A stretch of DNA of 60,001 nt, from the IMG/VR virus record IMGVR_UViG_3300042324_001336, positions 1-60,001 of that record; one strand, 5' to 3'. The notes below the pieces were generated by a model. That model was not told the DNA's origin and did not search any database. It saw nothing but the letters and a program-made list of their open reading frames with translations. Numbering within the stretch: the first letter of the stretch is position 1; every line of letters begins with the position of its first letter. Below, piece after piece: positions 1 to 60,001 of the stretch. The stretch comes from a virus. The translations under genes and the position numbers were made by a program.

Positions 1-415
1 CCAAGAATGCTTCTGTGTACTTAATGATTTCCCATAGTGAATCTTCAAATATTGTGATTGAATTAGCTTCGTGAGTTCTAATCAATTTAAGGGCAACCTC
101 AGCCTTAGCAGATTCTCTTCCAAGAAAGAACGTTTTATCGAATAAGATTCCGCCATTATCTCTAAGTATTTCAAGAACTCTTTCTTGACAGGCTTTAACT
201 CGGTGAGTTATTAAAAAACTAAGAACGTCTGGTTGCGCTTGAGTTTGCTCGCAAGTATTTAAGATTGCTCGAATGTTGAACTCCGGTGATAAAGACTCAG
301 GCGAGTCAAACCAGTCGTAGGGCGTAATTCCCTTTGCTTCTTTGCATGTGTAACCTGGCACTCTAAAGAGAGTTTCGTCAAAGTCGAATATGTTAATATG
401 AATATGATTTTCCAT
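1..415 (-). CDS. HAD-superfamily phosphatase, partial
   Basis: The reading frame starts at the ATG at 415 and is still open at the window edge, so the C-terminus is missing. Residues 10-15 read FDFDET, the DxDx(T/V) nucleophile motif of HAD phosphatases, followed by LFRVPGYT. A Trp-Phe pair near residue 34 and an FDKTFFLGR segment resemble the HAD domains found with 'Swiss army knife' RNA-repair proteins, but that sub-assignment is inference. It is divergent from the next gene, and a GTATATTA box lies in the shared spacer at about 450-459. A second HAD of this kind lies at 18100-18672. Confidence 0.7.
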   Translation of the reverse strand, partial: MENHIHINIFDFDETLFRVPGYTCKEAKGITPYDWFDSPESLSPEFNIRAILNTCEQTQAQPDVLSFLITHRVKACQERVLEILRDNGGILFDKTFFLGRESAKAEVALKLIRTHEANSITIFEDSLWEIIKYTEAFL

Positions 416-428
416 AGAGTATTTTACT

Positions 429-437
429 GATAAATAA
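429..437 (+). promoter_or_regulatory. T4-type late promoter motif GATAAATAA
   Basis: It lies 29 nt before the start at 467 and matches the T4 late-promoter core TATAAATA except at the first base. Confidence 0.5.
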
Positions 438-466
438 CCTAGTAGTTTTATCTAATATACTAAATT

Positions 467-937
467 ATGAACAGATCGCTAAGAAAAACAAGAGAATACG
501 ATGGAAACCATTATCAATTGGTTAGAGACTGTGTGCAGGCGCAAAAACCTTTCGTAATTTATAACTTTACTAATTCAAAACAGTACAATCAAGTCCTAAA
601 AGACCTAGATGACTATGGCAAGCTGCCTTATGTGCTACAAATACTAAATTCAATAGAAAATAGCGGCCACCGGATCAAGAGATCATTTCCTAGTATCTTT
701 GTTACTAATGAGGGTTCTGACGTATCTCATGAGCAATTCAAGGAGATGGTTAGAGGGTCAATTCAGCACTATAAATTAGACTCAGTTGTATGCCTTTACG
801 ATGGAGGCGTCTCTGTCTTCTACACAAACGGTGATCATCATGAACTTGGGGATTCAATTTACTCAAGTAATATAATTCAAGAGTTCAATAGTGACTTCTA
901 TCAAATCGAAAGTCTATATTATTGCTTTATCAGTTAA
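467..937 (+). CDS. Hypothetical protein, 156 aa
   Basis: I do not recognise this protein. It is soluble-looking, rich in Tyr and Asn, and has no signal peptide or membrane segment. The ATG at 467 is the first in frame and follows a late-type motif by 29 nt. The next gene starts 32 nt downstream in the same direction, so it may belong to the recombination block (UvsY-like, UvsW) or be an independent late gene. Confidence 0.6.
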   Translation: MNRSLRKTREYDGNHYQLVRDCVQAQKPFVIYNFTNSKQYNQVLKDLDDYGKLPYVLQILNSIENSGHRIKRSFPSIFVTNEGSDVSHEQFKEMVRGSIQHYKLDSVVCLYDGGVSVFYTNGDHHELGDSIYSSNIIQEFNSDFYQIESLYYCFIS

Positions 938-969
938 AACTTACTGCAAGTTTTTGATAAAATATAGGT

Positions 970-1410
970 ATGGAAGAAACTACCCCAAAAAGAACTATTG
1001 CTGAAGTTTTTAGAGAGAAACGAGAATCGTTCTCTGGCGAAATCTATGTAGGAATCAAACTTCTCGAGCACATTCGTAAGATTCCTGAGGCTCAAGTGAC
1101 ATTTCTTAGCTTAAGGCAGAGAATGCTTGAGGAGAATCACACTCTTATTGAGCACTTTACTCAACTTAAGAAGACTTTCCGTGAAAAGAAGGGTGAAGAG
1201 TGGATCGATGCATCAAAGAATCATCAAATGAGGTATGGCGCTAATGAAAAGAATACAATAGTTGATGGAAAGACCGCCTCGCTTAAAGAAAAGATCGAAC
1301 AGGTTGAAAATCAGATAACTTTTTACTCAGATTCCATTAAAACAATTGACGCAGTTCTATTTGGTATTAAAACCAGATTAGACGTACAAAAGCTCCTAGA
1401 CGGGCATTAA
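970..1410 (+). CDS. uvsY: UvsY-like recombination mediator (putative)
   Basis: A 146-residue, highly charged, mostly helical protein immediately before uvsW; T4 UvsY is 137 residues and its gene lies in the uvsW region. The C-terminal part (IDAVLFGIKTRLDVQKLL) resembles the T4 UvsY end in pattern, an AI-K helix followed by an I-x-M/L helix. T4 UvsY loads UvsX recombinase on gp32-coated single-stranded DNA. The call rests on size, composition, position and weak sequence likeness. An unrelated coiled-coil protein is the alternative. Confidence 0.45.
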   Translation: MEETTPKRTIAEVFREKRESFSGEIYVGIKLLEHIRKIPEAQVTFLSLRQRMLEENHTLIEHFTQLKKTFREKKGEEWIDASKNHQMRYGANEKNTIVDGKTASLKEKIEQVENQITFYSDSIKTIDAVLFGIKTRLDVQKLLDGH

Positions 1411-1425
1411 AAATATTTTAAATGC

Positions 1426-2976
1426 TTGTTAACCTTTAAATTATCAAACGATCGACAATTTCTTGTACTTGTAAGCCATGACACAAAGGGCGAACTCAAA
1501 GATCTTCAATTCTATTTTAAAAAGAGGCAAAAAGGCTATCTTTTTAATCGTCTATATAAACGAAAGTTATGGGACGGATACGACCATTTTGTTGTAGTCG
1601 ATAAAGAAACCGGCGCTCACAAAATCGGAGTCGGCCTTTGGAAAGAACTATTTAATTTCAGTAAGAAATTTGAGTATGAGGTTCATATCGAAGATTATGA
1701 GAAATTATTTAACTTAAATTTCACAAAGGATCAACTTGCAAAGTTTACGTCAGTTATGCTGGATGGTTCAAACATTGAGGCTAGAGACTATCAATTAGAG
1801 GCAGTATTTCGTGCCTTAAAATACAAGTTCTGTTCTCTTGAACTTGCAACATCTGCTGGTAAAACAATTATTTTCTTTTTATATTTAGCCTTTCTTAAGA
1901 GAAAGGGTATTCTCGCCGGAAATGGCAAAAAAGCCCTAATCGTAGTTCCTAGAGCTGGACTAGTTAGTCAAACTGCTGAAAAATTCACAGACGATTACAA
2001 TACCGGTCTGATGAGCTTTAACGTAATGACGATCGGCGGAAAGAGTAAGTACACAGACAAAGCATTTGCTGAATCTGAGATAGTTATTTCAACTTACCAA
2101 AGTCTAATTAACAGACCTCCTGAATTCTTCAAGGAATTTAGCATTGTTTGTATCGATGAGTGTCACACAAGTAGAGGAAACTCTGTTCGGGATATTTTAA
2201 TACAGTCAGTTAATGTCGAATACAAACTTGGACTTTCCGGAACAATTAAAATAGAAGAAGACTATTCGGATTTCTTCAGAATTCAAGAATTTCTTGGTCC
2301 ATTAAGTATGACTCTATCCGCAAGTCACTTAATTGAGAATAACTACTCACCTGATGTCTATATTAAAATGGTTTACTTAGAATATCCTAAAACTGAACCT
2401 TTTGTTGAGAAATACATGGCTCTGCGAGAAGAAGGAAAGTCCGGTAAAGAGATGTACGACTCTGAAAAAGCGTTCATTGTCTCTTACGAACCTAGAATTG
2501 ACTTCATTTCTGCATTCGTTAAGAAACTTGAAGGAAATACTTTGATTCTATACATAAACGTTAAGGATCAGTACGGCCAGCGTATTTGTGATAAGATTAA
2601 GGAATGGAGAGAGCACGTTTATTACATAGACGGTGGTGTTGATAGCTCAGATCGTGATGAATATCAAAGAATTATGGAAGCTGGTCCTGGCGTTACACTA
2701 GTCGCATCATACGGAACTTTCTCTACTGGAATTGACTTAAAAAACGTTAATCACATTATCTTGGCCGAGAGTTACAAATCTGAGGTAACAATACGTCAAT
2801 CTATTGGTAGGGGAATGCGTGGATTAAAAGGGAAAGTTAAGGTAACGATTTACGATCTAATAGACGATCTTAATGGCTACATCGTTAAGCACGGTCATGC
2901 TAGAGAGAAAATTTATAAGAGTCAGAAATTCATTGTGTCAAAACACAAATTTGACTTAAATAGATTCGTTAATTAA
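1426..2976 (+). CDS. uvsW: UvsW-like ATP-dependent DNA/RNA helicase
   Basis: Superfamily 2 helicase of 516 aa. The first ~95 residues match the T4 UvsW N-terminal domain (KKRQKGYLFNRLY...WDGYDHF). Walker A is ATSAGKT at 141-147, motif II is DECH at 244-247, and motif VI is QSIGRGMRG at about 458-466. In T4, UvsW unwinds R-loops and branched intermediates and drives the switch from origin- to recombination-dependent replication. It starts 16 nt after the UvsY-like gene. Its stop overlaps by 4 bp the stop of the convergent gene 2973-3773. Confidence 0.92.
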   Translation: MLTFKLSNDRQFLVLVSHDTKGELKDLQFYFKKRQKGYLFNRLYKRKLWDGYDHFVVVDKETGAHKIGVGLWKELFNFSKKFEYEVHIEDYEKLFNLNFTKDQLAKFTSVMLDGSNIEARDYQLEAVFRALKYKFCSLELATSAGKTIIFFLYLAFLKRKGILAGNGKKALIVVPRAGLVSQTAEKFTDDYNTGLMSFNVMTIGGKSKYTDKAFAESEIVISTYQSLINRPPEFFKEFSIVCIDECHTSRGNSVRDILIQSVNVEYKLGLSGTIKIEEDYSDFFRIQEFLGPLSMTLSASHLIENNYSPDVYIKMVYLEYPKTEPFVEKYMALREEGKSGKEMYDSEKAFIVSYEPRIDFISAFVKKLEGNTLILYINVKDQYGQRICDKIKEWREHVYYIDGGVDSSDRDEYQRIMEAGPGVTLVASYGTFSTGIDLKNVNHIILAESYKSEVTIRQSIGRGMRGLKGKVKVTIYDLIDDLNGYIVKHGHAREKIYKSQKFIVSKHKFDLNRFVN

Positions 2977-3773
2977 TAGTCTTCTGAATCAGAGGTCCAT
3001 ACGTAAAAATCAGCTAATGCAGTCTGTCTAAATCTATTAATATCATCTTTAATTGCATCAAGATCCCTTTCTATTTGATACAATTCATTCAGTTTTTCAC
3101 GTAACCAGTTTTCAACTTCATCTCGAGCTTCAATAATCTCCTCTGCTTTAGCAGCAGTCTCTTCATCAATTATTCCAAACTCAATGAGCTCAGCAGTCTC
3201 TTCTGGATTTTCAATGATTTGTTTTAGTAACTGAATTGATCCAGCATTTGCGTCTGCTACTTCTTCTAAGTACATATCGAATTTATCTTCTAGAATTCTT
3301 TCCAAGTCAGAATGACTGTCCTCCATTGCTAGTAATAGCCAGCCTCCGCTTTGGCCCCCTACTCCAACTTTAGTTAACCAGTCATACGTATTCATATAGT
3401 CTTCTGAATTAACTTCGTAAGTCTCTTCCATGAATCTACCCCACTGATCCCACATTGCTGATTCTAATGACGACTCATCTTCTTCAATTTCCTCAGCTGA
3501 ATATCCTTTTAGTGCTGCCCATTTCTGTACATCTGGGTATGAGTGGATTTTCATGTCTAGTGCATAATGGTCGTTTCTAAAATTTCGACTTTCTCTATTA
3601 TACCAGTAAGTATCCTCCAATTCATTAACCTGTTTATCAAAGTCTTTAAGTAGATCCAATATAACAGAATCTTCTGTGAACTTATTTAGGTATTGAGCAT
3701 AGTGATTTGCGTAATTCCAATCACCTCTTTCTAGAATAAATTGTGAAAATGTATGGAGTCTTTTACCTAGCAT
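2973..3773 (-). CDS. Putative internal head protein with capsid-targeting-like N-terminus
   Basis: 266 aa, acidic, mostly helical, no recognised enzyme domain. The start MLGKRLHTFSQFILE fits a motif shared by at least eight proteins here (basic/hydrophobic start, F-x-x-F-I/V-x-E) and resembles the T4 internal-protein targeting peptide MKTYQEFIAEA. It is the last of three minus genes behind the late-type motif at 4656-4664 and overlaps 3763-4035 by 11 bp. Packaging into the capsid is inference. Confidence 0.6.
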   Translation of the reverse strand: MLGKRLHTFSQFILERGDWNYANHYAQYLNKFTEDSVILDLLKDFDKQVNELEDTYWYNRESRNFRNDHYALDMKIHSYPDVQKWAALKGYSAEEIEEDESSLESAMWDQWGRFMEETYEVNSEDYMNTYDWLTKVGVGGQSGGWLLLAMEDSHSDLERILEDKFDMYLEEVADANAGSIQLLKQIIENPEETAELIEFGIIDEETAAKAEEIIEARDEVENWLREKLNELYQIERDLDAIKDDINRFRQTALADFYVWTSDSEDY

Positions 3774-4035
3774 TCTTTGCTTTAGTTGTTTCTTTTAACT
3801 CCATGTAGTTTGAGAAGCTTTGAACCTTATTTTCAGCTAACTGTAATTCCATTGATCGTACTTGAACTTGGGGTTGGCTTTGAGGCTGGGCCGGTTGAGG
3901 CGTTTGAATTTTATTAACTAATTCACTTACTTTAGTTTGAATTGACTGTAGCTTTTTTACTTGATCTGTCGTTAGTTGAGTTAAGTTCTCTTCTACCGTA
4001 TACAGATACTCAATGAATGAATCCAATTGTTCCAT
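3763..4035 (-). CDS. Hypothetical small protein, 90 aa
   Basis: An N-terminal helix (1-40) is followed by a Pro/Gln-rich linker (about 44-56) and a C-terminal helix containing VQSFSNYMEL, which loosely resembles the F-x-x-F/Y-x-E motif of the neighbouring N-termini but sits at the other end. The start codon directly abuts the stop of 4036-4638, so the pair is probably translationally coupled. Function unknown. Confidence 0.6.
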   Translation of the reverse strand: MEQLDSFIEYLYTVEENLTQLTTDQVKKLQSIQTKVSELVNKIQTPQPAQPQSQPQVQVRSMELQLAENKVQSFSNYMELKETTKAKNAR

Positions 4036-4638
4036 TTAGATTGATATTTTTGAGGCAATTACAATGCCAAGTATTAGCTTTGCATAAATCAGTCTAAAAT
4101 GAAGAAACGTGAAAATCACGTCACATTCTGCCTTTGATAATTTAACCAGACCAGTTTTAGTGTAAAGCTTATTCAAATTATTTATTAGTGTCACAGTTTG
4201 GTTAACTGACCTATTTCCTACTAGACCTGCCAGCACTTCGTTAAACGTTTCCTGGCTAAGAGAGCTCTTGCGATCTGAAACAAGAGTCATCCATTCATCC
4301 GCTTCTAAAGACATGTCGCGTTTTACTAAAAGATCCTTGGTTTTAATACCTCGGTCAATTCGCTTAGCTATCCTGTCAAGTTTTGTGATGGATTCAGCAA
4401 TTTCACCGATCCAAATAAGTTCATCCTTTACAATTGAGATACTTGCGTTGATTGGAGATCCGGTGTGTCTAAAATTGATAACATACGGAGTTGATGATCT
4501 GCTTGTTTCAAAATCGTCATCGAACATCACAGCAGCGACTGGAGAAGTTGATATTTGAATATCAAAGTCTTTATCAAATGGAAAATTGCTTAAAAATGGA
4601 TAAGCTCTATTAATTACAGAGCGATCAGTGTTTACCAT
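4036..4638 (-). CDS. Hypothetical protein, 200 aa
   Basis: First gene of the three-gene minus cassette (4638 to 2973), preceded by a late-type motif. The N-terminal half is beta-rich, the middle helical and charged, and the last ~30 residues (FRLIYAKLILGIVIASKISI) are hydrophobic and could touch a membrane. No family recognised. The cassette lies antisense just upstream of the polymerase fragment, exactly where the missing polymerase half would be expected. Confidence 0.6.
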   Translation of the reverse strand: MVNTDRSVINRAYPFLSNFPFDKDFDIQISTSPVAAVMFDDDFETSRSSTPYVINFRHTGSPINASISIVKDELIWIGEIAESITKLDRIAKRIDRGIKTKDLLVKRDMSLEADEWMTLVSDRKSSLSQETFNEVLAGLVGNRSVNQTVTLINNLNKLYTKTGLVKLSKAECDVIFTFLHFRLIYAKLILGIVIASKISI

Positions 4639-4655
4639 GTTTTCAACTTTTTAGT

Positions 4656-4664
4656 TATTTATTT
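4656..4664 (-). promoter_or_regulatory. Late promoter motif AAATAAATA
   Basis: It lies on the minus strand 17 nt before the start at 4638, a one-base variant of TATAAATA. Confidence 0.45.
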
Positions 4665-4709
4665 GGTAAATTAAACCCAAATGAATATTCACAAGTACAA
4701 TACTCGTAT

Positions 4710-6335
4710 ATGTCAAAACAGTTAGAACAGCAAATTAAATCACTAGATTTAAAGCAGAATGCAATTAAAATCTTAATTAACTCATTCTATGGTGCCTTCG
4801 GTAACCGATATTTCTATTTTCATAATAACGAAATAGCTAAATCTATTACTCTACAAGGTCAAGATTTAATTAAATTCTCAATCCGGGCAGTAAATCACTA
4901 CTTTCAGCACAAGTGGCACCTAGATACTGAACTTCATGAAATTTTAGGAATTTCAGACAAAAAAGTTTCTCAAATTGAAAAAGAAGCTGCAATTTACACA
5001 GATACTGACTCTGTGTATGTCTGTTTTGATTATGCAATTCAGTCAGTAGAAGGATTAGACTTAGATAATAAAGAGTCTCTTGAGTTCTGTTTGGCAATTA
5101 ACCGAAACCGATTAAAGGATTATTTTGAACAAGCTTTTGAGAAATACGCAGTTCATTTCAACACAGACAATCGCCAAAATTTTGAGCTTGAAAATCTTTC
5201 TAGTTCAGGAATCTGGCTCGCTAAGAAGAAATACATCTTAAGCGTATCATATAAAGATAATAAGCACGAACGACTACTTGATAAAGAATCATTAATCATT
5301 AAGGGTCTTGAAGCAATTCAAGCTTCCTATCCAATTTGGGCAAGACAGCACTTACAAAAGCTGTATTCATATCTTTTAGGAATCGGGTATAACTTGGATC
5401 TTGAAGAAGACTTGATTCCGAAATTACAGGCTCTAAAAGACGAGTGTAATTCGCTAACGGTCGATGAGATTGCTTTTAACTTCTCAGTTCGAGTTTACGA
5501 AGATTACCTAAAGAGCCTAAATCCATTAGTAATGGAGAAAGGAATGCCGATTTACGGTAGAGCTGCTGCATATCACAATCACGTGATAAAGAAAACCAAA
5601 AATCAAAAGTATGCATTGATACGAAGCGGTTCAAAGATTAAATTTTACTATGCTTCGCCGAATGAGTATGAATTTGATATTTTTGCGTACGCTCCAGGCT
5701 CTTATCCAGAAGAATTCGCAGTGCCTATGGATAGAGATCAACAGTTCTTCCGATTAATCATTGAGCCAATTAATAAATTATTAGTTGCAATGGGTTATCC
5801 GGAATTAACTTCAGCCCTTGTTCGTAAAGTTGAACTTGTTAAATCAAGAAGCCGTAGCAAAGAATTCACAAACGAAGAAACTTTCCCACTGTATGCAGTT
5901 GACTCAAAAACTCTAGCCTATTCTGAAATTCCGGAAAGCTGCCAAGAATACATTGGTAATCCAGACAAGCCGGTACCTGCGAATTTATTCCCAGTTTACA
6001 TTTCAGCAATTTCTAAATTTGGCCTAAATACAGTAATCGTTCCAAAACACGAACTTACTAAGTATCGCGATCGAGTAGCAAAGAAATTAGGAATTGAAGT
6101 AGAAGATCCATTTGCAATTCCAGTTGAAGTGATGCAAGAATACTTAAGATCGAATGGCTGGAGCGAAATAATCAATACTCCGTCTGGTGGTTCATGGTTG
6201 CAAACTGACAAGTACGAAAAAGCTGTTAAAACCGGAAAGGATTACTACAAAATGGGATACGATCTTGACAAAGCTTACAAAAACGCAACTAAACCAAAAC
6301 CTGTAAAGAAGGTAACTATAACTGATGAGAATTGA
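4710..6335 (+). CDS. 43: Family B DNA polymerase, C-terminal half only (gp43-like)
   Basis: 541 aa beginning at the fingers/palm. Motif B is KILINSFYG with NSFYG at 24-28, and motif C is YTDTDSV at 96-102 with both catalytic Asp; palm and thumb follow. The 3'-5' exonuclease domain and palm motif A (SLYPS type) are absent, whereas T4 gp43 is about 900 aa in one chain. Upstream lies an antisense late cassette. The frame is open upstream of 4710 without an obvious better start. Split gp43 is known in some Aeromonas T4-like phages. The gene overlaps the primase by 11 bp. Confidence 0.88.
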   Translation: MSKQLEQQIKSLDLKQNAIKILINSFYGAFGNRYFYFHNNEIAKSITLQGQDLIKFSIRAVNHYFQHKWHLDTELHEILGISDKKVSQIEKEAAIYTDTDSVYVCFDYAIQSVEGLDLDNKESLEFCLAINRNRLKDYFEQAFEKYAVHFNTDNRQNFELENLSSSGIWLAKKKYILSVSYKDNKHERLLDKESLIIKGLEAIQASYPIWARQHLQKLYSYLLGIGYNLDLEEDLIPKLQALKDECNSLTVDEIAFNFSVRVYEDYLKSLNPLVMEKGMPIYGRAAAYHNHVIKKTKNQKYALIRSGSKIKFYYASPNEYEFDIFAYAPGSYPEEFAVPMDRDQQFFRLIIEPINKLLVAMGYPELTSALVRKVELVKSRSRSKEFTNEETFPLYAVDSKTLAYSEIPESCQEYIGNPDKPVPANLFPVYISAISKFGLNTVIVPKHELTKYRDRVAKKLGIEVEDPFAIPVEVMQEYLRSNGWSEIINTPSGGSWLQTDKYEKAVKTGKDYYKMGYDLDKAYKNATKPKPVKKVTITDEN

Positions 6336-7449
6336 GGAAATAACCGCATTCATTGAAACCTTATTACGTAAGAGATTCCACGATGTTCCTGAGAAACAAA
6401 AAATTGATGGAGAGACTGGCCGTAAGCTAAATTTCGCGTGTCCAATTTGCGGAGACTCGGACAAGAAGGTTTCAAAGAAGCGTGGTAACCTCTATTTAGA
6501 TACTGGGGCTTATAAATGTTTTAATGATGGTTGTATGGCATATATGACCATGGGAGAATTTGTTGCCAGAATGAGTAAGGAACATGGAATCATGCTTCCA
6601 AGCTTTATCCTAGATACAGAATACTCACCAGTTGCAAAACCCAAAAAGACAGAGAATCAATTAATTAGATTCTTAACATCCGATACATCAAGTCTTGTTA
6701 CAATAACTGAAGTAATCAATAGGTTCTCGTTAAAGAGACTTGATATGGTTTCAGAAGAATCTAGAGCGTATCAGTACATAAAGGGCCGAGCGATCAACTT
6801 AATTGAAGATTTCGGAGATTGTCTCTATACTGATTCATCCGATAATAAAGTCTATATTTTTAATTTCGATAGAAGATCCGGTAAAATACTAGGATTCTCA
6901 ATTAGAAGTCTCGATCCAAATTCCGAACGTAAGTACATAATCAAGTCATATTCCGATATTATTCATATCTTCTCTCAGATAGGACTCTCGAAGGATCTGG
7001 TGGAAGATGCGAACTTTCTTAATAACTACTTCAATATCTTGAACGTTGACTTCAGCAAGCCAATCAGAATGACTGAGGGTCAATTCGATTCAATGTTCAT
7101 AACTAACGCGATTGCAACCTCTGGTGCATCTAAAGCCAGAAGTATTTTCTCTAATCTAGGGTCAAAGGGTGCTACTCAAGTTATATTTGACCGAGATAAG
7201 GCAGGCAAGACTCAAATGATGAATTTTATCCAGCAAGGATACTCTGTGTTTTTGTGGAATAAAGCAATCGGTGACCTAAAGAGAAAATTTAGTTCTACTG
7301 AAGATATGATGGCTCTACAAAAAGTCAAAGATATTAATGACCTTTTCTGTTACATGCATGACAGAAATTCAAATACTTCAATTGAAAGCTTTAATGAATG
7401 GATCAATAGTTATTTTAGCGATTCCGTGTTTGACATGGCGTACCTATAA
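6325..7449 (+). CDS. 61: DNA primase, gp61-like
   Basis: 374 aa, close to T4 gp61 (342 aa). An N-terminal zinc-binding module has Cys39, Cys42, and a KCFNDGC pair near 65-71. A TOPRIM fold follows, with Glu251 in MTEGQFDS and DRD at 289-291 as metal-binding residues. It makes the RNA primers for lagging-strand synthesis together with the replicative helicase. Its start overlaps the polymerase fragment by 11 bp and its stop lies inside the late promoter of the next gene. Confidence 0.87.
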   Translation: MRIEEITAFIETLLRKRFHDVPEKQKIDGETGRKLNFACPICGDSDKKVSKKRGNLYLDTGAYKCFNDGCMAYMTMGEFVARMSKEHGIMLPSFILDTEYSPVAKPKKTENQLIRFLTSDTSSLVTITEVINRFSLKRLDMVSEESRAYQYIKGRAINLIEDFGDCLYTDSSDNKVYIFNFDRRSGKILGFSIRSLDPNSERKYIIKSYSDIIHIFSQIGLSKDLVEDANFLNNYFNILNVDFSKPIRMTEGQFDSMFITNAIATSGASKARSIFSNLGSKGATQVIFDRDKAGKTQMMNFIQQGYSVFLWNKAIGDLKRKFSSTEDMMALQKVKDINDLFCYMHDRNSNTSIESFNEWINSYFSDSVFDMAYL

Positions 7450-7452
7450 ATA
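7445..7452 (+). promoter_or_regulatory. T4 late promoter TATAAATA, leaderless spacing
   Basis: Exact TATAAATA followed by 5 nt (ACTAT) and then the ATG at 7458. With T4 geometry the start point would be the A of the start codon. Confidence 0.7.
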
Positions 7453-7457
7453 ACTAT

Positions 7458-7964
7458 ATGAAACCGAAAGAGCAGAAGAGCATCAAGACTTTCTTAAAAC
7501 CGCGAGCTGGAACAATCCGTCAGGGATACTTTAAACCAGCGTTCCCTGAGAAGTACGTTGGCGATACTTCGCAAATAATATTCAGATCAAGCTGGGAATT
7601 CAAATTCCTAAAATGGTGTGATCACAGCCCGACTGTTATTAAATACTCAAGCGAACCAGTAGGAATTCCTTACTATTCTCCTCTTGATAAACGCGGACAC
7701 ACATATTATGTTGATTTTTATATCGTAACCAAAGATAGCTCAGGAAAGGAGCAGTCTTGGTTAATTGAGGTAAAGCCTGACAAGTATACCAAACCACCTA
7801 CTGCCCCAGCAAGAATGACTGACAAGCAAACTGCAAGTTATGTATATGCAGCCAAGCAATACATTGTAAATCAGGCAAAATTTGAAGCAGCTAAAGAGTT
7901 CGCTTCAGTAAGAGGTTTAAAATTTGGGATAATAACCGAAAACTTTCTGTTCAAATCAATATAA
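7458..7964 (+). CDS. 4: Head completion protein gp4-like (nuclease fold)
   Basis: 168 aa, similar to T4 gp4 (150 aa) over most of its length: IIFRSSWEFKFLKW near 35-50, YYVDFYIVTKDSSGKEQSWLIEVKP near 75-105, and RGLKFGIITE near the C-terminus. The D...E-x-K pattern resembles the PD-(D/E)xK nuclease core. In T4, gp4 acts with gp50 to complete the packaged head before tail joining. It is the first gene of a late operon (gp4, unknown, portal) behind a perfect TATAAATA box. Confidence 0.92.
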   Translation: MKPKEQKSIKTFLKPRAGTIRQGYFKPAFPEKYVGDTSQIIFRSSWEFKFLKWCDHSPTVIKYSSEPVGIPYYSPLDKRGHTYYVDFYIVTKDSSGKEQSWLIEVKPDKYTKPPTAPARMTDKQTASYVYAAKQYIVNQAKFEAAKEFASVRGLKFGIITENFLFKSI

Positions 7965-7973
7965 AAGATATAA

Positions 7974-8639
7974 ATGACGCAATTAGAAACTATACAAGAC
8001 TTTTATCAAAACGGAACAGACCCGGACTTTAGTCCAAACCCAAATCACGTATTCATAAATATGACTCGTGGTGGAGACCGTACTATTCTGATTCCTGGTC
8101 ATTTTTATACTCATACTGAACTTGAACCAATTGGGCCAGATCAGGTTCCAACTTGGGACGAATACGAATTACTTAAATATCCTTCCGTAAAAGATGTGGC
8201 CCTTGCTGCAAAATATCGAGTAAAGAAGCCGTATTATGATAACCGCCCCATATTTCTAGCATTAAGCCCTGATGGATTGGGCCTAAATGTTAAATTAATG
8301 TCCCAACCTCTAAGAAAACGGTTTATTCGGACATACTTAAATAAAATGAGTACTCCATTAGCTAACTGTTTTGAAGACGGCAACCTAATGGAATTTAATA
8401 AACGAATCAGGGAACGAGCAGTTGCTCCATTTTTTACGGTCGATACGACATTTATAAAGACCCTACTTGGAATGCCGGACATTAAATTCAATCTTCTGGT
8501 GAATAAATACAATAGAGAAAAGATGCGAAACTTAACCCTTATCGACTGGGATACTGTTCCTAACTTACACTTAGCGAACTATTCAACTGACAGGACAATA
8601 TCGGCTAGATCAAGTTTCTCTCTATTTGAAATAAAATAA
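7974..8639 (+). CDS. Probable virion/neck structural protein
   Basis: 221 aa, unrecognised family, placed between gp4 and the portal with 8-9 nt gaps, so it is very likely late and structural. The segment RPIFLALSPDGLGLNVKLM (about 92-110) followed by RKRFIRTYL resembles conserved stretches in uncharacterised T4-like structural proteins, from memory rather than a search. No signal peptide or membrane helix. Confidence 0.6.
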   Translation: MTQLETIQDFYQNGTDPDFSPNPNHVFINMTRGGDRTILIPGHFYTHTELEPIGPDQVPTWDEYELLKYPSVKDVALAAKYRVKKPYYDNRPIFLALSPDGLGLNVKLMSQPLRKRFIRTYLNKMSTPLANCFEDGNLMEFNKRIRERAVAPFFTVDTTFIKTLLGMPDIKFNLLVNKYNREKMRNLTLIDWDTVPNLHLANYSTDRTISARSSFSLFEIK

Positions 8640-8647
8640 ACAATTAA

Positions 8648-10330
8648 ATGGCAGGATTTTTAGACAGTAACCCAATGAAAGGGCTTAGATCAAGCTTAAC
8701 CGCACTAAGTCGATTTGGTATGAAATACGATGACCTTCTTGTGAAGAACTCACAAGCGATAGGTTACATTGAAGGTCAGTTAACGGGTTTCAACAACGCA
8801 ATGGGAGATGATCTGATGAAGGCTACTCTTGCTCTATCCGATACGACATCCTCATTAAAGAACAAGTCAATCGCGTTCTTTCAATTAGACTATGTTCAGA
8901 AAAGAGAGAGACTTAGGGATCTTGCATCAAATGGCGAAATTGAATTCGTTATTGAAACTATTGCAGATGATGCAATTGTATACGATGAAGATAATCGATT
9001 CTGTTATCCAAATGACCTAGTTGGAGAAATTAATTACCGAGGAAAGAATAAAGACCAACGTCTTAACTATCAAGAAAAAGTAATTGAGAAGTACCAAGAA
9101 AATTTTGCAAAGATCTATAGTGCATGGAGTTTCGACAGAGGAATTTCAGCATGGCAGTACTTTTACCAATGGTTAATTGAAGGTCACTTGGCATTTGAAA
9201 TCATTTACGACAATATCTCAAATCCAAAAGATATTATTGGATTTAAGGAATTAGATCCATCTACTCTTTATCCTGAAGTAAAAAAAGATTCAGGCGGAAA
9301 AATTTATCTGCAATGGTCTCAACGTGATCCCATTAATAAGATGAATCGTACCTTAACTGATTCACAAATTATCTACATTTCATATTCAAATGAATTTAGA
9401 ACCAAGCGAGTTAGTTTCGTAGAGAGACTACTTCGTTCATTTAACCTACTTCGTTTAATTGAACACTCTAAGATTATTTGGCATACAATGAATGCGCCAA
9501 TTCGTTTAAAAACAAGCGTACCAGTTGGAACAAAATCAATGCAAAAAGCCAAAGAAGATGTTCGTGAGTTTACCAATACCTTAAAAGAAGATATAACATT
9601 CGATGGTAGCTCTGGAGAATTAATGGTTGATGGAAAACCTAATATTCTTTTCTATAAAAACTACGTTCTTCCAGTAAACGATAGAGGCGAGAAAATCGAT
9701 ATTGAAGCACTTGAATATCCAGGCCCAAATTTATCAGGCTCTGAATTATTAAAATACTTTCAAGATAAACTAAAGCTTGACTCTAAACTTCCATATTCAC
9801 GTTGGTCAGAAGGTCAAGGTGCATACACTATGAATGCGGAAGGTATTTCAAGAGAGGAGATTCGCTACAATAAATTCATCAAGAGATTAAGATCAGCCTT
9901 CAAAGAGTTAATCACCAAACCTCTGTATTTGCAAATGTGCTTAGATATTAAGGATTTAAAAACGGATCACCGTTTCTCAAATGCAGTAGGTATGCTATGG
10001 CACAATGATAATGTATTCGAGGAGATTAAAACTCAGGAATTACTTAATAAACGTCTTGCTACCCTTAATGCAATGAAAGCGGTAGTGAATGATGATGCTA
10101 AACCTTACTTCTCAACCGAATACTTAATTAAAGAATACTTGAAATTAAGTGACGAGGATATTGCTAAAAACCGAAGCTACCAAGCAACTCAAGACAATGA
10201 TGCTAAAGCTGACGGTGGCGCCGCTGCTGGTGGAGCCGCTGCTGCTGGTGGAGCGCCTGCTGCCCCAGCTGGAGAAGAACCGGCTGGTGGAGAAACCTCA
10301 TCTGAAGTAGGAACACCAGGACAACTTTAA
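8648..10330 (+). CDS. 20: Portal protein, gp20-like
   Basis: 560 aa; T4 gp20 is 524. The central portion follows the T4 portal pattern: RLIEHSKIIWHTMNAPIRL, then EFTNTLKEDITFDGSSGELM and the LPGxNxS-like region EYPGPNLSGSELLKYFQDKL. The last ~45 residues are Ala/Gly/Pro-rich low complexity (about 515-560), an unusual tail. The dodecameric portal forms the DNA entry vertex, nucleates prohead assembly and docks the terminase. It ends the operon started at 7458. Confidence 0.9.
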   Translation: MAGFLDSNPMKGLRSSLTALSRFGMKYDDLLVKNSQAIGYIEGQLTGFNNAMGDDLMKATLALSDTTSSLKNKSIAFFQLDYVQKRERLRDLASNGEIEFVIETIADDAIVYDEDNRFCYPNDLVGEINYRGKNKDQRLNYQEKVIEKYQENFAKIYSAWSFDRGISAWQYFYQWLIEGHLAFEIIYDNISNPKDIIGFKELDPSTLYPEVKKDSGGKIYLQWSQRDPINKMNRTLTDSQIIYISYSNEFRTKRVSFVERLLRSFNLLRLIEHSKIIWHTMNAPIRLKTSVPVGTKSMQKAKEDVREFTNTLKEDITFDGSSGELMVDGKPNILFYKNYVLPVNDRGEKIDIEALEYPGPNLSGSELLKYFQDKLKLDSKLPYSRWSEGQGAYTMNAEGISREEIRYNKFIKRLRSAFKELITKPLYLQMCLDIKDLKTDHRFSNAVGMLWHNDNVFEEIKTQELLNKRLATLNAMKAVVNDDAKPYFSTEYLIKEYLKLSDEDIAKNRSYQATQDNDAKADGGAAAGGAAAAGGAPAAPAGEEPAGGETSSEVGTPGQL

Positions 10331-10342
10331 TTTTAGGTATAC

Positions 10343-11266
10343 ATGAATCGTAAAGTAACAGTAATAGGTGGGGCCGGATTTATCGGATCTCACCTTGTTA
10401 AATCACTCGTAGAGCAAGGGTTCCGAGTAACCGTAATCGATAATCTATCGACCGGTAAGAAAAGCAACATTAAAAACTTAGCGATTGACCTAAGAGTCTA
10501 CGATATTACAGGGGATCCCAAGAAGATCGCCGCCATCATTAAAGGTTCAGAATGCGTATTCCATTTAGCCGCATTAACTTCTGTCCAGGAGTCATTAGAA
10601 TCACCTACTCTATATAATTTAGTAAATGTAATAGGAACCTCAAACGTGCTTGAAGCGTGTCGAATCGCTGGTGTATCGGAATTAGTGTTTAGCTCAACTA
10701 GTGCAGTATACGGAAACACTGAGTTATTTCCAACTAATGAATCTGTACCGCTTGATCCAATTTCAACCTATGCGTTAACTAAACAGATTGGGGAAAATTA
10801 TTGCAAATTATATTCTTCAATTTACAGAATAAAAACGACGTGCCTTAGATATTTCAATGTTTACGGTCCAAATTCAAATCCTGACAGTTCATACCGCTCA
10901 GTCATTCCAATATTTTTAGAAAAAGCTAAGGCTGGCAAACCTTTACCAATCACAAATGACGGAGAACAGCGAAGAGATTTTATTCACGTATCAGATGTAG
11001 TTAGAGCAAATATTGCTGCATTACACTCACCAGCATACAATGCGCTCGCTAACGCTTCAGATAAGTATCACCGAATTATTAATATAGGAAGTGGAGAAAA
11101 TATCAGCGTAAATCAAATCGCTGAAATGGTTGGCGGAAAAACGGTAAATGTAGGTTTTAGATTAGAGCCGAAGATTAGTTTAGCTGACGTCACTGCCGCT
11201 AAATCGTATCTTGATTGGAACCCGTTAATTAAATTAGAAGATTGGCTTAAAGGTCAAACATTGTAG
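10343..11266 (+). CDS. NAD-dependent sugar epimerase (UDP-glucose 4-epimerase type)
   Basis: 307 aa extended short-chain dehydrogenase. The Rossmann motif GGAGFIG lies at 9-15, SSTSAVYG at 117-124, and the catalytic pair is Tyr143/Lys147 in STYALTKQ. Such enzymes interconvert UDP-sugars or dTDP-sugars at C4. It directly follows the portal gene (12 nt), an odd place for a metabolic gene, and ends convergently inside gene 11247-11636 (20 bp overlap). With RmlC at 30483 it suggests sugar modification of virion, DNA or host surface glycans (inference). Confidence 0.88.
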   Translation: MNRKVTVIGGAGFIGSHLVKSLVEQGFRVTVIDNLSTGKKSNIKNLAIDLRVYDITGDPKKIAAIIKGSECVFHLAALTSVQESLESPTLYNLVNVIGTSNVLEACRIAGVSELVFSSTSAVYGNTELFPTNESVPLDPISTYALTKQIGENYCKLYSSIYRIKTTCLRYFNVYGPNSNPDSSYRSVIPIFLEKAKAGKPLPITNDGEQRRDFIHVSDVVRANIAALHSPAYNALANASDKYHRIINIGSGENISVNQIAEMVGGKTVNVGFRLEPKISLADVTAAKSYLDWNPLIKLEDWLKGQTL

Positions 11267-11636
11267 CAAACGCAGACTGTCCGTCTATCTTAATGTCCAA
11301 GCCTAATCCTACTTTATATGGATCAGATATATCGTCCATTTTAAATGCATTAGCTGCAATTGAGTAAGGTCGACTGAATAAAACATATTCATTAATTTGA
11401 TCGTTTGCCTCCTTTTCCATAGCGCTAATGTCTGATTGCTCAAATTCAAAAAGATACTTTTCGGCATTGAATCCAATATCTTCCCCAAGAACTTCACCTG
11501 CTCTAGTAAGTAGCGTCATTCTAATTTGTTGAAGAGCATTTTCAATTGAGTCATTTGATTCATAAATACCTTCTTGGTAGTTTGGATCGCCTGGTGCTCG
11601 TAAGTATAGGTCTTTTCCTACTGGTTGTGTTGCCAT
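11247..11636 (-). CDS. 25: Baseplate wedge protein, gp25-like
   Basis: 129 aa; T4 gp25 is 132. The GPW/gp25 signature is a helix (SIENALQQIRMTLLTR), then the turn GEVLGEDIGFNAEKYLFE, similar to the usual T-R-x-G-E...x-x-F-G. gp25 forms the inner baseplate wedge joint and primes sheath assembly. It is the last gene of the minus operon that runs from 13037. Confidence 0.7.
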   Translation of the reverse strand: MATQPVGKDLYLRAPGDPNYQEGIYESNDSIENALQQIRMTLLTRAGEVLGEDIGFNAEKYLFEFEQSDISAMEKEANDQINEYVLFSRPYSIAANAFKMDDISDPYKVGLGLDIKIDGQSAFATMFDL

Positions 11637-11643
11637 GTCTTAA

Positions 11644-12384
11644 TTACCATCTTGCAAAGTACAAGAAGTCTGGAGTATTTTCGCCTTTCATCATTTCAAG
11701 TACTTGAGTAAGCTCATTTTCAGCTTTAGTGACTAGATTTGTGTAGTTAGGTTTGATTCCGCCTGGAAGATTATAATCGAATGTCGTTAACAGATCACCA
11801 AGTCTCAATTTAGCCTTTGCTCTTACGTATCTTTGAAACAATTCATCATTATACAGATCATCAGCTGGGATTTTCTTAGCGATCGTTAGAACAATACCGT
11901 TTTGTCTAGGGGTTCTTCCGAGTATTGTTAGTTTTCGAGTATTCTTATTGTAGTCGTATGCAAAAGTGTCAATGGTAAAGCCTTTAACTAGGTCAAGAAA
12001 CGAGAAGATAATCGTTCTGTACATAATAGATTCCCCAATGAATGGTGTTAAAAATACCTCTGACCCAATGAACTTATTATCCGCAAAATCCGCATCCATT
12101 GTTCCAAACATTGAGCCTGAAGAATTGGGCTGCTTAACATCATGAACGAAACCTACGCACTCAGGTAACTGAATCGTTCTGTGCTGCTTAAATCCAGTAG
12201 ACGTAAAAACTTCTTGAGGAATCAGTAAATATCGCGGTTCAACTGCATGTTTCCAGTTATCATAAAAATATCTCTCAGAATTAGTGATGATACGTTTAAT
12301 CTCTGGTTCTGGAATAGAATAAGGTAGCGCTTTTGCAAACGTTAATTCATCCTGGATGTCTAATATTAACTCGTCTAACGTCAT
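11644..12384 (-). CDS. Virion structural protein (neck/tail, unassigned)
   Basis: 246 aa. An N-terminal helix with PEPEIKRIITNSERYFY is followed by a beta-rich middle (about 55-170) and a helical C-terminus with LGDLLTTFDYNLPGG near 195-210. This layout resembles small phage adaptor or structural proteins, and the gene is 8 nt upstream of the gp25-like gene. I cannot assign it to a named T4 protein. Confidence 0.55.
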   Translation of the reverse strand: MTLDELILDIQDELTFAKALPYSIPEPEIKRIITNSERYFYDNWKHAVEPRYLLIPQEVFTSTGFKQHRTIQLPECVGFVHDVKQPNSSGSMFGTMDADFADNKFIGSEVFLTPFIGESIMYRTIIFSFLDLVKGFTIDTFAYDYNKNTRKLTILGRTPRQNGIVLTIAKKIPADDLYNDELFQRYVRAKAKLRLGDLLTTFDYNLPGGIKPNYTNLVTKAENELTQVLEMMKGENTPDFLYFARW

Positions 12385-12398
12385 TTCGTTAAGTAATT

Positions 12399-12764
12399 TT
12401 ATGCAGTCTTAGTAGCCTTTGCTTTCTGCTCAGCTTGTTGTTCAATCTGCTTGATTTTAGTCAATAGCTGAATCTTTTCTGCATCAGTTGCAGCAGCTGC
12501 GACTTGGTCCCTAAGTGCTTTGGTCTGATTAATTATATCGATCTGTGCTTGAGTATCAGCTGAGCTCTCTTGAATAGGAGTTTTAGATACTTTCGTGTAA
12601 TCAGGCTCAGTTACCTTAACTTGAGATAGATCAGCACTCTTAACTTGATCAATTGTTTTTTCTTTCTTAACTTGATCAGGTTTTGAGGCCGTTGCATGTT
12701 TCTTGGGATCGCTTAAGTTAGACCCTTTATGAAAATCGTCGAAGTTTAAAATTTTGTTACTCAT
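12399..12764 (-). CDS. Lys/Gln-rich protein with capsid-targeting-like N-terminus
   Basis: 121 aa, very hydrophilic, rich in Lys, Gln, Ala and Thr, and predicted mostly disordered or coiled. The start MSNKILNFDDFHKG matches the shared N-terminal pattern. A late-type motif lies 16 nt before the ATG. It may be a scaffold or internal head protein; it lacks any enzyme motif. Confidence 0.6.
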   Translation of the reverse strand: MSNKILNFDDFHKGSNLSDPKKHATASKPDQVKKEKTIDQVKSADLSQVKVTEPDYTKVSKTPIQESSADTQAQIDIINQTKALRDQVAAAATDAEKIQLLTKIKQIEQQAEQKAKATKTA

Positions 12765-12779
12765 AGTAGTTACTTTTTA

Positions 12780-12788
12780 TTATTTATT
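12780..12788 (-). promoter_or_regulatory. Late promoter motif AATAAATAA
   Basis: It lies on the minus strand upstream of 12764 and overlaps the stop codon of gene 12780-13037. Confidence 0.45.
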
Positions 12789-13037
12789 AGATTCCATATA
12801 CTCGTTAAATCGTAGGACTTTATAAACTCTAGGATTTGAGCCGATTCTGGATGGAGTCGAATTAGTTGTCATATCTCGCTTAGAATACGGCGCTGTATTC
12901 AACCAGTGCTGAGGAAGCCCACCCACAGCCACATTTACTGGAGTAGGTTGAATATTCATATCAGTTCTTTGTTGAAATGAACTGGCTGGTACAGTAATTT
13001 CACCAGATGACATTTTATTATTATGTGGATTGTCCAT
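12780..13037 (-). CDS. Small late protein, 85 aa
   Basis: Polar protein without recognised domain. Its C-terminus reads VYKVLRFNEYMESNK, very like the N-terminal capsid-targeting-like motif of neighbouring proteins but at the C-terminal end. A late-type motif lies 6 nt before the start. Probably a minor virion or core protein. Confidence 0.55.
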   Translation of the reverse strand: MDNPHNNKMSSGEITVPASSFQQRTDMNIQPTPVNVAVGGLPQHWLNTAPYSKRDMTTNSTPSRIGSNPRVYKVLRFNEYMESNK

Positions 13038-13042
13038 ATTGA

Positions 13043-13051
13043 TTATTTATT
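13043..13051 (-). promoter_or_regulatory. Late promoter motif AATAAATAA
   Basis: It lies on the minus strand 5 nt before the start at 13037. Confidence 0.5.
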
Positions 13052-13071
13052 CACGGCCTAACCTAAATAAA

Positions 13072-13095
13072 AAAGCTCGGAATGTTCCGAGCTTT
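13072..13095 (-). terminator. Rho-independent terminator
   Basis: Perfect stem AAAGCTCGGAA / TTCCGAGCTTT, followed on the minus strand by a T-rich run. It ends transcription of 13118-14086. Confidence 0.85.
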
Positions 13096-13117
13096 AGTTT
13101 TATATTTAATTATGAAT

Positions 13118-14086
13118 TTAAGCTTTAGTAAAAATAGCTTTGCCTAATGCTCCGCCTAGTTCAATAACATTACTTCCTTCTTTTTTAACAAGTGCAGCAA
13201 TTTCGCTTTCATCAAAGTCTTTAGTTTGTCCTTTACTATCAGTTACCGTATAGTAATTTCCCATCCAACCTTCTTTTGGACCGTCTATGTGTTGAATAAT
13301 GATAGGGCCGCTGTAGATCGGAGACTTCACCGTTACTTTATATGGGGTTTTTCCTACATATACTACGTATTTACTCGCATCTGGTGTTACCCATTTTCCT
13401 CCAGCCTTTGGATATTGAATAGCTCTTTCGTTAATCGGCTCTTCCACATCAACCTCAGCCGCTGCTTCCATCATACACTTACTCATGTACGAGCCAACTT
13501 CATTTAAGTAATTCTCGTATGTATGGTTAGGATCTGCGTCTTCATCGCACATTTGAGCCTCTTTAATTAGAATTTCTTCGCATACTGATTTAACTGCATT
13601 CTGTGCTTCTTCTGACATTGCTGGGCTGTAGCCTTCGGTCATTGGTGACCAACACTCATTAACGAAATTTTCAAATGTGTTAGAAGCTTTACCTTCAGTA
13701 TCCTCTTTCGACTTATTAAGTAATTTAAAATCGCCTGAATCAATTTTTCCATTTCGATTCTTATCTAAGTTCTTTTGTTTACCTTTAAGTTTTTCGTCAA
13801 TTTCATCAGATACAACTTCAAGTTCTACTGGAATAGAGTACTCATGATCTCCGTGCATTGCCGTTAGCATGCCGTTACCGTCATAGTCGAATCTAAGCTC
13901 AAGCTCTTCACCTGATTTACTTCTAATAACGATCATTGCATGGTCGTCTCCATGATCTCCCAATGAAACTATTTCTACTGGATGCATTTCATCCAAATTT
14001 TCATCAGCTACTCTTGGATTAGCGCCAATTGCATCTTCTTTACCTTTCATGAAATTAGGCACTCTGTTTTTACCAAATCTTCCCAT
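13118..14086 (-). CDS. Virion-associated protein with EF-hand-like loop
   Basis: 322 aa, acidic. Residues about 107-119 form DKNRNGKIDSGDF, a textbook EF-hand/dockerin-type calcium loop (D-x-N-x-N-G-x-I-D-x-x-D). Two segments, NTFENFVNE (about 136-144) and HTYENYLNE (about 188-196), resemble the capsid-targeting-like motif of its neighbours, here internal and duplicated. The C-terminal ~110 residues are beta-rich. It has its own late motif and terminator. Function unknown. Confidence 0.6.
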   Translation of the reverse strand: MGRFGKNRVPNFMKGKEDAIGANPRVADENLDEMHPVEIVSLGDHGDDHAMIVIRSKSGEELELRFDYDGNGMLTAMHGDHEYSIPVELEVVSDEIDEKLKGKQKNLDKNRNGKIDSGDFKLLNKSKEDTEGKASNTFENFVNECWSPMTEGYSPAMSEEAQNAVKSVCEEILIKEAQMCDEDADPNHTYENYLNEVGSYMSKCMMEAAAEVDVEEPINERAIQYPKAGGKWVTPDASKYVVYVGKTPYKVTVKSPIYSGPIIIQHIDGPKEGWMGNYYTVTDSKGQTKDFDESEIAALVKKEGSNVIELGGALGKAIFTKA

Positions 14087-14105
14087 TATGTATGGTTATT
14101 TTTGA

Positions 14106-14114
14106 TTATTTATC
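14106..14114 (-). promoter_or_regulatory. Late promoter motif GATAAATAA
   Basis: It lies on the minus strand 19 nt before the start at 14086. Confidence 0.55.
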
Positions 14115-14123
14115 TGCAGACGT

Positions 14124-16106
14124 TTACTTAAATGATAAGTTTTCTTCTTTGGCTTTATGAGTAATCACCAATTTATCACCATCTTTAATCTTTCCGTCGA
14201 TAAAGGCCTCTGCTATAAGATCTTCTACGTGATTTTGAATAACTCTCTTTAGTGGACGAGCTCCAAATTTAGGGTCATAGCCATTTTCAATTAAGAATTC
14301 TTTTGCCTGTTTAGTCAACTCAACAGTGTATCCATTTTCCTTAACTCTAGCATACAGGTCTAAAAGTTCAATTTCAACGATCTTAGTAATATCTTCTTTC
14401 TTAAGAGTCTCGAAGATAATAATATCATCTAGTCGATTGATAAACTCTGGTGCAAACTGCTTACTAACAGCCTTCTTTAGAACGCTTGCTGCGATCTCTT
14501 TCTGCTTTTCAAATTGATCAACAGCTGACGAGAATCCAATACCTCCTCCAAAATCTTGCAATTCCTTAACTCCCAAATTAGAAGTCATAATAATCACAGT
14601 ATTTTTAAAATCTATTTTACGACCAAGCCCATCAGTTAAATGGCCTTCATCCAATACTTGAAGTAGAGTGTGAAAAATATCAGGATGAGCTTTTTCGACC
14701 TCGTCCAATAGAACTACTGAATAGGGTTTACGCTTAACTCTCTCAGTAAGCTGACCACCTTCATCGTATCCAACGTATCCTGGAGGAGCTCCTATTAATT
14801 TAGTCGACGTAAATTTTTCTCCAAACTCAGTCATGTCTATTCTGATTAACGAGTCCTCTGAGTCGAACATGAATTTTGCAAGCTGCTTTGCCAATTCGGT
14901 TTTACCAACACCAGTTGGGCCGAGGAACATGAAAGTCCCAATTGGTCTATTTTTAGACTTAAGCCCTGCTCTTGATCGCTGGATTGCTTTTGTTAATTTG
15001 ACCACTGCTTCAGGCTGACCGATTACTCGATCCTTTAACCAGCTTGCCATATTAGCAAGTCTTTCAAGCTCAGAACCTTTGAGTCTAGTAATTGGAATTC
15101 CAGTAATTGCGGCAACTACTGATGCGATATCTTCTTCTGAAACATTTAGGCGATTCACCTTTAATGATTCTTCCCATTTTGATTTTTCTTCGTCAATTTC
15201 TGACATTACCTTAAGTGCTTCGTCTCTCAATTTAGCAGCCGCTTCGTACTGTTGTCCATCTACTGCCTTTTGTTTGCGTTCGCTTACCTCAACTAATTTT
15301 ACCTCAAGTGACTTAATTTCTTCAGGTACAACTACTCCGTTTATGTGAACTGCTGAGCCAGCTTCGTCCATTAAGTCAATCGCTTTATCCGGTAGAAATC
15401 TGTCCTGTAAGTATCGATCACTGTAGGTAACGCAAGCATCAAGTGCTTCGTCAGTGTATCTTACTGAGTGATGGTCTTCGTACTTCTGGCGTATATTCTG
15501 GATGATCTGGCGAGCTTGTTCTGGCGTAGATGGATCTACCATCACTTGCTGAAATCTACGATTCAGGGCACCATCTTTTTCAATAGATCCTCTAAATTCG
15601 TCAAGCGTTGTTGCACCAATACACTGAATCTGTCCACGAGAAAGTGCAGGTTTCAGGATATTCGCCGCATCCAATGATCCGCTAGCTGAGCCAGCTCCAA
15701 TTAGGGTATGAATCTCATCTATGAATAGGATAACATGCGGATTTTGTTGAACTTCGTCAATTATTTGTTCCATTCGCTCTTCGAATTGACCTCTGTACTT
15801 TGTACCTGCTACTAAATTCGCAAGCTCAAGAGTAACGATCTTTTTATCGAATAGAACTCGTGGACAAGTTTTGTCAATGATCATTTTTGCAAGACCTTCG
15901 ACGATGGCAGTTTTACCAACTCCAGGCTCTCCAATCAAGAGAGGATTGTTCTTTTTTCTACGTGCGAGTATTTGACTGCAACGCTTTATTTCTTTTTCCC
16001 TACCAACGACTGGATCTAACTTTCCCTCAATAGCTAATTGAGTAAGATCTTTCCCGAACGAATCGAGCATTGGAGTTTTTCCGGTTTTGTTGTTTTGTTT
16101 TGCCAT
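14124..16106 (-). CDS. clpC: ClpC/ClpA-type AAA+ unfoldase
   Basis: 660 aa with two AAA+ modules: Walker A GEPGVGKT 59-66 and DEIH 130-133 in the first, GPTGVGKT 396-403 and LDEVEKAH about 467-474 in the second. A short UVR-like middle segment (YEAAAKLRDE, 287-296) is ClpC-like. The usual N-terminal substrate domain is missing. The loop GGGIGF ends in IGF (523-525), the tripeptide that docks ClpP. A ClpP is encoded at 41706-42371, so the two can plausibly form a virus-encoded ATP-dependent protease. Start at 16106, behind a GTATAATA box. Confidence 0.93.
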   Translation of the reverse strand: MAKQNNKTGKTPMLDSFGKDLTQLAIEGKLDPVVGREKEIKRCSQILARRKKNNPLLIGEPGVGKTAIVEGLAKMIIDKTCPRVLFDKKIVTLELANLVAGTKYRGQFEERMEQIIDEVQQNPHVILFIDEIHTLIGAGSASGSLDAANILKPALSRGQIQCIGATTLDEFRGSIEKDGALNRRFQQVMVDPSTPEQARQIIQNIRQKYEDHHSVRYTDEALDACVTYSDRYLQDRFLPDKAIDLMDEAGSAVHINGVVVPEEIKSLEVKLVEVSERKQKAVDGQQYEAAAKLRDEALKVMSEIDEEKSKWEESLKVNRLNVSEEDIASVVAAITGIPITRLKGSELERLANMASWLKDRVIGQPEAVVKLTKAIQRSRAGLKSKNRPIGTFMFLGPTGVGKTELAKQLAKFMFDSEDSLIRIDMTEFGEKFTSTKLIGAPPGYVGYDEGGQLTERVKRKPYSVVLLDEVEKAHPDIFHTLLQVLDEGHLTDGLGRKIDFKNTVIIMTSNLGVKELQDFGGGIGFSSAVDQFEKQKEIAASVLKKAVSKQFAPEFINRLDDIIIFETLKKEDITKIVEIELLDLYARVKENGYTVELTKQAKEFLIENGYDPKFGARPLKRVIQNHVEDLIAEAFIDGKIKDGDKLVITHKAKEENLSFK

Positions 16107-16113
16107 ATACAGT

Positions 16114-16121
16114 TATTATAC
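16114..16121 (-). promoter_or_regulatory. GTATAATA promoter-like box
   Basis: It lies 7 nt before the ClpC start at 16106 and contains the sigma70-like -10 hexamer TATAAT. Confidence 0.5.
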
Positions 16122-16133
16122 TCTTTTTAAGTG

Positions 16134-16757
16134 TTAATCCCACCAACCTTTCATACCTGATCCATCAAACCAATTGTCCCAAGCTGAATCTTTGTCAGTT
16201 GACTTGTCTGCAAACATGGTAAATTGAGTTCGGTTTTGCCCTTGTAAGATGGCCCATAGTTCAGACCATTCAGTATCTTCGATTTCACGTGCTCTATTGA
16301 AAACTTTACGATTGTGCTCTTTTTCCTCTGGAGTATCGTTGTCGACTAATTGAGAATATCCAGGTTTGTCTGGAACCGCTTCGAACTCCCATTCATGATG
16401 AATAATTTCGCCCAGTTCAGCCTCAGCCATTTCAATATAATTATCTTGATTGTAATTCTTAATAAGTTCAACTGCTCTACGCATCTTAGCAACCTTCTTT
16501 AGCCTAGGCCCGTCTACTTCAAGACCTCGCTTCTCAAGATTGTCAGCTATGTGAGTTAACGCAATCTCCATGAACTGTAGAGAGCCATGATGGTCCCACC
16601 AGTAATGACCGTTTAGTGCCTTTTTAAAACGCCAAACGTTTTTAACGAAACGCCCGATATCGTACCGAAAAAACGAGTAGAATTTATAAATTTTACTTTC
16701 ATGCCACCTGAGACGCTTTAAGCTATCTCCGAATGTATCTGCGAATTTTACTTCCAT
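16134..16757 (-). CDS. Conserved phage protein of unknown function
   Basis: 207 aa, Trp-rich and mostly helical. The opening F-x-D-S-L-K-R-L-R-W-H-E-S-K-I-Y-K-F-Y and WWD segments recall proteins common in large phages, from memory. No catalytic motif seen. Its start touches the stop of 16757-17023, so it is coupled to that membrane protein. Transcribed towards clpC. Confidence 0.55.
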   Translation of the reverse strand: MEVKFADTFGDSLKRLRWHESKIYKFYSFFRYDIGRFVKNVWRFKKALNGHYWWDHHGSLQFMEIALTHIADNLEKRGLEVDGPRLKKVAKMRRAVELIKNYNQDNYIEMAEAELGEIIHHEWEFEAVPDKPGYSQLVDNDTPEEKEHNRKVFNRAREIEDTEWSELWAILQGQNRTQFTMFADKSTDKDSAWDNWFDGSGMKGWWD

Positions 16758-17023
16758 TATTGTATTGAGTCTATTTTTGGGGGTTTAACTGATTCTGTAT
16801 CGCAATGTGATTTTTTACAAGGTTTAATAAAATATACGGTGTCAGGCTTTACTTCAACCTCAACTCGCTTTTCAACGTAAACTGTGTCAATTTTAGAAGA
16901 GCTCGCGAATGGAACTTCTTTAGAGTTTCTTGATCTAGCTAATACAGTTCCAATAGCAACCATTAGTATGATCGTAATAACTGGAGATAGTCCAAGTAGT
17001 GATAGTTTTGTGTATTTAGTCAT
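16757..17023 (-). CDS. Single-pass membrane protein, 88 aa
   Basis: A hydrophobic helix at about 7-30 (LSLLGLSPVITIILMVAIGT) is followed by a polar tail with the repeated D-T-V-Y-V/F element. Cys and Pro occur near the C-terminus. It overlaps 17016-17459 by 8 bp. A small inner-membrane or spanin-like role is possible but not shown. Confidence 0.5.
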   Translation of the reverse strand: MTKYTKLSLLGLSPVITIILMVAIGTVLARSRNSKEVPFASSSKIDTVYVEKRVEVEVKPDTVYFIKPCKKSHCDTESVKPPKIDSIQ

Positions 17024-17459
17024 CTAATCTTTGAATTAACGTTTGTAATGAGTGCTTTACATTTTTACTAAAAGTTCTTTCCATCTGCTTTCTACGGTCC
17101 TCCACTTCATTTACGAAAGCTGTGTATAATTGACGGTAAGCCTTTTGTGAAAGTTTAATGTTGTATCCAAATACATGATTAATAATAACTAATTCGTATT
17201 CTTCTAAGATTAATAGGATGTTATTTGCATCATTTTTTACAAAGTATCGGTTGCTAATTGGACTTATTAGTAATTCGCTGTCCTTTTGTAAAATCATCTT
17301 TCTAAAAAGAATTGAGGCATCTCGATCCGATGAATTTTCTTCAGCTCTTATTACATCAAGTGGATTAAATAATCGGGTCATTTTAATACCGACTCTTTGA
17401 AAAATGCGCTTAGCTCTATGTTTAATAGCACCGACTCTATCTGAATTGTGTGTTTTCAT
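17016..17459 (-). CDS. Hypothetical protein, 147 aa
   Basis: Basic, mostly helical, no recognised domain. It has a GTATAATA box exactly 5 nt before the ATG, predicting a leaderless message. First gene of the 17459-16134 group. Confidence 0.5.
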   Translation of the reverse strand: MKTHNSDRVGAIKHRAKRIFQRVGIKMTRLFNPLDVIRAEENSSDRDASILFRKMILQKDSELLISPISNRYFVKNDANNILLILEEYELVIINHVFGYNIKLSQKAYRQLYTAFVNEVEDRRKQMERTFSKNVKHSLQTLIQRLDD

Positions 17460-17464
17460 AAGAT

Positions 17465-17472
17465 TATTATAC
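17465..17472 (-). promoter_or_regulatory. GTATAATA box, leaderless spacing
   Basis: GTATAATA, 5 nt, then the ATG at 17459. Confidence 0.6.
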
Positions 17473-17482
17473 TACTAATTTA

Positions 17483-17866
17483 TTAACCTAGTCCGTTTAC
17501 TATATGATTTAACAAATCATCAGCGGTCGCTCTTGATTTAGGAAGCTCATATTCAACAAAATCAGTTGAACATCGACTCTCCTCAACACATTTCCATAAA
17601 CTTGGAATATCGTAACAAATAGGTGTTCCATCTTTGTCCCATGCTTGATTAGGATCGGCTCCTACTGAACTGTCTCTTTCATAAAGAAACCACGAAATCC
17701 AGTCTTCGCCTTCTTCTCCATAATAGGCTCTAAGCAGTAGAGACCGTAATGACGAATATGAATCGCTAAACTCGATTAAATCAACTCCCATTTTGTACAG
17801 GGCACTGATTTTTTCGTCTTGTTCTTTAATTTGGTTTATTACCTTCTCGAATACTTCCAGCTTCAT
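17483..17866 (-). CDS. Hypothetical protein, 127 aa
   Basis: Acidic soluble protein; a WISWFLYERD segment and a Cys pair near the C-terminus are its only notable features. It overlaps the upstream gene 17826-18074 by 41 bp in another frame, so a later start is possible. Function unknown. Confidence 0.5.
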   Translation of the reverse strand: MKLEVFEKVINQIKEQDEKISALYKMGVDLIEFSDSYSSLRSLLLRAYYGEEGEDWISWFLYERDSSVGADPNQAWDKDGTPICYDIPSLWKCVEESRCSTDFVEYELPKSRATADDLLNHIVNGLG

Positions 17867-18074
17867 TTAGGATAATTTTAGATTGGTTTTCTATTTGTTG
17901 AACGTATTCTTCAAGGATCGTCTCCATTCCTGCTGCAATTAATTCAGTTAATTCTTCTTGTGAATTGACCATTCCCATTTGTTGAGCAAGTGCTAGGGCT
18001 TGAACTGTTTCGATTGCACCAGTTCTAGCTATTGTTTGGATTAATCCAAGTTCGGCATTTGTGTTTTCTGACAT
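17826..18074 (-). CDS. Hypothetical protein, 82 aa
   Basis: Helical, Ala/Gln/Glu-rich protein without recognised domain. A GTACAATA box lies 15 nt upstream. The long overlap with 17483-17866 is notable. Confidence 0.5.
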   Translation of the reverse strand: MSENTNAELGLIQTIARTGAIETVQALALAQQMGMVNSQEELTELIAAGMETILEEYVQQIENQSKIILNEAGSIREGNKPN

Positions 18075-18089
18075 AGTATTTGTTTTTTA

Positions 18090-18097
18090 TATTGTAC
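18090..18097 (-). promoter_or_regulatory. GTACAATA promoter-like box
   Basis: Variant of GTATAATA, 15 nt before the start at 18074. Confidence 0.4.
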
Positions 18098-18099
18098 TC

Positions 18100-18672
18100 T
18101 TAATCCTTTAAAAATTTTAAGATTTTATCCTTTATTCCAGACTGCTTAATGCCTTCCATTCGCTTTGGTGTAAGTACGAAATTATCTAAGGCCCACACAT
18201 CTTTCCAACTCTCGCCGCTTTTACCCATGTTTAAGTCGTCAATTGCAACCCAATGAGTTATTTCAGGATGATCGTGTAAGTACTGCTTAATTTCAATAGA
18301 TCTTACTTGTTCAAGATCCCAATCCGGTGACCAGATAAAAATACTTCCATGCACAGTACAGTCCTTTAGGTCTGGGGTAAATGCGATCGGCTTTTTACAG
18401 ATGCCCTTTGATTCATAATACTCGCCCATTTCTTCAACGGTCGCCCAACGTGTCCAATCTGAACTTACTACAATTTCAGCATCAGTCTGCTTTATAATAT
18501 CGTTAAGTATTGAAACTGCTTTCTGATTAAAGTTGTCAAATCTAAACTCAACTGGATTGTCTTTAGTATTAATTTGCATCGCAGTCTTAGACCTTTTAGT
18601 CTTCTTAAATCGACTTCCCCATTCAGTAGCTAGGCAAATAACTCCATCATGGTCTAAAAAAATTACCTTCAT
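18100..18672 (-). CDS. HAD-superfamily phosphatase of RNA-repair type
   Basis: 190 aa. DHDG at 7-10 (nucleophile and acid/base Asp), SSDWTRW near 69-75 (motif II Ser/Thr) and IDDLN near 144-148 (motif IV Asp pair). The order and the S-S-D/S-W element match HAD domains of 'Swiss army knife' RNA-repair proteins, which are thought to remove end phosphates. It could equally be a nucleotide phosphatase. It abuts 18672-18929. Confidence 0.75.
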   Translation of the reverse strand: MKVIFLDHDGVICLATEWGSRFKKTKRSKTAMQINTKDNPVEFRFDNFNQKAVSILNDIIKQTDAEIVVSSDWTRWATVEEMGEYYESKGICKKPIAFTPDLKDCTVHGSIFIWSPDWDLEQVRSIEIKQYLHDHPEITHWVAIDDLNMGKSGESWKDVWALDNFVLTPKRMEGIKQSGIKDKILKFLKD

Positions 18673-18929
18673 TAGTTACCTTGATTTGCATCATTTTTGA
18701 CGTACTCCAGCATTTGAGGAGTCGCTGCGATTAATTCAAATTCCTGATCAGTTAATCCAAATTCAGGATCCTCTTCTAATTCTTTTCGTAGGTGGTCGTA
18801 GTCTGCAGCGCTAGGCTCTTCAAAGAACCCACAAAAATGCAGAACGTACATTTCATTCTTTTTATCGTCTCGTCTTACTGCAACTATTCCGTGAGTAATG
18901 TCCTGGACGGTTTTATCCTCTGAGCTCAT
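18672..18929 (-). CDS. Hypothetical protein, 85 aa
   Basis: Acidic; HGIVAVRRDDKKNEMYVLHFCGF suggests a small beta domain, followed by helices. One-base overlap with the HAD gene and 17 bp overlap with 18913-19209 place it in the same operon. Not recognised. Confidence 0.5.
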   Translation of the reverse strand: MSSEDKTVQDITHGIVAVRRDDKKNEMYVLHFCGFFEEPSAADYDHLRKELEEDPEFGLTDQEFELIAATPQMLEYVKNDANQGN

Positions 18930-19209
18930 ATACTGAATTTTCTGTTTTAAATTTTACAAACTCAAACCTGCCGTCCGAGTCTTTGCGCTCTTCTAGAATT
19001 TCAGTTACTACAGTAGTCAACCAATAGTCTTGAGCTGAATAGGATCTGGCAGTAACTGATCCAACTAGGAGAGAGCATCCAACTACTGGAATTGAGTCAA
19101 CTACCTCTTTGTAGGTACGATCTTCGTTCCATGCGATTGCTTCAACTCGAGCTCCTCGTTCTTTGAACTCTTCTCGTCCGTCTGGGTGTATTTTAATTAA
19201 AGTCGGCAT
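18913..19209 (-). CDS. Hypothetical protein, 98 aa
   Basis: Predicted beta-rich small protein without signal peptide, overlapping both neighbours by 17 bp. Not recognised. Confidence 0.5.
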   Translation of the reverse strand: MPTLIKIHPDGREEFKERGARVEAIAWNEDRTYKEVVDSIPVVGCSLLVGSVTARSYSAQDYWLTTVVTEILEERKDSDGRFEFVKFKTENSVYELRG

Positions 19210-19441
19210 TGTTTTCTAGATTTTTTTGTATTCGGTCGTACATTTTATCGTCAATCTTATCTCTAAGGTTACGGTAAATAAGTATTCTTAAACTGGTTGG
19301 ATACTTTGTTCTTTCGAGCTTTTTGTCAAATAGATCAATTAACTTTCTAGCAACACTTTCCTGCATGGGATGCGTGCATGATGCAATAATATTTTCTATC
19401 CAGACAATAATATCCCCAGGTTGGTTACTTCTTGCGGCCAT
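19193..19441 (-). CDS. Hypothetical protein, 82 aa
   Basis: Basic helical protein (FDKKLERTKYPTSLRILIYRNL). It overlaps the next gene by 17 bp. Not recognised. Confidence 0.5.
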   Translation of the reverse strand: MAARSNQPGDIIVWIENIIASCTHPMQESVARKLIDLFDKKLERTKYPTSLRILIYRNLRDKIDDKMYDRIQKNLENNADFN

Positions 19442-19459
19442 AATTAATGGATTTTTTTT

Positions 19460-19801
19460 TTAATTAACTGAGGTCGTTAAACCGTCAGCCTTCTTTGAAG
19501 CGATAGGTTTTCTTGAGTGGCGAAATTTAACACCTTCGTCAGTAATCGTTACGTAGCACTGTTGACCTTCCAAGTTTTCAACAACCCAGCCAAAACAGCC
19601 TTGATCTGCGCACTCTACCAATATTTTGCGAGCATCCGCTGATTCAGGTAATTCTACAATTTCTCCAGTTTGATAGATTAACCATTTTCCAGGTTTATCA
19701 ACAAATACGGTCTTTGAATTTTCTGCCGTTATTATCGGCATTTGTGCACTTGCTGAGATGGTGATAATTGCACATACCATCGATAAAAATAAATTTTTCA
19801 T
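19460..19801 (-). CDS. Secreted small protein, 113 aa
   Basis: A clear signal peptide (MKNLFLSMVCAIITISASAQ) with a likely cleavage before Q20 or M21. The mature part has Cys67, Cys72 and Cys84 and a beta-rich look. It probably acts in the periplasm or outside the host. Second in order behind 19804-20025. Role unknown. Confidence 0.55.
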   Translation of the reverse strand: MKNLFLSMVCAIITISASAQMPIITAENSKTVFVDKPGKWLIYQTGEIVELPESADARKILVECADQGCFGWVVENLEGQQCYVTITDEGVKFRHSRKPIASKKADGLTTSVN

Positions 19802-19803
19802 GT

Positions 19804-20025
19804 TTACGAGTTTAAATTGTTAATTGTGTCTACTAAGTCGTTGATAACGCTCTTTGCTCCATTTAATCTTACCATTTCCTGGAAAATTGGGCCGTTGCAA
19901 TTCTCTTCAAAAAAGACTATTATATTTTCTTTGCCTGAACTCATGAAGTCGTATGCTTGCTTAATAAGCACTGCCTCATACAAGTCTTCTTTGTAGTCTA
20001 TTTTATCTAGTCCCATAATATTCAA
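19804..20025 (-). CDS. Hypothetical protein, 73 aa
   Basis: Acidic small protein. The ATG at 20025 overlaps the lipoprotein gene by 23 bp; an in-frame ATG at 20016 (MGLDK) would shorten that and is equally likely. Not recognised. Confidence 0.45.
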   Translation of the reverse strand: MNIMGLDKIDYKEDLYEAVLIKQAYDFMSSGKENIIVFFEENCNGPIFQEMVRLNGAKSVINDLVDTINNLNS

Positions 20026-20248
20026 ATGTTATTGTGTCTCCAGCCTTGCAGTGTTCTCTGCATGCAACCGTATCTCCATTCGTCAATACTGCTCTATATC
20101 GTGGAGACATTTCATCGTGAATTGATATTGGGGTCTTTTTAAAGGTACGTACCACCTTGTACTTTTCAATTCGAATTGGTTCCGGTTTGTTATAACCGCA
20201 GCTTGTTACCAACAAAGCCACGATTAAGAGACTAGTGTAGTATTTCAT
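20003..20248 (-). CDS. Small lipoprotein, 81 aa
   Basis: Signal with lipobox LVTSC (Cys17). The mature domain is beta-rich and contains RYRAVLTNGDTVACREHC. Probably anchored to a host envelope membrane. It overlaps 20245-20517 by 4 bp (ATGA). Confidence 0.55.
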   Translation of the reverse strand: MKYYTSLLIVALLVTSCGYNKPEPIRIEKYKVVRTFKKTPISIHDEMSPRYRAVLTNGDTVACREHCKAGDTITFEYYGTR

Positions 20249-20517
20249 TGCTCAACGAAGTTTTCTTTTGTGATTGCTAGGATTCGGTTTCTTTGAGAGG
20301 TCGTCAGCATATTGCGGTATTCCCACATCCAAGCCAAAGCCTTTCCAATTTCCTGTTCCATGTAGGAGGTGCCGCTGTTAAATAGATCCTCAGGATTTTT
20401 TGAAACATCGTCCTCTTCAAGTTCTTCTTTTAAATCTTCGTACATTTCTCGCTTTTCACGAGATGATAATTCCGATAAGATATCAGAAACGTCTACGTCT
20501 ACTTCGAATGTTGCCAT
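20245..20517 (-). CDS. Hypothetical protein, 90 aa
   Basis: Acidic N-terminal half with DVDVSDILSELSSREKREMYEDL, Trp-containing helical C-terminal half. First gene of the run 20517 to 18100; a GTATATTA-like box lies about 24 nt upstream (20541-20548). Not recognised. Confidence 0.5.
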   Translation of the reverse strand: MATFEVDVDVSDILSELSSREKREMYEDLKEELEEDDVSKNPEDLFNSGTSYMEQEIGKALAWMWEYRNMLTTSQRNRILAITKENFVEQ

Positions 20518-20565
20518 AAGTATATTTTTTGTTTATTACTTATAATATACTAATAAAAACAAAAA

Positions 20566-20587
20566 AAGTCCCACAAAAGTGAGACTT
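20566..20587 (-). terminator. Rho-independent terminator
   Basis: On the minus strand AAGTCTCAC-TTTT-GTGGGACTT pairs fully with one G-U and is followed by TTTTT. It closes the gene at 20611-21003. Confidence 0.8.
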
Positions 20588-20610
20588 CAAAAAAAAAAAA
20601 TGATGAATCG

Positions 20611-21003
20611 TTAATTTGACTTAAAAATCATACCCACTGCAATTCCGACAACTGCCGTTACTATAATCCATAGTATTTTAGTTACAGTAGATTTCCATGA
20701 CATAAGCTCCTTATGTTCATCCAATATTACTTGATAAATTCTAGCCTCCTCTTCCTTCCTTTTACGAAATTCAGTGTTCTTATTTACTCTAACGACAATA
20801 CCGTCTTCAGGATCAAGCAGCTGCTTTTTGATCTGTCTCAGATCTTCGTGCATGTCCTCTTGGGAAGATTCTAAACCTTCCATTCTCTCTTGAATTATCT
20901 TAAGTTCGCCATTTGGCAATTTGGCCTTGATTACGTCGAGCGCATCAAGTATGTCGTTCATCATAGTATCGACATCTTGGTTATTTCTAGTTCTACCGCT
21001 CAT
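20611..21003 (-). CDS. Tail-anchored coiled-coil membrane protein (XhlA-like)
   Basis: 130 aa. A long charged helix (about 12-100) precedes a C-terminal transmembrane segment (SWKSTVTKILWIIVTAVVGIAVGMIF). The layout resembles XhlA-type lysis accessory proteins or small membrane proteins of large phages. It has its own terminator downstream. A lysis role is inference. Confidence 0.5.
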   Translation of the reverse strand: MSGRTRNNQDVDTMMNDILDALDVIKAKLPNGELKIIQERMEGLESSQEDMHEDLRQIKKQLLDPEDGIVVRVNKNTEFRKRKEEEARIYQVILDEHKELMSWKSTVTKILWIIVTAVVGIAVGMIFKSN

Positions 21004-21024
21004 TTGATTAGCAAGAAAAGTTTT

Positions 21025-21321
21025 TTAGAATCCGCCGTTTTCGTCGGTGTGTGCTTCAATATCGTTAGCTGATGTTTCAACTTCAATATTAGGTTCATTG
21101 TCAGAAGTTCCTTCTTCTGAATCATCTTGCATGTGGTTTGGAACGTTGTGTTCAGTTTCTCCGCCTTCTACTTCTTCAGCTGGTGCTGGTAATAGTGCTT
21201 GATCTTCTCCGCCCTGTGGCATTTCAGCAGTATGGTCCATTTCGTGGCCCATTTCCTGACCCATTTCGCCTGTTCCTTGTTGAACGAATTCTTCGAAACT
21301 TAAAATTTTATTATTATGCAT
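21025..21321 (-). CDS. Acidic late protein with capsid-targeting-like N-terminus
   Basis: 98 aa. The start MHNNKILSFEEFVQQG matches the shared N-terminal pattern; the rest is disordered, very acidic and Met/Gly/Gln-rich with GQEMGHEMDH repeats. A GATAAATAA late motif lies 19 nt before the start. Likely an internal head or scaffold-type protein. Confidence 0.6.
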   Translation of the reverse strand: MHNNKILSFEEFVQQGTGEMGQEMGHEMDHTAEMPQGGEDQALLPAPAEEVEGGETEHNVPNHMQDDSEEGTSDNEPNIEVETSANDIEAHTDENGGF

Positions 21322-21340
21322 TTGTTTGAATAATTTGAGT

Positions 21341-21349
21341 TTATTTATC
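21341..21349 (-). promoter_or_regulatory. Late promoter motif GATAAATAA
   Basis: It lies on the minus strand upstream of 21321. Confidence 0.55.
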
Positions 21350-21389
21350 TGTATAACTGGAACATTTAGAGCCCCGCTCAGGACTAATG

Positions 21390-22196
21390 TTACTCAGTTA
21401 TGGAGGTTCCGCAATTAGGGCAGAATTTCCAACTTGATTTTTTGTGGCGAGTACCGCAACCTGTGCAATAAGAGCGAATTTCTCCCATTTCAACAGGTTT
21501 TTTACTTTCCGGTAGAATCTGCCACCTGACGGTTGTACAGCTCCATGAATTGTATTGGCCGTCTGCATATTCGAAGTTTTGACTAGAGCTTTCGCCCTTT
21601 TCAATTCGACCCGTTTCCATCGACCCCGGTATTCCGGCTGGACCTTGAGGGCCGTTTGAACCTTGTGGACCTAGCGAACTTGCGCAGTAAAATGCATTAG
21701 CTGAACCTCCAATATTAGAAGTTAGCGTATGACCTGGCCACTGGTGAGTCGTGTACGTAAATGGCTGTTGCCAAATATTCGTACCTGAATTGCCGTTTAG
21801 CTGATAAGACGATTCATCATAGAACTGTACTTCGACCTTGCCGTTATCGGCGATTGCTCGAACAGTTCCAGTTGACGTATCAACGTCGTAAGTTTCAAAC
21901 TTGAATTTTTTAGCAACATCCATAAATCTTTCAAGATAGACTCTCTGGCCTGGTTTCACGATAATTCCTGCATTCGATAACAGTTTCCCATTTATCCAGA
22001 TTTTTGCAAGAACTGGTGTTGTTTTTGGATTGTGCAGTTCAATTTCAAAATGTGAACTGTCTTTTAGATAGACTGACTGACCGTAGGTCTTTAGTCTTCC
22101 CCTGCCCTTTGTTATGTGGGCAGTAGGTTGGGGTTGGCTGCTGAAAGTATTAAATACTGCAGTTGAACCACCAGTTGTGATTGTTTGTTGGTACAT
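21390..22196 (-). CDS. Virion protein with collagen-like segment and C-terminal zinc ribbon
   Basis: 268 aa. A beta-rich N-terminal domain (1-170, GRGRLKTYGQSVYLKDSSHF) is followed by a short collagen-like Gly-X-Y stretch (GPQGSNGPQGPAGIPG, about 176-192) and a C-terminal zinc ribbon with two C-x-x-C pairs (CTGCG ... CPNCG). The first domain looks like a virion decoration or fibre protein. The zinc ribbon on such a protein is unusual. No late box is obvious; short inverted repeats flank the gene. Confidence 0.6.
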   Translation of the reverse strand: MYQQTITTGGSTAVFNTFSSQPQPTAHITKGRGRLKTYGQSVYLKDSSHFEIELHNPKTTPVLAKIWINGKLLSNAGIIVKPGQRVYLERFMDVAKKFKFETYDVDTSTGTVRAIADNGKVEVQFYDESSYQLNGNSGTNIWQQPFTYTTHQWPGHTLTSNIGGSANAFYCASSLGPQGSNGPQGPAGIPGSMETGRIEKGESSSQNFEYADGQYNSWSCTTVRWQILPESKKPVEMGEIRSYCTGCGTRHKKSSWKFCPNCGTSITE

Positions 22197-22335
22197 AGTA
22201 GTTATGTTATTTTTTGCTCATCTATTTGTAACCTTTCGCGATTACTCAAGGGCTCGTAAACCCTAGACGAACAGAGCGAGGCTCTATGTTCCAGTAATAT
22301 TTAACTCAGAAAATTTAGAAAGTTTCTCGAGAAGA

Positions 22336-23232
22336 TTAAGCGATTGCTTTAAGTGAAATAGGTTCAGCAGTTCTCTTATCGTATACGTAAAGTGAATCTG
22401 CGATTTTTGTCTTTACCCAGTCCCCATTTTCTCCAATTGGGAGCTCGACTGTATCTCCAGGATTTAGAGTTTTGGCAATCTTTCTGCCATCCGGTAAAAT
22501 AATTCCCAATTTCAAGAATCGGTCTTCTCTAAAAGAATCACGGTTTAGGACACCATCAATTGTGCATTCAGTGAACTCTTTTAGGAATGGAATAAACACC
22601 TTAATTTTTCTACCAGCTGCGACTGAGTATTGTTGTTCTCCGCTAATAACTGCTGGAGTATAGGCAGCTCTTCTTTCTGGGATTACTTGACCGTCTTCTG
22701 TAAGTTCAAATACGCTATTTACTGTCTCTTCTGGTAATTCATATACGGTAACTGATCCAGTTTTACCCTTTCTAGAAAGATGATTTTCCAAATCCATTTG
22801 AATATCTTTATGAGACATTCTGTGAGGGAGCACCTTGATTGTTGTAAGAACATCATCTGAAATATAGGCGAAAACTCGCTCGCCGATGTGAATTTTTTCA
22901 ATCTCTCCACTAAATGATTTTACAGACATTGTTACTGGATAAGAGGTACCCTCTATCTTTAAGAATGGTGCAACTACTGGTAGGGCTTTATGGCCTGATG
23001 GAAATTGAGTTCTCTCAATATGGTCTTGGCTCTTTTTAAATTCAGATTTAATAGCATCAATGAGTTGAGAGTAGACTTCGTTTATTTCAAATCCAGCTTC
23101 TCGAATAAATTGTCTCGCTGGCTTAGGTAAGTTAATTGACTCTAGATTATAGATTCGTTGATCTATACGACCCTCTCCGTGAGAAGAGATTCGGGCTTCA
23201 GTTATGAATTGTGTAAATTTAAGTAACTTCAA
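22336..23232 (-). CDS. Internal head protein candidate with capsid-targeting-like N-terminus
   Basis: 298 aa. The start codon is TTG at 23232: this frame gives KLLKFTQFITEA, nearly identical to the N-termini of four other genes, and no in-frame ATG lies upstream. A perfect TATAAATA box lies 23 nt before it. Residues 16-30 contain SSHGEGRIDQRIYNL, reminiscent of the H-x-x-x-R motif of small RelE/BrnT-like toxins, but no full domain is recognised. The C-terminal half is beta-rich. Confidence 0.65.
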   Translation of the reverse strand: MKLLKFTQFITEARISSHGEGRIDQRIYNLESINLPKPARQFIREAGFEINEVYSQLIDAIKSEFKKSQDHIERTQFPSGHKALPVVAPFLKIEGTSYPVTMSVKSFSGEIEKIHIGERVFAYISDDVLTTIKVLPHRMSHKDIQMDLENHLSRKGKTGSVTVYELPEETVNSVFELTEDGQVIPERRAAYTPAVISGEQQYSVAAGRKIKVFIPFLKEFTECTIDGVLNRDSFREDRFLKLGIILPDGRKIAKTLNPGDTVELPIGENGDWVKTKIADSLYVYDKRTAEPISLKAIA

Positions 23233-23255
23233 AATTAATCATTCTATTTGAAGTT

Positions 23256-23263
23256 TATTTATA
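23256..23263 (-). promoter_or_regulatory. T4 late promoter TATAAATA
   Basis: Exact match on the minus strand, 23 nt before the TTG start at 23232. Confidence 0.65.
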
Positions 23264-23271
23264 CGACTCGA

Positions 23272-23484
23272 CTACTTCCCTACGTATTCTGAAGGCAGAT
23301 CTGCAGGTTTAAATACTCTACAGAAACCAAAATGGACCCATCGATTAAGGAAATCTACTGAGTATTCCTGCTTGTCGGTAGTGACCATTCCATTAATTGG
23401 ATCGCTTGAGCCCTTAATTATAGTTTCATTAGGTTTGTCCTTTCTAGAAAAGACTATGATATTACCCTTTTTTAAATTTGCCAT
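23272..23484 (-). CDS. Hypothetical protein, 70 aa
   Basis: The frame is open to 23526, but that part lies in the tRNA-Arg gene, so the start is placed at the ATG at 23484 (MANLKKGNIIVF). Beta-rich (KOW/SH3-like look), function unknown. Probably cotranscribed with the upstream tRNA. Confidence 0.5.
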   Translation of the reverse strand: MANLKKGNIIVFSRKDKPNETIIKGSSDPINGMVTTDKQEYSVDFLNRWVHFGFCRVFKPADLPSEYVGK

Positions 23485-23499
23485 GTTGATTAAGTTAAG

Positions 23500-23572
23500 T
23501 ACCCCAGGAGGGATTCGAACCCCCATCTCACGGTCCGTAGCCGTGTGTTCTGATCCATTGAACTACCGGGGC
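23500..23572 (-). tRNA. tRNA-Arg(ACG)
   Basis: Full cloverleaf; anticodon loop CTACGGA between CACGG/CCGTG; no encoded CCA. It needs A34 deamination to read CGN codons. Confidence 0.93.
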
Positions 23573-23581
23573 AGGTACTAA

Positions 23582-23812
23582 TTAGTTTCGGTTATGTGCA
23601 GCTTTCCAGCGCTCTTGCAGACCTTCCCAGTAGCCACTTTCGTTTTGAAAACGTTGAACCACTTGAACATCTTCGGGAAAACCTAGTGCAAGCTTAGCCT
23701 GATTACGAATATCAGCCTTCATAATTGTCTGAATCAAGGCTGTGTGAAACGATCCAGCTGTTCCAATCTTATAGAACATGAATTCTCTTTCTGCGTTTGT
23801 TATTTCTTCCAT
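23582..23812 (-). CDS. Hypothetical protein, 76 aa
   Basis: Small helical protein lying between two tRNA genes. A GTACAATA box stands exactly 5 nt before its ATG. Not recognised. Confidence 0.5.
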   Translation of the reverse strand: MEEITNAEREFMFYKIGTAGSFHTALIQTIMKADIRNQAKLALGFPEDVQVVQRFQNESGYWEGLQERWKAAHNRN

Positions 23813-23817
23813 AGCTA

Positions 23818-23825
23818 TATTGTAC
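23818..23825 (-). promoter_or_regulatory. GTACAATA box, leaderless spacing
   Basis: Box, 5 nt (TAGCT), then the ATG at 23812. Confidence 0.5.
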
Positions 23826-23836
23826 TAAATAATTTG

Positions 23837-23910
23837 TAATCCAGGCAGGACTCGAACCTGCGACCTACCGCTTAGAAGGCGGTTGCTCTATTCCACTGAG
23901 CTACTGGACT
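23837..23910 (-). tRNA. tRNA-Arg(TCT)
   Basis: Cloverleaf with anticodon loop CTTCTAA on ACCGC/GCGGT; no encoded CCA. Confidence 0.93.
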
Positions 23911-23911
23911 A

Positions 23912-23999
23912 TGGCGGAGAGTGGAGGTCTCGATCCCCATTCCCTTTCGGGAACCGCTCGCTTAGCAGGCGGCGACAACACCTTGTTGCTTCACTCTCC
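23912..23999 (-). tRNA. tRNA-Ser(GCT)
   Basis: Class II tRNA with long variable arm (TTCCCGAAAGGGAA), loop CTGCTAA, CCA encoded. The anticodon stem has only three good pairs (GCCGC/GCGAG), so decoding efficiency is uncertain. Confidence 0.8.
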
Positions 24000-24004
24000 A
24001 TTAG

Positions 24005-24085
24005 TACTCCCGGTGGGACTCGAACCCACAAGCATTGCGCACTCGATCTTAAGCCGAGCGTGTTTACCAGTTTCACCACGGGAGC
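24005..24085 (-). tRNA. tRNA-Leu(TAA)
   Basis: Class II; anticodon loop CTTAAGA on CTCGG/TCGAG; no CCA. Confidence 0.93.
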
Positions 24086-24092
24086 ATTTTTG

Positions 24093-24168
24093 TACCTCTG
24101 GTGGGATTCGAACCCACAAAATCTCTTGATCCTAAGTCAAGCGGCTTTACCAGTTTACCCACAGAGGC
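24093..24168 (-). tRNA. tRNA-Leu(TAG)
   Basis: Anticodon loop CTTAGGA on CTTGA/TCAAG; no CCA. A second Leu(TAG) is at 30310-30390. Confidence 0.92.
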
Positions 24169-24171
24169 AGT

Positions 24172-24249
24172 TGGGGTAAACGATCGGGATCGAACCGACG
24201 ACCTCCTGAACCACAATCAGGCGCTCTAACCAACTGAGCTACGTCTACC
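24172..24249 (-). tRNA. tRNA-His(GTG)
   Basis: Loop TTGTGGT on CCTGA/TCAGG. The extra 5' G(-1) opposite C73 needed by HisRS is encoded, as is CCA. Confidence 0.93.
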
Positions 24250-24264
24250 ATGTAAAAGAACGAG

Positions 24265-24348
24265 CGGAAGAGTGAGGTATCGATCCCCATACCCGAAGGT
24301 ACCACTAGTTTTCAAGACTAGGTCCAGCGCCAGCTGAATTACTCTTCC
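24265..24348 (-). tRNA. tRNA-Ser(TGA)
   Basis: Class II; loop CTTGAAA on CTAGT/ACTAG; variable arm GGTACCTTCGGGTA; no CCA. Confidence 0.92.
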
Positions 24349-24356
24349 AGTTTTTG

Positions 24357-24426
24357 AGGTCAATGTTGGAATCGAACCAACTCCTCAGATTTTGCAGACC
24401 TGACGGCCTCCACGACCAAACTGACC
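24357..24426 (-). tRNA. tRNA-Cys(GCA)
   Basis: Loop CTGCAAA, discriminator U73, no CCA. First tRNA of cluster 1 in transcription order. Confidence 0.9.
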
Positions 24427-24434
24427 AAAAACAA

Positions 24435-24464
24435 AAAAGGCTTAAACGTTAGTCTAAGCCTTTT
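24435..24464 (-). terminator. Rho-independent terminator
   Basis: Stem AAAAGGCTTA/TAAGCCTTTT followed by TT on the minus strand. It lies between the leader ORF at 24489-24560 and the tRNA cluster, so cluster 1 may depend on read-through or processing. Confidence 0.75.
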
Positions 24465-24488
24465 CAGTAGAAGTTTTCTTATCTTACA

Positions 24489-24560
24489 TCACGGCCTAGA
24501 CACATCGAGACTTAATCTCAACGAACGTAAACAAAGTGAATGTAAGGATAATGTTTTCAT
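24489..24560 (-). CDS. Putative 23-aa micropeptide ahead of tRNA cluster 1
   Basis: Short frame MKTLSLHSLCLRSLRLSLD... rich in Leu, Ser and Arg. It is kept only because a GTATATTA box lies exactly 5 nt before its ATG, the same geometry seen at eight longer genes, and a terminator follows it. It might be a leader peptide or chance. Confidence 0.3.
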   Translation of the reverse strand: MKTLSLHSLCLRSLRLSLDVSRP

Positions 24561-24565
24561 GTTAA

Positions 24566-24573
24566 TAATATAC
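24566..24573 (-). promoter_or_regulatory. GTATATTA box, leaderless spacing
   Basis: Box, 5 nt (TTAAC), then the ATG at 24560. The nearest candidate promoter for tRNA cluster 1. Confidence 0.5.
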
Positions 24574-24597
24574 TACAATATTTCTAATTGGTTTTAT

Positions 24598-25929
24598 TTA
24601 TTCTTTTCTTTTTGCTAATTTTCTTTTAACTGCTTCCCGAGTCGACTCCATTTTCTTGGCATAACTTGGATTTTTTCGCTTGTTAAAATTAATTTGTTGA
24701 TTTAGCGATCCAGTAATCTTTTGCATGTTACCACCTCTTGTTCTGATTAACCAATCCGCTAATTTATTAACTCCAAGGTCTCTGAATTTTCCATTTGCAT
24801 CAGGTGCATCAGAATCGTGCCATTTAAGTTTTTTCTTTTCTGAAATTTCATCTTCATCAGCTTCATCATCTTCTTCGTCATCCCATCTGTGATACTGTTC
24901 CTCAATTGCCTTATTTAAAAGATCTTGAATTTTGTCGTACATTCCAAGCGAGTCTTCGAAACCAGTTACGGCACTCATAAAGAGTTCAATATCTTCAGCT
25001 ATCTCATTAGACTTCATTGAAACTGGATCTCCATTTTGGAATAGGTCAGACCATTCATAGTCTTCAAGTTCAGCATCTTCGTAAAGTCCGATATCTTTTT
25101 GTGCGACACTAACTGACGACTTAACAGTTTCATCGATAAAGTTTATTCTGACTTCAAAATCAGTCCATACGTCTCTTTCTATATCCGGATATTCGGATGA
25201 ATCTATTCCGTAATCATCTATAGATTGATTGAACTGGCCTGAAACAATAACGATTTGATCTTCTGCAGTTGCTCCATTGACTAGTTCTGCGATTGCATCA
25301 GTGTCAACTCCACCAAAACCCATTGCTCTTAGTTCTGCAGCTTCTTCATCAGATAAGTTCTCAATTATGAATTTTCCTTTTGTGTTAGGCTCATCAGAAT
25401 CATGCCATTTAAGTTTCTTCTTTTCTGATACTTCTCCAAGACGTCTATCGATTATGTCATTTACTATATCGACTGCCATGTCTACAAACATGCCTTCGTA
25501 TTCAATTCGCTGCAAAATCTGAGTTAACTCATCAGCGATTCCTTGAGAATCGTGATTTTCTGAATCCAGTTTAAAATCAACTTCATACGCATTACCTGCA
25601 CCGTCAAAATCAATCCCAGAATTTAAGACTGCCACTTGTACTTTAGATTTCATTGTCTCAAAGTCGAAATCAACATAGTACTGAACAAGGAACACGCTAT
25701 CTAATTCAGCAGCCTCTGCTCTTTCTGGATCAAGTCCTAAATCATCAGCTGTCATATCAAATCCCAAATCGAAACCTAATGTCGTGTCGGTCTTCTCCTC
25801 TGGGTTGTATTCGGCCATTAATCCTTGAATTTCATCCGTGTCAATCTTTGAATTAAAACCTAATGCTGCTAATTCTTCAGCATCATCAGTATTTTCATTA
25901 ACGAATTGTGTAAATCGTTTAAGTCTCAT
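24598..25929 (-). CDS. Large acidic internal head protein candidate with repeated modules
   Basis: 443 aa. N-terminus MRLKRFTQFVNE is the clearest capsid-targeting-like peptide. The module SEKKKLKWHDSD-x-P-x-x-x-GKF occurs twice (about 168-187 and 364-383), and an E-L-x-A-M/L-G-F-x-x-x-(V/I)DTD element occurs near 19-34 and 199-212. The basic C-terminus (TRGGNMQKITGSLNQQINFNKR...) suggests nucleic-acid contact. Very acidic between. It overlaps the next gene by one base. Related pieces occur in 48116-48667. Confidence 0.62.
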   Translation of the reverse strand: MRLKRFTQFVNENTDDAEELAALGFNSKIDTDEIQGLMAEYNPEEKTDTTLGFDLGFDMTADDLGLDPERAEAAELDSVFLVQYYVDFDFETMKSKVQVAVLNSGIDFDGAGNAYEVDFKLDSENHDSQGIADELTQILQRIEYEGMFVDMAVDIVNDIIDRRLGEVSEKKKLKWHDSDEPNTKGKFIIENLSDEEAAELRAMGFGGVDTDAIAELVNGATAEDQIVIVSGQFNQSIDDYGIDSSEYPDIERDVWTDFEVRINFIDETVKSSVSVAQKDIGLYEDAELEDYEWSDLFQNGDPVSMKSNEIAEDIELFMSAVTGFEDSLGMYDKIQDLLNKAIEEQYHRWDDEEDDEADEDEISEKKKLKWHDSDAPDANGKFRDLGVNKLADWLIRTRGGNMQKITGSLNQQINFNKRKNPSYAKKMESTREAVKRKLAKRKE

Positions 25930-26513
25930 TATCCTGGGAAATTGTCTAGTGCTGCATCAACTTCATCCATTAAGTCCGGTCTTGCTCTCTGAATTGCTCC
26001 AGCGATTGAGCCGACTAAATTAATCAGTTCGTGATATTCTGAATAGGTATCGTATGCACTATCGTTATTTTTAATAGAGATAACATCGATCGTTGTATCT
26101 TGAATATATGCTAGTAGGGTATCGAAATTTACCTGACTTGCTGAGTAAACTCCATCCTCTTCATCTTCGTTATCATAATCTTCAGTTGAGTCAAGGTAAT
26201 CATTGTACTGTCTGGCCTGACTCACTAGCTCCGCAAGTTCAGCTTGAGAATCTCCGACCTTGGCTGAAGTTAGGTCTTCGTGAGATATTTTAGTTAGAGC
26301 AAAAACTGGAACTTTAACAATATTGCCTTTTGAGTTATGTAATTCAACTTTTGCAAAATCGCTATCGATATCAAGCACTTGGCCTTTACCTCGGTATGAG
26401 TCAACGTAATTTCCTACATTGATCTCTGGTGAATTGTCATCAGCTAATTCCTTTTCTGGATTGTCTAGGAATCTGTCAAGATCAAATTCTTCGTATAGTT
26501 TAAGGTGTTTCAT
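25929..26513 (-). CDS. Internal head protein candidate, 194 aa
   Basis: The start MKHLKLYEEFDLDRF fits the shared N-terminal motif loosely. A KOW/SH3-like beta stretch (YVDSYRGKGQVLDIDSDFAKVEL, in part, about 34-56) follows, then an acidic helical region. A perfect TATAAATA box sits 5 nt before the ATG. Cotranscribed with 24598-25929. Confidence 0.58.
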   Translation of the reverse strand: MKHLKLYEEFDLDRFLDNPEKELADDNSPEINVGNYVDSYRGKGQVLDIDSDFAKVELHNSKGNIVKVPVFALTKISHEDLTSAKVGDSQAELAELVSQARQYNDYLDSTEDYDNEDEEDGVYSASQVNFDTLLAYIQDTTIDVISIKNNDSAYDTYSEYHELINLVGSIAGAIQRARPDLMDEVDAALDNFPG

Positions 26514-26517
26514 AGAG

Positions 26518-28254
26518 TTATTTATACTCTATTCGCAATCTCGCTTTGAAGTCAGGTGGGAATTGATCACCTGCGGATTTCATTAGGTCTGCGAAACATC
26601 CATCAAGTAGATGAGTCACCGCCCAATCCTCAGGTGTACGTATTGAGCGGCCTACTCCTTGCAGGACAGCGATTGAGGTCTTCCAATTGTACCATTGCTG
26701 GCTGTATTCCAATTTAGCAGCAACGTACTTGTCGCCGAGATGAGGGTACGGAACCTTTAAGAAGATTTGGAATCTACTCTGGTCGTCAACCATGTTCAAG
26801 CCTTCAAGAATAGATGGACCCATCAGTACCATTGCCTTCTTCTTCTTCATTATCTTTAGCGCGATCTCTTTCTCTTCAGATCCTTTATAGAGAACAATGC
26901 GTTTCTTAACATCTTTGGGAAGACCTGTCCAGATCTTAGTATTCAATTCATAAGAACCTGAATGAATGATTCCGGAGTGCTCAGAGTTCTCCCTGACTAT
27001 TCTGGTTACTGAATCAATTGCCCATTGTAGATTCTCTTGTAGGAATCTGGTTGACATTTTTTTACCTGGATAGAAAATGATAGGTGACTTCTCCCAATTG
27101 AAATGACTTTCAATCTTAAAGTACTTAGCCTTCTTGATTCCGTGATTTCTCATGAAATCGCTGGGACTGCCCATTGTAGCAGTCATCAGTAACTTGAATC
27201 CAAATTTCGTAAAGAAGTGTTTCTGTAATAGGTAGTACTCATCGATACAGTTGAATGTGATTGACTTTTCGCCAGGATTCTTTACGAGCTTCTCAAGACC
27301 TACTTGTTCAATGATTTTACAATAGTCTTCTAGTTTACAGTGAACGTCCTTACACCAGTCCGCCATGCCAAAGACAGCCAACCATTCGGATGGAATGCTG
27401 CCCTCTAAAAATTCAATTGATGCATTTTCTCTAAGCGAAGAGGTTGCCTGAACTGCAATGCTCAAGAGTCTAGTAACCTCCTTAAGTAATTTAAGCAAGT
27501 TGCCATGATCCTCCTGTTCGTAAATCATATCAATCACTTTTGCTAATCGTTCAGTGTCCACTTGTGGTATCTTTTGGCCAATATCGCCGGTGCTTTCAAT
27601 TAAGCTCTCAGTCTTTTTAACAATTTCATGCGAAACGATTGGACTGAAATGGCTCTGTACAATATCAAGTAGCTTATGGGCCTCATCGCATACTACAAAA
27701 TCTCTTTGTGGAAATGGGGAGCCCTTACCGTTGCCTTGCTGATTTTGCTCAACGTAATTTCGTTGAATCAGGGCGTATGGATAGGTTAACAGAGAGACTG
27801 GCGACTTGATTGCCTTTTTTCTTGAGGTCAAGTAGCCACATTGTTTGAAACACGGAAGAGATTCAGCCTTTTCATAAGAGGTTCCTTTACTCTTGCACTC
27901 ACCGACTGAAAATTTCTCGTCGTTCACAACGCATCGGTAGTTATCAACACCTTTTATATTACCCCAATTCCATACCTGCAACTTTTTAAAATCTTTGACG
28001 TATTGTTCATGAAGAGAGAGGTCAGATGCTAAGATATAGCCGCGATTTCCCTTAAATGCAAGAAAATCAGCAAATAACATTGCGATAACTGACTTGCCTG
28101 ATCCAGTCGGCGCATCAAGTAGATAAATTCCATTATGGTCTTCTTCGTATGCTGAAATAATATCGATTATCGCTTCTTTTTGCTGAGGTCTAAACTCAAT
28201 GCTCGGATGTTTACCTTTTATGAACTCTTCAAAGTCCCGTGTGAGTTTACTCAT
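26518..28254 (-). CDS. DinG/XPD-like superfamily 2 helicase
   Basis: 578 aa. Walker A DAPTGSGKS at 47-55; four cysteines (108, 120, 135, 139) spaced like the Fe-S cluster domain of XPD/DinG; DEAH at 190-193; motif VI GVGRSIRTPEDW near the C-terminus. These 5'-3' helicases unwind DNA or RNA-DNA hybrids. Its start overlaps the methylglyoxal synthase stop by 4 bp, so both are cotranscribed. Confidence 0.87.
   Translation of the reverse strand: MSKLTRDFEEFIKGKHPSIEFRPQQKEAIIDIISAYEEDHNGIYLLDAPTGSGKSVIAMLFADFLAFKGNRGYILASDLSLHEQYVKDFKKLQVWNWGNIKGVDNYRCVVNDEKFSVGECKSKGTSYEKAESLPCFKQCGYLTSRKKAIKSPVSLLTYPYALIQRNYVEQNQQGNGKGSPFPQRDFVVCDEAHKLLDIVQSHFSPIVSHEIVKKTESLIESTGDIGQKIPQVDTERLAKVIDMIYEQEDHGNLLKLLKEVTRLLSIAVQATSSLRENASIEFLEGSIPSEWLAVFGMADWCKDVHCKLEDYCKIIEQVGLEKLVKNPGEKSITFNCIDEYYLLQKHFFTKFGFKLLMTATMGSPSDFMRNHGIKKAKYFKIESHFNWEKSPIIFYPGKKMSTRFLQENLQWAIDSVTRIVRENSEHSGIIHSGSYELNTKIWTGLPKDVKKRIVLYKGSEEKEIALKIMKKKKAMVLMGPSILEGLNMVDDQSRFQIFLKVPYPHLGDKYVAAKLEYSQQWYNWKTSIAVLQGVGRSIRTPEDWAVTHLLDGCFADLMKSAGDQFPPDFKARLRIEYK
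26519..26526 (-). promoter_or_regulatory. T4 late promoter TATAAATA, leaderless spacing
   Basis: Exact box, 5 nt (ACTCT), then the ATG at 26513. The same 5-nt geometry as at 7458. Confidence 0.7.
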
Positions 28255-28631
28255 TTATCGTTGTTATTTTTAGAAGAAACTGCCTGTATCAACAAGCTTG
28301 CAGTCGAATAGTTCGTTGCAATAGGAATATTATACACATTACACAATCTAAGTAACATTTGAACGTCAACTTCATGCGGATGTGCAGTTAATGGATCAAT
28401 AAAGAAGATAACTCCATCTATTTTACCGTTGACTAACTCTGCTGCGATCTGAGCGTCTCCGCCTTGCGGTCCAGACTTCATTCGGTCGACCTCAAGACCT
28501 GCATGCTCAATGTGAGTACCGGTCGTACCAGTTGCAACAACCTCGTGCTGCTTAAAAAAATCAAGACGCTTCATGATGAATGCCACCATGTCCGCCTTTT
28601 TATTATCGTGTGCAATTACTGCTATTCTCAT
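28251..28631 (-). CDS. mgsA: Methylglyoxal synthase
   Basis: 126 aa (bacterial MgsA about 130-152). The family residues all align: His8 and Asp9 (HD), TGTTG 34-38, SGPQGGD 53-59 with catalytic Asp59, Asp79 in the FIDP motif, His86 and Asp89. The enzyme turns dihydroxyacetone phosphate into methylglyoxal and phosphate, bypassing lower glycolysis and making a toxic electrophile. I know of no common role in phages. It is coupled to the helicase gene by ATGA overlap. Confidence 0.9.
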   Translation of the reverse strand: MRIAVIAHDNKKADMVAFIMKRLDFFKQHEVVATGTTGTHIEHAGLEVDRMKSGPQGGDAQIAAELVNGKIDGVIFFIDPLTAHPHEVDVQMLLRLCNVYNIPIATNYSTASLLIQAVSSKNNNDK

Positions 28632-28642
28632 ATTTCGTTTAA

Positions 28643-28951
28643 TTAATCTTCTGATCCTATTATGTAGTCGTACTCACAGCATGGATATTCTCTACCGCGC
28701 TCATCAATCCAGCACCAAACTTTATCAGCTTTAATCCACTTCCAGTCAACTCCCTCTTCGCCTTCCGGTAAATTAGGTGAGTCTAGTGGTGGATGATACG
28801 AGTTTACACTAACGTAATTGTGATTACAATCACATCCACGAGAGACACAATCATCACATGAATTTGGATTACCTCCATCTCTATAACCTGGCCCGTAACA
28901 CCAAGTTGCGATCTTTCCGCAGTCGCAACGTTCCTTACCAGCTACCGACAT
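28643..28951 (-). CDS. Cys-rich zinc-binding small protein
   Basis: 102 aa with eleven Cys; CDCGK, CDDC and CDC near the N-terminus and CC near the C-terminus suggest one or two zinc sites. A DWKWIKADKVWCW segment follows. Cotranscribed with mgsA (11 nt apart). Not recognised further. Confidence 0.55.
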   Translation of the reverse strand: MSVAGKERCDCGKIATWCYGPGYRDGGNPNSCDDCVSRGCDCNHNYVSVNSYHPPLDSPNLPEGEEGVDWKWIKADKVWCWIDERGREYPCCEYDYIIGSED

Positions 28952-29141
28952 CAGTTAAGTCTAATGGATGTTTTGGTGCATTGCTGCTAGTGACAGTGAT
29001 TGTGTCTCCGATTCCACATGATGATACTGTCCAGGTTAAGTTTCCCCATTCGCCAAACAGGGCTTTTAGGTGCTTACCCCAAGCATCAAACTTTTTCTGC
29101 TGCTTGTCGTTTAGGGTTATTGATATTATCGTGTTTGCCAT
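28935..29141 (-). CDS. Hypothetical protein, 68 aa
   Basis: Beta-rich after a short helix; ends TDVGSW. It overlaps 28643-28951 by 17 bp and 29086-29829 by 56 bp in another frame. Not recognised. Confidence 0.45.
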   Translation of the reverse strand: MANTIISITLNDKQQKKFDAWGKHLKALFGEWGNLTWTVSSCGIGDTITVTSSNAPKHPLDLTDVGSW

Positions 29142-29829
29142 ATTGTTTCTTGTATTTCTTAAATATCTTTTCGAATTTCTTAGCTGCCGTAACTGAGCCT
29201 CTGGTCTTTGCCATCGTTGCCGTTAATCCTGTCGCCATATAAGCCTGAATCTCATCCGCGATTACGTGGCTTGTGTAGCCGATTTGAATCAAGTAGCTTT
29301 CAAGCTGTTCGTATAGATCTCGCTTTAAAGATAATACTAACTCCATCATCTCGGTTTTATACGCCTTATTTGTATAGAATAGCCCGTGAGCAAATTCATG
29401 ATCCATTACTCTTGATTCCAATGAATCGACTCCAAGTAGATAGAACTTACCTTTTTTCTGGTACTGTCTAATAATAGACACAACCTCTGTCATTTCATGA
29501 TCGTACGAAGTTATGTCAGTATGATACTGATAAACTCCTCGCATACAGGCTTCAAGAGATTCGCTAGGAACATTGTATCCGCTCCAGTCCGCTGTGTAAC
29601 TAAAATAGTTAGCTGATCTCTCTTTTCGGTAACGATTCATGTAGACAAAAATATCAAAGTCCTGTCCTCTAAATTCAGGAAAAGGGGATTCATAATACTC
29701 TTGTGCTCTAAGAAAGAGCATCGCTCTCTCAAAAGAGTCCTTTGCCAAGACTGCATAAATCTTTGGAGCGATTTCATACAACTCATAATTAATAAGCTTT
29801 GAATTCTCCTGTTTGTGTAGTACTTTCAT
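29086..29829 (-). CDS. Zincin-like putative metallopeptidase
   Basis: 247 aa. HEFAH at 144-148 gives the H-E-x-x-H zinc motif, with a likely third ligand Glu193 in ADEIQAY. The C-terminus is basic. The first 110 residues are unassigned. A GTATATTA box exactly 5 nt before the ATG predicts a leaderless message. Substrate unknown. Confidence 0.6.
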   Translation of the reverse strand: MKVLHKQENSKLINYELYEIAPKIYAVLAKDSFERAMLFLRAQEYYESPFPEFRGQDFDIFVYMNRYRKERSANYFSYTADWSGYNVPSESLEACMRGVYQYHTDITSYDHEMTEVVSIIRQYQKKGKFYLLGVDSLESRVMDHEFAHGLFYTNKAYKTEMMELVLSLKRDLYEQLESYLIQIGYTSHVIADEIQAYMATGLTATMAKTRGSVTAAKKFEKIFKKYKKQYGKHDNINNPKRQAAEKV

Positions 29830-29834
29830 AAGTC

Positions 29835-29842
29835 TAATATAC
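29835..29842 (-). promoter_or_regulatory. GTATATTA box, leaderless spacing
   Basis: Box, 5 nt (GACTT), then the ATG at 29829. Confidence 0.6.
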
Positions 29843-29847
29843 TAAAA

Positions 29848-29873
29848 AAGGCGACCGTTAGATCGATCGCCTT
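29848..29873 (-). terminator. Rho-independent terminator
   Basis: Stem AAGGCGA/TCGCCTT followed by TTTT on the minus strand. It closes the tRNA transcript from cluster 2. Confidence 0.8.
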
Positions 29874-30036
29874 AATTCAATTTACCTTGCCAATTGTAAG
29901 TAGGTTTAGTTGTGGACTTTTACTTCTTATGCGTCCATAAGAATCCTTCCAGTCAGTGTTTCTTTTTCTACAGTCTTTAAACTATCGTTGCACGTTATCT
30001 GACAATTTCAACACGAAGCAAGCGTGTTAACAATCG
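29874..30036 (-). other. Hairpin-rich region 3' of tRNA-like gene
   Basis: No gene seen. Perfect short hairpins CTTATG-CGTC-CATAAG (about 29928-29943) and AACACG-AAGCAAG-CGTGTT (about 30010-30028) suggest a structured transcript. Confidence 0.4.
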
Positions 30037-30157
30037 TAGTCAGGACAGGATTCGAACCTGCATGGTCACATCTCTTACCTTTGTTTTCCCCGCTAAGGGA
30101 GTGGTGAACGAAGCGAGTTCCGCACCACATAGCGTCTACCAATTCCGCCACCTGACT
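30037..30157 (-). tRNA. Anomalous tRNA-Leu-like gene with inserted hairpin
   Basis: The acceptor stem (AGTCAGG/CCTGACT, seven pairs), Leu-type D-arm (GGCGGAATTGGTAGACGC) and T-arm (GCAGG-TTCGAAT-CCTGT) are intact. Between D-arm and T-arm lie 70 nt instead of about 33. The excess includes a hairpin GTGGTgcgGAAC-TCGCTTC-GTTCACCAC placed where the anticodon arm should begin. A CTTAGCG loop downstream could be a weak TAG anticodon. Anticodon not resolved; no CCA. Confidence 0.6.
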
Positions 30158-30309
30158 ATTTAAAACATACCACTCAAATGGGTATTTGTTACAGTGTCAC
30201 AATTGTTGCCTATACTCCGGTTAATTACTCCTTCTGTACCCAACGGCTTTATGTTGGCTTATAATTGGCTATTTCAAAGTAACTCACATTTTTATTTGTG
30301 ATATGTGTT
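30158..30309 (-). other. Hairpin-rich spacer between tRNA genes
   Basis: No gene seen. Hairpins CCAAC-GGCTTTAT-GTTGG (about 30239-30256) and TCACA-TTTTTATT-TGTGA are visible. Confidence 0.4.
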
Positions 30310-30390
30310 TGGTACCCTCTGAGAGACTCGAACTCTCACCCTAAGACTAGATCCTAAGTCTAGCGCGTCTACCAATTCCGCCAAGAGGGC
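30310..30390 (-). tRNA. tRNA-Leu(TAG)
   Basis: Anticodon loop CTTAGGA on CTAGA/TCTAG; class II arm; CCA encoded. Confidence 0.93.
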
Positions 30391-30482
30391 AACTTAAAGA
30401 ACGTTTGTTTTGTTATAAAGTTATTATACCCAATAACTATTAATAATTTCCTGAGGTCATTTTTTATTTTCAGCAATTCTCG

Positions 30483-31025
30483 TTAGAATGGGCTGATTAA
30501 CTCTTTAAACGGGGTTCCCAATTGATCTTTATCCGAAATGATAGGATTTTCAATTTCCCAATCAATCGCTAAGTCCGCATCATTCCATAATATACAGCCT
30601 TCATGTTCTTTTGAATAACCGTTTGTGCATTTATAGGAAAAAATAGTGTCGTCTTCTAGGCTAACGAAGCCATGCGCAAAGCCTGGTGGAATCCAAAGTT
30701 GATTGCGATCAGTCGTATTTAATACAACTTGAAAGGATTTACCGTAGCTTGGAGAGTCTCGACGAATATCTACCGCAACATCCAACACGCTTCCTGTAAT
30801 TACCTGAACCAATTTTCCTTGATCAAACGGTGGAGCTTGAAAATGCAATCCACGAAGGACTCCTTTTTTGGATCTAGATAAATTATCCTGAACAAATGAA
30901 TGCTCATTAAGAAATTCAGAATATTTCAGCTGATTAAACGATTCTAGAAAAAATCCTCTTTCATCGCCAAACACGGATGGATAAACTGATATAAGCCCGT
31001 TAGGAAATTCTTGTACAACTTTCAT
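30483..31025 (-). CDS. rmlC: dTDP-4-dehydrorhamnose 3,5-epimerase
   Basis: 180 aa, full family length. Signature FGDERGFFLESF (19-30), catalytic His61 in RGLHFQ, VAVDIRRDSP with Asp86, WIPPGFAHGF (111-120) and Tyr131. It epimerises C3 and C5 of dTDP-4-keto-6-deoxyglucose on the way to dTDP-rhamnose-type sugars. No RmlA, B or D is in the window, so it would use the host pool or genes elsewhere. Confidence 0.93.
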   Translation of the reverse strand: MKVVQEFPNGLISVYPSVFGDERGFFLESFNQLKYSEFLNEHSFVQDNLSRSKKGVLRGLHFQAPPFDQGKLVQVITGSVLDVAVDIRRDSPSYGKSFQVVLNTTDRNQLWIPPGFAHGFVSLEDDTIFSYKCTNGYSKEHEGCILWNDADLAIDWEIENPIISDKDQLGTPFKELISPF

Positions 31026-31046
31026 TAGTTAATCTATTTTTAATAA

Positions 31047-31520
31047 TTACATTACCGTGTGAGGTATCTGAACTCTCACGCAGTTTTGAGGTTCTCCCTC
31101 ATTCATGAAGAAGTTATTAATGTAACCCATCATGTTCGCTGATCCAATTGGATTCGCTGAGTGTACGTAGACTGCTGGAAACCGAATCGGCACATTACGC
31201 TTATCGAAACGACTCATCTCAATTCTCTTTGGATTCTCGTCGTAGAACTGATTCACCAACCACTTAGTGCAATCCATTCCAGTTTTTTCAGTAATGTTCG
31301 TGTAGTCTAGCTTATAGTTAGGACTTACATTCGTGAAGTACTCTGACATAGCTGAGTCACCCAAGTCGTGATCCAATGAGATCATGTGAATGTTCTTTAA
31401 TCCAATTTCCATCACCTTGTCCTTGAACTCCTGGTATGATCTAACAACTATCCAGTCCTGTTCAATTGGTGTTCGAACGTCATCTAAATAGATTCTGATC
31501 GGTAATTTTTCTTCTTCCAT
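31047..31520 (-). CDS. Cyclic-phosphate-processing receiver-like domain protein
   Basis: 157 aa. Residues 8-17 IRIYLDDVRT, then ISLDHDLGD near 47-55, TGMDCTKWL and HSANPIGSANMMGYI near 120-134, the pattern of the receiver-like cREC domain described in RNA-repair systems and proposed to process 2',3'-cyclic phosphate ends. It lies 14 nt after the RNA ligase gene, which supports a joint role. The family call is from memory of the motif set. Confidence 0.7.
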   Translation of the reverse strand: MEEEKLPIRIYLDDVRTPIEQDWIVVRSYQEFKDKVMEIGLKNIHMISLDHDLGDSAMSEYFTNVSPNYKLDYTNITEKTGMDCTKWLVNQFYDENPKRIEMSRFDKRNVPIRFPAVYVHSANPIGSANMMGYINNFFMNEGEPQNCVRVQIPHTVM

Positions 31521-31534
31521 TTGTATTTGTTTTA

Positions 31535-32737
31535 TTAATGTGAGTCTCCAATATCGTGCTTTTCTCCGTAAATCAAATAGTCTGGATTAATTACCTTTGC
31601 TACTCGATTACGCTCACCGCTTATGTGCTTAATAACAATGCCTTCATGCGGCACCTTAGTTCCTTTGATCATATTACCAAAGACGAACTGGTCTTGTGTC
31701 TCTTGTGACCACGGTCCTGTGTATAGGACTCCAACGTGAGGTAACTCTAGCGCTTCTTTGAAAAGGAATTCAGTGTAAATAGTGGACTCGTATTTGCCGT
31801 TTACTGTGGCATCGAATCCAACGAATTCAATATCAGTCAGACCGTACTCGTAATTCTTTTGAATACCTGCACCGTAAATTTCTCCGTAAATTACAATACC
31901 AGCTCCAAGTTCACCAATCCTATTTTTAGTTTTTGCTAAGGTAAGCAACCTGTTCTTGATATCGTACTTCTCGGCAATTGTTCTCCAGACATCAGTTGAA
32001 TAGAACCCTTGAGAATCAGAACCCTTCTCGACATTATGAGATCCATAAACGTACTCGTACTCAAAGAGCTCTCCGGCGAATCCAAAGAATTTTTTAATCC
32101 TATCCATGAAGGACAAGCGATTCTTCTTAACTATACCGTATCGTGCATTCGTACCGTGGATCTTACGCGTGATTTGCACAATATCCTCTTCAGTAAACAT
32201 TCCACTAACATTTTTCAAGTTAGGAAACTTGTAGTAGACATGAAAGTTTGGATTGTCTTGATAACGAACCTTTTTACCTGAAGCAAGTTGGACCTGTCTA
32301 ACTGGCGGTTCGTACTTGAAAATTCCAAGCATCTCACTAACGTCAACTCCTTCTTCAATAACGAGTGCATCGTCATAAGGGCCCAACTGTAATTGATCGC
32401 CCCAAGGCTGTTTACTAACTCCGATCTTCATTTCTTCTGAACCTTCAAGCACATTAAGCGGAATGATTAGACACTCACTGTAAACTCCTCTCAACTTAAC
32501 TGTTCTAACTCGATTGCCCTTACGCAGGTAACCGGTTACTCCCAATTTTTCGGATAACTCTTCCGGAATAACTGCATCAGTTGTTGCAATGATAACAAAT
32601 TCGTCCGCCTTGTGTAGTCCTTTTTTAGTAATACAATTCCATCCACCGATGATCGCTAACTCAATATTGTCAGCTCCTTCGATTGCCTTGATTTCTGTTA
32701 CTTTTCCAATGTAACATACGCTGTTTTGATTTTCCAT
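31535..32737 (-). CDS. RNA ligase, DRB0094/Rnl5 type
   Basis: 400 aa. An N-terminal OB-like domain (1-150) precedes the nucleotidyltransferase domain: motif I RKIHGTN with adenylated Lys192, motif III/IIIa GEIYG 285-289, motif IV HEGIVIK 364-370, motif V KVINPDYL 381-388. Rnl5 ligases seal nicks with a 3'-OH/5'-PO4 in RNA, which fits repair of tRNAs cut by host anticodon nucleases. Cotranscribed with the CCA-adding enzyme and HD hydrolase upstream. Confidence 0.9.
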   Translation of the reverse strand: MENQNSVCYIGKVTEIKAIEGADNIELAIIGGWNCITKKGLHKADEFVIIATTDAVIPEELSEKLGVTGYLRKGNRVRTVKLRGVYSECLIIPLNVLEGSEEMKIGVSKQPWGDQLQLGPYDDALVIEEGVDVSEMLGIFKYEPPVRQVQLASGKKVRYQDNPNFHVYYKFPNLKNVSGMFTEEDIVQITRKIHGTNARYGIVKKNRLSFMDRIKKFFGFAGELFEYEYVYGSHNVEKGSDSQGFYSTDVWRTIAEKYDIKNRLLTLAKTKNRIGELGAGIVIYGEIYGAGIQKNYEYGLTDIEFVGFDATVNGKYESTIYTEFLFKEALELPHVGVLYTGPWSQETQDQFVFGNMIKGTKVPHEGIVIKHISGERNRVAKVINPDYLIYGEKHDIGDSH

Positions 32738-32756
32738 TATATTAATTTTTTTATTT

Positions 32757-33311
32757 TCAGTCTTCGAATAATTTACTTAAGTATACAAACATATTGGCAT
32801 ACTCATGAAGATATTTTTCTTCAGCCGTCCAGCCTAATTGCTGCATGAATTCGGGATTTTCTTTTCTGTACATCTCGAACATTCTGCTGCCAGACATTTT
32901 TGAGTACTGCACGTTTGCAATTCGGTCGCATAACTTAACGAATATCGCATACGGCGTTGTTCTGATTCCATCGTAGTATCGGTAGTTAGCCCGATCATTA
33001 CGACTCTTGCCTTTCTCGTTTGAGCACGCATAGACAATATCTGCTGCCATTTCTCCAAGCGCCTGCTTAACATCATTGTATGAAACTCTGGTGTCTTCAA
33101 TAAGATCATGGCCCCATGCTCCAAGTAGTACATGCTCAAAATCTTTCTCATACGTAATTAAAGATTGAAATTTCTTTGCAACTTCAACGACCATACGTAA
33201 ATGAAATTCATAAGGCAAGTACTTATCGTACATGTGATTCGTGTCTCTATGTTGGTCTAGAACCCAGTTTATTTTTGCTTCCATTATTCTTCCATTTATT
33301 GTTGCTTCCAT
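32757..33311 (-). CDS. SpoT/MESH1-like HD hydrolase (putative alarmone hydrolase)
   Basis: 184 aa. The HD set is complete: His37, HD 68-69 in GHDLIEDT, and Asp129 in KLCDRIANV. The order YEFHLRMV...GHDLIEDT...DR-x-x-N matches the (p)ppGpp-hydrolase HD domain. It would lower alarmone levels or remove related nucleotides. The start is ambiguous: ATG 33311 or the in-frame ATG 33284, both inside a 27-bp tandem duplication. Confidence 0.8.
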   Translation of the reverse strand: MEATINGRIMEAKINWVLDQHRDTNHMYDKYLPYEFHLRMVVEVAKKFQSLITYEKDFEHVLLGAWGHDLIEDTRVSYNDVKQALGEMAADIVYACSNEKGKSRNDRANYRYYDGIRTTPYAIFVKLCDRIANVQYSKMSGSRMFEMYRKENPEFMQQLGWTAEEKYLHEYANMFVYLSKLFED

Positions 33312-33323
33312 TATTCTTCCATT
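33275..33323 (-). repeat. 27-bp-period tandem duplication at gene junction
   Basis: A 22-nt sequence occurs at 33275-33296 and again at 33302-33323 without change. It duplicates the start codon region of the HD gene and carries the stop codon of the CCA-adding enzyme gene. Confidence 0.85.
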
Positions 33324-34048
33324 GTTGGTTTTAACCAGATTTGTGTTCTAAAAATGTATTCCATAAGGAAAGGGTACTCTGATAACTTAAGTATCGTTGC
33401 ATGAGTGTCATGTTTGAAACACTTAAAGAGCTCTTCCCTGATTCTCTCAGCTGATACTACACACATCTTAACTTCGTAATCGTAGTGCTTTATTACTTGA
33501 GACATTTCCTCAGGGATAGTAAATCCTTTAGTGATTGAAAATCTAATAGCTCTCAAGATTCTCAAAGGATCATCGTGAAACGTTTCCTCGCAAGGTAATG
33601 GCGTTACTAATAGCCCAAGCTTCAAGTGAGTCAGCCCATCAAAGTAGTCAATGATCGAGCCGTCCGCTTCTCTTGCCAGGGCATTAAGAGTAAAGTCTCT
33701 TCTCTGTAAATCGTCGAATAGGGTTCCAGGCTTAATGATCGGAGTTCTGGTAAACGGCACGTATCCAGTCTCTTTTCTAGACATTACAAAATCAGCAACT
33801 CCTTGGTACTTATGTCCGTCTGGAAATTTTGCTCTGATTGTGTAACATTCTTTGGTGATCAGGAATATCTGGAATTTTTCACGAGTTAAGTAGTCAACTA
33901 GCAAGTCAAACATATCAGCCGCCTCAGGAAATTCCTCAAGCAGAGTTGCTTTCGGCACGGCTACGTAATCAACGTCTTTGGACTGAAGTCCCAAGATCTC
34001 GTCTCTTACCTTTCCGCCTACTTCGTAAAATTCAAATGGTGCTGTCAT
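33311..34048 (-). CDS. cca: tRNA CCA-adding enzyme / poly(A) polymerase family
   Basis: 245 aa, a compact class II nucleotidyltransferase: VGGKVRDEILG (10-20), catalytic DVD at 25-27, RRDFTLNALA near 116-125, DDPLRILRAIRF near 159-170, ERIREEL near 201-207. The C-terminal body and tail domains are short (bacterial enzymes exceed 380 aa). It adds or repairs the 3' CCA of tRNAs. Nineteen of 30 local tRNAs lack encoded CCA, which gives it an obvious use. Confidence 0.88.
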   Translation of the reverse strand: MTAPFEFYEVGGKVRDEILGLQSKDVDYVAVPKATLLEEFPEAADMFDLLVDYLTREKFQIFLITKECYTIRAKFPDGHKYQGVADFVMSRKETGYVPFTRTPIIKPGTLFDDLQRRDFTLNALAREADGSIIDYFDGLTHLKLGLLVTPLPCEETFHDDPLRILRAIRFSITKGFTIPEEMSQVIKHYDYEVKMCVVSAERIREELFKCFKHDTHATILKLSEYPFLMEYIFRTQIWLKPTMEE

Positions 34049-34063
34049 GTTATTTCTTTTTAC

Positions 34064-34071
34064 TATTATAC
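34064..34071 (-). promoter_or_regulatory. GTATAATA promoter-like box
   Basis: 15 nt before the start at 34048; likely drives the RNA-repair operon down to 30483. Confidence 0.5.
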
Positions 34072-34080
34072 CAAAATAAA

Positions 34081-34108
34081 AAAGTCTCTAGACAAATCTA
34101 GAGACTTT
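34081..34108 (-). terminator. Rho-independent terminator
   Basis: Twelve-pair stem AAAGTCTCTAGA/TCTAGAGACTTT with T-runs; closes the flotillin gene. Confidence 0.85.
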
Positions 34109-34129
34109 TTGTCTTAAATTTATTAAAAA

Positions 34130-35563
34130 TTATTCTGCGCCTGGTGTAAGCTTGTTAAGCATAGCCAGTAAGCCTTTACCTTCAGGTGTCTGTTTCAATG
34201 ATTCAAGAAGCCCGTTAATCTGTGAACCTCCTTTAGCTGTGAATAGGTCGCTTAACTTGCCAATTCCTGAGTGTACGTCTCCACTATTTACCAATAGTTT
34301 CAAGTCAGCTCCAGCCATTGCTTTTGCCATCGATTCGTATTGTGCAACTCCGACTACTTGAGTTACTTCAACTTCTCTAATTTTGATCAAGTATTCTTGG
34401 TAAGATTTGTTTTCGCCAATCTCTTTTGCTAGGGTTGTTTGGGCAGTTACTCCAGCAAGCTCCATTGCTTTCTTGGATTCAGCCTGCGATATACCCTTTG
34501 CTTTAATAATATCTGCTTCTGCTTGGCCCAGAGTTTTAACACCTTCTGCATTTTTGATCTGTGCTTCAAGTGTAGCAGAAGCCTCAGTCTCAATTCTAAA
34601 TTTATTAGCCTCTGCGTCAATTTCAGTTTTGCGTTTTTGTTGCTCAGCTGCAATAATTGCCTTTTCCTTATCAATTTCAGCCTGCTTAATCTCATTAACT
34701 TTAACGACCTCCATTTGCTGTTCAGCAGTAGCTCGTTCAGCTTGAGCGATATCTGATATTGACTCTTGTTCTGCAATACCTGCCTTTTTTGTAGCCTCTG
34801 CTTTGGCAATACCGATTGCCTGTATTGATTGAGCTTGCGCCTCTCCTGCAATTTTCTGAGTTTCTGCTTTAGTTACATCAATTTCTTGTTGAGCAGTTAG
34901 TTCCGCCTGCTCTGCCAATTTAGTGTTTTTAGCAACTTCAGTTCTGGATTCCATATCAATCGCAGACATTCGCTTAGCCATAATCTGGTGAATAACGCTC
35001 GAACCGTCAGTATCTCTAACATCCATTAACTCGATATTTTTAATAGGCTCAACTCCCCAATTAGATAAATCAACTTTAACACTTTCAGTAAATTTTTCGC
35101 CAAAGATAGATCGTTCTTCCATAATTTCCTCCAATTTAGACTTTGCTAAAATAGAACGAACTGCTCCTTGAACTACATTTTCCAGCTGCTTTTTCAACTC
35201 GTCAAATGATTCTACTTTCTCGGCAGCTTTATTTGTATCAGCAATGTGGAAGAATGCCTTAACGTCAACTACGAAAGGGACACGGTCCTTATCATACGCT
35301 GAATATTTAGCTAAGTCAATATCAAAGTTAGATACTGGCAATGATCTGACCATAACTCCGATTTTAGGTAACCACTTCGGCCACTCATAATAAACGTTAG
35401 AGCCTTTACCTACGCCATAGGAAACAGTTTTGTCTCCTCGTTGAACGATGTGGACTACGTTAGTTGGCACGATTCGACGTAGAGATAGTGCATAAAAAAA
35501 TACGATTACCCCTATTAAGGCCGGTAGTCCGTACATAAGTGATGATGTGATGATTTCTGTCAT
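34130..35563 (-). CDS. Flotillin / SPFH-domain membrane protein
   Basis: 477 aa. N-terminal hydrophobic segment (about 7-28), SPFH/Band 7 domain (about 32-215), then a long coiled coil rich in Ala, Glu and Gln with many A-E-A/A-Q-A repeats (about 215-400), and a C-terminal tail. Flotillins scaffold membrane microdomains. One possibility is protection or remodelling of the host membrane during infection; this is inference. Own promoter box and terminator, so an independent unit. Confidence 0.88.
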   Translation of the reverse strand: MTEIITSSLMYGLPALIGVIVFFYALSLRRIVPTNVVHIVQRGDKTVSYGVGKGSNVYYEWPKWLPKIGVMVRSLPVSNFDIDLAKYSAYDKDRVPFVVDVKAFFHIADTNKAAEKVESFDELKKQLENVVQGAVRSILAKSKLEEIMEERSIFGEKFTESVKVDLSNWGVEPIKNIELMDVRDTDGSSVIHQIMAKRMSAIDMESRTEVAKNTKLAEQAELTAQQEIDVTKAETQKIAGEAQAQSIQAIGIAKAEATKKAGIAEQESISDIAQAERATAEQQMEVVKVNEIKQAEIDKEKAIIAAEQQKRKTEIDAEANKFRIETEASATLEAQIKNAEGVKTLGQAEADIIKAKGISQAESKKAMELAGVTAQTTLAKEIGENKSYQEYLIKIREVEVTQVVGVAQYESMAKAMAGADLKLLVNSGDVHSGIGKLSDLFTAKGGSQINGLLESLKQTPEGKGLLAMLNKLTPGAE

Positions 35564-35630
35564 TTTTTTTTGTTTTTATTAATTATTAAAATATAGAGAT
35601 TACATTAGCCCGATTAGCTAACTACTTTGT

Positions 35631-35638
35631 TATTATAC
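35631..35638 (-). promoter_or_regulatory. GTATAATA promoter-like box
   Basis: It overlaps the stop of 35638-36024 and lies about 67 nt before the flotillin start; the leader holds a TTAGC/GCTAA hairpin. Confidence 0.4.
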
Positions 35639-36024
35639 TAAATTTCCATACCAATTGATTTCCAATATTCAGGCCCTCCGTAATACGAGCACAATTCGTC
35701 TCCTGGATTAATATCGACTAGTGCAAAGAACGTAAAACAATTCTTTTCAGTATCATGTCTCCAATTTATATTTGGAGTTTCACTGTGATTGTAGATTCCT
35801 CCGAATCCAAGAAGAACGCCATACTCTACGCAGCCTAATTTCTCAGAACGGCCGACTATGAATCGATAATCATTAAAAATAGGATCATCTGATGTCGCAT
35901 CGAATGTTATGAAATGACATTCTTCAATAATCTCGCCTGGGCTAATAGATTGCGTTGCGAATACTCCAAGTCCGTGTATTGGACTGGATGCGACTACTAG
36001 TTTAGAGGGTCCCGTTAATTCCAT
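35638..36024 (-). CDS. SET-domain protein (putative lysine methyltransferase)
   Basis: 128 aa, essentially one SET domain: GLGVFATQSISPGEIIEE (18-35), YNHSETPN (78-85) and PGDELCSYYG (107-116) with the catalytic Tyr. The pseudoknot-forming N-H-S motif is complete, so it can bind S-adenosylmethionine. Target unknown; a virion or host protein is possible. One-base overlap with the gene upstream. Confidence 0.85.
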   Translation of the reverse strand: MELTGPSKLVVASSPIHGLGVFATQSISPGEIIEECHFITFDATSDDPIFNDYRFIVGRSEKLGCVEYGVLLGFGGIYNHSETPNINWRHDTEKNCFTFFALVDINPGDELCSYYGGPEYWKSIGMEI

Positions 36025-36461
36025 TATTGGCTCCTCTTTGTGTACCAGTCAACAAAAGAAACGCAACAGTCCCATGCAGCAATTCGCTTAACATCTCCAG
36101 AATAATCATCTAAGAAGTCTTCATCGATAATTAGGTCAGTCGCTTCAAATCTTCGATCCTTGTCGTACTTAATAATTTGAATTCCTCTACGGTGAATGCT
36201 GACGCAGAAACCAAGACTCTCGATCTTTTCGATTACTGGAAAAATCCAGCTCCATGAGGTTTCATATCTAAATATTCCAAGTGCAGCCAATTCCTGATCG
36301 TGACTGGGAATTCCAGAGAGTCCACCCCATTTTTCAAAGACGCCTTTGCCGTTTGAGCCGTGTGGCATTTCGTAGGTTTCACTAGAGACAATTGTGCCTC
36401 CCATGAATTGCGCAAGGAGTCGATTACCCTCGCCGATTTTATTGTGTGTATTCTGTATCAT
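36024..36461 (-). CDS. Hypothetical protein, 145 aa
   Basis: Soluble, Trp/Gly-containing protein with a beta-rich centre and no recognised motif. It overlaps the phosphoesterase gene by 4 bp and the SET gene by 1 bp, so it is cotranslated with both. Confidence 0.55.
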   Translation of the reverse strand: MIQNTHNKIGEGNRLLAQFMGGTIVSSETYEMPHGSNGKGVFEKWGGLSGIPSHDQELAALGIFRYETSWSWIFPVIEKIESLGFCVSIHRRGIQIIKYDKDRRFEATDLIIDEDFLDDYSGDVKRIAAWDCCVSFVDWYTKRSQ

Positions 36462-37126
36462 CTTCCTTCGTTTGTTTCATGGTGATCGTTCGGTAAAACC
36501 AAACACTTAACTGGACGGTCTCTCATAATCTTTGCGATTTCTTGAAGAGAATATGGGTCCATGAAGTTGCCGTCCATGCCAACGTCCATTGCTTTACCTG
36601 CATGTAATTTATTGTGTGGGCCTAAGTGAACGTGACCATGTAATTGAATTACTCCACGGTTCATATCGTGCCAACTTGCGATTGGGTAATGACATAGCAC
36701 AAACGTTTTCTTAATAGTCTTCGCTGGATTTATTTCGTTCGGCACGTTTGGAACAGTAAGTTCCAGTCTAACGTAATGATTCACTGATGCAAATAGAGCC
36801 TTGACTCCTCCCTTGTCATTCTCGATGTGCTGGTCGTGATTACCTAGAACCAAATGAATGTTCTTACAGAGCAACCTGTCTCTGAACTCCTGGATGTTAT
36901 CAAATCCTCCGAACGACCAGTCTCCTAAGTGGAAAAGAATATCGTCTTCGCTGACTAGGTGATTGATATTGTTAACAATCGTATCATTCATTTTATCCAG
37001 GGTATCGAAATCTCTGGTCTTACTCTCGGCCGGCCAATTAGACGTTCCTCTACAAATATTTGAGTGTTTGTAGTGAGTATCTGACGTGAACCATATTCGC
37101 TGATGAGGCTGTAATGTAATTTTCAT
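36458..37126 (-). CDS. Calcineurin-like metallophosphoesterase
   Basis: 222 aa with all five metal motifs: SDTHYKHSN (D-x-H), HLGDWSFGG (G-D), LGNHDQ (G-N-H-D/E), LCHYPIASW (H) and LHGHVHLG (G-H-x-H). Such small phage enzymes are often phosphodiesterases or nucleotide-end phosphatases; substrate not deducible. A GTAAATTA box lies exactly 5 nt before the ATG. Confidence 0.88.
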   Translation of the reverse strand: MKITLQPHQRIWFTSDTHYKHSNICRGTSNWPAESKTRDFDTLDKMNDTIVNNINHLVSEDDILFHLGDWSFGGFDNIQEFRDRLLCKNIHLVLGNHDQHIENDKGGVKALFASVNHYVRLELTVPNVPNEINPAKTIKKTFVLCHYPIASWHDMNRGVIQLHGHVHLGPHNKLHAGKAMDVGMDGNFMDPYSLQEIAKIMRDRPVKCLVLPNDHHETNEGR

Positions 37127-37131
37127 AAATC

Positions 37132-37139
37132 TAATTTAC
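37132..37139 (-). promoter_or_regulatory. GTAAATTA box, leaderless spacing
   Basis: Box, 5 nt (GATTT), then the ATG at 37126; a weaker match to GTATAATA. Confidence 0.45.
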
Positions 37140-37141
37140 CA

Positions 37142-37168
37142 AAAAAGGAACCTAGTCGGTTCCTTTTT
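37142..37168 (-). terminator. Rho-independent terminator
   Basis: Stem AAAAAGGAACC/GGTTCCTTTTT; functional-looking in both directions, placed after 37207-37473. Confidence 0.8.
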
Positions 37169-37206
37169 ATTTTTAATAGTTGACTAGTTTTAAACTGGGC
37201 ACCGTA

Positions 37207-37473
37207 CTAATCGTTGTCATCTGTGCTCGATGGGGACTGAGTCGTAGTTAGTACTTCGCGATAAAGATTCTCGCTTGGCTTTTTAGTAGACTCACAAAAT
37301 AGAGGTTCGCCGTTGGCTTCCGCCTCTTTGTTTGCTCTTTTAAATTCGTCAAGCGATTTCATATAGTGCTCTGCTGCAATTCTATCGCGTCTGTTGCCTA
37401 GTGCCAAGCCTAGCACAACAAATAGAACAAAGGCTGCCACTGTTGTAATAAGGAGGGTAGTTATACCTATCAT
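37207..37473 (-). CDS. Single-pass membrane protein, 88 aa
   Basis: N-terminal transmembrane helix (about 3-27), then a charged cytoplasmic-type tail (RRDRIAAEHYMKSLDEF). Follows the PRPP-synthetase-like gene by 22 nt. Role unknown. Confidence 0.5.
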   Translation of the reverse strand: MIGITTLLITTVAAFVLFVVLGLALGNRRDRIAAEHYMKSLDEFKRANKEAEANGEPLFCESTKKPSENLYREVLTTTQSPSSTDDND

Positions 37474-37495
37474 AATTTATGGGTTTTTTATGTTA

Positions 37496-38425
37496 CTAAA
37501 ATAAGTTAAATTGTTTTACGAAATCTGCGCTAACTGTGTAGTCAGAGTACTCGTCAGCTTTAATATCCTGTACTGAATTTGTACAGTAAACTTTTTCGAA
37601 GTATGCAGAAAGATCAAATAATCCTGAACTGAAAATTCCATGGGTCGCTATCAAGTATATTTTCGAATCTTGAGTTCTCTCCTTGATTGCTTTTGCTAAT
37701 TCAATTGAAGTTCCAGCACTATCGCAAATATCGTCCACGATAACGAATTTCTTGCCGTACTCATGCACTAATGGTTTTAAGGAAATATCGGTGTGAGTGA
37801 TTTTACTGGTTTTTGGATCTCTGTGCTTTACCGCAGTCACCACCTCATTTAAGTCAAACCAGTCAGCGACTTTGTAAATTTTCCTTAGAGCACCTGCGTC
37901 TGGAGAAACAAGAACAATATTCTCTCTTGCCTGATTCGTGTTATCAATATCAGTAAGCGCGTACTTAACGAGTAAGTAATTAGATACTTTTTGGAAATTA
38001 TTGAGACAGGCTTCCAATACATCAGAGTGAGGATCCAGAACCTGCACAGATTCAAATTTCTGAGAATTAATGATTGGGCAAATAACGGTCTTTAGGTAAT
38101 TTGAAGAACCTTCTGAGAATTTACGGTCACTACGTGCTCCCAAGAAATAGGGAACATACAGGGAAACTGTCGCGACTCCACATTCGCGAAGAGCCTGATT
38201 TGCACAGATAATTAACTCAAGATCCTTGAAGTTATTTAGTCTAGATTTTATTACGACATCAGCTTCGTGTAGGTAACTTAAGTTTCCACGCATATCGCCA
38301 GTTAGAGTTAATGACTGTTGACCGTCAGCAAACTTTGAAACTTTGAAATCAACGAATGCACTTCTTTCAAAGTGGTCTCGTCCTTCGTTTTCCGGATTTG
38401 CTAGATTAAGAGTTAGTAGTCTCAT
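37496..38425 (-). CDS. prs: Ribose-phosphate pyrophosphokinase-like enzyme
   Basis: 309 aa, family length. FADGQ 32-36, GARSDRKF 96-103 (ATP-binding flexible region), VLDPHSD 129-135, and the PRPP-binding loop VDDICDSAGTS 230-240. PrsA makes phosphoribosyl pyrophosphate from ribose 5-phosphate and ATP. Virus-encoded Prs-like enzymes also act in NAD+ rebuilding (Prs/NAMPT or Adps/Namat pairs); no NAMPT is in the window. Overlaps the next gene by 20 bp. Confidence 0.88.
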   Translation of the reverse strand: MRLLTLNLANPENEGRDHFERSAFVDFKVSKFADGQQSLTLTGDMRGNLSYLHEADVVIKSRLNNFKDLELIICANQALRECGVATVSLYVPYFLGARSDRKFSEGSSNYLKTVICPIINSQKFESVQVLDPHSDVLEACLNNFQKVSNYLLVKYALTDIDNTNQARENIVLVSPDAGALRKIYKVADWFDLNEVVTAVKHRDPKTSKITHTDISLKPLVHEYGKKFVIVDDICDSAGTSIELAKAIKERTQDSKIYLIATHGIFSSGLFDLSAYFEKVYCTNSVQDIKADEYSDYTVSADFVKQFNLF

Positions 38426-38954
38426 GTGTATGTTTTGCTATTTTAGTTAAGGTGTCAAACGTTTGGGCAATACCATCGTATTCAGTATTGTATTTTAAGA
38501 TTGCTTTATGAAGCTTACGTTCAGTAGAGATAATCTTCTTAACGTCCCACCAATTACATGCCAATAGATCTGAACTAATTGACTCAATTTCATGAGCTCT
38601 CTTCTGATACAATTCAACAAGTGTCATCATCTTTTCCTGGATGGTCATTGCTCTCTGTAATTTAAAATCTCTATCGGAAATCTCAATTAGAGCTGACTGT
38701 AGTAATTGCTGAACTTGGTAATGATCTATTGCAACTGGCAAATCTGATCCTATTAAGTGATCAATATTACTTATCGTAACTGGTGTAGCGAGGTCAGACT
38801 CGCCGGCCAATCGCTTTGCGGAGTCCATTGTATTTGCAACAATAGCAAAGGGTCGATCGTAGTGATTAGTTCCTTGCCTCATTAGCTCAGTATGGCCAAT
38901 TCCTCTTTTTGAAATTGCTGAAATTAGGCTCTTAATTTTATCTACAGTTGTCAT
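38406..38954 (-). CDS. Hypothetical protein, 182 aa, next to Prs
   Basis: Helical protein; the segment GIGHTELMRQGTNHYDRPFAIV (in part, about 18-38) might bind a nucleotide but matches no motif I know. It overlaps prs by 20 bp, so the two probably work in one pathway. Not NAMPT. Confidence 0.55.
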   Translation of the reverse strand: MTTVDKIKSLISAISKRGIGHTELMRQGTNHYDRPFAIVANTMDSAKRLAGESDLATPVTISNIDHLIGSDLPVAIDHYQVQQLLQSALIEISDRDFKLQRAMTIQEKMMTLVELYQKRAHEIESISSDLLACNWWDVKKIISTERKLHKAILKYNTEYDGIAQTFDTLTKIAKHTHETTNS

Positions 38955-38956
38955 AG

Positions 38957-39343
38957 TTATTCTCCTTTTTTTATTTTACTCAAGATTTCCTCAGGGATTT
39001 GGCGAATGCAATATTCTACAATATGTTTTAAGTCGTCGGTCGGTAGTACCATTACCTGAAACGTGTATAAGGTCTCGCCTCCAATGATTGGATGAGGTTC
39101 TGTTGTTATCTGATCTTCAAACTCGTCAATCATGTGCTTTGCGACTTTCTGCATCAGCTGAGCACTTACCATCTTATCAATATCTAACTGCGGATTGGCT
39201 GACTTAAGTTCTTCACTAACAACATGTTTAGTCGTAAGTAAAGATCTTTCAAGCAGAGCAGCCTGTTTAAAATTACGTAACTGCACCAGAGCTTTTGAGA
39301 TGTACTCATTTGGTGTAATGCCGTCCATGTTTACGTCTCTCAT
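38957..39343 (-). CDS. Hypothetical protein, 128 aa
   Basis: Mostly helical with a short beta hairpin (IIGGETLYTFQVMVLP). Two nt from the next gene in the operon. Not recognised. Confidence 0.55.
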   Translation of the reverse strand: MRDVNMDGITPNEYISKALVQLRNFKQAALLERSLLTTKHVVSEELKSANPQLDIDKMVSAQLMQKVAKHMIDEFEDQITTEPHPIIGGETLYTFQVMVLPTDDLKHIVEYCIRQIPEEILSKIKKGE

Positions 39344-39345
39344 TT

Positions 39346-39600
39346 TTATTGATTGTTAAAAAGTTCAAGGTACTTATTTCGGATTTCGATCGCTTTTCGT
39401 CTTTTAGAAAACGAGGCGCCGTCCGGTAAAACGATTGCGTTTAATTCGGACTCTTCTGCATTTTCGCAAATGAAATCAAACTCATCGTCAGTTATGTTAA
39501 AGCTGGAGATCATCATGTCATCCATTAGGTCAGTTATTCCATGCTTGCCAGGTAGGACTGATTTTAGGCAAGCTTGTACTTCAGGTCTTAATACTTTCAT
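39346..39600 (-). CDS. Hypothetical protein, 84 aa
   Basis: Small helical acidic protein, one-base overlap with 39600-39854. Not recognised. Confidence 0.5.
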   Translation of the reverse strand: MKVLRPEVQACLKSVLPGKHGITDLMDDMMISSFNITDDEFDFICENAEESELNAIVLPDGASFSKRRKAIEIRNKYLELFNNQ

Positions 39601-39854
39601 TATATTCCGTTTTGTATACAGTACCTAATATAGAGAGCTTGTTGTCGAATCCCAAACTCTCTTGTTAATAAATTAGCAGGAGCTCCTTCGTAGATTACTG
39701 GGCCGATGCATATAGACATTCTCTTTGCATCAAAGCTTTTAAGTCTGCCTTGGATTCTGCCAGTTTCAGGATCTGCTAATTTTATTAGCGTATCAGCTAA
39801 CTCCTTAGGAGTTTCGCAAGAATTTACTATTTGAAATTTTTCTAACTCAGTCAT
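39600..39854 (-). CDS. Hypothetical protein, 84 aa
   Basis: First gene of the 39854-37207 operon, GTATAATA box 14 nt upstream. Mixed alpha/beta; not recognised. Confidence 0.5.
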   Translation of the reverse strand: MTELEKFQIVNSCETPKELADTLIKLADPETGRIQGRLKSFDAKRMSICIGPVIYEGAPANLLTREFGIRQQALYIRYCIQNGI

Positions 39855-39868
39855 TTTATATTTTTAGT

Positions 39869-39876
39869 TATTATAC
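39869..39876 (-). promoter_or_regulatory. GTATAATA promoter-like box
   Basis: 14 nt before the start at 39854. Confidence 0.5.
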
Positions 39877-39890
39877 TATCGAAAAAATAA

Positions 39891-39912
39891 ACGGCCTCCA
39901 ATCGGAGGCCGT
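39891..39912 (-). terminator. Rho-independent terminator
   Basis: Stem ACGGCCTCC/GGAGGCCGT followed by T-rich sequence on the minus strand; closes 39929-40201. Confidence 0.85.
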
Positions 39913-39928
39913 CGGTCCGCCGATACTA

Positions 39929-40201
39929 TCAACGGAGGGGTTCACGGTTAAGGGAAGAGTCTTTACGTAAGTACTCTTCAAGAGTTTCAAATACAAATTC
40001 GTCACTGTCGTCAAGCGGATCGTATCCAATTTTAACTGTGCCGTCTTCTTCTTTGACGATCATTCTCATTACGCAACCTTCGCATAGAACTGGCATGTAA
40101 TATCCCGGTTCAAGGCCAGTTGCAATTGATTCAACTTGAATATCCGGTGAAGCATCTTCGCCGAACATTTCGTCTGCGCATTTATTACAAAAGTCTGCCA
40201 T
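39929..40201 (-). CDS. Small zinc-finger-like acidic protein
   Basis: 90 aa with CNKC at 5-8 and CEGC near 39-42, a two-knuckle zinc site. The rest is acidic. 2 nt from the transglycosylase gene. Function unknown. Confidence 0.55.
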   Translation of the reverse strand: MADFCNKCADEMFGEDASPDIQVESIATGLEPGYYMPVLCEGCVMRMIVKEEDGTVKIGYDPLDDSDEFVFETLEEYLRKDSSLNREPLR

Positions 40202-40203
40202 TA

Positions 40204-40719
40204 TTAATTTATCTTTGTGTTTATGATTGCGATTGCGTATGAGTTTACCAAAGGTCTTCCAGTGTTATAACAGCCAAGAGCAATATCCCATCTGCCAAAT
40301 CTCTTCTTTAATTTAGAAAGAACTCGCATTGATGTTTCGACATTGAATTCAAGATCAGTCAACAGCATGTGTTTAGTTACCTTGACGTCTTTCCATGCAG
40401 ATTGGCCAGTTGGAACCTGTATCTGCATTGCACCATACGCTGCGGCTGATGAAGTTAATTGTGGATTGTATTTCCAATCAAATGGACCATCATAACCTGT
40501 TTCTTTGTGAGCCACTCCATACGCGATATTGAAAGGAACTCCATATTGTTCAGAGTATTTCTTTAAGTAGTCGTATAATTGAATTGACGGAGGGGCATCT
40601 TGAATATTCATTACCCCATCCGGCAATTCATTCGATTTCCTTTCACGCATTTCGTAAGCCCATGTTGCGCCAAATACTACTAAGCATATTAGAACAACTA
40701 GAGATTTTACGGAGAACAT
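40204..40719 (-). CDS. Membrane-anchored lytic transglycosylase (SLT family)
   Basis: The frame is open to 40770, but ATG 40719 (MFSVKSLVVLICLVVFG) directly follows the upstream stop and starts with the membrane helix, so it is preferred. The SLT fold shows AHKETGY with catalytic Glu73, AYGAMQIQ, and ALGCYNTG. It cleaves peptidoglycan glycan strands and may aid entry, lysis or envelope remodelling. Its N-terminal anchor argues against a virion enzyme. Confidence 0.8.
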   Translation of the reverse strand: MFSVKSLVVLICLVVFGATWAYEMRERKSNELPDGVMNIQDAPPSIQLYDYLKKYSEQYGVPFNIAYGVAHKETGYDGPFDWKYNPQLTSSAAAYGAMQIQVPTGQSAWKDVKVTKHMLLTDLEFNVETSMRVLSKLKKRFGRWDIALGCYNTGRPLVNSYAIAIINTKIN

Positions 40720-40723
40720 GATT

Positions 40724-41059
40724 TTATTGTTGAGCAGCTGGTGCCACTTGTTTGTAGATGCGATTGGCATACAGGTTAAAAATAACGATACCGATTGAAT
40801 CCTGATAAATTGAATAGATTCCAGATTTTCGGTCGATTACAAGCAATTCATTTCGCTCATTGATTGCAACCGATGTTTCTGATAGGGGTTTAATATTTTC
40901 CCATTCAGTTTTTGCGGTTTTATTTGTTACCATCCAGTAGTAATAACCAATAAAGAAGCCTGCAACTAGAGCTAATGCTAAAATCATTAAGTTGCCCAAT
41001 TTTTTGCTCAACTTTCCTAATTTATCTAGGATCGTTTGCATTACTTGTTTTTTGTCCAT
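40724..41059 (-). CDS. Membrane protein, 111 aa
   Basis: The frame is open to 41161; ATG 41059 (MDKKQVMQTIL) is preferred because a GTATAATA box lies 26 nt before it. One transmembrane helix (about 24-45, LMILALALVAGFFIGYYYWM). The outer part is beta-rich. Coupled to the transglycosylase gene. Confidence 0.55.
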   Translation of the reverse strand: MDKKQVMQTILDKLGKLSKKLGNLMILALALVAGFFIGYYYWMVTNKTAKTEWENIKPLSETSVAINERNELLVIDRKSGIYSIYQDSIGIVIFNLYANRIYKQVAPAAQQ

Positions 41060-41085
41060 AACTTTTATATGTTTAAGGTTTATAT

Positions 41086-41093
41086 TATTATAC
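41086..41093 (-). promoter_or_regulatory. GTATAATA promoter-like box
   Basis: 26 nt before the start at 41059, overlapping the end of 41088-41291. Confidence 0.5.
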
Positions 41094-41291
41094 CAAAATT
41101 GGCACGCTATTGTTAATAAGTTTCCAATTGAGTCCGTCAAATCCTTCCAGCTTAAACTCACTTGGTATTTTAAAAATATTAATTACCTCATTAAGTTTCT
41201 CATACCACTTACAGAAGCACACACCAGTCATGCCAGTCAACGGACATGAGTAAGTAATCCTATACTCCAGAAAGGACTCGGTTTTTATCAT
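41088..41291 (-). CDS. Hypothetical protein, 67 aa
   Basis: Contains CPLTGMTGVCFCKW, a Cys-rich patch. It overlaps the P-loop kinase gene by 4 bp (ATGA-type), which supports it being real. Not recognised. Confidence 0.5.
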   Translation of the reverse strand: MIKTESFLEYRITYSCPLTGMTGVCFCKWYEKLNEVINIFKIPSEFKLEGFDGLNWKLINNSVPILV

Positions 41292-41704
41292 AATTTAATT
41301 TGGAAACGATCCCTCATTGCTTGTACCTTATCTGCTGGTACTCCATGCACGTTCTCTCCACCATGACGGTTCTCAACGATTAGAGAAACTACTCGGTAAT
41401 CGTATTGTTTTGCAAGATCGAAGTATGCCTGCATCTCCCACTCTTGGGTGAATGTGTTTGAGACAACAATCTCTGGGTAAAATTGTGGATTCACCAGACT
41501 GTCTTTCATTCTGGTCTCGACCTGGGATCTACACCATTCATGTGCATCCTTCAGTTTAGTAACATCAAATTCGTATGCACCAGTTTCCTTGTTGTGAAAA
41601 TACTTGTCAGCTTCGCAAACGGCATACTCATTCCATATTGAATTGGCAACAGTTGATTTACCTGCACCAGGAACTCCACGTAGGAGAATTAAGACTCTAT
41701 TCAT
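41288..41704 (-). CDS. P-loop kinase (polynucleotide-kinase/N4BP2-like)
   Basis: 138 aa. Walker A GVPGAGKS at 10-17, a NTFTQEWEM segment near 82-90 and a C-terminal HGGENVHGVPADKVQAMRDRF pattern typical of small AAA_33/N4BP2-type kinases. These include polynucleotide 5'-kinases. With the RNA ligase and HAD genes it could prepare RNA ends, but the substrate is not shown. It lies 1 nt downstream of clpP. Confidence 0.75.
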   Translation of the reverse strand: MNRVLILLRGVPGAGKSTVANSIWNEYAVCEADKYFHNKETGAYEFDVTKLKDAHEWCRSQVETRMKDSLVNPQFYPEIVVSNTFTQEWEMQAYFDLAKQYDYRVVSLIVENRHGGENVHGVPADKVQAMRDRFQIKL

Positions 41705-41705
41705 A

Positions 41706-42371
41706 TTAAGGTTTCTTTGTGATTACTTGATCTATAATTCCGTACTTAACTGCCTCTTCAGCATTTAACCAGAAATCTCTGGTTGCATCCTTCTTTACTT
41801 GGTCAGCTTTCTTACCACAGTATTTACCAAGTAGAACGAAAAGTTCATGATTGACTTTTTGCCATTCAGCCCAGTCAACTTCAGCATCCTGAATATTGCC
41901 GCTAAAACCGCCAGACGATTGGTGCAGCATTGTGGTTGAGTGTCTTAGGGAACTACGTTTGCCTTTTGTTCCTGCGCCCAATAGCACTGATCCCATCGAT
42001 GCGGCCATGCCAGTATTTACGGTTCGGATATCGGCTTTGATATAGTCCATTACGTCGACCATTGATAGACCAGACTTAACCGATCCTCCTGGAGAGTCAA
42101 CGTGCATTGTGATATCTGAATTATCAACAGAATCTAGGAACATTAACTGAGCCTGTACAATAGTTGACATGTAGTCGTTTACTGGTCCAGCGACCCATAG
42201 AATACGATCCCTCATTAATCTGGAGAAAATATCCATTTGAGTAACTCGCATTTCACGTTCCTCTAAAATATAAGGAGTCATCGATGACTCAACTTGTTTA
42301 CCGTAATAATCTAATTTCAATGAGGACACCCCGTGCTCGCTCATTGCGTACTTTTGAAATTCATTCATCAT
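41706..42371 (-). CDS. clpP: ClpP serine protease
   Basis: 221 aa. Canonical ClpP: DIFSRLMRDRILWVAGPV, SPGGSV (93-98), GMAASMGSVLL with catalytic Ser125, MLHQSSGG with His150, and KKDATRDF with Asp195. It forms the proteolytic chamber used with a Clp unfoldase, here likely the IGF-loop ClpC at 14124-16106. The N-terminal ~40 residues are longer than usual. The GTATATTA box is 5 nt before the first ATG. Confidence 0.94.
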   Translation of the reverse strand: MMNEFQKYAMSEHGVSSLKLDYYGKQVESSMTPYILEEREMRVTQMDIFSRLMRDRILWVAGPVNDYMSTIVQAQLMFLDSVDNSDITMHVDSPGGSVKSGLSMVDVMDYIKADIRTVNTGMAASMGSVLLGAGTKGKRSSLRHSTTMLHQSSGGFSGNIQDAEVDWAEWQKVNHELFVLLGKYCGKKADQVKKDATRDFWLNAEEAVKYGIIDQVITKKP

Positions 42372-42376
42372 GGTAT

Positions 42377-42384
42377 TAATATAC
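42377..42384 (-). promoter_or_regulatory. GTATATTA box, leaderless spacing
   Basis: Box, 5 nt (ATACC), then the ATG at 42371. Confidence 0.6.
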
Positions 42385-42400
42385 CAATATGAATAGACAA

Positions 42401-43270
42401 TTAGAAGTTATTAGTAGATGAATTATAGAAAACTAATCCGGTTACATTAGTCGTTTTAGTGATAGTCGGAGTTGAGTAGTTAAATGTTAGTACATCACCT
42501 CCACCGCGTTCGCCAAATTGAATTCGGACCGGATAATACGCGCCGGCCGTTAATGATGCTGTACCTGATGCTTCTACCGGCCCATGTAATCCACCATTAT
42601 TAACCGTTGCATTTGTTGTAGTGAAACCGGTCTGAGCATTTGCACCTATCCACATATACGATGCATCATCACTTGATGTGTAAAATGTATAAGTTTCAGT
42701 AGTAGCTGGTTTGAAATAACCTAACCATTGGCAACTAAAATCTGATCCATCGTCTGTTCCCGGTTCAGTAATTACAGTAGTTTGTACTGAAGTAGCTGGA
42801 TTTGCTCCGAATGTTTGAGGCGTTGCGGTTGCAAAGAAACTGACATTATCTGCAAAATACCCAGAGTATGTAGTTTTATATAAACCTGCAACGTAAGGCT
42901 GAACCCATGAAGTCCAAAATCCATTTGAATTTAACCAAGTAAGAGCAGCCGATGCGCTAGCTAAATTAGGAGATCCTCCCAAGTCCCTCTTTAAATAATT
43001 CGCCAGGTCTAGAAAAGATTGATCGGTTTTAGCTGCACTTCTGGCAAATCGAACTGTTCCGATTGCGCCTAATTGAGTTGGCTGATTACCTGCAGGTACA
43101 GGTCTACAAATTAAGTAACCGGTTGTATCTTCAGGTCCCATCCACCAAGTAACTCCGCCTGGCTGAGCTGAATAGTCTTGAGCAGACTCGCCTATTGCAA
43201 GATTTACTAAATTAGTAGCTCCTGAGATTGTAGCTTGCGATGGGTTGTATGCAAATGGAGTAGTCGCCAT
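42401..43270 (-). CDS. Late virion protein with PA14/GLEYA-like domain
   Basis: 289 aa without signal peptide. Residues about 180-280 contain QWLGYFKPATTETYTFY, SSDDASYMWIG and GAYYPVRIQFGERGGGD, the pattern of PA14/GLEYA sugar-binding beta-barrels. The N-terminal part is Ala/Ser/Thr-rich. A GATAAATAA late motif precedes it. Likely a tail-fibre-type or surface adhesin that binds host glycans. Confidence 0.72.
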   Translation of the reverse strand: MATTPFAYNPSQATISGATNLVNLAIGESAQDYSAQPGGVTWWMGPEDTTGYLICRPVPAGNQPTQLGAIGTVRFARSAAKTDQSFLDLANYLKRDLGGSPNLASASAALTWLNSNGFWTSWVQPYVAGLYKTTYSGYFADNVSFFATATPQTFGANPATSVQTTVITEPGTDDGSDFSCQWLGYFKPATTETYTFYTSSDDASYMWIGANAQTGFTTTNATVNNGGLHGPVEASGTASLTAGAYYPVRIQFGERGGGDVLTFNYSTPTITKTTNVTGLVFYNSSTNNF

Positions 43271-43291
43271 CCAATTAATTATTTTGTGTTA

Positions 43292-43300
43292 TTATTTATC
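43292..43300 (-). promoter_or_regulatory. Late promoter motif GATAAATAA
   Basis: On the minus strand 21 nt before the start at 43270. Confidence 0.55.
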
Positions 43301-43308
43301 TCACATAA

Positions 43309-43332
43309 AAAAACCGGCTGACGCCGGTTTTA
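43309..43332 (-). terminator. Rho-independent terminator
   Basis: Stem AAACCGGC/GCCGGTTT with T-run on the minus strand; ends the transcript of the unexplained region upstream. Confidence 0.85.
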
Positions 43333-43339
43333 ATTATTA

Positions 43340-43815
43340 ATGAATGGTGGTTTAAAATCAAAAGAGTGCTGTGTCATCGCTGCTCTGTTCAGCTACACTC
43401 TTTTTATCTCCTCTTCCGGCAATTAAGTACCTTTCAATTCGATGTTTATATAGTCAGAGTCTATAGTATCCCTTTGCCATATCCGCAAGACACGTTGCAG
43501 CGTAGTAACCATCCCGGCAAGGTTTATTGTACTGGGTAAAACATTTCCAATCAAGTAGTCATGGCTGCCTTTACTGTTCCTCACGCCTTTGTCCCAAACT
43601 CTACCCGCATAGTTACATGCTTTGGTCTTGCTGGTTGGGGTCAGCAACCACTACTTCATAAAGACGCTAAATGAAATAGCTTGTATCGTTATTGGATGAT
43701 TTGCCTCTGCAGGTAGTGTCACCCTTTACAACATAAACGTTACAAATGTTGGCCTTTTTGGAGTTTCGCGAAAAGTACTCATCGAAACTTTATTAACTAA
43801 AGTGCTAAAAGTTAA
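43340..43815 (-). other. Unexplained ~475-bp region, probably non-coding RNA
   Basis: It lies between a gene stop (43821) and a strong terminator. The only longer frame (43423-43647, 74 aa, TTG start) has an unconvincing composition. A hairpin TTGCTG/CAGCAA (about 43627-43646) is visible. No tRNA-like T-arm (so not tmRNA), and no RNase P or group I core recognised. Confidence 0.4.
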
Positions 43816-43820
43816 TGTCT

Positions 43821-44210
43821 TTAAACTGTCTCGTTTTCTCCTGCAAAAAAGTTCAGGATTGAACGGCTATTGCGTTGCTCATTTGATAAGCACTCAACTT
43901 GAATTTTCTTCTCTTGAATTTCTCTCTGTAAAGCGTCATGCTCTGATCGAAGGCCTGCTAATTCAGAATTGAACTTTGTACGCTCAATGAATTCAGCATC
44001 TCTTGCCTCTGCATTAGAGAAAGTTTTCTTTCCGTTTGCATCAACTTCAGAGTTAATTTCAACCTTGATTTTTGACTGGATATTGGAGATTAATTCGGTA
44101 CTCTTGTTAGACTCAGTGTTTAGGTCTAAAATTTCCATTTGCAATTCTTGGATTGCTTGAGGCAATTCCATTAATCGTTCTACTGTGTTAGTTAAATTTG
44201 TATTTGTCAT
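43821..44210 (-). CDS. Coiled-coil protein, 129 aa
   Basis: Long helix with two coiled-coil stretches, ending SRSILNFFAGENETV. The frame is open to 44231, but ATG 44210 (MTNTNLTNTVERL) has the better A-rich leader. No catalytic motif. It may be a small structural or DNA-metabolism accessory protein. Confidence 0.55.
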   Translation of the reverse strand: MTNTNLTNTVERLMELPQAIQELQMEILDLNTESNKSTELISNIQSKIKVEINSEVDANGKKTFSNAEARDAEFIERTKFNSELAGLRSEHDALQREIQEKKIQVECLSNEQRNSRSILNFFAGENETV

Positions 44211-44294
44211 TTGTTTTAAATTAAGATACACTATTACTATACTATTAAAAATCGATTTAGGTTTAATCGGATGATAAAAAATCTAAAAAATTTG

Positions 44295-44368
44295 TGGACC
44301 ATTCAGGGCTCGAACCTGAGACCTTCGCATTATGAGTGCGCTGCTCTAACCAACTGAGCTAAAGGTCC
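44295..44368 (-). tRNA. tRNA-Met/Ile2(CAT), elongator type
   Basis: Loop CTCATAA on GCGCA/TGCGA; no CCA. Whether it is elongator Met or lysidine-type Ile2 cannot be told by eye. Confidence 0.9.
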
Positions 44369-44419
44369 TGGTGGAGGGATTATTTTTTTAGAGTAGAATT
44401 CGCCCACCTCAAAACTACT

Positions 44420-44506
44420 TGGTGCCGCAGGTAGGATTCGAACCTACTCAGCCTTACGACAACAGATTTACAGTCTGTCCTGACTCTCCAACTTCAGCGC
44501 TACGGC
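44420..44506 (-). tRNA. tRNA-Tyr(GTA)
   Basis: Class II; loop CTGTAAA on ACAGA/TCTGT; CCA encoded. Confidence 0.94.
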
Positions 44507-44644
44507 AGGTAAGGAAATGAGAAGATGGTTCAGTGGACATCTCATTTTACGATTAGCATTACTCTGGTGAATGCCTGCAAACTCCGATTATGTCAGTCAG
44601 CATTCACTCTCGAACTATTGACACAATCATTCCCTAATCAACCT
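44507..44644 (-). ncRNA. Structured inter-tRNA spacer
   Basis: Perfect 8-bp inverted repeat GTGAATGC/GCATTCAC (44567-44607) and an AATGAGA/TCTCATT hairpin. No gene. May be a processing signal or independent RNA. Confidence 0.4.
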
Positions 44645-44719
44645 TGGCTGGGTGTCCAGGATTCGAACCTGGGACCACTCGATTAACAGTCGAGAGCTCT
44701 ACCGCTGAGCTAACACCCA
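44645..44719 (-). tRNA. tRNA-Asn(GTT)
   Basis: Loop CTGTTAA on CTCGA/TCGAG; CCA encoded. Confidence 0.94.
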
Positions 44720-44726
44720 ATAAAAT

Positions 44727-44826
44727 AAAAGAACCTCGACCACCATTTCAGCGCAAGCGCGTGCTTTCAGCTAGGCTTGAACGTTACGTCCTAGCTGGTG
44801 GAGTCAGCCTCTACTAAGGTTCTTTT
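44727..44826 (-). ncRNA. Multi-branched structured RNA candidate (spacer Asn-Pro)
   Basis: Closed by a perfect 10-bp stem AAAAGAACCT/AGGTTCTTTT (44727-44736 with 44817-44826). Nested inside are CCACCA/TGGTGG (44740-44745, 44796-44801) and AGCTAGG/CCTAGCT (44769-44775, 44790-44796), sharing one base. It fills almost the whole spacer. Confidence 0.55.
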
Positions 44827-44827
44827 G

Positions 44828-44904
44828 TCGAGATGGCAGGATTCGAACCTGCGAGTTCTCCTGCTCCCAAAGCAGGCGGGGTAACCGGACTCCCCAACAT
44901 CTCG
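44828..44904 (-). tRNA. tRNA-Pro(TGG)
   Basis: Loop TTTGGGA on CCTGC/GCAGG; no CCA. Confidence 0.93.
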
Positions 44905-45193
44905 ATAATTTGCTCCATACTGAGACTTGTACGAAGACTGGATTTTAACGGGTTTCTCTGACTGTTTCGAGAACCATATCCCTTATTGACGTCTTAGACT
45001 ATACGGTCCTCCCCCAATAAGTCTTTTTCATTAGTGTCTTACCACATAAAAACCTGTCAACTCTCTACGTCGGCGCGGCAGAGTCTTGCTCACGTTTACC
45101 CGAATCGATCCCCCATTAAGGTCGAGGACTTTTTCACTACCATCGCTTTTTTAAAGAATGCGACCAATCTTACTGAGTATCTCTTGCTCATAG
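44905..45193 (-). other. 289-nt inter-tRNA spacer with hairpins
   Basis: No gene or tRNA seen. A 7-bp inverted repeat CTTATTG/CAATAAG (about 44982-45021) and smaller hairpins suggest structure. Confidence 0.35.
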
Positions 45194-45266
45194 TAGTCCC
45201 TGTAGGATTCGAACCTACGACCCTCTGCATGTAAAACAGATGCTCTACCAACTGAGCTAAAGGACT
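45194..45266 (-). tRNA. tRNA-Val(TAC)
   Basis: Loop TTTACAT on TCTGT/GCAGA; no CCA. Confidence 0.93.
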
Positions 45267-45347
45267 GTTTGATACGCTTTCGCCCCCTGTATGACGTATC
45301 ACCGATGTTTGAGGTCGGCCTCGAACCATTAAGGGAGCCACCGGTCG

Positions 45348-45420
45348 AGCGGATGGCGAGAATCGAACTCGCATCTCCAGCTTGGAAGGCTGGAGTAATA
45401 AGCCATTATACGACATCCGC
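45348..45420 (-). tRNA. tRNA-Gly(TCC)
   Basis: Loop CTTCCAA on CC-AGC/GCTGG; discriminator U; no CCA. Confidence 0.93.
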
Positions 45421-45423
45421 TTA

Positions 45424-45499
45424 TGGAGCGGGAGGCCGGGTTCGAACCGGCGACCTCAACCTTGGCAAGGTTGCGCTCTACCAACTGAGCTACTCCCGC
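45424..45499 (-). tRNA. tRNA-Gly(GCC)
   Basis: Loop TTGCCAA on CAACC/GGTTG; CCA encoded. Confidence 0.94.
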
Positions 45500-45678
45500 A
45501 AGTGGGTGGGATCAGACGCGTTCTGCCCACCGGGACCTCGTCGTTAGAAAGTCTTGCGACTAACCAGAGCGTACCGAGACACTATCTAACTTCGACTTGA
45601 GGTAGTCACGGCCGCCTCTGATCCTCTCAAGTCTATTTCGTATCGTGGCAAAATGCGGCACGACCCTAATACGATGTG
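45500..45678 (-). ncRNA. Structured inter-tRNA spacer
   Basis: Perfect 8-bp inverted repeat GACTTGAG/CTCAAGTC (45594-45633), plus TCGTG/CACGA and GTTAG/CTAAC hairpins. No gene. Confidence 0.4.
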
Positions 45679-45752
45679 AGCCTCCTGACGGATTCGAACC
45701 GCCGACATCCTCATTACAAGTGAGGCGCTCTGGCCAACTGAGCTAAGGAGGC
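45679..45752 (-). tRNA. tRNA-Thr(TGT)
   Basis: Loop CTTGTAA on CCTCA/TGAGG; no CCA. Confidence 0.93.
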
Positions 45753-45757
45753 AATGT

Positions 45758-45834
45758 TGGTGGACCGTGAGAGACTCGAACTCTCGACCCCCGCAGTGCA
45801 AGTGCGGTGCTCTAGCCAACTGAGCTAACAGCCC
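45758..45834 (-). tRNA. tRNA-Ala(TGC)
   Basis: Loop CTTGCAC on CCGCA/TGCGG; CCA encoded. The Ala-specific G3-U70 pair is present (GGG.../...TCC). Confidence 0.94.
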
Positions 45835-45838
45835 ATTT

Positions 45839-45978
45839 AAGAACAACGTTGGAGTACCCGTCTCGCTCCAATCTTAACAGCTTCATCAGAGTTTTCTCTG
45901 GGCCCAGGCTGAGGGTGGTGAACTCTTGATCCGACCGTGATTGTCGACATCACATTGGCCGGAGAGACCGTTGTTCTT
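45839..45978 (-). ncRNA. Multi-branched structured RNA candidate (spacer Ala-Glu)
   Basis: Closed by a perfect 10-bp stem AAGAACAACG/CGTTGTTCTT at its two ends. Inside are TTGGAG/CTCCAA, CAGAG-TTTT-CTCTG and GTGAT/ATCAC hairpins. Same architecture as 44727-44826 but different sequence. Confidence 0.55.
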
Positions 45979-45980
45979 AG

Positions 45981-46052
45981 TAGCCCGTACGAGAATCGAA
46001 CTCGTCTCTCACCCGTGAAAGGGGCGTGTCCTAACCGATAGACTAACGGGCC
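45981..46052 (-). tRNA. tRNA-Glu(TTC)
   Basis: Loop CTTTCAC on CGCCC/GGGTG; no CCA. Confidence 0.92.
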
Positions 46053-46057
46053 AAATA

Positions 46058-46239
46058 AAAGTATACCGTGCTCCGGTTTTTACTTATGGTTTGTTCCCCA
46101 TAACCTGATACTGTGCACAGTAGAGCAGGGACCTGAACAGAGTACCTTGGGTCATTTATATCTCTCCGGTTGGGTAGCTAATCCCATGGAGCCAAGGTTC
46201 CTTTCATCCGTGCAAGTCGGACTTCTGTTGATATACTTT
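46058..46239 (-). ncRNA. Multi-branched structured RNA candidate (spacer Glu-Asp)
   Basis: Closed by perfect 8-bp stem AAAGTATA/TATACTTT. Inside: TTATGG/CCATAA hairpin, ACTGTGCACAGT palindrome, and ACCTTGG/CCAAGGT (46144-46150, 46192-46198). Confidence 0.55.
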
Positions 46240-46241
46240 CG

Positions 46242-46313
46242 CGGTCCCACCGGGAATCGAACCCGGCATACCGCCGTGACAGGGCGGCGTTATAGCCGAT
46301 TAACTACAGGACC
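46242..46313 (-). tRNA. tRNA-Asp(GTC)
   Basis: Loop CTGTCAC on CCGCC/GGCGG; no CCA. Confidence 0.93.
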
Positions 46314-46319
46314 ATTTCT

Positions 46320-46422
46320 CTCCAGTTCACTCCTACCCTGTGGGTATACCGTGACGGGTTGTTTATCCATGCAAATCTACCTGAAGAGCGATTGGTTTGC
46401 GCTCGACGTGCATGGATCCGGG
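46320..46422 (-). ncRNA. Structured spacer upstream of tRNA-Asp
   Basis: Perfect 9-bp inverted repeat ATCCATGCA/TGCATGGAT (46365-46417) enclosing GAGCG/CGCTC, and a separate TACCC-TGT-GGGTA hairpin. Confidence 0.5.
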
Positions 46423-46528
46423 TGATTAGAGCCGGACTCGAACCGGATACCGTGCAAGACGGAGTAGACAACCTTACCTCTTTCGAGTTCGGGACTTGGG
46501 TACCATCCCGCATTACGCCCATCTAATC
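46423..46528 (-). tRNA. Anomalous class-II-like tRNA gene, anticodon unresolved
   Basis: 106 nt. Acceptor stem GATTAGA/TCTAATC is perfect, and a T-loop (CCGG-TTCGAGT-CCGG) and a variable-arm-like hairpin CCGT-CTTGC-ACGG are present. The D/anticodon region is longer than normal, and a CTC-GAAA-GAG hairpin occupies part of it. A CTCGAAA loop could be a CGA (Ser) anticodon, but its stem does not pair. No CCA (ACCC). Confidence 0.5.
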
Positions 46529-46533
46529 ATTAG

Positions 46534-46605
<72 letters not shown>

Positions 46606-46610
46606 ATATG

Positions 46611-46681
46611 TTGTCCCGCAAGGATTCGAACCTCGATCTTCTGGACCAAAACCAGACGTGCTGCCATTACACCACAGGACA
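46611..46681 (-). tRNA. tRNA-Gln(TTG)
   Basis: Loop TTTTGGT on TCTGG/CCAGA; no CCA. Confidence 0.93.
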
Positions 46682-46778
46682 ATTTTCAATCTCCAATAAG
46701 TCAAAGAACTCTTGTTAAACTTATATGATTACTATACCACATTAGGTTTAATTTAGTCACTTTCTTTCGAAAGATTTG

Positions 46779-46849
46779 CACGGTCGGAGAGATTCGAACT
46801 CCCATCTAGGGTTTTGGAGACCCGCATGCTACCATTGCACCACATCCGT
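46779..46849 (-). tRNA. tRNA-Trp(CCA)
   Basis: Loop CTCCAAA on CGGGT/ACCCT-type stem; one A-A mismatch in the acceptor stem; no 3' CCA. Confidence 0.9.
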
Positions 46850-46858
46850 GTATTCTTT

Positions 46859-46936
46859 TGGTTGCGGGACCCGGACTCGAACCGGGAACTTCAGCTTATG
46901 AGACTGACGAGATAACCGCTTTCTACGCATCCCGCA
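46859..46936 (-). tRNA. tRNA-Met/Ile2(CAT), second elongator type
   Basis: Loop CTCATAA on TCAGT/GCTGA; CCA encoded. With 44295 and 46534 this gives the usual trio of CAT tRNAs (Met, fMet, Ile2). Confidence 0.9.
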
Positions 46937-46941
46937 ATGTT

Positions 46942-47018
46942 TGGTTGGAATAATAGGAATCGAACCTATAACCTTTCGCGTATCAGGCGAATGCTCTAAC
47001 CAATTGAGCTATATTCCA
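46942..47018 (-). tRNA. tRNA-Ile(GAT)
   Basis: Loop CTGATAC on TTCGC/GCGAA; CCA encoded. Confidence 0.94.
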
Positions 47019-47024
47019 GTTTAG

Positions 47025-47098
47025 TGTCCCCGACAGGACTCGAACCTGTGACTCCCTCATTAAAAGTGAGGTGCTCTAACCAACTGAGCTACGAAGAC
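47025..47098 (-). tRNA. tRNA-Lys(TTT)
   Basis: Loop CTTTTAA on CCTCA/TGAGG; no CCA. Confidence 0.93.
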
Positions 47099-47176
47099 CT
47101 GTGTATTTAGACCTGTAACTCTGGGAGTCACTGGGCCTTTAGCGTTTACGTTTCATATTCTTATTCATTTTTTTGT

Positions 47177-47252
47177 TGGTGGTGAGGGGCGGGATCGAAC
47201 CGCCGACACCAGGATTTTCAGTCCTGTGCTCTACCATCTGAGCTACCTCACC
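47177..47252 (-). tRNA. tRNA-Phe(GAA)
   Basis: Loop CTGAAAA on CAGGA/TCCTG; CCA encoded. First tRNA of cluster 3 in transcription order. Confidence 0.94.
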
Positions 47253-47266
47253 ATGCTAAAACAAAA

Positions 47267-47293
47267 AACCTCGAATTTTTTAGGTTCGAGGTT
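47267..47293 (-). terminator. Rho-independent terminator
   Basis: Stem AACCTCGAA/TTCGAGGTT followed by TTTT on the minus strand, 25 nt after the small gene 47318-47449. Confidence 0.82.
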
Positions 47294-47317
47294 CGTTGTT
47301 GTTAGTTATGTAATTTC

Positions 47318-47449
47318 TTAACTTATACCACTAGAACCTCGCAATACCCCAAAATCTTTAATCGTCTCCATTGCAATCACATTAACTGTGCCTGCCGGAT
47401 ACTGATTCCAGTTTTGAGTATTTTTTGATATGTTCGTAGTTATTTGCAC
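47318..47449 (-). CDS. Small late protein, 43 aa, GTG start
   Basis: The frame starts at GTG 47449 and reads QITTNISKNTQNWNQYPAGT..., ending GSSGIS. It has both a GATAAATAA and a GTATAATA box upstream and a terminator just after its stop, so it looks like a complete transcription unit. Function unknown; a minor virion peptide is possible. Confidence 0.5.
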   Translation of the reverse strand: MQITTNISKNTQNWNQYPAGTVNVIAMETIKDFGVLRGSSGIS

Positions 47450-47470
47450 GAGTTTAATTTTTTTGTCTAG

Positions 47471-47479
47471 TTATTTATC
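47471..47479 (-). promoter_or_regulatory. Late promoter motif GATAAATAA
   Basis: 21 nt before the GTG start at 47449. Confidence 0.5.
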
Positions 47480-47483
47480 TAGT

Positions 47484-47491
47484 TATTATAC
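47484..47491 (-). promoter_or_regulatory. GTATAATA promoter-like box
   Basis: Immediately upstream of the late motif at 47471-47479; a place where both promoter classes are stacked. Confidence 0.45.
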
Positions 47492-47525
47492 CAACTTTTT
47501 AAAAAAGGTTTCCCTTTACTAAAAA

Positions 47526-48089
47526 TTACTTTATCATTGCTGCAAGTTTTTCGTTTGCTTGATCGATCTTAGAGAATTTAGACTCAAAGAAAGACTTTAA
47601 CTTGGCAACGATTGCTGTGATTTTACCAGACAACCTAGCAACGATCGCTTTAGCTTTATCAGTTAATTTAGATTCATCTAGTTTTTCAATATCGTATGAG
47701 TGTTTTACGTTTGATATTGCTGTGTTTTGTCTAACACATTCGTTGATAATTGCTTGAGCAGCAGCATCGACTAACCCTAGTGCCTGCTCTACAGCTTTAG
47801 CATAAGATGGGTTTTCAGAAGATCCGCCGTATCTTGAAATCTTGATAACGTATTTTTCAGTTGTTGCAAGCTTATCATTTAGGACTTTCATTGCATCAAA
47901 GATCGGCTTCATTGTTGCATCAAATGCACCAAGCTCAGTATTGATAGCTTTTGTTTCAGCTGTCAATTCTTTTAATCGAGTTTTGATTTCGTGAATTCTA
48001 TCAAGCTTAGCAACGATAGTTTTATCTTTGATTTGAGCTTCGTTAATCTTTGCTTCGTTAACAAATTGTGTGAATCTTTTAAGTTTCAT
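47526..48089 (-). CDS. Internal head protein candidate, coiled coil
   Basis: 187 aa. N-terminus MKLKRFTQFVNEAKINEA, then a long helical coiled coil (about 30-75 and 140-187), Lys/Ala-rich. It is nearly identical at its start to 48116-48667 and 24598-25929. E-A after FVNE fits cleavage by a gp21-type prohead protease, which is not in this window. Late motif 19 nt upstream. Confidence 0.63.
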   Translation of the reverse strand: MKLKRFTQFVNEAKINEAQIKDKTIVAKLDRIHEIKTRLKELTAETKAINTELGAFDATMKPIFDAMKVLNDKLATTEKYVIKISRYGGSSENPSYAKAVEQALGLVDAAAQAIINECVRQNTAISNVKHSYDIEKLDESKLTDKAKAIVARLSGKITAIVAKLKSFFESKFSKIDQANEKLAAMIK

Positions 48090-48108
48090 TTTAAAAAGTA
48101 ATTTTTGT

Positions 48109-48117
48109 TTATTTATT
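48109..48117 (-). promoter_or_regulatory. Late promoter motif AATAAATAA
   Basis: Upstream of 48089, overlapping the stop of 48116-48667. Confidence 0.5.
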
Positions 48118-48667
48118 AATAACGATCATCGTCGTAATCATCGTAGTCAGGCTCATCAGGTTCAAAATCCTCAACCGCTCTATCGAGAGCAGAGTCAGTT
48201 CTTTTTTTGAAAGTACCAGTTAAATCGACTAGAGTATTTGAATCGTAAAGAGCTTTGAATTTATTAATGAAGTCCTTGAGCTCTTCTCCTGTAATTTCTT
48301 CTTGCTCTGCATCGTATATTAAATCGCCAATTGCTGCATATTCATCAGCTCCTTCAAATCCCATGCTTTTTAACTCTTCAGCTTCAGGGGAATCTAGCAT
48401 GGCTTTAACCTGCGAAATTACTGAAGGATCAGTTACTTTATACACTCCGTCTACTCCATCAAAGTCAACATCATCAACTGAATAGCCGCCAACGAATCCG
48501 ACACTGCTATCGTCAGGCTCATAATCGAAAGATACGTCTAGTGTAACAAGCCAAATTATGTAGATTATTTCGTCTATTAAGAATATATTTTCTTCAACTT
48601 CAATAACTGACGAAGATTCTGTTATCAAGCTCTCTTTTACAAATTGTGAAAATCTCTTAAGTTTCAT
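48116..48667 (-). CDS. Internal head protein candidate, acidic
   Basis: 183 aa. N-terminus MKLKRFSQFVKESLITES, then an acidic body with EAEELKSMGFEGADEYAAI (about 93-111), which resembles the E-L-x-A-M-G-F-x-G modules in 24598-25929. C-terminal tail of Asp and Tyr. A late motif sits 17 nt before the start. Confidence 0.63.
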   Translation of the reverse strand: MKLKRFSQFVKESLITESSSVIEVEENIFLIDEIIYIIWLVTLDVSFDYEPDDSSVGFVGGYSVDDVDFDGVDGVYKVTDPSVISQVKAMLDSPEAEELKSMGFEGADEYAAIGDLIYDAEQEEITGEELKDFINKFKALYDSNTLVDLTGTFKKRTDSALDRAVEDFEPDEPDYDDYDDDRY

Positions 48668-48684
48668 TAGGGATCTTATTTTTA

Positions 48685-48693
48685 TTATTTATC
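48685..48693 (-). promoter_or_regulatory. Late promoter motif GATAAATAA
   Basis: Upstream of 48667, inside the end of 48689-48946. Confidence 0.5.
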
Positions 48694-48946
48694 CCTTAGT
48701 TCTGCCCAAAACTTCTACTGATACAGATACTCCATCTGGATTCTTTCTAACTCTGATAGTCGCTTCATCGAATCCCCTAATCCACAGTAGATCTTCAAGT
48801 ACTTCCTGAACATCGTCCGGATAGACTTCCGGATGAACTAGCCCCGGTTGGTACGGGTCATGTTCTAATTTCTCAGTAAACTCAAGAACGAGACGTTTCA
48901 TGTCCGCCTCGTTCTTTAGTGCATTTAATATAGAGCCTTTTGCCAT
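48689..48946 (-). CDS. Hypothetical protein, 85 aa
   Basis: Helical first half, beta hairpin at the end (ATIRVRKNPDGVSVSVEVLG). One-base overlap with the upstream gene. Not recognised. Confidence 0.5.
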   Translation of the reverse strand: MAKGSILNALKNEADMKRLVLEFTEKLEHDPYQPGLVHPEVYPDDVQEVLEDLLWIRGFDEATIRVRKNPDGVSVSVEVLGRTKG

Positions 48947-49644
48947 TACGATACGTATTTTGCAAAGTTAACTGCTGCCTTGTAAGCATCTTCATACGAA
49001 TGAATTGTCTTAGCACCACGTAGTCTAAAAGGAATATGATCTACTGCCCAACCAGCAAGGGTCATTTCTTCTTCTGACGCTTTATGGTCAGAGGTACTCT
49101 TTGCCCATTCTTCGCACTCTTTATAATACGAGTCCAGGTGCTTGCCGTAGAACTTTTCGTATTGAGGAAGGTCTTGTTCAGCAGGTTTCCATTTAGCATC
49201 AAATAGTTTATCGCCTTTTCCGAATGCACAAGAAGCACGGTGAGAATAACCAATCCACTGCTTTGCCTTCTTACTCCATGCAGTATGAGGATGAGATCCC
49301 TTTGTTGCTCTGAGGCCATTGTTGTAGTACCACCAACCTTCTTCAATTGATCCAACGTAAACTCCGTCTGGATTCATGCATGAATTGGGTAATGAGTACT
49401 CATCGTCTGGTCCGAACTTATGAACTCCTACCTTTAGCCCAGTAGTTGCTTCAATTTGTTTAATACATTCAGGATTTACAGCCCAACCTTCCAAATCTCT
49501 TTCAGGTCGGATTCGGCTTACTAACTTAGTAAATCCCAGATCCAAGTGGATCTTATTTAATTTAGTTTTGCCAGTGTAGTGAGGAAATCTCTCGAACTTC
49601 AACTGAATTTTGCCAAGGTATGGCGTTTGATTTTTAATTAACAT
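48946..49644 (-). CDS. Hypothetical protein, 232 aa
   Basis: Trp/Tyr-rich protein; the centre reads GSIEEGWWYYNNGLR...SHPHTAWSKKAKQWIGYSHR, in part, and AGWAVDHIPFRLRGAKTIHS near the end. I recall similar unassigned proteins from large phages. No catalytic motif seen. Confidence 0.55.
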   Translation of the reverse strand: MLIKNQTPYLGKIQLKFERFPHYTGKTKLNKIHLDLGFTKLVSRIRPERDLEGWAVNPECIKQIEATTGLKVGVHKFGPDDEYSLPNSCMNPDGVYVGSIEEGWWYYNNGLRATKGSHPHTAWSKKAKQWIGYSHRASCAFGKGDKLFDAKWKPAEQDLPQYEKFYGKHLDSYYKECEEWAKSTSDHKASEEEMTLAGWAVDHIPFRLRGAKTIHSYEDAYKAAVNFAKYVS

Positions 49645-49658
49645 ATACTGTTATTTTT

Positions 49659-49847
49659 TTAATAAGGATCAACTACCTCATCGACTGCGTCAGATAAGTC
49701 TTCGCCGACCGAGTTTATTAAATCCTTTGTTGCGGTAGCTTCGCCACCGGTTGCCACGTCAACTGCATCCTTTACGACTGCGATTGGTGACAATGCTGTT
49801 TTTACTGTTGCGCTTGCTATATTAGCGATTGCTCCGAATAGTCCCAT
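49659..49847 (-). CDS. Small hydrophobic/acidic phage protein, 62 aa
   Basis: MGLFGAIANIASATVKTAL... followed by VVKDAVDVATGGE and an acidic end. Small proteins of this shape are common in T4-like phages and have no assigned role. The start is amphipathic and may touch membranes. Confidence 0.55.
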   Translation of the reverse strand: MGLFGAIANIASATVKTALSPIAVVKDAVDVATGGEATATKDLINSVGEDLSDAVDEVVDPY

Positions 49848-49863
49848 TGTTTATTGATTTTTT

Positions 49864-49951
49864 TGGCGGAGGATGTAGGATTCGAACCTACGGTACCTTG
49901 CGGTACAACAGTTTTCAAGACTGCCGCGATCGACCACTCTGCCAATCCTCC
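49864..49951 (-). tRNA. tRNA-Ser(TGA)
   Basis: Class II; loop CTTGAAA on CAGT/ACTG; long arm GTACCGCAAGGTAC; CCA encoded. Second Ser(TGA) gene, isolated between protein genes. Confidence 0.93.
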
Positions 49952-49957
49952 TTTGAG

Positions 49958-50221
49958 TTACTTAGACTCGATTATATTATACGTACCTTCCATTACGCCA
50001 TAACTCGATTCTTCATGGAACTGATAGGTTTGAGCAACATCACTTGAATCCATCGGCCGAGTCAAATACCAGATTTGAGTCTCTTTCCACGTTACAGTTA
50101 CCAATTTTCTGCCCTTTGGTAAATTGATAGTGCCTTCACCGCCGAAGTTTTTAACTCGCGAGTTTTCAGTACATGAAGCGAATGAGAATAGGATCGCTGT
50201 TAAAATTACTAATTTTTTCAT
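49958..50221 (-). CDS. Lipoprotein, 87 aa
   Basis: Signal with lipobox FASC (Cys17). The mature part, NFGGEGTINLPKGRKLVTVTW then YLTRPM and YGVMEGTYNI, matches small lipoproteins I recall from Bacteroidota phages and T4-like phages. Function unknown. Confidence 0.6.
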   Translation of the reverse strand: MKKLVILTAILFSFASCTENSRVKNFGGEGTINLPKGRKLVTVTWKETQIWYLTRPMDSSDVAQTYQFHEESSYGVMEGTYNIIESK

Positions 50222-50229
50222 ATTGATTT

Positions 50230-50448
50230 TTATTTTAGAAAAAAGGAAAACGTTTCCTTAATGATTGTGATATTTACTTCATGCATGATTAACCATTTAA
50301 TCCAAGCGAATGGCATGAAAAAGAAGTCCATGATCGCCCAAAAAATGCTATTGTGAATCTGATAACCGATCATCGCAGTTAGCAGTGCAAAGATTGAATA
50401 AATTCCAGGATTCCAAACAACTCGTGGTTTATTAGTTTCTATTTCCAT
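50230..50448 (-). CDS. Small membrane protein, 72 aa
   Basis: Two hydrophobic helices (about 17-33 and 35-55) with IHNSIFWAIMDFFFMPFAWIKW in part. Similar small proteins occur in Bacteroidota and their phages. A GTATAATA box 5 nt before the ATG predicts a leaderless message. Confidence 0.58.
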   Translation of the reverse strand: MEIETNKPRVVWNPGIYSIFALLTAMIGYQIHNSIFWAIMDFFFMPFAWIKWLIMHEVNITIIKETFSFFLK

Positions 50449-50453
50449 AGAGT

Positions 50454-50461
50454 TATTATAC
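50454..50461 (-). promoter_or_regulatory. GTATAATA box, leaderless spacing
   Basis: Box, 5 nt (ACTCT), then the ATG at 50448; the same 5-nt linker follows the late box at 26519. Confidence 0.6.
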
Positions 50462-51139
50462 TAAATTTTCTGATCTTGGTTCAACGTTAATAACTGGCGG
50501 GCGATTATGCCATAGTCGATATCGTTCATCGACCACTGACGCATTAATAAATGTAGTACCGCCTATTTCTACTTGGCCCATCTCTTCGTGTATGTGGCCG
50601 AATACATGAACTTGGGGTTTAATTTGATCAACCTTAGCCTTTAGACTTTTACAACCAACGCTCCAACCTTCTCTGATAGTTTTATCCAAGATTCCATGAG
50701 GAGGCCCGTGCGTTATCAGAACATCAATTCCTTCCGGAATAAGATCCCAATGTGGACCTATTTCATTTTCATATCGATTAAATGCCCAATTATGAAAGAA
50801 TGGAGTTACTGGACTTCCCCAGAATTTAATACCCTCAATCGTTACGCCACTATCATTTAAGTAGGTAATTCCAGGATACTCAGCAAGCAGAGCCTGAACC
50901 TCCTCTGGTTTTGCTACCTCAAAAAAGAAGTCGTGGTTTCCAGCAATTAGGATCTTATGCATATAGGGTTGTGAACTAAACCATTTAAGGAATACTCTAA
51001 TTTCACGCTCAGTTCCACGCCCAGATACATCACCTGCGTGGACCAAGATAGGACCTCCAGGCAGAAGATCATTTAGGTCTTCTGTATTAACTGGATCAGA
51101 TACAATCCAATGTGTATCACTTATAAATGTAATTTCCAT
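50456..51139 (-). CDS. Metallophosphoesterase, MPPED/UPF0046 type
   Basis: 227 aa: SDTHW 7-11, HAGDVSG, AGNHDFF, THGPPHGILD and FGHIHEE give the complete calcineurin-like metal set. The T-H-G-P-P motif is typical of the MPPED/UPF0046 group, which hydrolyses phosphodiesters such as cyclic nucleotides. Its start overlaps the thioredoxin stop by 1 bp. Confidence 0.87.
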   Translation of the reverse strand: MEITFISDTHWIVSDPVNTEDLNDLLPGGPILVHAGDVSGRGTEREIRVFLKWFSSQPYMHKILIAGNHDFFFEVAKPEEVQALLAEYPGITYLNDSGVTIEGIKFWGSPVTPFFHNWAFNRYENEIGPHWDLIPEGIDVLITHGPPHGILDKTIREGWSVGCKSLKAKVDQIKPQVHVFGHIHEEMGQVEIGGTTFINASVVDERYRLWHNRPPVINVEPRSENLV

Positions 51140-51417
51140 TATGAATTTTGTATTGTTTCGATTTCTTCAAGTATCTGATTCTTTGTTCTAAGACCACTAA
51201 GTCTCTTTACTTCTTGATCGTCTTTAACAAAAATAAGAGTAGGGATTCCCCTGATTCCAAATTTACTGGCAAGTTCAGGATTTTCGTCAACGTTTACCTT
51301 TCTAATCTCAATTTGAGAATCAGGTACATTAAATCGTTCCGATAATTCTGAAATAGCTGGCATCATTACTTTACAAGGACCGCACCATGGAGCCCAATAG
51401 TCTGTTATAATTAACAT
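51139..51417 (-). CDS. Thioredoxin
   Basis: 92 aa. WCGPC at 11-15 and the cis-Pro loop GIRGIPTLIFV near 62-72. Probably supplies electrons to a reductase such as a virus ribonucleotide reductase, not in this window. 3 nt from the zinc-ribbon gene. Confidence 0.93.
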   Translation of the reverse strand: MLIITDYWAPWCGPCKVMMPAISELSERFNVPDSQIEIRKVNVDENPELASKFGIRGIPTLIFVKDDQEVKRLSGLRTKNQILEEIETIQNS

Positions 51418-51420
51418 AAG

Positions 51421-51666
51421 TTAAGAGATAATTTTAGGTTTGTCAGTTGATTGAGGTTTAGCGTCCTTTACTTGAAACTGTTCATTTACGTGAGAGCACT
51501 TTGAGCAGGTAAAAGTAGGAACTGGGACAATCATATCCTCAGCTGATCCTGTTAATAATTTAGAAACTCTACGTAAGTAGCTCGCTTCTTTAAACGTATC
51601 GTTCCCGCAAGATTCGCAAACGATTGGGCTTGAATTTTCAAGACCGACTCTGACATTTTGATCCAT
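51421..51666 (-). CDS. Zinc-ribbon protein, 81 aa
   Basis: Two C-x-x-C knuckles, CESCGN near 18-23 and CSKC near 54-57, form a zinc ribbon. Short flexible tail. Cotranscribed with thioredoxin. Function unknown. Confidence 0.6.
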   Translation of the reverse strand: MDQNVRVGLENSSPIVCESCGNDTFKEASYLRRVSKLLTGSAEDMIVPVPTFTCSKCSHVNEQFQVKDAKPQSTDKPKIIS

Positions 51667-51726
51667 ATTTCAGTTTAATTTATTCTACTATAAAAGTCGA
51701 AAGGGTTTAACAAGTTAAACAAAAAA

Positions 51727-51744
51727 TGCCTAGAAATCTAGGCA
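51727..51744 (-). terminator. Rho-independent terminator
   Basis: TGCCTAGA-TT-TCTAGGCA followed by TTTTT on the minus strand; closes the lipoprotein gene 51769-51942. Confidence 0.85.
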
Positions 51745-51768
51745 CTTAGAGTCGAGAGGTTTCTCTGA

Positions 51769-51942
51769 TTACTTTACAGTAACTGTGTCAACTAGAGTTG
51801 AGTCAGTGGTTACTGAAGTTGAGTCAACTAGAGTTGAGTCAGCAACAGTAACAGTAGAGTCAGCTGGAGCAGAGTTAGAACAGCTAGTGATAGCGATCAT
51901 TGCAACTAGTGCAAAAGCGAAAAGCAAAATTGATTTCTTCAT
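51769..51942 (-). CDS. Small lipoprotein with Asp-Ser-Thr repeats, 57 aa
   Basis: MKKSILLFAFALVAMIAITSC is a textbook lipoprotein signal (Cys21). The mature tail is D-S-T-x-V/L repeats (ADSTVTVADSTLVDSTS...). A terminator follows directly. Short Bacteroidota lipoproteins look the same, which supports the host call. The opposite-strand frame is its shadow. Confidence 0.7.
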   Translation of the reverse strand: MKKSILLFAFALVAMIAITSCSNSAPADSTVTVADSTLVDSTSVTTDSTLVDTVTVK

Positions 51943-51983
51943 GTTTCTGGTTATTTTTGTTTTTAATTTAGAGAATTATTATA

Positions 51984-52385
51984 CTAAGAATTTGTGCAGA
52001 GTTTCCGAATAAGCCATCTTCTGGCCTCAAGTTGATCGCGATATCCTCTCTTATTACACGTTATCTCGTATGGATGTTTTTCGTAACTTGTTCGGTATTC
52101 TCCGTATTTTTCCATGTCCTGTTTGAAATGGGTGTATTCATGGATTACTGTGCTGCACCAAGAAAGTAACGACCTGTGTCTTTTTGGATTTAAAATGATT
52201 GTGTTTTGACAAGGTTCATACATTCCGAAATGTATATGGTTCGGATCAATCTGAATCTTCAACGTTTTGAGATTGTTGTACTTACTTGGGCCATACTTTT
52301 CAATACACCATCCCAAAAGAAGATTCGCACTCTTCTTATTAATGTATTCTCTCACGGTAAGGTTATTTATCATAGTTTTAAGCAT
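51984..52385 (-). CDS. Small zinc metallopeptidase-like protein
   Basis: 133 aa, basic. HEYTH at 82-86 gives the H-E-x-x-H motif, with downstream HPYE near 104-107 as in SprT/minigluzincin-like proteins. No signal peptide, so it would act in the cytosol. Divergent from 52427. Confidence 0.6.
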   Translation of the reverse strand: MLKTMINNLTVREYINKKSANLLLGWCIEKYGPSKYNNLKTLKIQIDPNHIHFGMYEPCQNTIILNPKRHRSLLSWCSTVIHEYTHFKQDMEKYGEYRTSYEKHPYEITCNKRGYRDQLEARRWLIRKLCTNS

Positions 52386-52426
52386 AGCCTGTTAGTTAAA
52401 TAATAAAAAGTACAAAGGAAAATATT

Positions 52427-53029
52427 ATGAATTACACAAAAGAAATGATCGAGGCTGCAGTTAAGGCAAAGGGTTATGCTTGGTTCGAAGGGGCCAAAGA
52501 CTATGACCTAAATCTAGTTGGGGTTAGAAATAACTCAGCGGCAATCGCAGATAAAGTTACTAATCTATTTGACGATTGGATGACTGCTTCTTATAAAGTT
52601 AACGGCGTATGGCAATTTAACTGCTGGCCAATAACTACTGATCCGGGTAAGAAAGCTATGCTTGAATATCACAATCCAAATGGAGTTGCTCGAGTAGTTC
52701 CAGGACAATATCGTGGAATGTGGGCGATTGGATTACACCAGGGCAAATACGAAGCACTAAGACAGGTTAAGCCAGTTAAAGTTTATCGTGATAAAAACAA
52801 AGACATGAAGTATGACGAAACAACAATTCAAGAAGGAATCTTTGGAATTAACGGTCACCGCTCTAACCCAAAAACTCAATCTGAATACGTTGAAAACTGG
52901 TCCGAAGGTTGTCAAGTATTTAAAAAGGTTGCAGACTTTAATGCCTTAATGAAACTTGCAAATCTAGCTAAAGCAATCCACGGAAATTCATTCACTTACA
53001 CTCTATTGGAATCAACTGATATTGTTTAA
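52427..53029 (+). CDS. LD-transpeptidase-like cell-wall protein (putative)
   Basis: 200 aa. WPITTDPG, VARVVPGQYRGMWAIGLHQGKY, YRDKNKDMKYD and FGINGHRSN...WSEGCQVF. The His followed by x-x-G-C resembles the active-site pair of LD-transpeptidases (H...S-x-G-C), and the gene opens the lysis cassette. It could act on peptidoglycan in the virion. Known from other Bacteroidota phages by pattern only. Confidence 0.55.
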   Translation: MNYTKEMIEAAVKAKGYAWFEGAKDYDLNLVGVRNNSAAIADKVTNLFDDWMTASYKVNGVWQFNCWPITTDPGKKAMLEYHNPNGVARVVPGQYRGMWAIGLHQGKYEALRQVKPVKVYRDKNKDMKYDETTIQEGIFGINGHRSNPKTQSEYVENWSEGCQVFKKVADFNALMKLANLAKAIHGNSFTYTLLESTDIV

Positions 53030-53049
53030 GAATTTACGAGTTTACTAGT

Positions 53050-53077
53050 AACCCCCAGCTTAAACTGGGGGTTTTTT
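53050..53077 (+). terminator. Rho-independent terminator
   Basis: Stem AACCCCCAG/CTGGGGGTT and TTTT; closes 52427-53029. Confidence 0.88.
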
Positions 53078-53103
53078 AATGACTCTTTTTTAGGTCAGTA
53101 ATT

Positions 53104-53112
53104 GATAAATAA
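53104..53112 (+). promoter_or_regulatory. Late promoter motif GATAAATAA
   Basis: 17 nt before the endolysin start at 53130. Confidence 0.6.
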
Positions 53113-53129
53113 CAAAAAACCCTTTTCAA

Positions 53130-53954
53130 ATGCTATTAAAGAATGGATCTAATGGCCCAGAGGTTGCCAAAATGCAAGCACTCCTAGGAGTAGGCGCAGA
53201 TGGAAGCTTCGGACCTGGAACAGAAACCGCTGTCAAAGCATGGCAGCAAGCAAACGGGCTTACTCCTGACGGTATCGTCGGAGATGCTACTTGGGCTAAG
53301 ATGTTTGGTGCAGCTCCAGTTGCAGCTCCAGCAGCTACGCCAATCCCACCATCAAGTTTTAAACTTGAAAAACTAGCTGGACATGTACCAGCAGCAGTAA
53401 TCGCTCAAATTCCTGACACAGCTGCAAAATTCGGAATCACTAATCCTTTAAGATTAGCTCACTTCCTTGCGCAATGTGGACACGAAAGTGGAGGATTCAA
53501 AGCAGTTAACGAGAATCTAAACTATTCAGCTGACGGTCTTAAAAAGATCTTCGGAAAGTATTTTCCTGGTAACTTAAACGAGTCTTATGCTCGTCAACCT
53601 GAAAAAATCGCTGCTAGAGTGTATGCTTCTAGAATGGGTAATGGAGATGAAGCTTCGAAAGAAGGTTTTAAATTCAGAGGTCGCGGTTACATTCAATTGA
53701 CTGGTAAATCGAATTACACAAACTTTGCAAAATTTATCGGCGAGGATACTGTTGCTAATCCGGATCTAGTCGCTACAAAATACCCACTCGCATCGGCTGC
53801 TTTCTTTTTTCAGTCTAATGGCTTATGGGCGATTTGTGATAAAGGAGCAGACACTGCTGCTGTAACTGCGGTAACTAAGAGAGTTAATGGTGGAACGATT
53901 GGTTTGGCTGACCGTATTAAACACTTTAACGAGTATTACGCTTTATTAAAATAA
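53130..53954 (+). CDS. GH19 endolysin with peptidoglycan-binding domain
   Basis: 274 aa. An N-terminal PG_binding_1 domain (about 1-60, GSNGPEVAKMQALLG) is followed by an Ala/Pro linker and a GH19 chitinase-like domain (about 80-274) with catalytic Glu119 in CGHESGGF, NENLNYS, FRGRGYIQLTGKSNY. It cleaves glycan strands at lysis. No signal peptide, so it needs a holin. Confidence 0.94.
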   Translation: MLLKNGSNGPEVAKMQALLGVGADGSFGPGTETAVKAWQQANGLTPDGIVGDATWAKMFGAAPVAAPAATPIPPSSFKLEKLAGHVPAAVIAQIPDTAAKFGITNPLRLAHFLAQCGHESGGFKAVNENLNYSADGLKKIFGKYFPGNLNESYARQPEKIAARVYASRMGNGDEASKEGFKFRGRGYIQLTGKSNYTNFAKFIGEDTVANPDLVATKYPLASAAFFFQSNGLWAICDKGADTAAVTAVTKRVNGGTIGLADRIKHFNEYYALLK

Positions 53955-53972
53955 AAAAACAAATGTTCTTCG

Positions 53973-55895
53973 ATGAAAAAAATAATCTTTATTCTATTCG
54001 CACTAGTCACGTGCGCACTCTCTACTGGAGTTTATGCTCAAAGTGGACCTCCTGCCCCAGGCGCAGGAATTTGGACAATCATTGATACGACATATCAAGT
54101 TGGTACAAGTACGCTAGGTCAGTCCAAAGCCAGAATCACGCTAAAGAATGCAACTATCTCAAAATACACAGGTATTCAAACTCGAATATTTTACGATAAG
54201 GATGCATTTGCTAGTGCATCAGTTGCGCTAGTTGGATCGCCTACTAACTTATATTTACAGTCAGTAGATAGTAATGCTACCGGTTACGTAACCCTTTCAT
54301 TAGTGTATACTGGAAACAGCAGTACTTATACTCTAGCGGACGGTGAAACCTTTGAAATAACCTTTACTCACGTTGCAGCTGCATCGTTTTATGCGTTACC
54401 CTCAATCAGTGCTCTTACGTTTAGTGGCGCAGCTTCTTTTACTACACTCGCTGCATCTCAGACAGGTTTAGATACTACTCTAAGCAAGCATAGCTACGGC
54501 GGTGTATGGGAACAGCCTACTTTAGACTTCCATGGTAAATTTACAAACGTTACTGGAACTGGAGCAAAGAACTTAACTTTAGCTCTTGAGAAAAAGGTAA
54601 AAGCTGGAGGTACTTGGGGAACTCATGATACGTACGTAACTGACCTAAGTGGAAATTTTGCATTTAGCGAAATTATTGATACTACTTATTATGATGTACG
54701 CCTTGCAATTAAAGGTGATACGATGACGGTAGGAAACGTTATATCAACAGCAGATGCTCAATTAATTAATCAATGGGTGTTAGGGTCAGCGACTCCTTCC
54801 GGATTCGACTTCTATACAGCAGATGTTAACGGTTCAACTAACGTAACAATAACTGATGCATACGGAGTATTTGGTAGAATTGCTGGAAGATTCACTGAAT
54901 GGCCTAATGCCGTTGAGGATGTTAAGTTCTTTACTGCTGCCCAATACACAACAATCACAGGATCTCCATCGACTAACTATACTTCAACTTATGCTGGAGT
55001 AACAAACTTCTACTACGACATTTTACCAGGACAACCTGATTCAGTTCAATATTACGTACTTGTTCCAGGAGATGCAAACGGTACGGGTTACAACATGGCT
55101 CGTTTAACGCCAATTGAAGTAATGATCAATCCACCGGCTGGAACCCCAGCTCAAACTGAAAACGTAATTGATATGACAGTTGAATACGATTTTCCAACGA
55201 GCTCAATTGAAGTTAATCTTCCTAATCTTTCTGTAAATTCAGGAAATCTAGTAGAAATACCGGTTACTGTTAAAACTGGAGGAAAGGATATTTCGTCTCT
55301 TCAATTAGCAATGTTATACGATCAGACCTTATTGGAATTTAAAGACATTACTAACTCTGCTAAATCAATGCAGTGGATGTCTTCATTCAATCCAACTGGC
55401 GGAATTATCGAATGGGCCGGTTACGATCCATCAGCTAACAAAAGCTACATGATTCCAGATAATTATGAAGTTTTTAAATTGAGATTTATCGCACTTAAAC
55501 CTCAAATTGATTGGGAGGCATCGCCTTTGTATACTTCTAGAAAATTCTCAGGAGACAATCAATCTAGGGATTTATCAATCACCGCAGCAAACGGCATCTT
55601 AATCGTTGCTAAAATGGCTGGACCTTCTGGTCAATTGGATAACTTTGAAATTACCGCATTTCCCAATCCAACTACTGGAGAGATAAGCTTTGACTTCTCA
55701 GTTAAGAATAGCGGAATGGTTAAGTTAGTAATCGTTGACCTAAACGGATCAGAACAATTTGTTATACTTGATCAAGACATGCCAGCTGGAAAATACGTAT
55801 ACTCTTCCAATATTAATCAGTTAACTAGCGGATTATACGTTGCTTCTTTACAGGCAGTTGATCAAATTAACTCTACTAAAATCATAAAAAAATAA
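53973..55895 (+). CDS. Secreted T9SS cargo with cohesin-like and dockerin-like domains
   Basis: 640 aa. Signal peptide 1-22 (AQ). A first cohesin-like beta domain covers about 30-140. A dockerin-like calcium loop DVNGSTNVTITDAYGVF starts at 284, followed by a second loop region with DANGTG. A second cohesin-like domain covers about 412-535 (NLSVNSGNLVEIPVTV). The type IX sorting domain (ITAFPNPTTGEISFDF...) covers about 555-640. Such cargo is exported by the host T9SS and anchored or released at the cell surface. 18 nt after the endolysin; expressed with the lysis cassette. Confidence 0.85.
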   Translation: MKKIIFILFALVTCALSTGVYAQSGPPAPGAGIWTIIDTTYQVGTSTLGQSKARITLKNATISKYTGIQTRIFYDKDAFASASVALVGSPTNLYLQSVDSNATGYVTLSLVYTGNSSTYTLADGETFEITFTHVAAASFYALPSISALTFSGAASFTTLAASQTGLDTTLSKHSYGGVWEQPTLDFHGKFTNVTGTGAKNLTLALEKKVKAGGTWGTHDTYVTDLSGNFAFSEIIDTTYYDVRLAIKGDTMTVGNVISTADAQLINQWVLGSATPSGFDFYTADVNGSTNVTITDAYGVFGRIAGRFTEWPNAVEDVKFFTAAQYTTITGSPSTNYTSTYAGVTNFYYDILPGQPDSVQYYVLVPGDANGTGYNMARLTPIEVMINPPAGTPAQTENVIDMTVEYDFPTSSIEVNLPNLSVNSGNLVEIPVTVKTGGKDISSLQLAMLYDQTLLEFKDITNSAKSMQWMSSFNPTGGIIEWAGYDPSANKSYMIPDNYEVFKLRFIALKPQIDWEASPLYTSRKFSGDNQSRDLSITAANGILIVAKMAGPSGQLDNFEITAFPNPTTGEISFDFSVKNSGMVKLVIVDLNGSEQFVILDQDMPAGKYVYSSNINQLTSGLYVASLQAVDQINSTKIIKK

Positions 55896-55902
55896 ACAAA
55901 CA

Positions 55903-56244
55903 ATGTCTGAGGAAACAAACGCAGCAGAAACAAATGATGGAACATGGTCAGGTCTTAAGAAGACCCTGATCGGTACGATCTCTACGGCAGTTTTAGCTGG
56001 AGGTACATGGCTTACAACTACTCTATTTAACGGAGGTGACCATGAAAAAGAAGAAACGAAAACTGAACAGGTTGCACCAGCAGCTCAACCAGTTATCAAC
56101 GTTAATCTTGAAAACAATAATACAAATCAACAAAAACAATCAGGCGGAACTAACACAGTAATCCGTGAGAGAGTTGTTGAGAAAGCTCCAGCTGAAAAAC
56201 CAGCGGAAAAGAAGAAGAGCGAGTCTGAAGACGCTCCTTGGTAA
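55903..56244 (+). CDS. Small membrane protein of the lysis cassette
   Basis: 113 aa. One hydrophobic helix (about 20-42, LIGTISTAVLAGGTWLTTTL), Asn/Gln-rich middle and Lys/Glu/Pro C-terminus. Position between T9SS cargo and holin-like gene, with a terminator after it. A spanin-like or holin-accessory role is a guess. Confidence 0.55.
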   Translation: MSEETNAAETNDGTWSGLKKTLIGTISTAVLAGGTWLTTTLFNGGDHEKEETKTEQVAPAAQPVINVNLENNNTNQQKQSGGTNTVIRERVVEKAPAEKPAEKKKSESEDAPW

Positions 56245-56248
56245 TCAG

Positions 56249-56275
56249 AAGGCGGATTAACGTCCGCCTTTTTAT
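56249..56275 (+). terminator. Rho-independent terminator
   Basis: Stem AAGGCGGA/TCCGCCTT plus TTTATTTT, plus strand. Confidence 0.88.
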
Positions 56276-56305
56276 TTTCAGAACTAAAAATAAACTACTA
56301 CTACA

Positions 56306-56668
56306 ATGTCTAATTTGAAAAAATTATTAATCGGTGAATCTGCATACGTAAAGGTTGAAGACAAGAATCGCTTCTACTACATGCTACAACAAATGCAGTC
56401 AAACCGTTGGAAAATTACAGGAATCGTTCTATTTCTTTTCTTCTTTATTATTGCTGGAATTAATTCAGCTGTATTTTTTGGAGTAACAATCGCAGAAGAT
56501 TGGAAAGAATTACTACTTCTTTTATTGGGAGCCTTTGTTGGTAACCTAAATAAAGTAGTTGACTACTGGTTCAATTCAGAAGATCGTGATAAAATGTTAA
56601 TTCAAAAGGTTGACGAAGAAGATGGAGTATCTCTTTCTAATACTACTTCAAATAACGTAACCGAATAA
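56306..56668 (+). CDS. Holin-like membrane protein
   Basis: 120 aa. Two transmembrane helices (about 37-58 and 66-84, WKELLLLLLGAFVGNL) and a charged tail with VVDYWFNSEDRDKMLIQKVDEED in part. Proteins of this layout are common beside endolysins in Bacteroidota phages. Membrane permeabilisation is inferred. Confidence 0.62.
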   Translation: MSNLKKLLIGESAYVKVEDKNRFYYMLQQMQSNRWKITGIVLFLFFFIIAGINSAVFFGVTIAEDWKELLLLLLGAFVGNLNKVVDYWFNSEDRDKMLIQKVDEEDGVSLSNTTSNNVTE

Positions 56669-56670
56669 TC

Positions 56671-57390
56671 ATGAAGAGATTAGCACTTATCTTAATAATG
56701 CTTTTCTCAGTAAGCTTATGTATTGCTCAGCCTGGTTCAATCAAGACTGAGCAGTACCGAGCTTCTTTTGAAAAGAAGATGTCAATTGACTCTGTTCCGG
56801 AATATACTGACACAATTAAAATTCCTATTCAATTATTAAAGATTGGAATTAATGAGGAGCTTTACGAAATGTATCCTGAGTTAAAGGATAAACGGGTTGG
56901 TCTTGGTGTAACAAATATTGTATTGGAATATTTGGAATACACAAACCGTTTTGTATTTACTGAAGACAAACTTGAAATTAAAGAGAGAATGATTAGTCAA
57001 TTTAAAGCGTCTGATAAAGGATTCACTGAGAATAAACTAGACGGCCGTGGTAAAATCAAGTTAGCAAAATACTTTGTCTATATTGAAGTTTACGATTTCT
57101 CTGTATCAGAAGATGAAGTCGTTAGAATAAACGGCGAGTCTAAAACAACTCAAACAACTCGACTGGGTTTACAGGTAAAATTCGTTGATGCTGAGACTGG
57201 AGAAGTTCTAGTTGGTTCAGGATTAGGCGAAGCTTCCACTATTAAAACCGTTTCTATTTTAGATGGAGTGGACGATAGTGAAATTAAATTTAACCAATCT
57301 ACCATTGGTATTACAACTAAAAAGGCGTTAGAGACAGCATCGTCTAGGATAGTGGTGAGAATGATTAAGAAGAATATCTTCAAAAATTAA
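56671..57390 (+). CDS. CsgG-like outer-membrane secretion protein
   Basis: 239 aa. Signal peptide 1-19 (CIAQ). The body matches the CsgG pattern: FVFTEDKLEIKERM, KYFVYIEVYDFSV, QVKFVDAETGEVLVGSGLGEAS, KKALETASSRIVVRMI. CsgG is the curli export pore; its lipobox Cys is not at the usual site here (C17 precedes IAQ). Placed among other surface genes. Reuse as a pore or trap is open. Confidence 0.72.
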   Translation: MKRLALILIMLFSVSLCIAQPGSIKTEQYRASFEKKMSIDSVPEYTDTIKIPIQLLKIGINEELYEMYPELKDKRVGLGVTNIVLEYLEYTNRFVFTEDKLEIKERMISQFKASDKGFTENKLDGRGKIKLAKYFVYIEVYDFSVSEDEVVRINGESKTTQTTRLGLQVKFVDAETGEVLVGSGLGEASTIKTVSILDGVDDSEIKFNQSTIGITTKKALETASSRIVVRMIKKNIFKN

Positions 57391-57404
57391 AATATGAAAC
57401 GCAA

Positions 57405-59075
57405 ATGTATGTTAAAAAAATTATACTGCTTATTGCGTGGATCTTAGTATCGTCATTGGGAATGGCTCAAACCTTTTCCTACAATTACACTGATCCATGT
57501 ACTGGAATAAACAAAACAATACAAGTTCCATCAAACGGAATAACAGTAACCTATTACGGTCAAGTAAATACATTTCAACCAACGGATTTTTACAATGGAG
57601 GTTTTGAGACATGGGCTCAAGGCGTTTATTCTTCCTTTGGTAATAACAACCCATGTGCAAGTTTAGTAGGAATGCCTACTTCAGTTAATATAGCACAAAA
57701 TACAGCAATTAGTTTTCTAGGAATAGTAAACTCATTATCGGCTCTATCTGATATGGCTGGCGGATCAAGTAATATGATTGGCGGAACTGTCTCTAGTGTA
57801 CAAAATTCCTCCAAGTCAAAGGGTAACTCCAAAAATAAAGGCGGGGCGGATAAACCTGCAGAAAATAGTACTTCAACAAATGCACAATCTAATGGAAGTA
57901 CTGGTGGTAGCTCTAACTCTGGGACCACTAGTAACAATGGGAGCTCTACTAGCAGTAGTGGATCTTCTACGACACAGGGCTCACAGACTCAAGGTTCGAA
58001 CGAAACTGGCTCGACAAGCAGCGGAGGATCTGGAGAACCAGGATCAACTGCCGGTAACGGAACAGCTGGGTCTCAAGCTGGCAATGGAACCTCTGGGTCT
58101 CAAGCAGGTGGATCAACCACTGGAAGCGGTTCAACGACCGGCTCAACTACCGGAAGCGGTTCAACGACCGGCTCAACTACCGGAAGCGGATCAACAACCG
58201 GCAACGGAACTACCGGATCTCAAGCTAGCGGATCAACTTCAAATAGCGGCAATGTTAATGGAGGCGGGTCTGGAACGACCGCTGGCTCTGGAACAAGCGG
58301 CTCAAATAATCAGTCAACGCCAACTTCTGAAACAGAAGCAGGTGGAAAAACTAACTTAATTGGCGGATCAGTTGGTTCAGTACAGGAATCAACTTCCGCA
58401 GGTGGAGGAGCAGCCGGTGCCTCTAATAAAAATGGGAATCGACCTAGTATTTTAGCAAGCAGCGATTTCGTTGGATTCAATTTTAAAAATTCAGATGTTA
58501 CAGTTGGAGGAAAGGTCACTGGAGGTTACTCATCAATGAGATGGGACGGAAAGAGATCTCACGGAATTAGTGCAGACTATACGACTGCTATAAAGGGTCC
58601 AAATATTACAGGCTTTTATGCATTCATGAATAAGCGAAGAATAGATTTAATCTCTACATCGCTTACTATTGGTTTTGAAAGACAAATGACTGTCTATGGA
58701 ACATTAGCAGTAGGTCAAATGTGGACTCTAAATAAGCCGAAAAACCTAAAAGCTCTTTATATGCTAACCGGTTCAGTCGGCCAAGTATCAGGGACTGCTT
58801 TTATAGGAACTGCTGCTATTGCTGGAGGAATGTATGACTGGAAAATCTCTAAGAGAATTTCAGTAAAAATGTTATGTTTGTACGTGTATGCCCCATACGT
58901 TAGTTACTATAATGATGTTCTATTAAAATCACCACATGTGGTTTTACCTATTATGGGAACTAATATCGGGATAACTAAACGATTTAAGCTTAACATAAAC
59001 GCCGGTGGAGCTTGGGCGATTAATGAATCCACATTAAACTATACCATCATGCTGGGAACTCGCATGCTATTATGA
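57405..59075 (+). CDS. Outer-membrane-like protein with Gly/Ser/Thr repeat linker
   Basis: 556 aa. Signal peptide 1-21 (MAQ). N-domain to about 130, then a low-complexity Gly/Ser/Thr/Asn linker (about 135-345, built from GSTTG units), then a C-terminal domain (350-556) with alternating Gly/aromatic strands (GGYSSMRW...IMLGTRMLL) typical of an outer-membrane beta-barrel. It overlaps the next gene by 4 bp. Might be inserted in the host envelope. Confidence 0.68.
   Translation: MYVKKIILLIAWILVSSLGMAQTFSYNYTDPCTGINKTIQVPSNGITVTYYGQVNTFQPTDFYNGGFETWAQGVYSSFGNNNPCASLVGMPTSVNIAQNTAISFLGIVNSLSALSDMAGGSSNMIGGTVSSVQNSSKSKGNSKNKGGADKPAENSTSTNAQSNGSTGGSSNSGTTSNNGSSTSSSGSSTTQGSQTQGSNETGSTSSGGSGEPGSTAGNGTAGSQAGNGTSGSQAGGSTTGSGSTTGSTTGSGSTTGSTTGSGSTTGNGTTGSQASGSTSNSGNVNGGGSGTTAGSGTSGSNNQSTPTSETEAGGKTNLIGGSVGSVQESTSAGGGAAGASNKNGNRPSILASSDFVGFNFKNSDVTVGGKVTGGYSSMRWDGKRSHGISADYTTAIKGPNITGFYAFMNKRRIDLISTSLTIGFERQMTVYGTLAVGQMWTLNKPKNLKALYMLTGSVGQVSGTAFIGTAAIAGGMYDWKISKRISVKMLCLYVYAPYVSYYNDVLLKSPHVVLPIMGTNIGITKRFKLNINAGGAWAINESTLNYTIMLGTRMLL
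58122..58201 (+). repeat. 30-bp tandem repeat in coding linker
   Basis: Two identical 30-bp units at 58122-58151 and 58152-58181 plus a diverged third (to 58201) encode the GSGSTTGSTT linker. Confidence 0.8.
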
Positions 59076-60001
59076 GAAAGTTTATCATCACACTAATTGC
59101 TACATTGATTATAGGGTCGGTGTATGCTCAACCATTTACTTATTCAGGATATGTTTATGGAGCTAATGGTCAAGGCTTACAAAATATACCAGTCTTGCTA
59201 TACGGCAAAAGGATTGTTCAATATGAAGTAACTTTTCCTACTTATCCGACTTCTCCTAGTTATACAACCGGTACCGTAATTCCATCATCGGACGATGCTA
59301 CACATGGACCATTTAATATAGGATTTAGTTTTACCTACTTTGGAAATACGTATACTCAATTTTACGTTGGATCAAATGGATGGATCGGGTTTAGCTCGGG
59401 CCAAACAACTGGATATACTGCAGCCTTTATTCCAAATGCAGGGTCTCCATTAAACGCAATTTTAGCGGATTGGGAGGACTTATTTCCTGGATCAGCTAAC
59501 ATCAGATACGTAACATCAGGAACATCGCCCAATAGATCGTTGACTGTCTCTTTTAATGCAGTTCCGCATTATGGGTGTAGAACAAATCTACACACATTTC
59601 AGTTCATTCTATATGAAACGTCGAATTTAATAGATATAAATTATGCCTCAAAACCTTTATGTGGTAGTAATAACGCGACCGCCGGTCTAATATCAACTTC
59701 TTCGTCAACGGTTGTTCCAGTCGGTGGAAAGAATGCATCTCAATGGAGCGCAACTAATTATTCAGTTAGATTTACACCAGCTTCACCGGAAACTACATTC
59801 AGCATAAAGGGAACATATTACACTAATTCGTTGGGTCTATATTCAATGGTACCTAATTTAGATGACGCGTCCCATGATTTCCAAATTAGATTAGAAAATC
59901 TGACTATTAGTAATCCAATATCAACTGCTGCTCAATACCCTATTCAAATGTTATTATACTCGGTGATGCCAAGCTCTAAATTGTATTATACAATGGACGT
60001 T
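59072..60001 (+). CDS. Secreted protein with nidogen-like beta domain, partial
   Basis: Open from ATG 59072 to the window end (310 codons). Signal peptide of about 19 residues (MRKFIITLIATLIIGSVYAQ). FTYSGYVYGANGQGL then HGPFNIGFSFTYFGNTY, SNGWIGFSSG and ILADWEDLFPGS are typical of nidogen-like repeats in Bacteroidota T9SS cargo. The C-terminus, where a sorting domain would be, is outside the window. Coupled to 57405-59075 by ATGA. Confidence 0.7.
   Translation, partial: MRKFIITLIATLIIGSVYAQPFTYSGYVYGANGQGLQNIPVLLYGKRIVQYEVTFPTYPTSPSYTTGTVIPSSDDATHGPFNIGFSFTYFGNTYTQFYVGSNGWIGFSSGQTTGYTAAFIPNAGSPLNAILADWEDLFPGSANIRYVTSGTSPNRSLTVSFNAVPHYGCRTNLHTFQFILYETSNLIDINYASKPLCGSNNATAGLISTSSSTVVPVGGKNASQWSATNYSVRFTPASPETTFSIKGTYYTNSLGLYSMVPNLDDASHDFQIRLENLTISNPISTAAQYPIQMLLYSVMPSSKLYYTMDV

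Follow-up and report, generated by a model that had tools for sequence, protein, structure and literature searches.

A phage gene cassette encoding a predicted type IX secretion cargo with cohesin- and dockerin-like modules and partner proteins with exchangeable lectin-type domains

The stretch of DNA analysed here (60,001 nucleotides, henceforth referred to as the window) belongs to a large phage: over 21,920 bases around the gene under study, four contigs in IMG/VR (270-271 kb) agree with one another, one of them matching the window without difference over the 16,028 bases compared, and the window holds a T4-type portal gene (phrog_213, E 2.4e-62) as well as 26 tRNA genes. The gene under study, here called the scaffold gene, is an intact open reading frame that starts with ATG and encodes 640 amino acids (Table 1). 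A glycoside hydrolase 19 (GH19) endolysin gene stops 18 bases 5′ of it on the same strand, and genes for two small membrane proteins, a CsgG-fold protein, an outer-membrane-protein-like (OMP-like) protein and a dockerin payload protein follow it, the gaps from the second endolysin onward being 18, 7, 61, 2, 14 and -4 bases. The + strand run of the window begins with the endolysin-related gene. In PHROGs, no family was matched by the scaffold, OMP-like or payload protein, the 120-aa membrane protein of the window matched just phrog_38564 (function unknown, E 0.0014), and two members of the small membrane protein families gave nothing at E≤0.01; from its context only, the 120-aa protein may be a holin.

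Table 1. Genes of the window around the scaffold gene, and domains of the scaffold protein (residue numbers).
Feature	Position	Strand	Basis or remark
Endolysin-related gene	52427..53029	+	phrog_3000 E 5.8e-38 (function unknown); phrog_33083 endolysin E 4.5e-14
Endolysin, peptidoglycan-binding domain and glycoside hydrolase 19	53130..53954	+	phrog_181 E 4.6e-70
Scaffold gene	53973-55895	+	
113-aa protein, one membrane helix (by eye), long polar tail	55903..56244	+	cluster 3
120-aa small membrane protein, two hydrophobic stretches (by eye)	56306..56668	+	cluster 7
CsgG-fold protein with signal peptide	56671..57390	+	fold search; 62% identical in immuto
OMP-like gene	57405..59075	+	features by eye; homologue immuto_18
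Dockerin payload protein, 392 aa	59072..60001, runs to about 60250 (read in L002)	+	dockerin-like module
Scaffold signal peptide	residues 1-23	+	MKKIIFILFALVTCALSTGVYAQ, judged by eye
Scaffold cohesin-like domain 1	about 24-182	+	weak; beta-sandwich in model
Scaffold TTR/CnaB-like domain with dockerin-like insert	about 183-366, loop D284-D295	+	fold and profile
Scaffold GDANGTG..MAR linker, conserved	366-377	+	family alignment
Scaffold type I cohesin (second domain)	about 412-541	+	Pfam 412-511; fold 420-541
Scaffold T9SS type A sorting domain	563-638 of 640	+	PF18962 and TIGR04183, above both cut-offs

The scaffold gene is one member of a conserved phage envelope cassette, beyond the lone gene considered in the original prediction. 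The CsgG-fold proteins of the window phage and Flavobacterium phage immuto were aligned and run against viral contigs, which gave 188 confirmed relatives; the best 80 of these, minus three near-identical ones and plus immuto, form the 78-locus set used throughout (loci are numbered with the prefix L), from which L001-L005 and L008-L010 were left out as the same as or near-identical to L007. Near-identical loci are still present (e.g. L016/L017, L033/L035 and L069/L074/L075) and the loci are not independent. Over the 78 loci the same genes recur, namely those for the scaffold, small membrane proteins, the CsgG-fold protein, the OMP-like protein, a dockerin-lectin protein and a second CsgG-like protein. 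Among loci with room, the scaffold gene is directly 5′ of the CsgG-fold gene in 70/71 and the OMP-like gene directly 3′ of it in 66/66, while the dockerin-lectin gene lies downstream in 58/59 and the second CsgG-like gene in 59/59. Both misses are immuto, which has a split scaffold and an upstream lectin gene. The order of the last genes varies, the second CsgG-like gene preceding the lectin gene in one group. Membrane proteins of the 113-aa type (cluster 3) occur in 67/78 loci, a protein of the HExxH cluster in 47/59 (with the motif itself in 50/51 cluster members) and a DNA/RNA non-specific endonuclease with a signal peptide in 21/59. With dockerin-lectins and CsgG-fold proteins in one envelope cassette, the likely mechanism would be a scaffold with an exchangeable payload.

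The scaffold gene had been placed within a lysis cassette, which holds for the window, where the GH19 endolysin is adjacent, but does not hold elsewhere: the GH19-type endolysin cluster is on the same strand in 21/59 loci, on the opposite strand in 13/59 and not near in 25/59. Since two endolysin-type genes open the + strand run of the window, expression of the cassette may come too late for protection of the cell; as the endolysin is elsewhere on the other strand or not near, the timing cannot be read from context. One explanation is that the cassette is the outer-membrane arm of lysis, in which the small membrane proteins would act as holins, the CsgG-fold and OMP-like proteins would weaken the outer membrane and the scaffold would disturb the T9SS or the surface layer. 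The closely spaced, same-strand position behind two endolysin-type genes and the possible holins of clusters 6 and 7 (in 40 and 33 of 78 loci) fit this explanation, but we regard it as improbable, given the different endolysin arrangement in the other loci, the position of the immuto cassette after replication and ribonucleotide reductase genes and the fact that membrane breakage needs neither exchangeable lectins nor a sorting domain.

At its ends the scaffold carries a signal peptide and a C-terminal sorting domain of the type IX secretion system (T9SS), both named in the original prediction and both borne out here. Signal peptides were called by eye and with a custom rule-based check, not SignalP. 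By this rule 70/71 scaffold family members (a set without both immuto halves) have a signal-peptide-like start and 60/71 an x-Q cleavage site, as opposed to 0/42 endolysins, 0/30 phosphatases and 0/16 ThyA proteins. The x-Q count is the better count because the rule without x-Q also flags small membrane proteins (26/40 and 24/33), whereas with x-Q it flags 0 and 1 of them. The sorting domain scored above the cut-off with both Pfam (Por_Secre_tail, E 1.5e-7, 32.0 bits against 27) and TIGR04183 (E 1.2e-7, 31.6 bits against 23), and Por_Secre_tail was found at E≤0.01 in 37/37 non-redundant scaffolds, which were drawn from the 71. Whole-record searches for the sorting domain and for cohesin were made in 50 records out of the 78, for the most part those of greatest length. 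A sorting domain above cut-off was found in 49/50 and located in the scaffold in 48; that of L064 is in an open reading frame other than the scaffold, before which the contig stops, and L037, the one record with none, is likewise a contig that stops before the scaffold. In 14 control genomes the sorting domain was above cut-off in 0 and cohesin in 1.

The scaffold is under purifying selection, with a median Ka/Ks of 0.14 and values above 1 in 0/154 pairs, which share members; per domain the medians are 0.06-0.14, with none above 1 among 152-155 non-independent pairs. Mean identity to the window scaffold is highest in the dockerin region (74%), its surrounding domain (68%) and the GDANGTG..MAR linker (67%), and lowest in the signal peptide (29%) and then the sorting domain (37%), in which P564, N565, P566, G592, G606, Y610, G620 and Y622 are nevertheless invariant across the family. 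Chance or misreading of the scaffold was ruled out by the domain cut-offs, the conservation and Ka/Ks. Since these sequence features are kept by selection, we consider it likely that the scaffold is exported by the host T9SS and displayed at the cell surface. This central proposal of the original prediction is thus well supported at the level of sequence, by the sorting domain, by selection, by the presence of SprA in one of two MAGs with relatives, that of the nearest one, and by the Flavobacterium host of the cultured relative.

Between the two ends, the original prediction had recognized two cohesin-like domains and a dockerin-like calcium loop, of which the loop and the second cohesin are confirmed and the first cohesin is weak. 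Structure prediction (AlphaFold2 from 37 sequences, mean pLDDT 70.5, that is, of middling confidence) returned a beta-sandwich first domain, a transthyretin-like fold and a type I cohesin fold. The second cohesin is matched by Pfam with E 1.2e-10 and 42.2 bits against a cut-off of 24.1, and in the model, type I cohesins align over residues 420-541 (Z 12.6, rmsd 2.4 over 120 residues), the first 38 VIA matches of the model all being cohesin or scaffoldin entries (e.g. 6kgc, 1aoh and 3kcp). Cohesin was matched at E≤0.01 in 32/37 non-redundant scaffolds and in 46/50 records (above cut-off in 43); the four remaining records are L037 and L064, which lack the scaffold, and L063 and L068, whose scaffolds were unmatched. 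For the first domain of the window scaffold no Pfam match was obtained, although an additional N-terminal cohesin match, below cut-off, is present in 27/50 records. Profile-profile comparison of the first with the second cohesin gave Prob 1 and E 0.05, against Prob 2.8 and E 0.016 for the sorting-domain control; a kinship of the first domain with cohesin is suggested by the matches below cut-off, and the description as two equal cohesins was dropped because this comparison is not significant.

The dockerin-like stretch is an insert in the second fold, residues 184-365 of the model aligning to transthyretin-like folds with Z 8.5-8.8. The dockerin match of the window scaffold is below cut-off (E 0.096), and Dockerin_1 was matched at E≤0.01 by 11/37 non-redundant scaffolds (best 7.8e-5). 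Searched against solved structures, the scaffold family profile matched 4uyp_B, a dockerin from a cellulosome (E 0.0012), the C-terminal end of the uncharacterized protein 5jvk_A (E 0.0018), the T9SS sorting domain 8glj_D (E 0.005) and cohesins (6kg8_A, E 0.023). A DNA methyltransferase (3qv2_A, E 0.017) in the same search was taken as a chance match. The loop pattern occurs in 55/71 scaffolds, as opposed to 1/1370 other open reading frames and 59/2700 shuffles. By eye, the module has one canonical-looking loop as against two in a true dockerin; this module went unmatched by Dockerin_1 (E≤0.01) in 26/37 scaffolds and 32/43 lectin proteins, which counts against a cohesin-dockerin reading.

In the collection of cultured phages, the one phage with relatives was Flavobacterium phage immuto (four records from three isolates), whose host is Flavobacterium sp. 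LMO8. Here the scaffold is split: immuto_14 has a signal peptide, the first domain and the dockerin-like part and lacks the sorting domain, while immuto_15, the 245-aa half, has a signal peptide of its own, the cohesin and the sorting domain. A split into halves that each carry a signal peptide fits what a two-part assembly would allow. The immuto proteins resemble those of the window to different degrees, with 61% identity over 57 residues for the 113-aa membrane protein, 62% for the CsgG-fold protein, 25% for the OMP-like protein and 28% over 129 residues for the second small CsgG-like protein; the dockerin part of the immuto C-type-lectin protein is 35% identical over 161 residues to that encoded by the window gene starting at 59072.

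The payload protein of the window consists of a signal peptide, a payload domain and a C-terminal dockerin-like module homologous to scaffold domain 2; no sorting domain was found in it and its payload domain had no Pfam match. Over the families, the module common to the scaffold and the lectin protein is recognized by hhalign with Prob 99.9 and E 2.9e-33, and the loop pattern is present in 55/64 lectin proteins (a set without immuto_14 and immuto_15). The non-redundant lectin-type set comprised 45 of 65 proteins, or 43 after removal of immuto_15 and the incomplete L078. In these 43, Pfam at E≤0.01 matched Lectin_C in 29, Laminin_G_3 in 13, Dockerin_1 in 11, Ig_7 in 5, GEVED in 4 and PA14 in 1, and none of the 11 matched Pfam families was one of glycoside hydrolases. 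Laminin_G_3 belongs to the lectin/glucanase superfamily. The EPN and WND motifs, which we take to be those of sugar-binding C-type lectins, occur together in 44/64 lectin proteins.

We compared 60 de-duplicated locus pairs, which share members and were picked for scaffolds 80-99% identical, taking identity over the longer protein so that length changes count as differences. The payload part had a median identity of 27% (below 50% in 37 pairs), as compared with 81% for the dock part of the same protein (below 50% in 16), 94% for the CsgG-fold protein (none below 83%) and 80.5% for the OMP-like protein (none below 50%); of the 97 pairs present before de-duplication, 61 had a payload and 29 a dock part below 50%. 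For the most part, the pair identities fit a plug-in module that is swapped while its base varies less, although the 16/60 pairs with a diverged dock part are less clean than expected of a constant plug and count against it. Shared modules, the recurring neighbourhood, the immuto split and payload exchange together argue for cooperation of the scaffold with the dockerin-lectins, and we judge the chances of a scaffold-lectin complex, predicted in this way from sequence, to be evenly balanced.

Two further explanations bear on these lectin proteins. In the first, the strongest rival to the reading that we prefer (outer-membrane lysis is the next), the displayed lectins would glue infected cells to neighbours, algae or particles and so keep progeny near new hosts. 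The payloads consist of widespread adhesion domains (Lectin_C, Laminin_G_3, PA14 and GEVED), which swap among close relatives in the way that shifting extracellular targets would predict, and T9SS cargo in free-living Flavobacteria is often adhesive. A dying cell would however gain little time from adhesion, and the nuclease and HExxH genes would have no clear place; we consider adhesion unlikely, though to be taken seriously. In the second, the proteins would cover progeny virions or bind to them, as particle lectins for instance, in keeping with the Ig-like and lectin domains reported or predicted on phage particles (PMC7824862 and PMC8008677). We think a virion role very unlikely because the sorting domain and the signal peptides would send these proteins out of the cytoplasm, where virions are assembled; besides the 60/71 scaffolds, signal peptides with an x-Q site were called by the rule in 53/64 lectin, 68/77 CsgG-fold and 72/76 OMP-like proteins. 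In view of these signal peptides, the help with progeny attachment suggested in the original prediction is also unlikely.

The CsgG-fold gene is the most conserved of the cassette. Its product had no sequence match to CsgG in Pfam, where 22 members gave three unrelated weak families, and against PDB sequences nothing was found at E≤1. In a model of low confidence (pLDDT 58.7), the first 17 Foldseek matches and the first eight VIA matches are curli CsgG entries, with Z 11.4 and rmsd 4.3 over 161 residues, and Cj1090c, LptE and PelC come next in VIA. A CsgG fold is likely on this model; since no sequence profile links the protein to CsgG, its identity derives from the fold search. By eye, the signal peptide of the window protein is of the ordinary kind, with AQ at its end, and there is no lipobox, a lipobox-like FACGS being present in the relative from L087, and the low-confidence model has long strands at 134-195 with a polar and charged turn. 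A PelC-like periplasmic ring would be equally possible as a pore. The OMP-like protein, which Pfam did not match, has by eye a signal peptide, a two-cysteine N-terminal domain, a Gly/Ser/Thr-rich linker and a C-terminal beta-barrel-like part.

The CsgG-fold protein also serves to follow the cassette between phages. Portal identity to the window is 34% in L016 and 41-45% in L019, L020 and L063; in immuto, L028 and L073 it is 20-25% along a portion of the portal, yet the CsgG-fold proteins of these seven phages are 62-85% identical to that of the window; L015 and L016, for instance, have portals of 74% and 34% and CsgG-fold proteins of 81% and 85%, respectively. The portal was unmatched in 6/22 records, which are possibly fragments, so that a missing match does not argue for absence. 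Because CsgG-fold identity stays high where portal identity falls, the sequences suggest that the cassette has been exchanged between phages.

A genome-collection scan with two short seeds, by which distant genes can be missed, found only 2 relatives, both on MAG contigs with the same phage cassette. The MAG of the nearest relative belongs to the Bacteroidetes, contains SprA and carries, within the same contig number range, a portal 89% identical; the other is labelled Sphingomonadaceae, lacks SprA (which is thus present in 1/2 MAGs) and is probably misbinned. A recent bacterial origin of the gene was considered unlikely on the basis of these 2 relatives. That the scaffold derives from a fortuitously acquired bacterial T9SS gene and plays no part in infection would account for domains of a bacterial kind, but such an acquisition is extremely improbable against the same gene set in 78 loci (from the best 80 of 188), a Ka/Ks far below 1 and the phage cassette beside both relatives from the two-seed scan.

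We prefer a reading in which the cassette masks receptors on the infected cell. The scaffold would pass the inner membrane through Sec and, guided by its sorting domain, cross the outer membrane through the host T9SS, and would then stay anchored at the cell surface. To judge from the domains, its cohesin and dockerin-like modules would hold, or assemble with, the second secreted phage protein, in which the same dockerin-like module is joined to a carbohydrate-binding domain that can be exchanged (C-type lectin, laminin-G, GEVED, PA14 and others); the CsgG-fold and OMP-like partners would presumably assist this protein, with no sorting domain of its own, in reaching the outer membrane or residing there. 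The lectins may then cover host surface sugars used as phage receptors, with the effect that superinfection is stopped and progeny do not adhere to the dying cell or to its debris, a role to which the HExxH protein and, in some phages, the secreted DNA/RNA nuclease are suited. Masking or superinfection exclusion fits best because of the surface lectins, the secreted nuclease, the HExxH protein and the precedent of receptor-blocking phage proteins. Given surface export and a scaffold-lectin complex, we would put this function at roughly equal chances of being right or wrong; as a whole and against its rivals the masking reading is tentative, somewhat short of an even chance. Also counted against it, besides the possibly late expression and the dockerin findings given above, are the crossing of the outer membrane by the lectin protein, for which the missing sorting domain leaves no account, the 5/37 scaffolds in which Cohesin was unmatched, the unmatched scaffolds of L063 and L068, and the window payload without a Pfam family.

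For 'Cryophage', phage-encoded T9SS cargo has already been published, and superinfection exclusion is named there as possible (PMC7468147); in that case the cargo, comprising a GH39 enzyme, an endoglucanase and a PA14 protein, represents variable genes of one phage population. Variable phage-encoded T9SS cargo is common to both, but the present cassette differs in having a conserved cohesin-dockerin scaffold that recurs in many divergent phages and in carrying its variable part on a separate dockerin protein; the main text of that paper uses the words cohesin, dockerin and CsgG 0 times. In crAss-like phages, according to PMC6949934, T9SS sorting domains stand beside BACON proteins, so that phage proteins with sorting domains near carbohydrate-binding-type domains are a shared trait, but unlike our cassette the site is upstream of head genes; the main text has 0 occurrences of cohesin. 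A jumbo-phage survey mentions lectins and superinfection with 0 occurrences of cohesin, dockerin and CsgG (PMC7824862), and C-type lectins are present in another with 0 occurrences of cohesin and dockerin (PMC8008677). In the literature searched on the topic, which excludes most subscription papers and bioRxiv preprints, no description of the cassette was found.

Three systems outside these phages are comparable. With the cellulosome the cassette shares the cohesin fold, a scaffold held at the surface (as predicted here) and dockerin-type partners with exchangeable functional domains, their binding being presumed here; unlike it, the cassette consists of phage genes, has lectins in place of hydrolases as payload, one canonical dockerin loop and predicted T9SS anchoring. 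As the payload is not enzymatic, full membership was dropped and the cassette is only likened to a cellulosome. Curli-export CsgG and PelC-type rings are the best fold matches of the CsgG-fold protein, which differs from curli CsgG in having no CsgG sequence match and, in the window protein, no lipobox; pore hairpins are not evident in the low-confidence model. Llp of phage T5 is reportedly a small single lipoprotein that is sent to the outer membrane and blocks a defined receptor; the proposed function of the cassette would likewise make it a phage envelope factor that blocks receptors, by a multi-protein lectin display instead of one lipoprotein with a defined target. A more far-reaching idea, which we hold to be possible but rather doubtful, is that of a surface organelle belonging to the virus and comparable, on the viral side, to the cellulosome, in which a T9SS-mounted cohesin-dockerin scaffold with plug-in lectins controls the binding of other phages and moves as a unit between divergent large Bacteroidota phages.

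If these proposals are true, phages of the Bacteroidota, a phylum very common in water, take over a dedicated secretion system and remodel the surface of the infected cell by a plug-in architecture that keeps a constant anchor apart from a rapidly exchanged sugar-binding part, and cohesin-dockerin-type pairing and CsgG-fold proteins would enter phage biology. To our knowledge, the superinfection-control factors of Bacteroidota phages have been little studied, and masking would provide a concrete, testable mechanism for them. The cultured phage immuto, growing on Flavobacterium sp. LMO8, makes the cassette accessible to such tests.

Among the 37 non-redundant scaffold proteins, the motif GDANGTG..MAR..PI is nearly invariant, although in the structure model of the window's scaffold it borders a stretch predicted to be disordered. 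In the cultured Flavobacterium phage immuto, in which the scaffold is split into two proteins, the first half (the dockerin half) terminates directly after GDVNGTGLN.

A second, non-scaffold ORF (206-757 aa) with a match to the T9SS sorting domain (E<=0.01) was detected in six records of the kin of cassette locus L025, namely those of loci L030, L032, L041, L047, L058 and L064 (G017, G019, G025, G027, G034 and G039, respectively), and the match lay above the cut-off in three of the six. Because of these matches, it is possible that some of these phages encode further T9SS cargo.

Within or next to the cassette, 23 loci encode a DNA/RNA non-specific endonuclease with a signal peptide (E 8.9e-26 and 1.3e-22 for the two members tested), and a nuclease secreted in this way could destroy incoming DNA in the periplasm. 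In the window's phage, a further outer-membrane-type gene is the last of the + strand run. Genes resembling GIY-YIG homing endonucleases were seen by eye immediately upstream of the scaffold gene in 7 loci, and are a possible vehicle for movement of the cassette. The cassette of Bacteroidota phages was also found in L087, a contig (RFPL01000028.1) within a MAG labelled Sphingomonadaceae, in which it is likely to have been misbinned.

Elsewhere in the window, four different proteins have a similar N-terminus (MKLKRFTQFVNE, MRLKRFTQFVNE, MKLKRFSQFVKE and MKLLKFTQFITE). Since this N-terminus resembles the peptide that targets internal proteins of phage T4 to the capsid, the four may, by analogy, be packaged in the head and injected along with the DNA. 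The window also contains 26 tRNA genes in several clusters. In two related records, portal-like genes occur in adjacent pairs, each gene with 41-44% identity to the window's portal. Such pairs may have arisen by tandem duplication or may encode the subunits of a heteromeric portal.

Positions of the scaffold motif and of genes in the window and in related loci and records
Feature	Position	Strand	Basis
Scaffold motif	residues 366-381; window 55068-55115		
Non-specific endonuclease (cluster 10)	L006:9935-10513, L013:3447-4064 and others		PF01223
Outer-membrane-type protein	L002:17513-18256 (about window 61485-62228)	+	DUF481 (E 1.8e-8)
GIY-YIG-like homing endonucleases	L036:4835-5416, L039:2424-3005 and similar (cluster 34); also L087:4885-5571		by eye
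Proteins with common N-terminus	window 22336-23232, 24598-25929, 47526-48089, 48116-48667	-	
tRNA genes	window 23499-49951	-	
Flotillin-like protein (477 aa)	window 34130-35563	-	by eye (appearance)
Portal-like pair, L063 record	G038:C1:136085-139360		
Portal-like pair, L019 record	G008:C1:30368-33540
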